This document shows positions 1 to 37,076 of a DNA stretch of 37,076 nt, piece by piece; positions within the stretch are counted from its first letter, which is position 1, and each line of letters begins with the position of its first letter. The translations under genes and the position numbers were made by a program. The stretch comes from Microcaldota archaeon (GTDB lineage Archaea; Micrarchaeota; Micrarchaeia; Micrarchaeales; CABMGC01): the NCBI GenBank assembly GCA_023270015.1, contig JAGDXZ010000053.1:1-37076 (forward strand), read 5' to 3'. Below the pieces are notes generated by a model. That model worked only from the letters and a program-made list of their open reading frames with translations, did not search any database and was not told where the DNA came from.

Positions 1-1807
1 TTGTCAAGGTTGTAGAGGTTGTGGAAGGACACCACGTTGGGAAATCGCCAGCTTCGAGTGAACAGCTATCTCCTGCCGGGCAGCCAGTGCTGCTGCATTC
101 TCCGATATAATCACAAGACCACCTAGTTCCGGACGGACATGAGCTTGGACCACCGATCCCTGATCCGCAATTAAATTGTTGAGACGTGTTTCCTGTGCAA
201 TCATTGTAGTTTACAGTGCAGTCCTTGTTCATATCATTATAGGCACACTCCCAAGTAACCGCAGTAGTAGATGTTGAGGAAGTGGTTGTAGAAGTAGAGG
301 TGGTTGTGGAAGTAGAGGAGGTTGTTGTGGAGGTTGAAGAAGTTGTTGTTGAGGTAGAGGAGGTTGTTGTGGATGTAGAGGAAGTTGAGGATGTTGTGGA
401 TGTAGAGGAAGTTGTTGATGTAGAAGTAGTAGTTGTTGTGGAATAGAAGTTGGCCTGCTCGCTTATTGGCGAGTTCATGGTTATGCTGGCAGTAGACGAA
501 GTACCAGTATAGCTTATTGTGCCAGTGCCAGTCCAGTTCTTGAAGAAATAGCCAGCGTTTGGCGCTTCACTGATTGTAACTGGCGCGCCTGAATAATACC
601 AGTAGTTGTTGTTATTCGGCGATGCAGAGACTGTGCCGCCATTAGACGGGTTTGCAGATAGAGTGAGGTAGTACTGTGTGGAGTAGTTAACTGTTACAGT
701 ACCGTTGGCGGTTGGAGTTATAGTGCCAGTAATGTTTGTTGCGCCTAGGCCGCTAGTGCTGTTCCAAACATACCTAACGCCAGCAGGGCCTGCAATCTGC
801 TGGGCAAAGGCATAGGTTATTGTTGCGCCAGATTTAAATGATAAAGTAAGAGGCAATTGGGCGCAGGTATATTGAACACCGTCTATCGTAACAACATAAG
901 CCGTTGAACCAGAAGGGCATACTACGCTAAATGTTTTGGGATTTATGGTAAAAGTAACATAAACAGGTGGCGTAAAATCAACAACGACGCTTGAGGTTAT
1001 GTTGGCAAAGCTGGCAGTAACGAGCACATTGCCCTGCTGCATGCTGCTTATCTCAGAATAGGCCTTGCCGTCGCTGCCGGTAGTTGTGACAGTAGGCGTT
1101 ATGTTTACAAAAGACACGTTCGCGGTGAAGTTGACTGTTGCGCCAGCAAGAGGATAGCCAAGCATCTTCACTGTTGCAACAAGGGGATCCTTGGCGCCGT
1201 TTGCAGCCTGGCTTGTGTTAAGCACGCTAAGCGAAATAGTTGCGGTTGTTGAGGAGAAGAGCGGAGAGACGTGGGCTGTGAAGCCGCCAAGGTAGGTTTG
1301 AGGCGCAGATGTTTTGCACAAGGTCGCATTGCCGCTCGGGCAAGGAATAGCAGACAAGTAGATTTTGCCGGATTCCAAAGCGCCGAGGGCAAGCGCCTTT
1401 TGAGGCAATGTCACATTGCATATTATAGCGCCGCCAGGCAGGACAAAACTAGGCAGGCAATTGCCGGCATACGCCACTCCGCTCACGTTCAATGAAACAG
1501 TAGGATTAAGCAAAGGATAGCTTTGCAGGTTTGAGAGAAACATGCCGACTTTTGTGCTGAGCGCATTTGAAGCAAATATCATGCCTTTGCAATACGCCCC
1601 GCTTACGAAAGTGCAGGAACTGGGAGCAATGTAGGAAGGCGCAAGTGTGAAATAAAGAAGCAGGGAAATTATGATTGCAATGATGAGTATTGCCCAGCTG
1701 TACGTCAGCAAATATTCCATTGCAGACTGGGCCTTCTTCTCGCCTAGAGACCTAACAGTAGCCTTGCTATTTCTGCGCCTTATCTGCCTCGACCTGCGCC
1801 TGGGCAT
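1..1807 (-). CDS. Type IV pilin-like surface protein with Ser/Thr-rich linker and Cys-rich C-terminal region (partial, runs off left edge)
   Basis: Manual minus-strand translation from ATG at 1807: MPRRRSRQIRRRNSKATVRSLGEKKAQSAMEYLLTYSWAILIIAIIISLLLYF... The frame was read through the start, the first ~550 nt and the Thr-rich/left-edge region and stays open to position 1. KAQSAMEYLLTYSWAILIIAI is an archaeal type III signal/pilin N-terminus. Not in the supplied ORF track because it has no stop in the window. Confidence 0.85.
   Translation of the reverse strand, partial: MPRRRSRQIRRRNSKATVRSLGEKKAQSAMEYLLTYSWAILIIAIIISLLLYFTLAPSYIAPSSCTFVSGAYCKGMIFASNALSTKVGMFLSNLQSYPLLNPTVSLNVSGVAYAGNCLPSFVLPGGAIICNVTLPQKALALGALESGKIYLSAIPCPSGNATLCKTSAPQTYLGGFTAHVSPLFSSTTATISLSVLNTSQAANGAKDPLVATVKMLGYPLAGATVNFTANVSFVNITPTVTTTGSDGKAYSEISSMQQGNVLVTASFANITSSVVVDFTPPVYVTFTINPKTFSVVCPSGSTAYVVTIDGVQYTCAQLPLTLSFKSGATITYAFAQQIAGPAGVRYVWNSTSGLGATNITGTITPTANGTVTVNYSTQYYLTLSANPSNGGTVSASPNNNNYWYYSGAPVTISEAPNAGYFFKNWTGTGTISYTGTSSTASITMNSPISEQANFYSTTTTTSTSTTSSTSTTSSTSSTSTTTSSTSTTTSSTSTTTSSTSTTTSTSTTTSSTSTTAVTWECAYNDMNKDCTVNYNDCTGNTSQQFNCGSGIGGPSSCPSGTRWSCDYIGECSSTGCPAGDSCSLEAGDFPTWCPSTTSTTLT
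243..440 (-). repeat. Degenerate short tandem repeat encoding Ser/Thr (TTSS)n linker
   Basis: Repeated gtagaggaggttgttgtgga-type units on + strand; minus strand reads STTSSTSTTSSTSSTSTTTSSTSTTTTSSTSTTTTSS... Confidence 0.85.
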
Positions 1808-1871
1808 TGCCTCAATATTAGAGGGATGAAAAGGTATTTAAAAGTATTTTTGCGAAATCAAGATGGTATAA

Positions 1872-3689
1872 ATGAAAATATTGCACGCAATTCTATTCGC
1901 TACATTATTTGCGGTCGTAATTGCAGAACCTTATCAGCGGGTATTGCTTAATCAACAACTTTCCAATTTTAGCATACAATCCAATGTTTCAGATACGAGC
2001 ATACTTTGCCAGAATACTACCTTTGAAGGGAGCGAAATAACTGCTATGGGAAATGATATCAATGTGTCCTTTTATAATTGTAGCTTTGTAAACGTCAGCT
2101 TTTTATTAATGCCGCATACCAGCATATTTCTTGTAAGCCCCAAAAATTTAAAACTGACTAAGTTAGACATTGCGAATACTTCAAACCTAACCGTGGCGTA
2201 TTATCTAACCATCAATGTCTTCCATCCTTATGGATATAATACCACACTGTTTGGCAATCTCGCAGCTGGTTTTGCGTACATTTTGCCTTTGATCAATTAT
2301 ACAGTTAGCCTGCATAACGATGAGTTATTGATGTATGCTTTTTCTAACAAAAGCTTTAATGCGGAATTTAGCGAACTTAAGAAAAAAGTACCATTTGGAG
2401 TATATGGCATAAACTCGACAAAAATCTATGAAAACATGACTAACCTGACTTATGGAGAAATATTTGGCCATAAGCGTTTTCTTCTTGCTACAGAAACTTT
2501 TACAAACAACAAAACAATAAACTATAATCCTTACGAAATAGACTATTCTTTCTTGGGATACGACCAGCTTGTTATGTTTACCCTGAATATTAGTCAGGAT
2601 ATGAACCTTACTCCGTTTTATATAGAGCCGATCTTTCCAAAATTCAACTTTTATTATATTCCAGACAATGGCAGGGAAAATATTACCATAAAATATGTCA
2701 TAGCAGTGCCTCCGCAAGACTCAAATTGGAGCTTTACCGGTTATCTCTACCGATACCTACCTAAGTACTTTACAACAAATCCAAGAAAGGGCATAGGGCT
2801 ATACTCTTCTTTTACGCATGTGATAACTTTCCCAAGTCCTGCTAATTTCACCTATAATGGCACAAAATTTTACTATATTAACTATACCACAGTTCTCCCA
2901 ATAGGACTAAATTCCTCAATTATAACTACAAACGGGACAATACCTGGTATCGGAAGATTTATAGAAGATTCCACAACACCTTCTTTTAGCCTAGGCATTG
3001 CTTACTGCTCTTCTTATACTGTGAATCCTTTGCCTCCTTTGTCCGGTCTTACGATAAGCGAACCAGGGAGCTATCACATGGTTAAAAAACTCTTTCCTCT
3101 TTACGGAGATGCAATACCACAACTTGTAAATACCACATGCACTACTGGCTTGCTTATAAAGGGTCATGACATAAACATATTTTGTGACAACGGCACGATA
3201 AACGATACAGAATATGGGATAGCAATACTTAACTCAAGCAACATAAACATATACGGCTGCAGAATTACTGGCAACGGCATATACATAAACAATTCTGAAA
3301 GCATAAACTTTGAGAATACAACTTTGTCACCGGGCTCTGGCGGAGAATTTGCTGTCAAAATAGTAAATGCGCAAAATGTCAATTTTGTGAACCTTACAAT
3401 CGAAAACGGATTTCCTTCTTTATTTACATCGTATTCTTCAGCCGGCACGCCCGAATCACTTGGAATTAATATCTATGGATTGAAGATATGTAATGCAACA
3501 CAGCTGCAAAGGATAAAGCAATTTGCATTTGTTATAAACCCTCAATTAACATGCATGCCAAGTTGGCTAAGAAAACTATCAAAAATAAGCGGAATAGAAT
3601 GGCTCTACTTGCTCACCGCATTAGTTTTATTAGCATATGGCACTATTTTCTTTAAAAGTATTAGAAGAAGCAAAAGAAAGCGACACTGA
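1872..3689 (+). CDS. Secreted, membrane-anchored surface protein with right-handed beta-helix-like segment
   Basis: N-terminal signal peptide MKILHAILFATLFAVVIAEP, many N-x-S/T sequons, beta-helix-like repeats (GHDINIFCDNGTINDTEYGIAILNSSNINIYGCRITGNGIYINNSE), C-terminal TM plus basic tail (WLYLLTALVLLAYGTIFFKSIRRSKRKRH). Confidence 0.75.
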   Translation: MKILHAILFATLFAVVIAEPYQRVLLNQQLSNFSIQSNVSDTSILCQNTTFEGSEITAMGNDINVSFYNCSFVNVSFLLMPHTSIFLVSPKNLKLTKLDIANTSNLTVAYYLTINVFHPYGYNTTLFGNLAAGFAYILPLINYTVSLHNDELLMYAFSNKSFNAEFSELKKKVPFGVYGINSTKIYENMTNLTYGEIFGHKRFLLATETFTNNKTINYNPYEIDYSFLGYDQLVMFTLNISQDMNLTPFYIEPIFPKFNFYYIPDNGRENITIKYVIAVPPQDSNWSFTGYLYRYLPKYFTTNPRKGIGLYSSFTHVITFPSPANFTYNGTKFYYINYTTVLPIGLNSSIITTNGTIPGIGRFIEDSTTPSFSLGIAYCSSYTVNPLPPLSGLTISEPGSYHMVKKLFPLYGDAIPQLVNTTCTTGLLIKGHDINIFCDNGTINDTEYGIAILNSSNINIYGCRITGNGIYINNSESINFENTTLSPGSGGEFAVKIVNAQNVNFVNLTIENGFPSLFTSYSSAGTPESLGINIYGLKICNATQLQRIKQFAFVINPQLTCMPSWLRKLSKISGIEWLYLLTALVLLAYGTIFFKSIRRSKRKRH

Positions 3690-3695
3690 TAGGGT

Positions 3696-5432
3696 ATGAA
3701 TATGGCGATATTCGGGTTCATCGGTTCTCACGCCATGGAGCTCTATTTTGTTTATGCTGCAGGACTTTTTGCTTTATTGCTTGTATCTTTGATCGCCAAT
3801 GCTAGAAAAATCAAAGAAGCGCTGGAAGGTCTGGACAGGAAATGGCTTCTTTTGCCAGCGTTAGTTGTACTTGCCTTTTTGATTTCTGAAGTTTTGCTAG
3901 TAAAACCTACCTTTTGGATGTACAAAGATGAGTATATTGAAATGAGCATAGGCAAAGTAATGATTTTTAACCATGAAGCAGGCATATGTAGCTTTAACAT
4001 AGGAAATTACTGTATGCCTGATGGCATAGGCTTATTCCAGCAATCGGATGGTTGGCCCCTACTTTTTGCTATTGCTTTTTCTATATTCGGCGTTAGTTTT
4101 GCAACTGCATACAACCTTACCTTGCTGATGTCGTGCATATCAGTATTGCTTGTTTTCTTCATAATCTATCTTATATCGAAAAATAAAGAGGCGTCTTTGG
4201 TAGGCGCCATATTCCTAGCTTTCACTCCAGTATTCATGACTTACTCTCGCTCAACCACGCTAGATGTGCCTGCAGTGACTTTTGTTTTGCTCACGCTTTT
4301 TGCATCGTTAGTTTATCTTAACAACAAAAAGCTGGCTTCAGGAATAATGGTTGCGTCGGTAGCTGCATTCACAATGCTGATGCGAATAGAGCTGGGTTTA
4401 TTTGTACCTATATTACTTGCATTTCTGTTTTTACCCAATCTGCCTTCGTTTAATAAAAAAGAACTTCGGAACTTTGTTATTGCTCTTAGCATCTTTTTGC
4501 TTCTCGCTTTACCCGAATTCGCATTTATATATACTTCACTAACAGCTAACAAATTTGGCGCACCCAATGGCAGGATGTTTTCTTTTCAATATTTCAAAAC
4601 AAGCATAAAACCTGATTTGCTATTTTGGCTCGGTCTATATGCAAATGTATATAGCGGCCCATACGTATATCATGATGAATATCCTATAATTTATACTCTC
4701 TTAGGCGTCATTGGTGCGCTGTACTTGCTTAGGCACAAGAAGTCTTTTGCGGTTGCACTGATAACGTACTTCCTTCTCGTTATCATATTTTTCTCTTCGT
4801 TCTATGCAGGAAGCATATTTGGGGAGAGCGGCGCTAATCTGCGGTATTACTTACAAGATTTTGCAATCATGGCAATATTCGCTGCCTTAGGCAGCATAGC
4901 AATCATAGAATTTATCGCAAAAAGATATAAGCATCTGACCAAGTCTAATAAAAAATTAATCTTGCTAATAATAGTAGCTGCGGCATTGCTTATGCCAATC
5001 GTGTATATTAATAAAATTGTAATGTTGCCTCCTAGTAGCCTATATCCGTATGCGCCAGATAGGGCTGAGCTTAGCGCAGTTGAGCAGGTAGTAAATAAGA
5101 TACCGCAAAACTGCATAGTACTAAGTTATAAGCCACAATTATGGTACCTGCTTGGAAAGAATAGCATGTTCGCGGACTGGATATTTCTTCCAAACTACAA
5201 AAATCAAGCAGTAAATCTTTCTGATAATTGTATTTATTTTGATTACGGTACAGCTTGTTTAGGAGCGGGACCCTATCCGAATGGCAGCATGACAAGATGT
5301 AACCAAATCATGCAAGACTTCAATATGACACCGATCATAGCCGAACCTTATGATAAAGATGGATGGAATTTCACTATAGGCATTTATCATATAAATGGAT
5401 ATAAGAATAGTACAAAGTTGGGGAGCACATGA
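3696..5432 (+). CDS. Multi-pass membrane GT-C-type glycosyltransferase-like protein (PMT/ArnT-like, GT39 superfamily)
   Basis: Many TM segments; acidic loop after TM (KDEYIEMSIGKVM) and GVSFATAYNLTLLMSCISVLLVFFIIYLISKNKEASLVGAIFLAFTPVFMTYSR...DVPAVTF typical of PMT_2-like proteins. Confidence 0.65.
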   Translation: MNMAIFGFIGSHAMELYFVYAAGLFALLLVSLIANARKIKEALEGLDRKWLLLPALVVLAFLISEVLLVKPTFWMYKDEYIEMSIGKVMIFNHEAGICSFNIGNYCMPDGIGLFQQSDGWPLLFAIAFSIFGVSFATAYNLTLLMSCISVLLVFFIIYLISKNKEASLVGAIFLAFTPVFMTYSRSTTLDVPAVTFVLLTLFASLVYLNNKKLASGIMVASVAAFTMLMRIELGLFVPILLAFLFLPNLPSFNKKELRNFVIALSIFLLLALPEFAFIYTSLTANKFGAPNGRMFSFQYFKTSIKPDLLFWLGLYANVYSGPYVYHDEYPIIYTLLGVIGALYLLRHKKSFAVALITYFLLVIIFFSSFYAGSIFGESGANLRYYLQDFAIMAIFAALGSIAIIEFIAKRYKHLTKSNKKLILLIIVAAALLMPIVYINKIVMLPPSSLYPYAPDRAELSAVEQVVNKIPQNCIVLSYKPQLWYLLGKNSMFADWIFLPNYKNQAVNLSDNCIYFDYGTACLGAGPYPNGSMTRCNQIMQDFNMTPIIAEPYDKDGWNFTIGIYHINGYKNSTKLGST

Positions 5433-6835
5433 AAAATAAAATGAAAACAAATATACGCCACTCTAAAATATTGGCAGTTTTTATCTTGCTTATTATCGGC
5501 ATAACATTGATTTTACTCGCGTGGATGCAGGCATGTCAGAAAAGTTTTAATGGACAAAACGCAAGCACCGCCGTACTTCAGTATGACGGTTCGCCAACGC
5601 ACACTTATTTTGTCAACATAAATGTAGGCAACCTCAGTGTTGATGTTGGCCAAGCGATATTTGCAACGCCGACAATATATAGGGGGTCTCTTCTAGTTTC
5701 TACTATGGGAAATGAAACCGATTTAAACAATTCCAGATATGATCTTACCTATGGCGAATTATTCAGGATTAATTTAACGACCGGAAAGATCGTATGGAGC
5801 ATAAAATTTCCTGATCAGATAATGTCACAACCAATAACCGTAGGCAATATCATTATTGTAGCCATGGGGAATAATTTGGAAGTGCCTCCTCAGTATTATA
5901 ATACAAAGTATGGAATTTACGCTGTTGATTTTAATACAGGAAAAGTATTATGGAATGATACCACACAAATAACTAACATGCCTACTCCGGCATTCTATAA
6001 AGGGGTCATAATAGAGCCAAACGAAGGAGAGATAAATATAATAAACGTGTCAAACGGGCAAATAGTGAAAACCATATTTCTTGGAATACCAGACACACTT
6101 TCTTCGCCCATGATTTACAATAACACAGCTTACTTTGGCACATGCGAAGCTAGTGTTTATGGATTTAATGCTACAAATTTCAAACAAAAAGATGTCAAAA
6201 CAAACTGCTGGTTTTTTGCATTAGACCTTAGGAATTATTCAATAAAATGGAAGACGCATTTTCCATACGCTGGCGGAGGGTTAAACGATGTTTCGCCTGC
6301 ATATTGGCAAGGCAAAGTAATAACTGGCTACCTGTTTGAAAGCGATTATGAAGATCCCGTAATGGTGGCCATGAATTCATCTACGGGCAAGATAATATGG
6401 GAAGTTAATACTACTCAAATAAATTATACAATACAACCTAGCATACCGCCATGCATACCTTTCTGGTATAATCAAAATGCTATATCTCCAATAACAGTAG
6501 TAAATGGCACAGCATACTTCGATTCGAATTTTGACGGCAGGCTTGTGGCAGTTAACATAACTTCTGGCAAGCTTGAATGGGCACTAAGCACTGGAGGCCA
6601 AACGGAAAGCAATCCAAATACATTCTACGGAGGAAAATATCTCATAATTGCAAATGATTACGGGGATATGTTTGTTATAAACACCACTACCGGTAATCCG
6701 CTAAATGTGTTCTGTACCCATATTCCACATCTTGAAAATGAAGTTGTCATAACAAACAACAGTGCGATACTGGCAGGGATGAACGGCGAAATAAAGGCCT
6801 ATCCTCTTAAATCTTTGATAGGTGAGAATCAATGA
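5429..6835 (+). CDS. Secreted/membrane-anchored PQQ-type beta-propeller protein
   Basis: N-terminal TM anchor; repeated blades such as YGIYAVDFNTGKVLWN, VAMNSSTGKIIWEVN, VAVNITSGKLEWAL. Overlaps upstream stop by 4 nt (ATGA). Confidence 0.8.
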   Translation: MKNKMKTNIRHSKILAVFILLIIGITLILLAWMQACQKSFNGQNASTAVLQYDGSPTHTYFVNINVGNLSVDVGQAIFATPTIYRGSLLVSTMGNETDLNNSRYDLTYGELFRINLTTGKIVWSIKFPDQIMSQPITVGNIIIVAMGNNLEVPPQYYNTKYGIYAVDFNTGKVLWNDTTQITNMPTPAFYKGVIIEPNEGEINIINVSNGQIVKTIFLGIPDTLSSPMIYNNTAYFGTCEASVYGFNATNFKQKDVKTNCWFFALDLRNYSIKWKTHFPYAGGGLNDVSPAYWQGKVITGYLFESDYEDPVMVAMNSSTGKIIWEVNTTQINYTIQPSIPPCIPFWYNQNAISPITVVNGTAYFDSNFDGRLVAVNITSGKLEWALSTGGQTESNPNTFYGGKYLIIANDYGDMFVINTTTGNPLNVFCTHIPHLENEVVITNNSAILAGMNGEIKAYPLKSLIGENQ

Positions 6836-8454
6836 AAGGTACTAAAAAGATTAATAAGAACATCATGCTACTGCTTTTGATAGAACTTTTTGGAATGGCA
6901 TTGTCTCTGTCATTTCTTAAAGGCCCGAGCGTATACGGCGATGACCCATTCTACTTGCAATACGTGCCTAGCATATTAAATGGTACATTTAAAGAAAGCA
7001 TAAACATTTTTTCATTAAGATTGCTTCTTATTTACCCGATATCTTGGAGTGTAGGCCTACTAGGCTATACAGACTTTGCGGCGGGCTTCTATCCGCTTGT
7101 ATCCTACTTGGTTCTCATAGCACTCATATATCTGATCGGTAAAGAGGCGTATAGCGAAAAAGCGGGCCTATTCGGAGCATTAGTGTTTTCTTTCTATCCT
7201 CTTGTTATAAAGTTTAACTCTGATCCGGATCCGATGTTGCCTCTGAGTATGTTTTTAGTTGCTGCCACCTATTTCTTCTTGCTTGGCATCAAGTACCGAA
7301 AGCATAGAGAGCGCAATTACGTTCTTTCAGGATTTCTTTCTTTCATGAGTTCGTTGATAAATCCGTTGGCTTACATATATGTTGTGTTTTTCCTTTTTTA
7401 TATGGTTGCCAATTTAATCTATCAATTCATAAAGAAAACCGAAAATAAGGACATATGGGCTCTGCCGTTATTTATCCTAGGTCTAGTAACCGCTGTCGTG
7501 GTGGTTGGATATATAAACATCCTACTTGCTAATGGAAAGCCTTTTTATGAATTTAACATGACCAACTACTATTATAGCGGAACTGGCGGGCCTGATGAAA
7601 TATACTATACAAATCCAAGTTTAACCTTCTATATACATACTTACTTTTTAGGCGTCTTACGGTATATGGCAAACTTGTTTACTATTCATGCGCCAATAGG
7701 AGTATCCAGTTATAACGAAGCGGGGTTATTCGGTTATGCTGCACTGATTGCTGCCGCTTACCTGATAGTACGCAACGATAAAAGATCTAGATTTCTACTG
7801 ATTTGGACTATTTTCATTGCGACCTATATGGAATTTGGAAGCATGAGCATAACACATTATGTGCCAATCTATAAATTAATGCGATTTACAGTAATTGTTG
7901 CCCCGCCTCTTTCACTTGTCATAGGTGCGGCTATGGCGAGATTTGCTTCTAATCAAAAGCATAAAAAGTTAGTAGAAAGCAGTACGATTTTAGTGCTTGC
8001 CCTATTGTTTATTACTTCTTTGCCCATCGATTACTATTTCTATTCTGTTAACCATAATATCATGCTGGTTGTAAAAACGGAAGCGAACGCACTTCTCCAT
8101 GCTCCAAACATAACACATGCACAAATCTATACACCGGGGTTGCTACAGTATTATTTGGAATATTATCTTCATTATGTCAATACTAGGGTGTTTTTCTACG
8201 ACAATGGGGCGTATGGCGGAGTCGTTTTGCCAACGTGCGAAAGCATACCAAATAACTCATACATAATCATACCTTCGGTAACTGACATCGCCGAAATGGA
8301 TATGGAAAATTTTTATCCAATAACAGAATCATGGGCAACGAATCCAAACGAATGCGGTCTTCAACTTTACCTGAATGTTTATTCTCTGCCAGTGCTCAAG
8401 CACAGTATAGAAGGCGCGCTAGGATATGCTGGAAATATTTATTATAAACCGTAA
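6832..8454 (+). CDS. Multi-pass membrane GT-C-type glycosyltransferase-like protein (PMT_2-like)
   Basis: Multiple TM helices; KGPSVYGDDPFYLQYVPSILNGTF acidic loop and GKEAYSEKAGLFGALVFSFYPLVIKFNSDPDPMLPLSMFLVAATYFFLLG. ATGA overlap with 5429..6835. Confidence 0.65.
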   Translation: MKGTKKINKNIMLLLLIELFGMALSLSFLKGPSVYGDDPFYLQYVPSILNGTFKESINIFSLRLLLIYPISWSVGLLGYTDFAAGFYPLVSYLVLIALIYLIGKEAYSEKAGLFGALVFSFYPLVIKFNSDPDPMLPLSMFLVAATYFFLLGIKYRKHRERNYVLSGFLSFMSSLINPLAYIYVVFFLFYMVANLIYQFIKKTENKDIWALPLFILGLVTAVVVVGYINILLANGKPFYEFNMTNYYYSGTGGPDEIYYTNPSLTFYIHTYFLGVLRYMANLFTIHAPIGVSSYNEAGLFGYAALIAAAYLIVRNDKRSRFLLIWTIFIATYMEFGSMSITHYVPIYKLMRFTVIVAPPLSLVIGAAMARFASNQKHKKLVESSTILVLALLFITSLPIDYYFYSVNHNIMLVVKTEANALLHAPNITHAQIYTPGLLQYYLEYYLHYVNTRVFFYDNGAYGGVVLPTCESIPNNSYIIIPSVTDIAEMDMENFYPITESWATNPNECGLQLYLNVYSLPVLKHSIEGALGYAGNIYYKP

Positions 8455-8473
8455 AGCCTGAACCAGGTTTAAA

Positions 8474-8482
8474 ATTTATAAA
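8474..8482 (+). promoter_or_regulatory. Putative TATA box (aatttataa) upstream of the small anchored protein
   Basis: TTTATAAAGG about 30 nt upstream of the GGTGA/ATA start region. Confidence 0.4.
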
Positions 8483-8512
8483 GGCATAATCCTGTGTAAT
8501 ATTGGTGATTAA

Positions 8513-8974
8513 ATAAAACAAAGTTGGCGCTCAATAATATTATTTTTAATAGGAATAATAATAGGAGTAGCAATAGGGATATCTCTTGGACATATAAAAT
8601 CTAAAGCAGTAGAACAGAGCGTAATAAATGTGACCAACATCAATACAACTTATTTCGACATGCAAACTAACAAAGCGTATCCCGGAGGCGAATTGAAAGG
8701 TTTTGAGGCAAATACTGGAAAAAGTGTTTATTATACATTTACTGTAAATTATAGAAATTCTACATACAGCGAAACAATAGAGAACATAAGTGCGACAACA
8801 TCGGGTTTTAGCGTTGTAAAGGTTGTACCTGCTCTGCCATCAATCATACAACCAAATAGTGCCCAAACATTTAATCTAGCAATTGATCTTCCTAATACGT
8901 CATATGCAGGTCCTCTAAATTTGCTAATTCTTTATAAAGTAAATTACGTAACTAATTCAAGCAAAGGGCAATAG
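8513..8974 (+). CDS. Small membrane-anchored extracellular protein (N-terminal signal anchor); apparent ATA start
   Basis: The track ORF (8630, GTG) extends in frame upstream to stop TAA 8510-8512, giving (I/M)KQSWRSIILFLIGIIIGVAIGISLGHIKSKAVEQSVINVTN..., a clear signal anchor. No ATG/GTG/TTG lies in that extension; GGTGA is 4 nt before ATA at 8513. Confidence 0.6.
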   Translation: MKQSWRSIILFLIGIIIGVAIGISLGHIKSKAVEQSVINVTNINTTYFDMQTNKAYPGGELKGFEANTGKSVYYTFTVNYRNSTYSETIENISATTSGFSVVKVVPALPSIIQPNSAQTFNLAIDLPNTSYAGPLNLLILYKVNYVTNSSKGQ

Positions 8975-9065
8975 AAATTTATCTAAAACAAATTGGAAAG
9001 CAAACAAAAACGGAGGTCGAAAGTTAAACTTAAAAATTAATAATTAAGCAGTTTAAATTTTCTCT

Positions 9066-9941
9066 ATGGATCTCAAGAATGCAAAAGAGCTTTTTAGGCT
9101 TATGCGAATTGAACATAGTCTAATGCTTGTAATTGCGGTGATAGCTGCAGAGCTTATTGTAAAGGGCATGCCAAACCTTCCAACACTAATACTAAGTCTT
9201 ATAACGCCAGTGTTTGTGAGCATGGGCTCCTTTGCTGTAAACGATTATTTTGATATAGAGGTAGATAAAGCAAACAAAAAGGACAGGCCACTTGTAATAG
9301 GAACAGTAACACCCAAACAAGCACTTTACGCTACTGCTATTACAATGATTATAGGCGTAGCGGCAAGCATACCGATAAACCTTTATGCATTTTTGATAGC
9401 TCTCGCGTTTGCGCTACTTTCCATAGCTTACGCATACAAGCTGAAAGAACTTCTTTTCTGGGGCAATGCATACGTTGCCTTTGCAATGGTAATACCATTC
9501 ATATATGGAGATTTCGTTGTAAGTACACACTTTGCCTATACCATAATTGTAGTGTCTGTTATGATATTCTTTGCCGGTCTTGCTAGAGAAATACATGGAA
9601 CGATAAGAGATTATAGTGGAGATGTAAAGGTAAGGAATGCACACACCATACCAAAAGCAATAGGTAAAAAAAGGGCAGCACTATTGTCTCTTATACTCTA
9701 TTTTATTGCGATAGGCATAAGCATATACGCTGCACTTGCTGTAAAGCCTTTTGCACTGAATATCTTATATATTGTGTTTATCGCAATTTCAGATATACTG
9801 TTGCTGTCTGTAGCTTTAGGCTATTTAAACAATGAAACCGAAGAGTTTTATAGGAGAGCAAGAAACATAAGTTTATTAGCAATGGCCATAGCACTAATCG
9901 CCGTATTAATAAGTGCTGCACTGCCCGAAATTGCATTTTAA
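9066..9941 (+). CDS. UbiA-family prenyltransferase, probable digeranylgeranylglyceryl phosphate synthase
   Basis: NDYFDIEVDKANKKDRPLVIG motif and DYSGDVKVRNAHTIPKAIGKKRA second motif; multi-TM UbiA fold. Confidence 0.85.
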   Translation: MDLKNAKELFRLMRIEHSLMLVIAVIAAELIVKGMPNLPTLILSLITPVFVSMGSFAVNDYFDIEVDKANKKDRPLVIGTVTPKQALYATAITMIIGVAASIPINLYAFLIALAFALLSIAYAYKLKELLFWGNAYVAFAMVIPFIYGDFVVSTHFAYTIIVVSVMIFFAGLAREIHGTIRDYSGDVKVRNAHTIPKAIGKKRAALLSLILYFIAIGISIYAALAVKPFALNILYIVFIAISDILLLSVALGYLNNETEEFYRRARNISLLAMAIALIAVLISAALPEIAF

Positions 9942-10021
9942 AGCGGAAAATTATGCAAAACTAATTGTAAAATAAAATATTAAAGGTCATATACCTGATT
10001 TAAATTAAACAAAAGGAGGTT

Positions 10022-11584
10022 ATGAAAACCAACAAAATCGAAAAGGGCAACAAAATTGCTATTGCCGGATTAATGGCAGTTATTATAATTGGCTTATTGC
10101 TAGCTAAATATACTTATACGGGCCCCGATCCTCTATACGATGATTCAACCTATATTTTTGAAGCACATGAAATGGCAACCGGCAACTTTTCCCAGGTTCT
10201 GATAGATCCATTTACCTATGCTTTTTTTGAAGTCGTCCCATACGCACTTTCATTTTATATATTTGGATATGGCATACCTCAAGCCTTTACCACTAGCTTA
10301 TGCGAATATGTTCTGCTGATAATTCTAACGTTTCTTTTGGCTAGAAAACTAATAGACGAATCTGGAAAATATGCGATGCTAGCCGCATTTTTTACCGCAA
10401 TAACCCCCTTCGTAGTTCTGTACGCAACAAGAATACTGCCAGATATGTTAGTTGGCGTATTTTTTGCTGCACTGCTTTATTTTTATCTCTCAATAAAAAG
10501 AAAAGGAATAAGCTATTTCTTCCTTGGCATTATTGCAGCACTTGGAATATATGTTAAAACTGAAGTCTTAGCGTTGTTAGGAATTTTTGCTTTGTTTGTG
10601 TTTTTGGAGATTATTCATGACGCCTTTAATTATCACAAGTTTAAACACTTGAAAGCAGACGCTCTGCTGCTAGGCTGTTTTATTGCCGGACTAATTGTCA
10701 CATTAGGTTCTTATCTCTTGCTATATTATCACTATTTTAGAGCTCCATTCTTCATTTTCAAATATTACACATTATCGCCAGGAAACTTATCTACTAATTT
10801 ATCGTTATTAAACCCAAAACCAACCAGCTACGATCCTGAGCTATTTTCAATAGGGCTAATATTTTATTATTTTATAGCTGGCGGCATTATTGCAATATCC
10901 AAAAATAATAAAAGGTTAACAAAAGCATTCTTAGTTTCTTTAGGTTTTCTATTATATCTTGTTTTAGGCACTGATAGGTTTACAAGTTACACTTTTATAC
11001 CGATAGTTAGCCGCTTTTTTGCTGCGTTTGCTGCGCCGTTTTCGTTGCTGGGCGCGTACTTCGTAAAAGAAAGCGTCAATAAAATGGCAGAAGCCACAAA
11101 AGGCAAATTTACAGCATTTTTGCTTGCAGCGGCCCTAATATCCGCACTAGTTTTATATAATGCATTCCAAATATATACAATTAATTCAGAATATAATGCT
11201 GGAGTTCGCCAATTGAGTGATGCTTTCCATAATGCGACTTACTACATAATAAACGCTTCATCGAAAGCAACGGTATACGTTTTGGCTCATATAGGCTTTA
11301 ATATTCCTACTGTAAATTTCACAAATTTTGAATTCAAATTCAGCCCAAAATACAATGCAACGTCAATATTTTCTGAGACCGACCTAAGTAGTTTTTGCAA
11401 TGTCAAAACTACTCAAACAAACAAAAATGTTTTTATTTTAAGCATCAACACCAATAAAACTGAGACTCAAAAAGTATTAAAGCAGTTGAATGTTTCGTGT
11501 AATTTGTTGCTCATAAAACAATACGTGACCCCTTCGGGCTACTTCTTAGGAGTTTATACTGTTTCTCCAACGAATAGCAGATAG
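10022..11584 (+). CDS. Multi-pass membrane GT-C-type glycosyltransferase-like protein (PMT_2-like)
   Basis: DPLYDDSTYIFEAHEMATGNF acidic loop, ...AAFFTAITPFVVLYATRILPDMLVGVFFAALLYFYL; multi-TM; aggaggt SD immediately upstream. Confidence 0.65.
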   Translation: MKTNKIEKGNKIAIAGLMAVIIIGLLLAKYTYTGPDPLYDDSTYIFEAHEMATGNFSQVLIDPFTYAFFEVVPYALSFYIFGYGIPQAFTTSLCEYVLLIILTFLLARKLIDESGKYAMLAAFFTAITPFVVLYATRILPDMLVGVFFAALLYFYLSIKRKGISYFFLGIIAALGIYVKTEVLALLGIFALFVFLEIIHDAFNYHKFKHLKADALLLGCFIAGLIVTLGSYLLLYYHYFRAPFFIFKYYTLSPGNLSTNLSLLNPKPTSYDPELFSIGLIFYYFIAGGIIAISKNNKRLTKAFLVSLGFLLYLVLGTDRFTSYTFIPIVSRFFAAFAAPFSLLGAYFVKESVNKMAEATKGKFTAFLLAAALISALVLYNAFQIYTINSEYNAGVRQLSDAFHNATYYIINASSKATVYVLAHIGFNIPTVNFTNFEFKFSPKYNATSIFSETDLSSFCNVKTTQTNKNVFILSINTNKTETQKVLKQLNVSCNLLLIKQYVTPSGYFLGVYTVSPTNSR

Positions 11585-11677
11585 ACTTATTTATAATCAA
11601 ATCTCAAGATATAGCGAAAAGTAGCGCCGACAAGGTAAAAACAACGAACCAACTAGGACTCTTTTACTTGTTTGCGA

Positions 11678-13465
11678 TTACCTGTGCACTCTGCCGTGTC
11701 TGCTGCTTTTGTTTTTACTTGAATTCTTCCTGTCAGTGCTCCTCACTAGCTGCGCAAGCAACACAATAAGCACACATGCAAGCAGTATCACCATAATCAA
11801 CATAAGATAAAACAGCATGCTGATTTCATTGCTCAGTTCGCTGACCTGCTGCAAAAGCATAGGGCTAGTCTGGCTAAAGTTGCTAATAATGAAGGCCTTT
11901 GCTATTTCTGTGTCTGCCTGCTCAATTGATTTGGCTAGAAGAGAAGTGGTATAAGCGGTTTTTAGGTCATTGCTCTGGCCAAGCCGGTATTCGTTTAGAT
12001 AGAATAGGGCTTGCCCTGCAAACTCGTAAGGCCATATGCCTGAAAGGCTTGAGTTTATGTTGCTAAGAGTTGCGTTTACAAGCTGTGCACTTGTCATGTT
12101 AGAGCCTGCAAGAGGATTGGCCAATGCAGAAGCATATGCTGCGGCGTAGAGCGCTTCGGCGTAATTGCTAGCGTCAAAGCTCTTCACAGCGGTATCTAAA
12201 TATAGGTTAGCGCCATAAGGCTCTGCTTTTGCTATAGCGCTGGCTGCTTCCTGCTTAAGCACAGGCGCAAGGCTCACATAATTGCCAGGTAGTGATGCAG
12301 AAATGTTGTAAAGCTCCTGTGCTGCCTTGCACCATGCAAGGGCTTCTGCCCCATAGTATAACGCCTCTATGTAGCTATCGCTTGTCACCTCTGGAGAACT
12401 TAGCAAAGCTTCAGCCTGTGCAAGGGTCTCGTTGGCGAAGTCCTGCCTGAGCTCCCCACCTATTACATATTCGTAGTTTGTGTTTGTAAGTAAAGGAGGA
12501 ACAAGCGAAGAGCAGTATGTGCCTATATTGCTAAGCAATGAGGAAGCGCCTGTAGCTGTGTAGTTGGCTTTGTTTGCCAATGTGAAGGCCTGCAGGTATT
12601 GCAAGAACGCAAAGTCTGCTGCTGTGTAAGCATAGCCCTTGCTTGCTATTTCTTCATACCTTTGCTGGTTTGCCAGCATCTGCGCTTTTGCTTGGTTGAA
12701 AACGCTGGGCACGCTAGAAATCTCGGAGCTAGTAAAGTTGAGCGTGAAGTTCACAAGCTCGTTGAAGGCGCTAGTGTTGCAGCTAGTGCAGCTAAGATTC
12801 ATGTCGCTAAGCTTGCTAAGCTCGAAATGCTGCGTTATGTTGTATTGCATAGGCTTTGCTGGCTCGATGCCAAAGGCAAAAGCTAAGGCTTGGCTTATGT
12901 TGTCTACTTGCTGTATAGGTATGCTGAATATGCTTTGAGAGATGTAGTAGAGCAGCTGCTCTAGAGTGCCGCCGGCAGTAGCGTTTGGAAGCAGGAAGAA
13001 GTGCATGCGGGCTTGCGATGCTGCTTCTGCCTTGTCGTAAACCCCGCCAATTAAGCCTATTGTGCCATTTGGCTCTATAGTGCCAGAAACAGTGAAATTG
13101 CTTAGAAGCTGCCTATGCTCAAGTGCAGCAATGGTAAGAAGGGTAAAGGCTGTGCCTGCGCTCGGCCCTGATACGCTTACATTTCTGTCGTGTATTACAA
13201 ATGAGAAGTTGTACTGGGATTGGTTAACTCCTAGATAGCTGCATGCTGTCGCAACTGCTTGCTTTGCTGAAGCCATAGTACTGTAGCCCACTGATGAAGG
13301 ACCGCTGATGCTTACTATGCCTGTGCCTGGAGTAAGGTTGAGCGTTATCTCTGTCAAGGTCCCTGTGCTTGTGTTTGAAAGCACTGCAGGCGCATGTATG
13401 AGCGTTGTATATGCAGCGCTTATGCCAAAAAGCACTGCCAGCAGCAAAAAAGGCTGAAACCTCAT
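11678..13465 (-). CDS. Secreted, membrane-anchored Lon-type (S16) serine protease without ATPase domain
   Basis: Signal peptide MRFQPFLLLAVLFGISAAY; Ser/Lys dyad motifs GPSAGTAF and GGVYDKAEAA; C-terminal TM MLFYLMLIMVILLACVLIVLLAQLV; no Walker motifs. Confidence 0.8.
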   Translation of the reverse strand: MRFQPFLLLAVLFGISAAYTTLIHAPAVLSNTSTGTLTEITLNLTPGTGIVSISGPSSVGYSTMASAKQAVATACSYLGVNQSQYNFSFVIHDRNVSVSGPSAGTAFTLLTIAALEHRQLLSNFTVSGTIEPNGTIGLIGGVYDKAEAASQARMHFFLLPNATAGGTLEQLLYYISQSIFSIPIQQVDNISQALAFAFGIEPAKPMQYNITQHFELSKLSDMNLSCTSCNTSAFNELVNFTLNFTSSEISSVPSVFNQAKAQMLANQQRYEEIASKGYAYTAADFAFLQYLQAFTLANKANYTATGASSLLSNIGTYCSSLVPPLLTNTNYEYVIGGELRQDFANETLAQAEALLSSPEVTSDSYIEALYYGAEALAWCKAAQELYNISASLPGNYVSLAPVLKQEAASAIAKAEPYGANLYLDTAVKSFDASNYAEALYAAAYASALANPLAGSNMTSAQLVNATLSNINSSLSGIWPYEFAGQALFYLNEYRLGQSNDLKTAYTTSLLAKSIEQADTEIAKAFIISNFSQTSPMLLQQVSELSNEISMLFYLMLIMVILLACVLIVLLAQLVRSTDRKNSSKNKSSRHGRVHR

Positions 13466-13530
13466 TGCATCTTGTTTATTTATAGTAGATTAAAAATATT
13501 AAGGTTAGGTGCCGCTTTCTTATTTCTTAT

Positions 13531-14820
13531 CTAAAAGTCAGAAATTGTTGTCTGCTTGTGTTCGCTAACATCTTCGCCTTTTGTCCCAAAAATATCTACT
13601 ACGCCGAAAACTCCATCGTAGCCTGGCTTCACATGCACCTGCTCCTTCCTTACCCTTTCCACTGCAGCAGCCACGCTTTTGTCCAGCTTGCCAAGCTCCT
13701 CTGTGCTTGCCTTAAGCAATACGTTGAACTCGCTCCCAAAACCTTTTACAAACTCGGCATAAAGCTTCGCTACCGAAGCAGAGCTTTCAGGCTTGCCTAT
13801 TATCTTAGCAATCAGCTCAGCAAGGGGCACTGCATGCACATAGGGCCTGGCGCCTTGTGGAACAAAGCCTGCGGGCCTATCGGCAAGATCGTCTATTCTG
13901 TGCAATACGCCTAAGGTAAGGGGTCTGCCGCATACAGGGCAAATGTTGTTGTATTTCTTCGCATCCTCTGGGGAAAGCGAGACGCCGCACTTCCTATGGC
14001 CATCGTAGTGGTATTTGCCTTCCTCCGGGTAAAACTCTATTGTGTATTTTATCCTTTTTTCCTTTATTGCGCTAGCTATTGCTGCAAACGAAAGCTCGTT
14101 TGGCTCTAGCTCAAATACAGTTGCCTCTCTTCCTATCTTCTGCGGTGAGTGGGCATCGCTTGTAGAGACTAGCGCAAAGGGGTCATTGGCAGATACCCGC
14201 CAGTTCATTGGCGGATCGCTTGAAAGGCCTGTTTCCAATGCGTGTATGTGCTTGACCTGCTCCTCATAAGCCTCTGCCATGGAGTCATAGCCGGACATTG
14301 AACCGAAGACACCATACCACGGGGTCCATGCATGCGCAGGAAAGACTATTGCGTTTTTGCTTGCCTCTTTGACATGTTCAACTAGCTCAGCTGGGGACAT
14401 GCTAAGAGTGGGCCTGCCGTCTAATGCCAAATCGCCAAACTTGCTTAGCCTGTCGCTTATCTGCTCTGCTTCTTCAAGGCTCGGCGCAAGTATGCAGTGG
14501 TGAACGCGCTTTGTATTGCCAGAACGGTCAAAAGGCTTGGGCTTGCCTTCTTTCGCGTCTATCGTCGCAACCTCCACGCCAACAACAAACCTAACGTTTG
14601 ACTTTGTGCCCTTAAGCTTGTAAAGCCCTTGCTCAGCCTGTTCCAGATTCTGCTTAAGAAAAGAAAACCATGCAGGGTGGGTGAAGTCGCCTGTGGAGAT
14701 TATGCTTATTCCCTTCTCTTCTGCCGCCTGCTGCATGTGGATTAGGTCCATCTGCTCGCTGGTAGCGGCAGCGTATTTGGAATGGATGTGCAGATCTGCT
14801 ATGTACTCCACGTCAGCCAC
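13531..14820 (-). CDS. PHP-domain nuclease of the endonuclease Q (EndoQ) family
   Basis: YIADLHIHSKYAAATS, STGDFTHP, VFPAHAWTPWYGVFG, STSDAHSP metal-binding motifs plus Zn-ribbon (CGVSLSPEDAKKYNNICPVCGRPL). Confidence 0.8.
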   Translation of the reverse strand: MADVEYIADLHIHSKYAAATSEQMDLIHMQQAAEEKGISIISTGDFTHPAWFSFLKQNLEQAEQGLYKLKGTKSNVRFVVGVEVATIDAKEGKPKPFDRSGNTKRVHHCILAPSLEEAEQISDRLSKFGDLALDGRPTLSMSPAELVEHVKEASKNAIVFPAHAWTPWYGVFGSMSGYDSMAEAYEEQVKHIHALETGLSSDPPMNWRVSANDPFALVSTSDAHSPQKIGREATVFELEPNELSFAAIASAIKEKRIKYTIEFYPEEGKYHYDGHRKCGVSLSPEDAKKYNNICPVCGRPLTLGVLHRIDDLADRPAGFVPQGARPYVHAVPLAELIAKIIGKPESSASVAKLYAEFVKGFGSEFNVLLKASTEELGKLDKSVAAAVERVRKEQVHVKPGYDGVFGVVDIFGTKGEDVSEHKQTTISDF

Positions 14821-15484
14821 TTTTTGTTACTCCGTTCCTTGGGCAAAGATTCTTGCTGTTTGGCCCTAAAATGCACTTGCTGCACAAAGGGACTACAGAC
14901 TGGCAGACTGCCTTGCCATGGTCCTTGAGCACGTATGCGAAGTTGTGCCAATACTTCTTGTCAACTACCTGCATGAGGTCCTGCTCTATCTTGTCAGGAT
15001 CTTTGTTCTGGCTAAGGCCTATCCTGTAGGCAAGCTTTATTACCCATGTGTCTACTGGTATGCCCTCTACTATACCATAAGCATTGATCAGTATGCTGTT
15101 CGCTGTCTTTCTCCCTATTCCAGGAAGCGAAATAAGGTCTTGCATGTTGTTTGGCACTTTTCCTCCAAACTTCTCCTCTAAGATCTGGCAGGCTTTTATT
15201 ATGTTTTTTACCTTGTTGCCAGCAAAAGTCACTGGCCTTACTATGGCAAGAAGGTCTTCGGGCTTAGCGTTCGCATAATCGTGTGCAGTCTTGTACTTTG
15301 CAAAAAGCTTTGGAGTAACTGCGTTTACCACAGTATCCCTGGTTTGAGGCGAGAGCATAGCCGCTACAAGCAGCTCTATAGGCGTTGAGAAGTTCAGGTA
15401 ATATTTTGCATCTTTGTATTCTTTCTCCAATATCTCAACTACCTGCTTTGCTTCTTCCTTGCTCAAAAGCTTGAAAGCCACCAA
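14813..15484 (-). CDS. nth: Endonuclease III (HhH-GPD DNA glycosylase/AP lyase)
   Basis: LLVAAMLSPQTRDTVVNAVTPKLF, LPGIGRKTANSILINAYG (HhH), VDTWVIKLAYRIGL (catalytic Asp), C-terminal Cys cluster. Confidence 0.9.
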   Translation of the reverse strand: MVAFKLLSKEEAKQVVEILEKEYKDAKYYLNFSTPIELLVAAMLSPQTRDTVVNAVTPKLFAKYKTAHDYANAKPEDLLAIVRPVTFAGNKVKNIIKACQILEEKFGGKVPNNMQDLISLPGIGRKTANSILINAYGIVEGIPVDTWVIKLAYRIGLSQNKDPDKIEQDLMQVVDKKYWHNFAYVLKDHGKAVCQSVVPLCSKCILGPNSKNLCPRNGVTKSG

Positions 15485-15485
15485 A

Positions 15486-15974
15486 TCACCTGAGCTTGTA
15501 GCCTATGTCTCTCACAAACTTCCTCCTCTGTGCCTTGTCCTCCTCTCTTTCTATTCCTTTCGAAGCTGAGCCGTCTACCACGCCCAGTATTGCTCTGCCC
15601 TGATCAGTCTTTGCCACTATAACCTCCACCGGGTTCGCAGTCGCGCAGTATATCCTCGCTACTTCGTTTACATTCTTCAAGGCGTTTAATACATTTATCG
15701 GGTAAGCGTTCTTGAAAAGTATGAGAAAAGAGTGCCCTGCGCCAATTTTAAGCAAATTTGACTCTGCCAGTTTTTGAAGCTCGGCATCATTGCCCTCGCT
15801 CCTTACCAAGCAGGGTCCGCTTGCCTCTGCAAACGCCACGCCAAATTTTACCCCAGGCACTGCGTTTACCATAGCTTCGTAAAGGTCTTCTATCGTTTTT
15901 ATAAAGCCCGCATGGCCCAGCACAAGCTGGGTTTCAGCGTCTTTCTCTATTTTTATTACCTCGGTATCGAGCAT
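15486..15974 (-). CDS. Adenosine-specific kinase family protein (Adenosine_kin)
   Basis: GVKFGVAFAEASGPCLVRSEGNDAEL...IGAGHSFLILFKNAYPINVLNALKNVNEVARIYCATANPVEVIVAKTDQGRAILGVVDG, characteristic of this conserved family. Confidence 0.85.
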   Translation of the reverse strand: MLDTEVIKIEKDAETQLVLGHAGFIKTIEDLYEAMVNAVPGVKFGVAFAEASGPCLVRSEGNDAELQKLAESNLLKIGAGHSFLILFKNAYPINVLNALKNVNEVARIYCATANPVEVIVAKTDQGRAILGVVDGSASKGIEREEDKAQRRKFVRDIGYKLR

Positions 15975-16054
15975 AATATTACTTGGAAAGAAAAAGATTA
16001 AACAATTAACTTAGCTGGGGCTTTCAAAAGCCTTAAAAATATTAAGCAAGCTAG

Positions 16055-16444
16055 TTGATTAGCATGCAAGTAAAAGAAATCATGCAAACGCACATCGTTG
16101 CGGTAAACGCCAATGCAAGCATAGGGACAGCGATCAAGCTTATGTCAAACGCCCATGTTCCGCTTTTGCCTGTTCTCAACGGCTCTAGGCTTGCTGGCAT
16201 ATTAACAAAGGAAGAGGCGCAGGCCGAGCCTGAGAGCAAAAGAATTGGTAGCTTACAGCTCAGGCTTCTTTACGTCACAGAGAATGATCCTGTTGAAAAA
16301 GCGGCAAAGATGATGGTAGACAACTCAATAACAAGGCTGCCAGTAGTAAGCGAAGCGACAACGCTTCATTGTGTGGGCGTGGTAACTAGCACTGACATAG
16401 TGAAAGCACATAAAGAAGACAAAGAAGAAAACGCCACGCACTAG
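16055..16444 (+). CDS. CBS-domain pair protein
   Basis: Two CBS repeats: VKEIMQTHIVAVNANASIGTAIKLMSNAHVPLLPVLNGSRLAGILTKEE and LLYVTENDPVEKAAKMMVDNSITRLPVVSEATTLHCVGVVTSTDIVKA. Confidence 0.85.
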   Translation: MISMQVKEIMQTHIVAVNANASIGTAIKLMSNAHVPLLPVLNGSRLAGILTKEEAQAEPESKRIGSLQLRLLYVTENDPVEKAAKMMVDNSITRLPVVSEATTLHCVGVVTSTDIVKAHKEDKEENATH

Positions 16445-16457
16445 CGTAGCTAAAAAT

Positions 16458-16769
16458 TCACCTTGCTAGGGTTATTTCTATTGTGCTGACCTTTGACTTT
16501 GTGCCGTCCTCGTTCTGGAGCTCTTCAGAGCTTATTGATATGTTCTCTACCCTTACGTCCTGCAGGAACTTGTTCCTTGATATCTCTGCTACGTCGACTG
16601 CCCTGGAGATTGTGTTGCCCCTAGCCTTTATTTTGACGTTCTTTGCTCCGTTGTTGAACTGCGTTACTACTGCTAGTACGTAGCTCATTGCTGGCTTTTT
16701 GCCAACGTATACCACATTCTCTGGTATACCCTCTTTCTTTTCCTGTTCGTTTGCTTGATTTTCCGCCAT
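16458..16769 (-). CDS. albA: Alba family nucleic-acid-binding chromatin protein
   Basis: [52 protein letters not shown]. Start set to ATG 16769 because the track GTG (16778) lies inside the GGTGA SD. Confidence 0.9.
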
Positions 16770-16905
16770 TGTTGTCACCTTATAATTAAATAAGGCCTTT
16801 TACCCTTATAAATCTATATGTGTGGCTCTATTTGGCAGTTTGAACTATGGGTTAGCAGTGTCGCTATTTTAAGCTTATGCCCTTATAAGAATAAAAGGCA
16901 AAAGC

Positions 16906-18162
16906 ATGCAAACGCAAATAACATTTCTTGGAGGGGCGAGAGAGGTTGGAAGGTCTGCCATACTTCTAGAAAGTGACAAGCACATACTGCTAGATTATGG
17001 CATAAAGCTAGACCACAAGACCGAATATCCGCTAAGGATAAAAACGAAGCTTGACGCATATGTGCTTAGCCACGCCCATCTAGACCACAGCGGATTTGCA
17101 CCAATACTTTATTCAGGCAATTATGTAGATGCCTATGGTACGCCGCCCACTATAGAGCTTACAAGGCTACTTATAGAAGACGCTCTAAAAATAAGCAGGA
17201 GAAACAGACAGAAGCCAGCATTCTCTAAGGGAGACTTGAGAAGGTTTGAAAGGGCCTACAAGCCGCTTGATTATTATTCAGAGGTAGATGTTGGCGATTA
17301 TACCATAAGCCTGCATGATGCAGGCCACATAACCGGCAGCGCAATAACGCTAATCGAGAATAGGCGAACAGATAAACGGCTAGTATATACTGGCGACTTC
17401 AAGCTAGAAGCTCAGACATTGCAGAAAGGGGCAGAGGTAGTAAAAAGCGATATACTTATTACAGAATCGACATACGCTGACAGGGAGCACCCTGACAGGT
17501 CTGCGCTCATAAAAAGCTTCGTTGAAGAAGTAAAAAGCATAATAGACAACAATGGCACCGCGTTAGTACCTGTGTTTGCAGTAGGCAGGGCGCAAGAGAT
17601 ATTGACCATACTCTACCAGCACAACCTCATAGACTATGCAGTAATAGACGGAATGGCAAAGCACGCAAGCGAGATTGTAATGCGCTATCCAAACTACAGC
17701 GTAAATGAAAGCATGCTTCTAGGGGCTATGAAAAATGTAACATGGATAGGGACCGAGAGGAGCAGGAAAAGCGTTACAAGCCCTGCGATAGTAGTCACCA
17801 CCGCTGGCATGCTTAACGGAGGCCCTGTACTTGATTATATACTGGATCTTAACAAAAGGTCGAAGATCTTTCTTACCGGCTACCAACTAGAAGGTACCAA
17901 TGGCCGGCGCCTGCTTGAGGGCAAGCCCATAGTAATAGACAATAGAAAATATGCTATAAAAACGCCAGTAGCTTATTACGACTTTTCAGCGCACGCAGGC
18001 AGAAGCGATCTGTTTGAATATGTAAGAAGAAGCAACCCTGAAAAGGTCATATGCGTGCACGGCGATGCTAACGTAGCGTACAATTTTGCTGAGAGCTTGA
18101 AGTTGGAAGGATTCGATGCCGTAGCTCCGCAAATAGGAGAGAGTGTAAAAATAGAATTCTAG
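16906..18162 (+). CDS. Beta-CASP metallo-beta-lactamase ribonuclease (aCPSF-like, without KH domains)
   Basis: SHAHLDHSGFAPIL, DAGHITGSA, YTGDFKLE, beta-CASP motifs (GTALVPVFAVGRAQEIL, TTAGMLNGGPVLDY, FSAHAGRSDL). Confidence 0.88.
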   Translation: MQTQITFLGGAREVGRSAILLESDKHILLDYGIKLDHKTEYPLRIKTKLDAYVLSHAHLDHSGFAPILYSGNYVDAYGTPPTIELTRLLIEDALKISRRNRQKPAFSKGDLRRFERAYKPLDYYSEVDVGDYTISLHDAGHITGSAITLIENRRTDKRLVYTGDFKLEAQTLQKGAEVVKSDILITESTYADREHPDRSALIKSFVEEVKSIIDNNGTALVPVFAVGRAQEILTILYQHNLIDYAVIDGMAKHASEIVMRYPNYSVNESMLLGAMKNVTWIGTERSRKSVTSPAIVVTTAGMLNGGPVLDYILDLNKRSKIFLTGYQLEGTNGRRLLEGKPIVIDNRKYAIKTPVAYYDFSAHAGRSDLFEYVRRSNPEKVICVHGDANVAYNFAESLKLEGFDAVAPQIGESVKIEF

Positions 18163-18166
18163 CCAG

Positions 18167-18511
18167 TCAGCTCTGCTGTTCGTTGCTTAGATCTTGAGAA
18201 TTTGAATTGGCATTGTCTGCCTTCTTCAATATTTCTATTTTTCCATATTTGCCTGGGGAAAGCTGCGGATTGCCTCTGAATTCGTTCACGTATCCATTTG
18301 TTACCTTTATTCTATCTCCTACGTTTATCGATGAAGCGTAGTCTTCCCAAAGGGATATCGCTATGCTTCCGCTATCGTCGCTTAGCACAGCATCGGCCAC
18401 ATTGAGCCTCTTGCCGTATTTTGTAATCACCTCTCTTGGCTCGCTCTTTTCTGTTATTATTCCTTCAACTTCGACGTTGCTTGCACCAGCTTTTAAATCG
18501 ATGATCTTCAT
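18167..18511 (-). CDS. Single OB-fold (RPA-like) ssDNA-binding protein
   Basis: MKIIDLKAGASNVEVEGIITEKSEPREVITKYGKRLNVADAVLSDDSGSIAISLWEDYASSINVGDRIKVTNGYVNEFRGNPQLSPGKYGKI. Start moved to ATG 18511 downstream of GGTGA. Confidence 0.8.
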   Translation of the reverse strand: MKIIDLKAGASNVEVEGIITEKSEPREVITKYGKRLNVADAVLSDDSGSIAISLWEDYASSINVGDRIKVTNGYVNEFRGNPQLSPGKYGKIEILKKADNANSNSQDLSNEQQS

Positions 18512-18549
18512 AAAATTCACCAATCAATTAAGGAGTTATGTCGCATAAC

Positions 18550-19257
18550 CTATAATAACTTTTGCTTTTCGCGGTTTGACGAGAAGTTAACCTGCTTTAC
18601 ATATTCCACTACCTCCGAAAGGTCATTTGCCCTTTTTATAGCGTGGCTGTAGAAATTTGGATCTTCGCTCTTATAGGCAATTGTTGGAAAAGCTTTCGCA
18701 ACCTCTACATCATAGCCGTCTCCAACAAACAACACTTCATCTTTCCTAACATGGAGCCTGCTTATTATCCTCTTTATTACCTTGACCTTGTCCATTTCGT
18801 TGCCATCAAGAATATGTGATGCATGTTTGAATGCTTTGTTAGGAAAAGCGAGTATGCCTACGAGCTTGTCATCTGTATTAAACAATGCAATCGGTGCATG
18901 AACCCTGATAAAATTATCTTTTTCAAACTTTTCGTTGACCCTTGCTGCTACTCCTCTCGCAATTACATCCGGTGCCAGTGTTACAATATGGACCTCTATG
19001 CCCATATCAAAAAGTGCAGCTATTGTTTCCTCTACATGAGGCTCTAAAGGCACTGTTCTAGCAACCTCTTCGAATACGCTCTTAGGCAAGCCTGTAAGAA
19101 GGCCAAGTTCTATGCCATGCTCTTCTTTTGGGTTAAGCCTCAACAAACTTTTGACGGCAAACAAATCATCTAAGTCGTTTTGCTCTTTGACAAGCCGCCA
19201 TGTGCTTTTAGGAGTTACAAGCACGCCATCCTGATCGAATATGACCAATTTTATCAT
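18550..19257 (-). CDS. HAD-family hydrolase/phosphatase
   Basis: MIKLVIFDQDGVLVTPK (motif I DxDGV), VHIVTLAP (motif II), VLFVGDGYDVEVAKAF (motif IV). The track start at 19341 runs through the tRNA and is spurious; ATG at 19257 used. Confidence 0.75.
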   Translation of the reverse strand: MIKLVIFDQDGVLVTPKSTWRLVKEQNDLDDLFAVKSLLRLNPKEEHGIELGLLTGLPKSVFEEVARTVPLEPHVEETIAALFDMGIEVHIVTLAPDVIARGVAARVNEKFEKDNFIRVHAPIALFNTDDKLVGILAFPNKAFKHASHILDGNEMDKVKVIKRIISRLHVRKDEVLFVGDGYDVEVAKAFPTIAYKSEDPNFYSHAIKRANDLSEVVEYVKQVNFSSNREKQKLL

Positions 19258-19270
19258 GCAATCCCCAAAG

Positions 19271-19345
19271 CGGGCATGACGGGATTTGAACCCGCAACCA
19301 CTCGGTCCGAAGCCGAGCGCGCTGTCCAAGTTGCGCCACATGCCC
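19271..19345 (-). tRNA. tRNA-Arg(TCG)
   Basis: Reverse complement GGGCATGTGGCGCAACTTGGACAGCGCGCTCGGCTTCGGACCGAGTGGTTGCGGGTTCAAATCCCGTCATGCCCG folds as a cloverleaf: 7-bp acceptor, GCGC D-stem, CTCGG/CCGAG anticodon stem with loop CTTCGGA, T-loop TTCAAAT. No intron, no encoded CCA. Confidence 0.95.
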
Positions 19346-19365
19346 TAATTATTGCTCGGCTTCCA

Positions 19366-19377
19366 CCTATAAATACC
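19366..19377 (-). promoter_or_regulatory. Putative TATA box for tRNA-Arg (ggtatttatagg)
   Basis: Centred about 26 nt upstream of the tRNA 5' end on the minus strand. Confidence 0.5.
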
Positions 19378-19793
19378 TACTCCTCTTCTCTTTCTATGGG
19401 CTCGAGCCCATCGGCAAATTCTTGCTTAATCAATGGAAGAAGGCGCTTGTATCGCATTTTGTCTGTTTTTGGTATTGGAAGGTTCAGAAGCAGCATGGAA
19501 AATGTGTGCTCTTCGACCTTTTGTGACATGACTTCCCGTATCTCGTCCTCCGTAATATCTTTCCAGCTTTCGTTTATTGCGTGCATGGCTTCGTCTACTA
19601 CTGCTTCTTTATTCAAAGGTTCGCCGTGCATGAAACGATATATGTGCCAACAATGGCTAGAGGAGAGTAGCGCAAAAATCCTTGCCCGATCTACAATCTC
19701 CTGCTCCTCCTTGCTTATTTCCTTCTTCTTTCCAAGCTTCTGTACTTCGGTTGTAAATAGGGCGTATTTGTTCAATACGGACCTATTGGGCAT
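19377..19793 (-). CDS. Conserved hypothetical helical protein
   Basis: 138-aa ORF, low-complexity-free, acidic/helical composition; no family recognised. Confidence 0.6.
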   Translation of the reverse strand: MPNRSVLNKYALFTTEVQKLGKKKEISKEEQEIVDRARIFALLSSSHCWHIYRFMHGEPLNKEAVVDEAMHAINESWKDITEDEIREVMSQKVEEHTFSMLLLNLPIPKTDKMRYKRLLPLIKQEFADGLEPIEREEE

Positions 19794-19919
19794 GTTACCC
19801 GTATTATTTTCTCATGCAATATTTAAATAGATATTGAAAACACCTTCGCGCATCATTCATTGTAGAGTCCGAATAGGAAATAAATATAAACCTTAGCTGA
19901 AAAATAATCATGTGGTTTT

Positions 19920-20342
19920 ATGATAACAGGATTGAGTGTAGTGAGTGTAGCCGCGAATAGGCCAAGCCCGGAGACCATAACAAACATGAAGTTCAACATA
20001 AACTTCGATGACGTGAAAGTGGAGAACGACAATGTGGAGATTTCATACACCTTCACAACTACCTACGAAGGCGGTGAAAACAACAGCAAGAACGTAGGTG
20101 ACTTGAAGATCGTAGGAAAGGTATTCATGAAGGAAGATAAGAAAAGGGCAGAAGAGATAAGCAAAAGCTGGAAAGAACAGAAAACCTTGCCTATAGACTT
20201 GGCAGAGGACTTGATAAACCTACTTAATTTTGAGTGCGGCTCAAGAGGAACCCTGCTAGCATGGAGTGTAGGGCTTGTAGCCCCATTGCCTTTAACGAGG
20301 GCAAAGCTGCAGCCGCAGCAGGGTCAGGGCCAGGCTCAATAA
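19920..20342 (+). CDS. Hypothetical protein, possibly SecB-like fold
   Basis: MKFNINFDDVKVENDNVEISYTFTTTYEGG..VGDLKIVGKVFMKED..., ending ...FECGSRGTLLAWSVGLVAPLPLTRAKL. Beta-rich pattern followed by helix and PLPL tail resembles SecB-type proteins. Confidence 0.65.
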   Translation: MITGLSVVSVAANRPSPETITNMKFNINFDDVKVENDNVEISYTFTTTYEGGENNSKNVGDLKIVGKVFMKEDKKRAEEISKSWKEQKTLPIDLAEDLINLLNFECGSRGTLLAWSVGLVAPLPLTRAKLQPQQGQGQAQ

Positions 20343-20370
20343 CTTATTTCTTAACTTTCTAAGCTTAACC

Positions 20371-22764
20371 ATGAAGATAGAGGGGCTGCTACTAGATATA
20401 GACACGCCTACAGAAGATGGCAAAAGCACGGTAAGGCTTACTGTAAAGACAAAAGAAGGCATAGTTACACTTTTCGATTCCTCATTTTTGCCTTATCTTT
20501 ACCTTCTTCCAAGAAATCCTGAGCTTAGCGTTGATGCCATATCCTCGTTGAAGTTTCCTAACGGCACGGGCATAGCGGAAATAGCAAAGGTAGAGAAGGT
20601 AAAGATGCAACTTCTCAACAAAGAAGTGGAGGTTTTCAAGGTCTATGCTCGCAACGCAAAAGACATACCTACTTTCAAAGAATACCTCCAGGAGTTTGGC
20701 ACATGCTACGAATACGACATACCTTTCTGGAAACGCTATCTCATCGACAAAGATATTTCGCCGATGCTCGGTATCAGCGCAGAAGTGAATAAAGAGAAAG
20801 ACAGACTTGTTGTCGAAAACATAGAAAGCGCGCAAGTAGAGGGCATTGGACTCAAGCACGTATGCTTTGACATAGAAACCTACAACCCAAAGAAGGTTCC
20901 AAGGCCAAAGGAGGATCCGGTAATACTGATAAGCCTAGCAAACGAAAGCATAGCGAAAGTAATATCGGCAAAGCACATAAGCAGAGATTTTGTAATAGAG
21001 GTAAAAAATGAGAGGGAGCTGATAGAGAAATTCGTGGAAATTGTGAAAAGAGAAGACTTTGACGTAATCGCAGGCTACAACTCCTCAAACTTTGACATAC
21101 CTTACCTGATCGAAAGGTCCAAGCGGGTCGGGGCCAAATTTGAATTGGGCAGATACGCAGAGGAAGTTTCAAGCCAGCACCACGGCCTACTAGAATTGGT
21201 AAAAATACCTGGAAGGATAAACATAGACCTTTTTAACACAGCAAAATTCGTTGCGACAGTCGGCACTGCAGAGTACCTGATAAAGGTAAATGCCTTTACG
21301 CTAGGCGAGGTCTACAAGGAGCTTATAGGGAAGGAAAAGAAGACAGTAAACAAGGAAGAAATCTTCAGGCTTTATGACTCAGAAGGCATCACCACGCTTG
21401 CTGAATACTCCCTTGATGATGCCCTGTCAACAGAAGAGCTTTACAAGTTCTTCATGCCTCTTGAGATCGAAATAGCAAAGCTTTGTGGCACCACCTTGGC
21501 AGAGACAGCAGTTTCGACAACTGGGCAGCTTGTAGAGTACCTGCTAATGCGCTACGCCCATAGAAACAATCAGCTAATACCGAACAAGCCCGGCGACGAA
21601 GAAATAGAAGAAAGGCTGTCAACAAGCTTTGAAGGGGCGTATGTAAAAACTCCAGCAGCGGGCATATACAATAACCTAGCTGTACTTGACTTCAGAGGCC
21701 TGTACCCTTCAATAATCATAGCCCACAACATAGACCCTTCAACCATAACCGACGCTTCTGATGACGCATTTGTCGCTCCTACAGGAATAAAATTCAAAAA
21801 AGAGCCGAAAGGAATAATCCCTACGGTGCTAAAGATTCTTATAAAGGAAAGAGAGGGTGTAAAAAAAGAGTACAAGCTACACCCGGAGAACAAGGCGCTA
21901 GGCGCCAGGTCTCAGGCTTTGAAGATAATTGCAAACTCTTTCTACGGCTATCTCGGCTATGCAAGGTCCAGATGGTATTCAAAGGAGTGCAGCTCGAGCG
22001 TAACAGCCTATGGCAGGGAGTATATCCAGAAAACAATAGCGATGAGCGAAGCAGCAGGCTTTCAAGTAATCTACTCTGATACCGATAGCGTAGTACTGCT
22101 TCTTGGAAACAAAACCAAAGATGACGTTCTTGCATTCTTGAAGCAAGTAAACGCATCGTTGCCAGAGTCTATGGAGCTAGAGCTTGAGGATTTCTACGTG
22201 CGTGGCGTATTCGTGGGCAAGCGAACAGGCGAGATAGGCGCGAAGAAAAAGTATGCCCTTCTCTCCGAATCGGGCAGGATAAAAATAAGGGGCTTCGAGC
22301 TTGTAAGAAGGGATTGGTCAAACATCGCTAGAGAAACTCAAAAGAAAGTGCTGGAGGTTATACTCAAAGAAGGCAGCAAGGACAAAGCAGTAGGCATCGT
22401 AAAAGAGACTATCAAAAATCTCAAAGAGGGCAAGGTCAACATAAAGGACCTGGTAATACACACGCAACTCAGGAAAGGCCTCAATTCTTATGATGCCACT
22501 TCTCCGGAGCTTGCGGCTGCGCAGAAAGCAATAAAACGGGGAAAACTGCCAAGCGAGTTGGAAGGCACGACGATAGGCTATGTGATAACAAAACACGGCA
22601 GCAGCATAAGCGAAAAGGCAGAGCTTGAGGAATACGCTCAAGATTATGACGCCGATTACTATATAAGCCACCAGGTAATACCGGCTACTTTGAAGATACT
22701 GAAGGAGCTTGGCGTAAGCGAAGAAGAGCTCAGAGGAAGTGGCACACAAAGAAGGCTAGGTTAA
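20371..22764 (+). CDS. Family B DNA polymerase
   Basis: Exo I CFDIETYNP, exo II AGYNSSNFDIPYL, motif A LDFRGLYPSIIIAHNIDPST, motif B KIIANSFYGYLGYARSRWY, motif C IYSDTDSVV. Confidence 0.95.
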   Translation: MKIEGLLLDIDTPTEDGKSTVRLTVKTKEGIVTLFDSSFLPYLYLLPRNPELSVDAISSLKFPNGTGIAEIAKVEKVKMQLLNKEVEVFKVYARNAKDIPTFKEYLQEFGTCYEYDIPFWKRYLIDKDISPMLGISAEVNKEKDRLVVENIESAQVEGIGLKHVCFDIETYNPKKVPRPKEDPVILISLANESIAKVISAKHISRDFVIEVKNERELIEKFVEIVKREDFDVIAGYNSSNFDIPYLIERSKRVGAKFELGRYAEEVSSQHHGLLELVKIPGRINIDLFNTAKFVATVGTAEYLIKVNAFTLGEVYKELIGKEKKTVNKEEIFRLYDSEGITTLAEYSLDDALSTEELYKFFMPLEIEIAKLCGTTLAETAVSTTGQLVEYLLMRYAHRNNQLIPNKPGDEEIEERLSTSFEGAYVKTPAAGIYNNLAVLDFRGLYPSIIIAHNIDPSTITDASDDAFVAPTGIKFKKEPKGIIPTVLKILIKEREGVKKEYKLHPENKALGARSQALKIIANSFYGYLGYARSRWYSKECSSSVTAYGREYIQKTIAMSEAAGFQVIYSDTDSVVLLLGNKTKDDVLAFLKQVNASLPESMELELEDFYVRGVFVGKRTGEIGAKKKYALLSESGRIKIRGFELVRRDWSNIARETQKKVLEVILKEGSKDKAVGIVKETIKNLKEGKVNIKDLVIHTQLRKGLNSYDATSPELAAAQKAIKRGKLPSELEGTTIGYVITKHGSSISEKAELEEYAQDYDADYYISHQVIPATLKILKELGVSEEELRGSGTQRRLG

Positions 22765-22766
22765 AT

Positions 22767-23564
22767 TCACGCTTCTATCACAGTCCCTACAACTTCCTCG
22801 CCAATTAGGGCTTTTTGCAATCTACCCGGCACAGTAGCGTTTATAATCATGCATTTTGCACCATACTTTTTTGCTATCTTGTAAAGAAGCATAAGCTTTG
22901 TGCGCATGCCTCCGGTAACATCTATTTTCAGAGAGCCGCCAGTACCTTTAAGCGCTTGTCTTATGTTAGAGCTGTCGATGTGCTCAATGAGCTTTGCATC
23001 CTTGTTTATTTTTGGATCCGAATCAAAAACTCCATCTATGTCGCCGGCAGCTATTACTACGTTTGGCCTAATCTTAGTTGCAAGGTACTCGAAAACCTGC
23101 TCGGTAGAGGCTGCATGCACCCCTTTTACCGAATCAATAAACAAGTCGCCAAAAACAACAGGCACAAAACCATAGTTGAGCGCTGAGATTATATTCGCTG
23201 GATTCCATGAAGTGATTCTGCCATTCTTTGTCAGCCCGCCAGCAGATGGCGGAAACTTTATTGCATTTATGCCGTTTTGGGTCAAAACATCTATTACGAT
23301 ATTGTTAAGCTCGTGCACGGTCTTATGGGCCAGCGCAGCGCCGTATGCGCTCTCCTGTCCGCTCAATCCTTTCTCAAGCCCGTACTTGTGAACTGCAACA
23401 TGGCCAAAGGAACCGCTGCCATGCCCTAGCAGCATTTTGTTTTCGCCTATGCCTGCCTTTATCTCCTTGGCCAGCCTATCTATTTCATTTACTTTTGCAG
23501 TATCGGGCTTGGCTGTATCTGTTATTACGCTGCCGCCGAGCTTGACAAAGTAAAGAGGCATCAA
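22767..23564 (-). CDS. Isopentenyl phosphate kinase (archaeal mevalonate pathway)
   Basis: LYFVKLGGSVITDTAKPDT, LLGHGSGSFGHVAVHKYGL, AAGDIDGVFDSDP, TGGMRTKLMLL; amino-acid-kinase fold with the IPK GHGSGSFGH signature. Confidence 0.88.
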   Translation of the reverse strand: MMPLYFVKLGGSVITDTAKPDTAKVNEIDRLAKEIKAGIGENKMLLGHGSGSFGHVAVHKYGLEKGLSGQESAYGAALAHKTVHELNNIVIDVLTQNGINAIKFPPSAGGLTKNGRITSWNPANIISALNYGFVPVVFGDLFIDSVKGVHAASTEQVFEYLATKIRPNVVIAAGDIDGVFDSDPKINKDAKLIEHIDSSNIRQALKGTGGSLKIDVTGGMRTKLMLLYKIAKKYGAKCMIINATVPGRLQKALIGEEVVGTVIEA

Positions 23565-23674
23565 ATCATTAAAAAGGCACGCTGCAAGCTTAAATAATTT
23601 TTGAATGTGCAGGTTTGTTATTTCAAGCCAAAATTCGACGGCAAGTTTTTATATTTTCTCTCCCAAAAATAATT

Positions 23675-23998
23675 GTGGAAAGGCAAAAGTTTGTCGTGAA
23701 GTCAAGAGAGGAGATGGGCGACTACATCGCATTGAACTGGCTTGAGCCTAGGCTTGCAAAAAAGTTTGGGATAAAAAAGAACCAGATATTTGTAAGAGAA
23801 GACTGGTGGATAGACGCTGTGAAAAGGTCTAGGCTCCACACTCACGAGCTTGTTGAAATAAACCTAAGGCTGAGGAACAAAATGGGTTATGAGCAAGCGC
23901 ACAAAATTGCCAACATTTTCGAAAGAAACGCTCTGAAAGTAATCAAAAAAGCAAGCACACCAATTCCTTTGCCTCCTCCGTCACGCCGCAAGCACTAG
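23675..23998 (+). CDS. Conserved hypothetical protein
   Basis: 107-aa ORF from GTG 23675 (VERQKFVVKSREEMGDYIALNWLEPRLAKKFGIKKNQIFVREDWWIDAVKRSR...); TATA-like tttttatatttt about 25 nt upstream supports a leaderless start. Confidence 0.55.
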   Translation: MERQKFVVKSREEMGDYIALNWLEPRLAKKFGIKKNQIFVREDWWIDAVKRSRLHTHELVEINLRLRNKMGYEQAHKIANIFERNALKVIKKASTPIPLPPPSRRKH

Positions 23999-24390
23999 CT
24001 TCTTTTCAAGTTTAAATAGATCTGCATCTCACGCAAATATTCTTCCATTTCGAAATTATCGGTTCTGCTCAAAGCCGTATAGGTAAGATAAATGACTCTA
24101 TAAGCGCTTGTAAATTTGAGCCATTCCGGCACCCTTTCTCTCAGTTCTTCCTGGCCAAGAAGGCTGAACGCCTTTGCAATAAGCATACTCTGCTTTCTAG
24201 GCCTCTCCATCTGTTCCTCATAGATAAACCTGAGCATTCCATTTTCAAGCGCCTCTTTCACCTCCCCTGAATAATTGTCCAACACTTTAAAAGACTCCCA
24301 GACCTCTCTAGGAATCCTGCCTTCGAATTTCCTTATCTGCTCCTTTAATGCCTTGGTTTCATCATCCAAATCAACAGCGTAGGCTAGCAT
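23995..24390 (-). CDS. Hypothetical protein
   Basis: 131-aa ORF, convergent with 23675..23998 (4-nt overlap); helical composition, no family recognised. Confidence 0.5.
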   Translation of the reverse strand: MLAYAVDLDDETKALKEQIRKFEGRIPREVWESFKVLDNYSGEVKEALENGMLRFIYEEQMERPRKQSMLIAKAFSLLGQEELRERVPEWLKFTSAYRVIYLTYTALSRTDNFEMEEYLREMQIYLNLKRS

Positions 24391-24501
24391 AAAGAAAAAG
24401 CAGAATTTAGTTTTTTAAAAATTGTGCGCTGAAAAGTAACATGAGATAAATGTGATGAAAAGCCAGCGTAGTTTTATTTTTAACTGTACAAGATAAAAAA
24501 G

Positions 24502-26052
24502 ATGGGCATACTTAGCCTCATTGGCCTTTTGGTATTTGATACTCTTGCTTCGTGGATAAGGATGTTCATAGCGCTAGGGGCATCGATACTTCTAGGGCTA
24601 GGCATAGGAATCTATGCAGCAAGAAGAAAAACTGCTGAAAAGGTCGTTATACCTATAGTAGACATTCTCCAAACTCTCCCAATACTTGCATTCTTCCCTT
24701 TTGTAATTTATGTCATAGTTGCAACCCTGCCCGGCTACATAGGCATAAACGCTGCTGTGATCTTCCTGATTATAACAAGCATGCTGTGGAACATAATATT
24801 TGGAGTTTACGAAGCTGTAAAGACCCTTCCGCAGGAATTCTTGGAGCTCGCAGCTTTGTATAAGCTAAACAAGTGGAAAAGGCTTGCGAAAATTTATGTG
24901 CCTGCAAGCATGCCGAAGGTAATTGACCAATCTACACTCTCGTTTGCCATAGGCCTGTTCTACCTTGTTACTAGCGAGATATTTTCCACAGCCAACTCCA
25001 CATATGCTGTCAAATACGGCATAGGTGTTGAGCTTACGAAGCTTGCAATTAGCAACAACTTTGCCGCATATGCAATAGGCATAGCCGTATTTATTGCTTT
25101 TGTTGTTGCAACAAGACTTTTCTTCTTTGCTAAGCTTGAAAAATACTATACTCGCTATAACGCACCGATCAGGCTCAAGCCTTTGTCGCAAGCAAGGCAT
25201 AGGCAGTATGCTGCGTTTGCACATGCAATTGTTACGCACATACCTAGGATACGGTTTAGAACAGAAAACAAGCAACAGATAGAGAGAGTTTATACGCCAA
25301 AACCTGAAAAGAAGATAATTTCTTCAAAAGCCATAGGATATGCGCTGCTTTCCGTCACAATTTTGCTGATATTATTCTATAGGCCATTCTCTGCAAATGA
25401 GGGCACAGTACTTGCATCGCTTGCCGTGTCTTTCGCAAGGGTATGGCTTGCATTTGCTCTGATAACAATCATCGCTGTGCCACTAGTTGTATACTTGTTG
25501 TTTATGAGCAAACATGCATCTAGCTACCTACTTTTGTTTCAGATCTTGGCTTCTATACCTGCCACAATACTCTTGCCCATCATAGTTACAGCGTTGAAAG
25601 GTCTGCCAATGCATGATGAGCTTGTGGCATTTACTGTTTACTTCCTCAGTGGCATATGGTATGTGGTGTTTAGCACTCTTGCGAATAAGGCGTACATACC
25701 TAGCAATATGCTCGAAGTTAAACGTATATTCGGTGTCAGAGGCATCGAGGCGTGGAAGAAAATGTATTTCTATGCAATACTTCCTGGCCTCATAACAGGA
25801 GCAGTGACAGGCATAGCTGCAGAATGGAACGCAAGTATAGTAGCGGAGTATTTCACAACCTCGGCAATAGGGAGCGGAGCTGTAATAACGAGCGTAGGAA
25901 TTGGAATAGGCAAACTCCTGGACACATCTCTCGACTCTGGGAACCTAAGCCTTATGTTGCTTGGATTATTAAATCTTACAATCATGATTGTTATTATCAA
26001 CAGGTTTGTATGGAACAGGCTTTACAGAAAAATTGAAGCTGTAAGCAAGTAA
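24502..26052 (+). CDS. NitT/TauT-type ABC transporter, duplicated permease (two BPD_transp-type halves fused)
   Basis: Two EAA-type regions: EAVKTLPQEFLELAALYKLNKWKRLAKIYVPASMPK and LEVKRIFGVRGIEAWKKMYFYAILPGLITGAVTGIAAEWNASIVAEYF. Confidence 0.85.
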   Translation: MGILSLIGLLVFDTLASWIRMFIALGASILLGLGIGIYAARRKTAEKVVIPIVDILQTLPILAFFPFVIYVIVATLPGYIGINAAVIFLIITSMLWNIIFGVYEAVKTLPQEFLELAALYKLNKWKRLAKIYVPASMPKVIDQSTLSFAIGLFYLVTSEIFSTANSTYAVKYGIGVELTKLAISNNFAAYAIGIAVFIAFVVATRLFFFAKLEKYYTRYNAPIRLKPLSQARHRQYAAFAHAIVTHIPRIRFRTENKQQIERVYTPKPEKKIISSKAIGYALLSVTILLILFYRPFSANEGTVLASLAVSFARVWLAFALITIIAVPLVVYLLFMSKHASSYLLLFQILASIPATILLPIIVTALKGLPMHDELVAFTVYFLSGIWYVVFSTLANKAYIPSNMLEVKRIFGVRGIEAWKKMYFYAILPGLITGAVTGIAAEWNASIVAEYFTTSAIGSGAVITSVGIGIGKLLDTSLDSGNLSLMLLGLLNLTIMIVIINRFVWNRLYRKIEAVSK

Positions 26053-26081
26053 ATAAATAAGTAGAGTTAGATGGCGATATT

Positions 26082-26822
26082 GTGAATCTACTCGACGTGG
26101 CTGGAGTTTCATACTTCATAGGCGACCTTGAGATAATAAAAGATGCAACCTTTAAGGCTAATGATGGTGAATTTGTATCACTCATAGGCCCTTCTGGCTG
26201 CGGAAAAAGCACGCTGCTTAGAATAATAGCAGGCCTCATTAGACCTACAAAAGGCAAAGTGATGTATTTGGGAAAGGAGATTGTAGAGCCAATACCAGAA
26301 ATATCTTTCGTGTTTCAAGATTTCGCACTTCTCCCTTGGCTAAACAATGTGGAAAACGTAGAAATAGGGCTCTCAAGGAGCAGCATAAGCGAAGAGGAAA
26401 AAAGGAAAAAGGCGCTTGAGATACTAAGGCACGTAGGCCTAAGCGGGTTTGAATATGCGTATCCTAATGCGCTTAGCGGCGGAATGAAGCAGAGGGTTGG
26501 AATTGCAAGGGCGATAGTGTCAGAGCCTAAAATACTTTTGATGGATGAGCCATTTAGCTCGCTTGACGAATTAACTGCTGAGGCTCTGAGAAAAGATGTT
26601 TATACAATGCTCAAAAGCAAAGATAACCCAGTAAGCTCGGTAATAATGGTAACGCATAATGTTGAGGAAGCTGTCGAACTTTCTGACAAGATCGTTGTAA
26701 TGGCTCAGAAGCCATCTTATGTAAAGAAAATACTTGAGGTGAAAATGGGCAGACCGCGCAACAAATACAGCAAAGAATTCAGAGACTATGTCAACACAGT
26801 CTACAAGCTTCTTACTACTTAG
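26082..26822 (+). CDS. ABC transporter ATP-binding protein (NitT/TauT type)
   Basis: Walker A GPSGCGKSTLL, Q-loop FVFQDFALLPWL, signature LSGGMKQRVGIARAI, Walker B ILLMDEPFSSLDELT, H-loop VTHNVEEAV. Confidence 0.93.
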   Translation: MNLLDVAGVSYFIGDLEIIKDATFKANDGEFVSLIGPSGCGKSTLLRIIAGLIRPTKGKVMYLGKEIVEPIPEISFVFQDFALLPWLNNVENVEIGLSRSSISEEEKRKKALEILRHVGLSGFEYAYPNALSGGMKQRVGIARAIVSEPKILLMDEPFSSLDELTAEALRKDVYTMLKSKDNPVSSVIMVTHNVEEAVELSDKIVVMAQKPSYVKKILEVKMGRPRNKYSKEFRDYVNTVYKLLTT

Positions 26823-26823
26823 C

Positions 26824-27240
26824 CTATTTCACGATTTCCTGCACAAACGCCGGGTAGACATGCCTTATTCCTTTTATGCCCTCGATCCTTTTCACAAACT
26901 CATTGGCTTGACTTGATTTCACTGCTGCAACAAAAATCGCCACATGGTCACCAGTAGTAGTGTAAAGCTCGTTTATCTCAGGCAATCCCTTAAGCTTTAG
27001 TATGACGCTATTGAAGCTCTCAGGGGATATGTCAAGGCCTACAATCATGTGGGTTTTGTCAAGAAGATGGTATTTTATCCTTGCCTTGTAACCTACGACT
27101 ATGCCACTTTGCTCCAAAACTTTTATGCGCCTTCTTACCGCCCCCTCTGTAAGTCCGACATTGTCTGCTATTTCCTGATTAGTCATCTTAGCATTTTTCT
27201 CCAGCATGCTCAGCAGCTTTTCGTCTATAAGATCAACCAT
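26824..27240 (-). CDS. Lrp/AsnC family transcriptional regulator
   Basis: MVDLIDEKLLSMLEKNAKMTNQEIADNVGLTEGAVRRRIKVLEQSGIVVGYKARI (HTH) plus RAM domain. ATG 27240 chosen; the track extension to 27414 overlaps the divergent gene. Confidence 0.88.
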   Translation of the reverse strand: MVDLIDEKLLSMLEKNAKMTNQEIADNVGLTEGAVRRRIKVLEQSGIVVGYKARIKYHLLDKTHMIVGLDISPESFNSVILKLKGLPEINELYTTTGDHVAIFVAAVKSSQANEFVKRIEGIKGIRHVYPAFVQEIVK

Positions 27241-27286
27241 GGAAACACATAAAATTAATTGCATGCACAGATTTATATATTTTTCG

Positions 27287-27301
27287 TAGTAATTAATACT
27301 A
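27287..27301. promoter_or_regulatory. Candidate Lrp-type operator palindrome TAGTA-ATTAA-TACTA
   Basis: Perfect 5-bp inverted arms around a 5-bp A/T centre in the divergent intergenic region between the Lrp-family gene and peroxiredoxin. Confidence 0.45.
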
Positions 27302-27355
27302 AAATAGGAATAAATTTTACTGAATTTAGATTTTATATTACGATAAGGTGAGAAA

Positions 27356-27940
27356 ATGGAAATTGGAAAACCCGTTCCGGAATTTACCGCAAACACGTAC
27401 TTTCCAGAAACCAAGGAAATAAAGCAAATACGGCTAAGCGACTACAGGGGGAAGTGGGTGATACTTGCCTTCTACCCCGGCGACTTTACCTTCGTCTGTG
27501 CGACAGACTTGGAGGCGATAACTGAAAAGTACGATGAATTCAAGAAAGCTAACGCACAGGTCTTTGCCATAAGCACAGACAGTGTGTATTCGCACAAGGC
27601 ATGGAGCGACACATCACCAAGGGTAAGCAAAAGCCCAGTACCTATGATAGAAGACTACAAAAAAGAAATAACCTCTGCATATGGATTCCTCAATACAGAC
27701 ACTGGCGCAGCAAGAAGGGGATTTGTAATGATAGACCCAGAAGGAAGGCTGCAATACTATGCAGTGTTCAACGACGCCTTAGGAAAGGACATAGACCACA
27801 TGATAACAGCACTCAACGGCCTTCGCGTAATACATGACACGCCGGTAGAGAAGGGCCACATATGCATAATACCTGCAAACTGGAAGCCTGGGCAGAAGCC
27901 GATGGACATAGAGATAGTAAGGGACATAGGCAAGCTTTAG
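27356..27940 (+). CDS. Peroxiredoxin (AhpC/Prx1-type, 2-Cys)
   Basis: FYPGDFTFVCATDLEAI peroxidatic Cys, C-terminal KGHICIIPANWKPGQK; GGTGA SD 4 nt before ATG. Confidence 0.93.
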   Translation: MEIGKPVPEFTANTYFPETKEIKQIRLSDYRGKWVILAFYPGDFTFVCATDLEAITEKYDEFKKANAQVFAISTDSVYSHKAWSDTSPRVSKSPVPMIEDYKKEITSAYGFLNTDTGAARRGFVMIDPEGRLQYYAVFNDALGKDIDHMITALNGLRVIHDTPVEKGHICIIPANWKPGQKPMDIEIVRDIGKL

Positions 27941-27980
27941 TTTTTATTTATTTTCTTCCTTTTCTCTTTTCTTTTACTTT
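27941..27980 (+). terminator. T-rich archaeal-type terminator downstream of peroxiredoxin
   Basis: tttttatttattttcttccttttctcttttcttttac directly after the stop codon. Confidence 0.45.
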
Positions 27981-28023
27981 CTGAAAGTACTAAAAGCCTT
28001 TACGCTTAATTCTATTTGGTAGC

Positions 28024-28848
28024 GTGCTTGAGAAGCTAATCGCTGGAAAATGGATAGCAGGACCAGAGATAGAAGATTCGATAGAAAGGTCAGTGGCACT
28101 AAACAAGCTTGGCATAAGAACAATCATCAATTACCTTGGCGAAGATTTCAAAAGCAAAGATAGGGTAGAGGACGCAATGGCAACATATGCAAAGCTAATC
28201 AAAGAAATAAAAAGAAGAGGAATAGAAAGCGACATATCAGTCAAGATAACCCAGCTTGGGCTCAGAATTAGCAAGGCCTATGCTACAAAAAACTACCTCA
28301 AGCTTGCTAGGCTTGCAAAGCCGCTCTTTCTATGGCTCGACATGGAATCGAGCGATACCGTAGATGCTACAATCGGCGCGTATGAGAAGGCGCTACATCA
28401 GGGAAACGTAGGCATATGCCTGCAAGCATATTTGAAAAGAAGCTATGAAGATATGAGAAAGCTTGTGAAGAAAGGCGGCATAATAAGGCTGGTAAAAGGC
28501 GCCTATAAGGAAAGGCCCGAAGTAGCATTTCAAAACAAACAGGCAGTGAATGCAAACTTTGAATTCCTTATGAAATATTTGTTCAAGCATGCCAGGAAGT
28601 TTACCATTGCAACCCACGATAAGAATATGGTAGAGAAGGCGCTGCTGCTCAACAGGTCATACCAGCGCCAGGTCACCTATGCGTTTCTAAATGGCATTAG
28701 AGGCAGCTATGCAAGAATGCTGGCAGAGAGAGGCGAACATGTAGCAGTTTATGTGCCTTTTGGCAAGCTTTGGGTCGATTATGCAATAAGGCGGATGAGA
28801 GAACAGGGCCACGCGATGCTAATACTCAGATCATTGCTTGGCAGTTGA
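28024..28848 (+). CDS. Proline dehydrogenase (FAD-dependent, PutA-type domain)
   Basis: IRTIINYLGEDFKSKDRVEDAMATYAKLI, LWLDMESSDTVDATI, GICLQAYLKRSYEDMRKLVKKGGIIRLVKGAYKE, FTIATHDKNMVEKAL. Confidence 0.88.
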   Translation: MLEKLIAGKWIAGPEIEDSIERSVALNKLGIRTIINYLGEDFKSKDRVEDAMATYAKLIKEIKRRGIESDISVKITQLGLRISKAYATKNYLKLARLAKPLFLWLDMESSDTVDATIGAYEKALHQGNVGICLQAYLKRSYEDMRKLVKKGGIIRLVKGAYKERPEVAFQNKQAVNANFEFLMKYLFKHARKFTIATHDKNMVEKALLLNRSYQRQVTYAFLNGIRGSYARMLAERGEHVAVYVPFGKLWVDYAIRRMREQGHAMLILRSLLGS

Positions 28849-30585
28849 TTTGCGCGCCTTCGCATTTTCCAATTCTTCTCCAATGCCTACTAGGAACTCG
28901 GTAACTAATCTGGTGTATAGCGAAGCAAAGGCTTCATCATGGAAGGAATAACCAAGCAGATGCACATACTCGTGCATAAATATGCCGAGCAAGCCTAGAA
29001 GGGCGCCTTCGTTTTCAGAGCTTCGGCTAAGTATGCTCTTTACTTCTGAATTGTTAAGGTTGAAGCATATCTTGCCTTTGTATTCGAACGCTTCGATGGA
29101 AGGATCATCTAATTCGGCAAAGTAGATCTCAACGCCTCCGATGCTGATTCCCTCTGACAGTTTAACGATTTTGTCAGCAATTTGTGGGGACGTTACGCTG
29201 TCGAAATTGCTTTTTATGCTAATAACTTTCCCCCTTACAACAGAAGAAAATGCAGTTTCTTGATAGTTCTGCAACTTGTTGACCAGCTCTTGAATGCGTG
29301 GCATATAATTCTCTATAAATTTCAATGCTTCCTTTTCGACTTCGGTCTTAACGCCACGTACTGCATATGAATGTGAAAGGTCTATGTCTGATATAGAAGG
29401 AATGCCTGCAAAAAATGGAACCAAATCTTCATCAATGAGTATCACTGTATAGCCTGAACCGACTGCCCGCTTTACAAATTCGTCACTTGCAGATTTTAAG
29501 GCCCAGATAGTGTTGGGAATTTTAATCAGCTCTCTGATGCTGAGCTTGCCTTCGCCGGTCTCCACGATAATTACATCGAGGAAGTCTGCAGGTTTTGCGC
29601 GACCTTGGGAAATGAACCATTTTGCTGCTTTTATGATCTCTTCTCTTTCTTTTAGCAAATCTTCTTTCTTCCATTCGGACAGAAACCCGATAAGCGCCTC
29701 CCTGTAGATATTGTAAATTTCCCAATCATATATTTTTGTATCTTCCCTGCTAAGTGTAGTTACCGTGTCATTTCCCCTTGGTTTGAAATCAACATAGCCT
29801 CCAAGCATGAAAGGAAGCCCGATAGATTTTATTCTTATTCCCTTTTCCGCTATTGCCAATTCGTTTGAATGGGTAAATCCAACCTCGTAACCGAGTTGCC
29901 TAAAATCGCCGTCGTACCAGAAGTGGTTATCGTATTTATAAACCCTGAGAGGAGCTAACGACACTTCTACTTTCTTGCCGTTTATGTTCACTTCTAGACT
30001 CGTACTGCCGCCGACCAAAATCCCCTTCAAATAATTTTTAAGTTCGTTTTCACTTATCTTGGCCCCATCTATTATTACCCTTGTTCCATCGATAAATTCG
30101 TCGCTTTCCTTTACGACATATTTTCCTATCTGCTTCCACTCAACCACTGTATTTCCTGTTTGTATGGTTATGCTGCCACTATAGCTTATGCTACCGTCGT
30201 TATTTTCCTTTGCAATAGGTGCCCAATAAGAAAGCCTGCCGAAGCCGTATCTTCCCCTTTGGTTCTTAGCATCGTCTTTAAACTTAAATCCCACTTGGCT
30301 GAATTCCTTTTGAATAAAATCTCGGGACATGCCTTTGCCGTTATCTTGAAACAATAGCCTATTGGGAGAAACGCTGATTGAAAGCGCAGTAGCACCTGCG
30401 TCTAAGGCATTCTGAATGATCTCCCTTACAAAGGAAAGCCTATTTTTGTAAATATCGACTCCCTGCTCGTAGAGACCTCTTTCAGTTACACTCAGTGCTA
30501 TCTCCTTTCCTTGACCAGTTACGCCGTTACTTACACTCTGATCCTGGTCGGTAGCTTTTTTCCCAGAAAAAAAGGTAAACCGCAT
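28831..30585 (-). CDS. GHKL/Bergerat-fold ATPase fused to C-terminal HExxH metallopeptidase-like domain
   Basis: N-box FVREIIQNALDAGA, G1 DNGKGM, G2 RYGFGRLSYW, then ~300 aa, then MHEYVHLLGYSFHDEAFASLYTRLV. A TATA box (tataaata, 30616-30609) about 25 nt upstream supports start ATG 30585; the track start is 30654. Confidence 0.8.
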   Translation of the reverse strand: MRFTFFSGKKATDQDQSVSNGVTGQGKEIALSVTERGLYEQGVDIYKNRLSFVREIIQNALDAGATALSISVSPNRLLFQDNGKGMSRDFIQKEFSQVGFKFKDDAKNQRGRYGFGRLSYWAPIAKENNDGSISYSGSITIQTGNTVVEWKQIGKYVVKESDEFIDGTRVIIDGAKISENELKNYLKGILVGGSTSLEVNINGKKVEVSLAPLRVYKYDNHFWYDGDFRQLGYEVGFTHSNELAIAEKGIRIKSIGLPFMLGGYVDFKPRGNDTVTTLSREDTKIYDWEIYNIYREALIGFLSEWKKEDLLKEREEIIKAAKWFISQGRAKPADFLDVIIVETGEGKLSIRELIKIPNTIWALKSASDEFVKRAVGSGYTVILIDEDLVPFFAGIPSISDIDLSHSYAVRGVKTEVEKEALKFIENYMPRIQELVNKLQNYQETAFSSVVRGKVISIKSNFDSVTSPQIADKIVKLSEGISIGGVEIYFAELDDPSIEAFEYKGKICFNLNNSEVKSILSRSSENEGALLGLLGIFMHEYVHLLGYSFHDEAFASLYTRLVTEFLVGIGEELENAKARKSTAKQ

Positions 30586-30608
30586 GAATTTCTTCATGCC
30601 TTCGCTGG

Positions 30609-30616
30609 TATTTATA
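30609..30616 (-). promoter_or_regulatory. Putative TATA box TATAAATA for the GHKL-HExxH gene
   Basis: Minus-strand aaagTATAAATAcc; spacing fits a leaderless start at 30585. Confidence 0.5.
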
Positions 30617-30702
30617 CTTTGATATTTGGAAGCAGTATACAAAAATTTCAACAAAAAGGCAAAACAAAAGTAATAAAATTTTAAATATTATAGCATCCTG
30701 GT

Positions 30703-31179
30703 ATGAAACTTTTTCCAACCGAGGTAGGCATAACTGAATTGAGGGGGATAATAAGTATTATTATGGATAACGGTGGAAAAATAAGCTTGCCGCAGCTCTC
30801 TGACGAGGCAGAGGAAGACATAGACAAGCTGCTGCCTCTTCTTGAAGCAGGGTCTTTGCTTGGCCTAATGAAAATAAAAGGGGCAAGCGTAGCGCTTACC
30901 GAAAAAGGCAAAGGGCTCAATCTTGAAAATCTGGCGAAGATACTTTCCAACGCACTCGCAAAAATAGAACCGTTCAAGACTGCTATGAAAATTCTGAAAG
31001 AGAAAGGGCCGTTAACTACACGAGACCTAGTAAGAAGTCTAAGAAAAATGCATGTAAAGATATATACAGACGAGGCCCTTGATATTGAAGCTGTGAGAAA
31101 GCTGATGCTGAGGTGGGGCGTAAGGAGCAAGATGTTTTCTTACGATTACAACACAGACACTTGGTCTCTGCCCTCCTAA
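30703..31179 (+). CDS. Standalone AAA-associated C-terminal domain protein (normally fused to NitT/TauT-type ABC ATPases)
   Basis: GITELRGIISIIMDNGGKISLPQLSDEAEEDIDKLLPLLEAGSLLGLMKIKGASVALTEKGK...AVRKLMLRWGVRSKMFSYDYNTDTWSL matches my recollection of the AAA_assoc_C domain pattern. Confidence 0.7.
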   Translation: MKLFPTEVGITELRGIISIIMDNGGKISLPQLSDEAEEDIDKLLPLLEAGSLLGLMKIKGASVALTEKGKGLNLENLAKILSNALAKIEPFKTAMKILKEKGPLTTRDLVRSLRKMHVKIYTDEALDIEAVRKLMLRWGVRSKMFSYDYNTDTWSLPS

Positions 31180-31185
31180 CCTAGG

Positions 31186-31743
31186 TCATGGTACAAAAAC
31201 TGCAGCTGCTATTGCCGTTGTCCATTTTCTATCCTTGCCCACTACTGCCGACTGGGTAATGTTAAATGTCTTAACGATCTTGTTGCTCATTTTGTAGACC
31301 TGCTCGCGCTTATCCCAGCTTTGCTCTGCGTTAAATTTTATTCCCAAGGTTGTTGCAAGCATAGTAGCGGCAAGGTCCTCTGCCTTTTCACCTGCCACTT
31401 CGTCGCTCTCACCGAACGCTTCATATTCACTAAGATAGCCGTATGCGCTTCTTTCCTTAGGCATCGCGGCGCCTATGCTGGCTGAGATGAGCCTGTTTGG
31501 CTCATTTGATTCTATCTTGCTTAGTACAAGGAATACAATCTGGCCGGGGTTAAGTAGTTTAAGGCCTTCCTCCTTTTTAATCACCTTGCAGTAGGGAGGT
31601 ATTATGCTTGACACTCTTACCAGATTAAACTGCTGAATCTGTGCGTCCCTAAGTGCCTGCTCAAAAGAGCCTAAAGTGGTCGAATCTCTTCCTACCCCTT
31701 TGGTAAAGAAGATACGCGTTGGCAATAAATCAACGCTTGACAT
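31186..31743 (-). CDS. Pyruvoyl-dependent arginine decarboxylase
   Basis: LPTRIFFTKGVGRDSTTLGSFEQALRDAQIQQFNLVRVSSIIPPYC (Ser-Ser self-cleavage site) and ISASIGAAMPKERSAYGYLSEYEAFGE. Confidence 0.9.
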   Translation of the reverse strand: MSSVDLLPTRIFFTKGVGRDSTTLGSFEQALRDAQIQQFNLVRVSSIIPPYCKVIKKEEGLKLLNPGQIVFLVLSKIESNEPNRLISASIGAAMPKERSAYGYLSEYEAFGESDEVAGEKAEDLAATMLATTLGIKFNAEQSWDKREQVYKMSNKIVKTFNITQSAVVGKDRKWTTAIAAAVFVP

Positions 31744-32009
31744 TTTTCCACCTTACAAAAATTGGAAAGATAACAAGAAATCTAAGAGAGGGGAATCTAA
31801 ATAGGGCATAGATACGCCATCAGAATATGTTTCTGTGTTCACCTATGGCAAGTTTGTCAAACACGGACCCACTAATTGAAGTGATATTTGTTCAACAATA
31901 AAATTTAAATAATTCACTCAAAACTCAAAATGAACGCTTATCTTAAATCCTAAGAAGATTTGCATTTGGCATAGATAAAATTTTATACTTATGGAACAAA
32001 ATTACCAAT

Positions 32010-32483
32010 ATGGCGATCAGGTACTGGGAATTTGAGGATGCGCCTCTCAAAGAGAAACTTAAAAATCCAAATGTCAAAGACCTCGCCAAGATTTATTTTG
32101 AAAATGACACAAAAGCATACAGGTTTGCAAAGGCACTGCTTGAAGTCAAGAAAAGAGGAGAACTAAAGCTTAGAGATTGCGATGACAGCCTGCCTATCGC
32201 TACGTGGAAGAGATACTTGGATTTTGGTGTACAAGTCGGCCTGCTCAAACATGAAAATAATGCATATTCTTTCACGGACAGGTATTCAAAGCCTTTGAAA
32301 AATATTGCAACATACATAAAAACATGGATCGAAACCCAACAGCCTGAAGATCTATCGGTTTTGTTTCCGCAAGCTCAGACAGGTAGACAGAAAAAAAGAG
32401 GAGGCAAACAGGCAGAAAACCAAGCCGATGGGCAAAACGCTGAAAATGCTAATGCGAATAACAACGTAGTTTCTCAGCAGTAA
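32010..32483 (+). CDS. Hypothetical protein, possible winged-helix-like N-terminal region and Gln/Asn/Ala-rich tail
   Basis: 157-aa ORF; TATA-like aaaattttatactt upstream; C-terminal low-complexity tail GGKQAENQADGQNAENANANNNVVSQQ. Confidence 0.55.
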   Translation: MAIRYWEFEDAPLKEKLKNPNVKDLAKIYFENDTKAYRFAKALLEVKKRGELKLRDCDDSLPIATWKRYLDFGVQVGLLKHENNAYSFTDRYSKPLKNIATYIKTWIETQQPEDLSVLFPQAQTGRQKKRGGKQAENQADGQNAENANANNNVVSQQ

Positions 32484-32489
32484 CTTAGT

Positions 32490-33254
32490 CTACACTACTG
32501 TTTCATTCACTGTTACATTTGGAGCTGAGACAGGCTTTGAGCTCAGGTAAAAGCCAGTTACCGCGATGAATTGCGTAGTGCTCAAACCTGTGCCTACAAA
32601 TACTACTCTTATGCTTACATTCTGGCAAAGAAGATTGCCAAGAAAGATGCTTGCATTTTCGAACGTGGATTGGGCGTTTATGTTTCCGGGCACAGCGTAT
32701 GTGTTGAAATGAGCCACTATCGCAGGCTTGTTGTCTTTTAGTATTTCTATGTAAACGAGATTGTTCAATGGTGAGATTATCTTAAAATTAAGGAAAGGAA
32801 GCACCACCTCAAATGGCTTAGAGGTAAGATTACCTGGCTGTATTGCAAGGCCTTTCTGGAACGTGGTTGCGGCGAAAGTATTATTGCCGAATCCGCTCCA
32901 TGGTGCTCCATAGTAGTCTCCTTTTTCATTAGCCCAAGTAAGATTGAGGGGCGCAGAGCCAAATCCGTAGCCTGTAGCTACCCAGTCTGCATATGTGCCT
33001 GAAGAGAAATTGCCGTTAGGTATAGCAACAACGGGGCTTGAGGATAAGCAAGATGCTACCTTTGTCAACGAGGAATTCACTGTAGTGGTTTGTGTTGTTG
33101 TAGTGGTAATTGTTGTATTCTTAATAGTTGTCACAACATGAATAGGTTTTGAAACCGGTCTGCTTGTCTGATATAGGTAGTACGCAAAAATTACTAGTAA
33201 AATCAAGATTATAATATACGCTATAACCCCTTTGTGCATAGAATCAAATAACAT
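32490..33254 (-). CDS. Membrane-anchored extracellular protein with Thr-rich linker
   Basis: N-terminal TM IAYIIILILLVIFAYYLY, linker TTIKNTTITTTTTQTTTVNSS, then an ectodomain (IPNGNFSSGTYADWVATGYGFGSAPLNLTW...) with sequons. Confidence 0.7.
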   Translation of the reverse strand: MLFDSMHKGVIAYIIILILLVIFAYYLYQTSRPVSKPIHVVTTIKNTTITTTTTQTTTVNSSLTKVASCLSSSPVVAIPNGNFSSGTYADWVATGYGFGSAPLNLTWANEKGDYYGAPWSGFGNNTFAATTFQKGLAIQPGNLTSKPFEVVLPFLNFKIISPLNNLVYIEILKDNKPAIVAHFNTYAVPGNINAQSTFENASIFLGNLLCQNVSIRVVFVGTGLSTTQFIAVTGFYLSSKPVSAPNVTVNETVV

Positions 33255-33327
33255 TTAAAATCGAAGGATATAAAAGTATTAAGGGAAAATTTATTTGCGG
33301 TGTTTATTTGGGAAGCATACCTAGAAA

Positions 33328-34008
33328 GTGGAAAAAGAAAGGAAGGATGCGCTGGAAATGGCTGAAAAAAAGAAGGAAAAGAATGAGAAGAGCGCAGAAG
33401 AGGCGCGCAGGAAAGCTATGATAGGAGTAGCAGTGGGCATAGATTTAGCAGGAAGCAAAAAGAGGCCCACAGGATTTTGCATAATGGATCTTAGCCTAAA
33501 CGCCCACACCTCCGTACTCTACACTGACTCACAAATACTTCGCGAAGTGGCAAAAACGAGGGCGGAGGTAGTTTGCATAGATGCGCCTCTCTCATTACCA
33601 AAAGGCAGGAAAAGTATTGAAGATAGGCATGGGCCGCACTTCAGGGCCTGTGACATGGAGTTGAGAAAAAGGCACATACGCTTCTTTCCCATAACTTTAG
33701 GTCCCATGCGAATGCTCACCGAAAGAGGAATTAGAATAAAGAAAAGGCTTGAGGGCATGGGCTTTAGGGTTTTTGAATGCTTTCCAGGTGGCGCCCAAGA
33801 CATATTGAACATACCACGTAAGCAAGAAGGATTAAACTTGCTAGCGCGCGCACTTAAGAGGCATGGTGTAAAAGGTTTGAAGCCTAGCGCTACAGGCGAT
33901 GAGCTTGATGCTGTGACGTGTGCACTAGTAGGCATAGACTATATTCTTGGAAAATATGAAAAGCTTGGAGATGAAAACGAAGGCATAATACTTATGCCCA
34001 AGACATAA
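33328..34008 (+). CDS. DUF429 family protein (RNase H-like fold, predicted nuclease)
   Basis: VGIDLAGSKKRPTGFCIMD, VVCIDAPLSLPKGR, FFPITLGPMRMLTERGI, FECFPGGAQDIL, DELDAVTCALVG. Confidence 0.8.
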   Translation: MEKERKDALEMAEKKKEKNEKSAEEARRKAMIGVAVGIDLAGSKKRPTGFCIMDLSLNAHTSVLYTDSQILREVAKTRAEVVCIDAPLSLPKGRKSIEDRHGPHFRACDMELRKRHIRFFPITLGPMRMLTERGIRIKKRLEGMGFRVFECFPGGAQDILNIPRKQEGLNLLARALKRHGVKGLKPSATGDELDAVTCALVGIDYILGKYEKLGDENEGIILMPKT

Positions 34009-34012
34009 CAAG

Positions 34013-34606
34013 CTAAACATTGGCGATAGTTCTTGCCTGATACCTTCCCCTTTTTTCGATCTCTGCAAGCCTACGCAGAACAGCGGAGGAGTTTGCATAA
34101 GCTTTAGCGTAAGCATTTTCAAAAAGCAGGTAAAATTCTTTAGACAAAGACCTTTTCATAAGCAATAGGTCTATCGCCTTTTCTTCTATTCCTGCGTTTG
34201 GTTCTGCGAGGCCGAAGTCAATAATGCAAACACCCTTGTTGGTAAGCAGTATATTTGCAGGGGTGAAATCGCCATGGGCTATGCCAGCACTATGCAGCTT
34301 TGCAAGCTCAATTCCGACATCGGCAATAATCTTTCGATCAAAAGCAGAATCACGCATAAGCTTACCTTTTATCAACTCCATGTAAATTTCATCACTTCCT
34401 GTAGCATAAACAGCAGGCACACTAACGCCTGCATTCTTTGCAACGAGCATGGCATGCGCCTCCTTCTTTGTCCGCATCTTTCTTAGCATTATGTCTAGCT
34501 GGCTAGCTCTGTAGGGCTTGGCGTGCCTCTTCTTCACAAGCAGCAAAGTTCCAAATATGCTTACTAAGTAAATCTTCGCCTCTGCACCTTCACTCAGCAG
34601 CCTCAT
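34013..34606 (-). CDS. bud32: Bud32 (KEOPS complex atypical kinase)
   Basis: RLLSEGAEAKIYL, VKKRHAKPYR, GIAHGDFTPANILLT, VCIIDFGLAEP. Confidence 0.93.
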   Translation of the reverse strand: MRLLSEGAEAKIYLVSIFGTLLLVKKRHAKPYRASQLDIMLRKMRTKKEAHAMLVAKNAGVSVPAVYATGSDEIYMELIKGKLMRDSAFDRKIIADVGIELAKLHSAGIAHGDFTPANILLTNKGVCIIDFGLAEPNAGIEEKAIDLLLMKRSLSKEFYLLFENAYAKAYANSSAVLRRLAEIEKRGRYQARTIANV

Positions 34607-35577
34607 ATATACACCTCTGCATTTTCTATCCTATACTTCTGGGTTATAGTGCAGGCATCAAGCTTTTCGGCATGACCGCTTTTCAAAGCTTTCTCAGCCA
34701 CGTACGCAATCATAGCGCCGTTGTCCGCATTGAACTCGTTAGGCGCGTAGCCAAATTTTGTGCGGTGCAGGCTGGCGAGCTTTGCAAGCATTTCCTTTAG
34801 CCTTGTACTCTGCGCTACGCCACCGCAAACACAAAGCTCCTTCGACTTTGTCAAAAGCAAAGCCCTTTCTGTAGCTTCGCACAGCATGGCATAAGCAGTT
34901 TCCTGCAAAGAGTAGCATAAGTCTTCTATGCGTGCTTTGCCTATCTGCCTTTTGGCGTAGGTAAGCAAACCAGTAAAGGTGAAATCCATGCCTTTGACAG
35001 TATAAGGCATTGCCATGTAGCTTCCTCCTTTTGCCACTCTCTCAACTGTCGAGCCCCATGCAGGATCTAGATTGGCTGATCTTGCAAAGCTATCAAGCAT
35101 GTTGCCTACTCCTATATCAAGCGTTTCGCCTAGCACACGATATCGCATTGAGAGCTTGTCCAACTTGAGTATTTGCGAATTGCCTCCGCTGACATAGAGG
35201 GCTATAGGATCTTTCAGCTTGCCAAAGTGCTTTGCAATTTCTATGTGAGCGACTGCATGGTTGACAGGGGCTATGGGCACATTGAGCCTATATGCCAAAG
35301 TCTTTGCCGCAAGCAGACCTATTTGGAGGCAAGTGCCTATGCCTGGACCTTTGGTATAGCCTATGCCCTCTATTTCCTTTATTTTAACTCCCGCCTTTTG
35401 CAGAGCGTTGCCTATTACCTTCTTTGCCACCTTAGCGTGAAACTCGGCAACACGCGATGGCAGCATGCCATGGGTTCCTATACTGTACATGCTCTTTTCA
35501 TTTGCAATAACCTCGCCGTCTTTCACTATGCCAACTCCAAAAGTATGCGCACTGCTTTCTATGCCAAGTACCAGCAT
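34603..35577 (-). CDS. kae1: Kae1 (KEOPS complex tRNA threonylcarbamoyltransferase catalytic subunit)
   Basis: MLVLGIESSAHTFGVGIV, GIGYTKGPGIGTCLQIGL, APVNHAVAHIEIAKHFG, LYVSGGNSQIL, LCVCGGVAQSTRLKEML. 4-nt overlap with bud32. Confidence 0.95.
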   Translation of the reverse strand: MLVLGIESSAHTFGVGIVKDGEVIANEKSMYSIGTHGMLPSRVAEFHAKVAKKVIGNALQKAGVKIKEIEGIGYTKGPGIGTCLQIGLLAAKTLAYRLNVPIAPVNHAVAHIEIAKHFGKLKDPIALYVSGGNSQILKLDKLSMRYRVLGETLDIGVGNMLDSFARSANLDPAWGSTVERVAKGGSYMAMPYTVKGMDFTFTGLLTYAKRQIGKARIEDLCYSLQETAYAMLCEATERALLLTKSKELCVCGGVAQSTRLKEMLAKLASLHRTKFGYAPNEFNADNGAMIAYVAEKALKSGHAEKLDACTITQKYRIENAEVYI

Positions 35578-36080
35578 TACAACTCATCCAGTTGATAACT
35601 TATCAGCTCATCGCAAGAAGGACCTATAACAAATCTTGCCCTGAATTTTTTCCTAGAAAGTACAAGCGGCAAGATAAGTGCTTCACACTTGCTTATGTGC
35701 TTATTTGCTTCCTCTTTTCTTACCCATTCTGCATTAGCATTGCCACTTCCTGAAAAATCGGTGCTTGAAAGCACAAACACCCTCCTTTGCACGTTGTTGG
35801 CATCTTTTGGCATAAACAGCACTTCGCCATCTAGCTGCAATGCATTAACTACAATACCCGCCTTTTCATAAATCAGCCTTGCAGCTGCCTGTTGTGGGCT
35901 TTCCCCGCTCTTTATCTCGCCTCCTATTGGCATTAGGCCTTTATCAGATTTGTAAAAGAGAAGACCCTGCGTATTGAATACGTAGCATTGAACCTCGTTT
36001 TTTATCAAGGCTCTTTCTCCTCTAAGCACCAACTTGGCTTCTTTATTCGCCTTCTGCTTAGGTTTTTCAACAACCGACAT
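35577..36080 (-). CDS. Nudix-fold protein with degenerate Nudix box
   Basis: GGEIKSGESPQQAAARLIYEKAGIVV aligns with Gx5Ex7REUxEExGU but the REUxEE core reads RLIYEK. Confidence 0.65.
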   Translation of the reverse strand: MSVVEKPKQKANKEAKLVLRGERALIKNEVQCYVFNTQGLLFYKSDKGLMPIGGEIKSGESPQQAAARLIYEKAGIVVNALQLDGEVLFMPKDANNVQRRVFVLSSTDFSGSGNANAEWVRKEEANKHISKCEALILPLVLSRKKFRARFVIGPSCDELISYQLDEL

Positions 36081-36081
36081 A

Positions 36082-37076
36082 TCAATCCTTCACAATAAAG
36101 TCTTCAAGCTTGTCCTTAAGCCTTTCCTTCTCCTTATTGTGCTTTTCCATGAATGCAAGCACCTTTTTGAGCAGGTCTTCTTTGTGCTCTTTTGCGAGTA
36201 TTGTACCGTTTCTCTCAGCTGCAAAGATTTCCTCGAGCCTTTTGTCATCGGGCTCGAAGAGGAACTTATTGTACTGGCATACGGCGCATATGTCTGGATT
36301 GCCACCGTATTTTCTTTGCAGCTCCGCGGTGGGCTGCTGGCCGGTAAAGGCGTTCATTATCTTTTTCTCTACCACTTCAGGCGGGTCTGATAAATAGATG
36401 GTCTCTTCAGGCTTGCTGGCAGACATTTTCATCCCGCCGCTTAGGCTTGGCATAAACTTCAAATGCATTATTGCAGGCTTGTAGTAACCGAGCTTTGGAA
36501 GCACATCACGCGAAAGCCTGAAGTGCACATCCTGGTCTACGCCTAGAGGAATAAGGCAAGGCACGTTCCTGCCTTCTTCTACAGATTTCAGCACTGCTGG
36601 CGCGGCCTGCATGCTTGTGTAGAATATGCTTCCTACGTTGTTGTTGTTCGTAAAACCAAATGCGTCTTTTATCATTGAGAAAGTGATGTGCTTTGCAACG
36701 CGCACTGCTATCGGGTAAAGCTTGCCCGCGTATTCTGTATCTAGAAATATCTTTGTCTTCTTCGGCTTAAATCCCAGTGCAACAATATCAAGTGCATCTT
36801 CGTATGCCAGCCTATGAGTTTCTTCAAAGGTCACGTTCCTGATGAGCGCTTTCTCCTCGTCAGGTATCTGAATGTAAACATCAACATCAAACTTCTCCTG
36901 AAGCCACTGGGATAGCATAAAAGGAAGAAGCTGTGCTATGGTCATGTGGCCAGAAGGGGCTATGCCTGTGTAGACGTAAAACTTGTTCCCCTTTTCATAC
37001 TCATCCAAAAGCCAGTTCAGGTCTCTGTGCGCAAACACAATCTGTCTTCTTATCAGGAAGTGAAGATCCCCGGCAA
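36082..37076 (-). CDS. trpS: Tryptophanyl-tRNA synthetase, eukaryotic/archaeal type (N-terminus beyond window)
   Basis: Frame stays open to the right edge upstream of the track start (AGDLHFLIRRQIV-FAHRDLN); internal FVYTGIAPSGHMTIAQLLPF, LIPLGVDQDVHFRLSRDVL, KMSASKPEETIYLSD. Confidence 0.9.
   Translation of the reverse strand, partial: AGDLHFLIRRQIVFAHRDLNWLLDEYEKGNKFYVYTGIAPSGHMTIAQLLPFMLSQWLQEKFDVDVYIQIPDEEKALIRNVTFEETHRLAYEDALDIVALGFKPKKTKIFLDTEYAGKLYPIAVRVAKHITFSMIKDAFGFTNNNNVGSIFYTSMQAAPAVLKSVEEGRNVPCLIPLGVDQDVHFRLSRDVLPKLGYYKPAIMHLKFMPSLSGGMKMSASKPEETIYLSDPPEVVEKKIMNAFTGQQPTAELQRKYGGNPDICAVCQYNKFLFEPDDKRLEEIFAAERNGTILAKEHKEDLLKKVLAFMEKHNKEKERLKDKLEDFIVKD

Follow-up and report, generated by a model that had tools for sequence, protein, structure and literature searches.

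A small Micrarchaeota genome (0.79 Mb) encodes, in a single chain, an Hsp90-like ATPase module followed by a SprT/WLM-like zincin. The gene lies in the window (the whole stretch of 37,076 nucleotides of contig JAGDXZ010000053.1 that was analysed) and the two-domain architecture is well supported: the active sites of the two parts are conserved together in 32 members of the family, in agreement with a preliminary description of the gene product as a GHKL ATPase with a metallopeptidase-like HExxH domain at its C-terminus. Because a GHKL ATPase is here joined to a zincin with a conserved third ligand, the best reading is an ATP-gated protease. We consider it probable, judging from sequence and from predicted structures, that the protein is a single-chain metalloprotease in which a clamp of Hsp90 type would gate an SprT-like peptidase; zinc binding, proteolysis, ATP coupling, dimerisation and the nature of the substrate are all predicted features. 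The gene and its upstream signal are as follows.

28831..30585, minus strand: coding sequence of 584 aa, with an Hsp90-like ATPase module and, C-terminal to it, a SprT/WLM-like zincin (open frame, family alignments)
30607..30620, minus strand: TATA-like box aaagTATAAATAcc, ~26 nt upstream of the ATG at 30585 (direct sequence reading)

The short distance between the TATA-like box and the ATG is consistent with a leaderless transcript. The preliminary description had given the gene a TATA box of its own and no obvious operon partner; the box can be read at the position listed, and no partner was found at the archaeal locus. GC content is the same for gene and window (0.42). Neighbors in the window encode an ABC transporter, an Lrp/AsnC-type regulator, an AhpC-type peroxiredoxin, a proline dehydrogenase, an AAA-associated domain protein, a pyruvoyl arginine decarboxylase and a DUF429 protein: none is a recognized defence or mobile gene. 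The proline dehydrogenase gene (28024-28848, plus strand) is convergent with the gene described here, and the 3' ends overlap by 18 bases (28831-28848). The ABC transporter (24502-26822) comprises two genes (a duplicated permease and an ATPase) in what is a very small archaeal genome.

The N-terminal domain carries the complete GHKL ATP-binding signature that had been claimed for it.

29941..30513, minus strand: GHKL / Hsp90 N-type ATP-binding domain, ~residues 25-215 (Pfam HATPase_c_3, Foldseek matches to Hsp90, profile match to HtpG)
30409..30423, minus strand: N-box EIIQN, E55 and N59 aligned with HtpG E34 and N38 (invariant in 32/32, mapped to HtpG)
30328..30345, minus strand: G1 box DNGKGM, D81 aligned with HtpG D80 (D81, G83 and G85 invariant; mapped)
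30235..30255, minus strand: ATP-lid glycine motif GRYGFGR, residues 111-117 (G111 and G116 invariant)

The N-box stretch reads REIIQNALDAGA (E55, N59), and the hallmarks of the GHKL ATPase superfamily are present: N-box E/N, the DxGxG of G1, a glycine-rich lid and a GT box in which G167 is invariant. HATPase_c_3, matched at residues 53-119 with 45.6 bits (cut-off 25), is the sole Pfam family above its cut-off in the protein.

The middle region, previously taken for an unrecognized family, proved to be Hsp90-like.

29386..29943, minus strand: Hsp90-like middle domain, ~residues 215-400, S5-like M1 plus alpha/beta M2 (Foldseek of two models, HtpG profile alignment to residue 487)
29746..29748, minus strand: R280, counterpart of the catalytic-loop arginine of Hsp90 (invariant in 32/32, aligned to HtpG R336)

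Foldseek searches with two AlphaFold models, one for the window protein (pLDDT 65, with modest confidence of ~50-70 in the C-domain) and one for a phage member (pLDDT 81), returned Hsp90s exclusively among the top 50 matches, with E-values from ~1e-15 to 1e-12; MORC and MutL, considered as the closest fold, were rejected on the basis of both models. The family HMM matches HtpG (E 1.3e-6), with profile positions 1-378 spanning HtpG 1-487, that is, the N and middle domains. TM-scores of the models against full Hsp90 are only ~0.4, which may reflect a different relative placement of domains together with the unshared C-terminal domain. Since the M2 subdomain by itself (residues 325-397, the end of the middle domain) finds no Hsp90 by sequence, its assignment rests on fold comparison and on the whole-length profile alignment. 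In Hsp90 the glutamate of the ATP site and the arginine of the middle domain are catalytic. The window protein thus shares with Hsp90 (HtpG, TRAP1) the N-domain ATP site, the order in which an N-domain is followed by an Hsp90-type middle domain with its catalytic-loop arginine, the predicted fold, and equivalents of the catalytic E, N and D. It differs in having a zincin where Hsp90 has its C-terminal dimerisation domain, in its low identity (~13%), and in the lack of any match to PF00183, the family that includes the dimerisation domain. The protein may work like an Hsp90 without being filed as one.

The third part of the protein is the putative peptidase.

28858..29238, minus strand: SprT/WLM-like minizincin domain, ~residues 450-576 (PDB profile search; weak Pfam matches in members)
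28960..28974, minus strand: HEYVH, residues 538-542, comprising the proposed catalytic Glu and two His proposed as metal ligands (invariant)
28939..28941, minus strand: H549, within HDEAF (an H-x3-F motif), proposed as third metal ligand (invariant in 32/32, column rank 1)

The C-terminus reads HEYVHLLGYSFHDEAF, which contains H538, E539, H542, H549 and F553. Searched against the PDB, a C-domain profile of 30 members gave Spartan first (two chains, E 0.004), then proabylysin, a WLM protease, an autolysin and Wss1. Individual members gave weak Pfam matches to SprT-like (best E 0.0013), YgjP-like and WLM families; the C-domain reaches none of the Pfam cut-offs of the SprT/WLM-like profiles, one member (P0003), for example, scoring 12.9 against a cut-off of 25.6 bits. 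The signature of this group – HExxH and then a third His in H-x3-[FW] – is conserved, and in the phage model a helix (491-505) bearing the first HE of HExxH follows strands at 457-479, with the third His placed directly before the next helix, as in minizincins. We therefore have, in all likelihood, a divergent SprT/WLM-like minizincin with a moderate profile match, in which H538, H542 and H549 would bind zinc. It resembles SprT/Spartan and WLM/Wss1 (and with them YgjP-like proteins and the proabylysin minigluzincins) in the motif and in being nearest to them by profile, and is unlike them in staying below every Pfam cut-off, in its fusion to an ATPase, in its variable spacing, and in that no SprT zinc ribbon was seen. 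The preliminary description had seen a possible third ligand in HDEAF, which the conservation of H549 bears out; it had also noted a resemblance to the metzincin HExxHxxGxxH. This second likeness is coincidental, because members do not conserve the Gly and have HExxH and the His spaced 6 to 12 residues apart; no metzincin appeared among the profile matches, and metzincin identity was rejected.

Conservation was assessed in an alignment of the 32 members, which come from archaea, plasmids and phages. By conservation, H549, H542 and H538 rank first, second and third among all columns of the protein, and no variation occurs at E539, E55, N59, D81, G83, G85, G99, G111, G116, G167, G249, G263 or R280 either. 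The residues that had been singled out for such a check, namely the N-box Asn, the G1 Asp and HExxH with its third His, are thus retained in all 32. Most homologues, viral ones included, were kept for carrying HExxH, so the invariance of that motif is partly the product of selection; H549 was no selection criterion. At least 16 other GHKL proteins from the same searches (MutL, Topo VIB, paraMORC3 and others) lack a C-terminal HExxH. The archaeal and the phage/plasmid groups have the same domain order and can be aligned with each other over both the N and middle domains (profile comparison, E 7.6e-19) and the C-domain (E 8e-5), which favors, without proving, a single origin of the fusion.

Several known systems share part of this arrangement. 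MORC, paraMORC and MutL have a Bergerat ATP site and an S5-like second domain, but are without a peptidase; membership of MORC/paraMORC was rejected, there being no restriction-modification genes near the gene in the window and the fold search pointing to Hsp90. Relatives of paraMORC3 type that adjoin Dcm methylases lack HExxH, unlike the fusion. Phage rIIA is likewise a phage GHKL ATPase with a variable C-terminus; orthology was rejected, as the Achromobacter rIIA has no HExxH and the PHROG rIIA family matches the window protein weakly. Restriction enzymes (BbrUII/HgiDII, REase_II) were discarded on account of a match limited to the N-domain. FtsH, an AAA+ ATPase (a hexameric ring) fused to an M41 zinc protease, offers an analogy in the way it works, as its single chain holds both an ATPase and an HExxH protease; both its ATPase and its peptidase family are unrelated to those described here. 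In a survey of jumbo phages the rIIA GHKL proteins are described as having variable C-termini and SprT-like peptidases appear as proteins of their own, with no mention of the fusion (PMC7824862); a MORC survey does not mention peptidases (PMC2292703), and a survey of polyvalent proteins mentions neither GHKL nor Hsp90 (PMC5512222). In a literature search of open-licence papers no description of a GHKL/Hsp90 ATPase–metallopeptidase fusion was found, nor did the libraries examined contain a named family.

Scanning genome contigs with the whole window protein alone gave no match; relatives were recovered with a three-sequence profile. Full-length members occur in 3 of the 302 genomes of the phylum (the source genome included), all from one archaeal family (3 of ~79 genomes). 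These relatives are metagenome-assembled genomes of Candidatus Micrarchaeota, the phylum being labeled Microcaldota in the tree. The two other archaeal proteins share 22-27% identity with the window protein, all three have HExxH followed by H-x3-[FW], and in the tree they form one group (100/100) with very long branches. Plasmid searches found homologues in Deinococcus ficus (WP_027462877) and Thioalkalivibrio (WP_013006613) whose C-terminus is the same; with the Thioalkalivibrio protein as query, 197 plasmids were matched (most of the protein being covered in 95), their hosts being mostly Acinetobacter, Pseudomonas and Xanthomonas. Carriers of the family include many conjugative plasmids from Pseudomonas and Acinetobacter. 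Haloarchaeal plasmids also carry members. The motif is present in all 13 members from bacterial plasmids or phage-plasmids and in both haloarchaeal members that were read; annotation of the plasmid relatives is nearly always just 'ATP-binding protein'. A scan of IMG/VR yielded 23 loci, on contigs of up to 479 kb. Among the archaea examined the gene occurs sporadically, as an accessory gene of the chromosome; elsewhere it belongs to the accessory genes that large phages and plasmids carry, a location suggestive of a role connected with mobile elements there.

How might such a protein work? We propose that the Hsp90-type N-terminal ATPase and middle domain (E55, N59, D81, the lid glycines and R280) would form an ATP-driven clamp, with the minizincin occupying the place of the Hsp90 C-terminal dimerisation domain. 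Zinc would be held by H538, H542 and H549, and E539 would act as general base. The clamp would close and open as ATP is bound and hydrolysed. A client protein, whether misfolded, part of a complex or stuck on DNA, would thereby be held or remodelled, and would be cut only once engaged. The Hsp90 fold speaks for a chaperone client, likeness to Spartan/Wss1 and the phage neighborhood for a DNA roadblock: the two versions are not separable from sequence.

The second version can be stated as a narrower form of ATP-gated proteolysis, with DNA and not a chaperone client as the platform: the GHKL module would close round DNA, like MORC or MutL, and the SprT-like domain would degrade proteins stuck there. 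Spartan and Wss1, which are among the nearest solved relatives of the C-domain by profile, are DNA-protein-crosslink proteases, and MutL is among the matches of the N-domain. Furthermore, about nine phage loci (the L060 clade: L060, L062, L063, L065, L066, L070 and L073-L075) have a conserved block around the gene, consisting of terminase gpA, an RNase H-like protein, the fusion itself and an NAD-dependent DNA ligase with BRCT. However, the fold matches are to Hsp90 and not to MORC or MutL, no DNA-binding domain or zinc ribbon was recognized, and the archaeal members have pI values from acidic to nearly neutral (5.2-6.4). We regard this version as rather unlikely.

A second alternative makes the protein a regulator or effector, acting by limited proteolysis, in counter-defence, defence or a toxin-like role: on sensing a signal, which could be stress, a host factor or an invading element, the ATPase would let the zincin cleave a single target specifically. 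Patchy occurrence within the archaeal family, presence on phages and plasmids, and the resemblance of the N-domain to GHKL proteins of restriction systems all fit such a role. Against it, the two other archaeal copies adjoin, on reading of their ORFs, apparent genes for transcription factor B or ribosomal proteins, and no defence genes were seen beside any archaeal copy: the defence role entertained in the preliminary description gained no defence-island evidence from this survey. No PADLOC defence family covers the window protein, matches being short, partial and confined to the N-domain, and plasmid neighbors vary, with no partner conserved across plasmids. The probability of a role of this kind appears low.

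Slightly lower still is that of a non-proteolytic protein, that is, an Hsp90-like chaperone whose zincin is structural or binds clients. Three full-length IMG/VR phage members (L068, L071 and L072), probably of one lineage, keep the ATPase and a flanking WTDG motif and have lost HExxH and the third His; their zincin is probably degenerate and non-catalytic. Elsewhere, however, H538, H542, H549 and E539 are invariant, with the His columns conserved at least as strongly as the ATPase motifs, and the reading is weakened because a purely structural site would need no Glu. Finally, short motifs can arise at random (0.005 HExxH expected in the window protein from composition alone), but HExxH and the third His stand at the same aligned place in 32 divergent members, including homologues of just 15-27% identity, and this conservation refutes an accidental HExxH in a GHKL protein to the point of near certainty.

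The peptidase domains of known ATP-dependent proteases are coupled to AAA+ motors. If ATP-gated proteolysis is the correct reading, an Hsp90-type ATPase and an SprT-like protease in one chain would couple ATP to proteolysis differently, and with one purified protein the question of whether an Hsp90 clamp can gate a protease becomes directly testable. Tentatively, and with rather less than even confidence, we suggest that these proteins represent an energy-dependent protease of a new class, which would be the first to be built on a clamp of Hsp90/GHKL type rather than on an AAA+ ring. Large phages and plasmids would have spread it, some of the archaea that carry it yielded no canonical Hsp90, and it may serve to free DNA of protein roadblocks. 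The family is also an accessory gene that has stayed hidden although many large plasmids and phages carry it. For the Micrarchaeota, it gives a very small genome an Hsp90-like machine, a canonical Hsp90 not having been detected by PF00183 search of the source genome and 60 relatives.

A gene for an M48-family metallopeptidase lies directly upstream of the fusion gene on an Acinetobacter plasmid (L049:4126-4866) and in a related phage record (L050:3030-3824). On a Halobaculum plasmid (L007:4950-8569) a GHKL gene overlaps a DNA cytosine methyltransferase gene and an SprT-like gene is convergent; the GHKL and SprT-like genes are possibly a split counterpart of the fusion.
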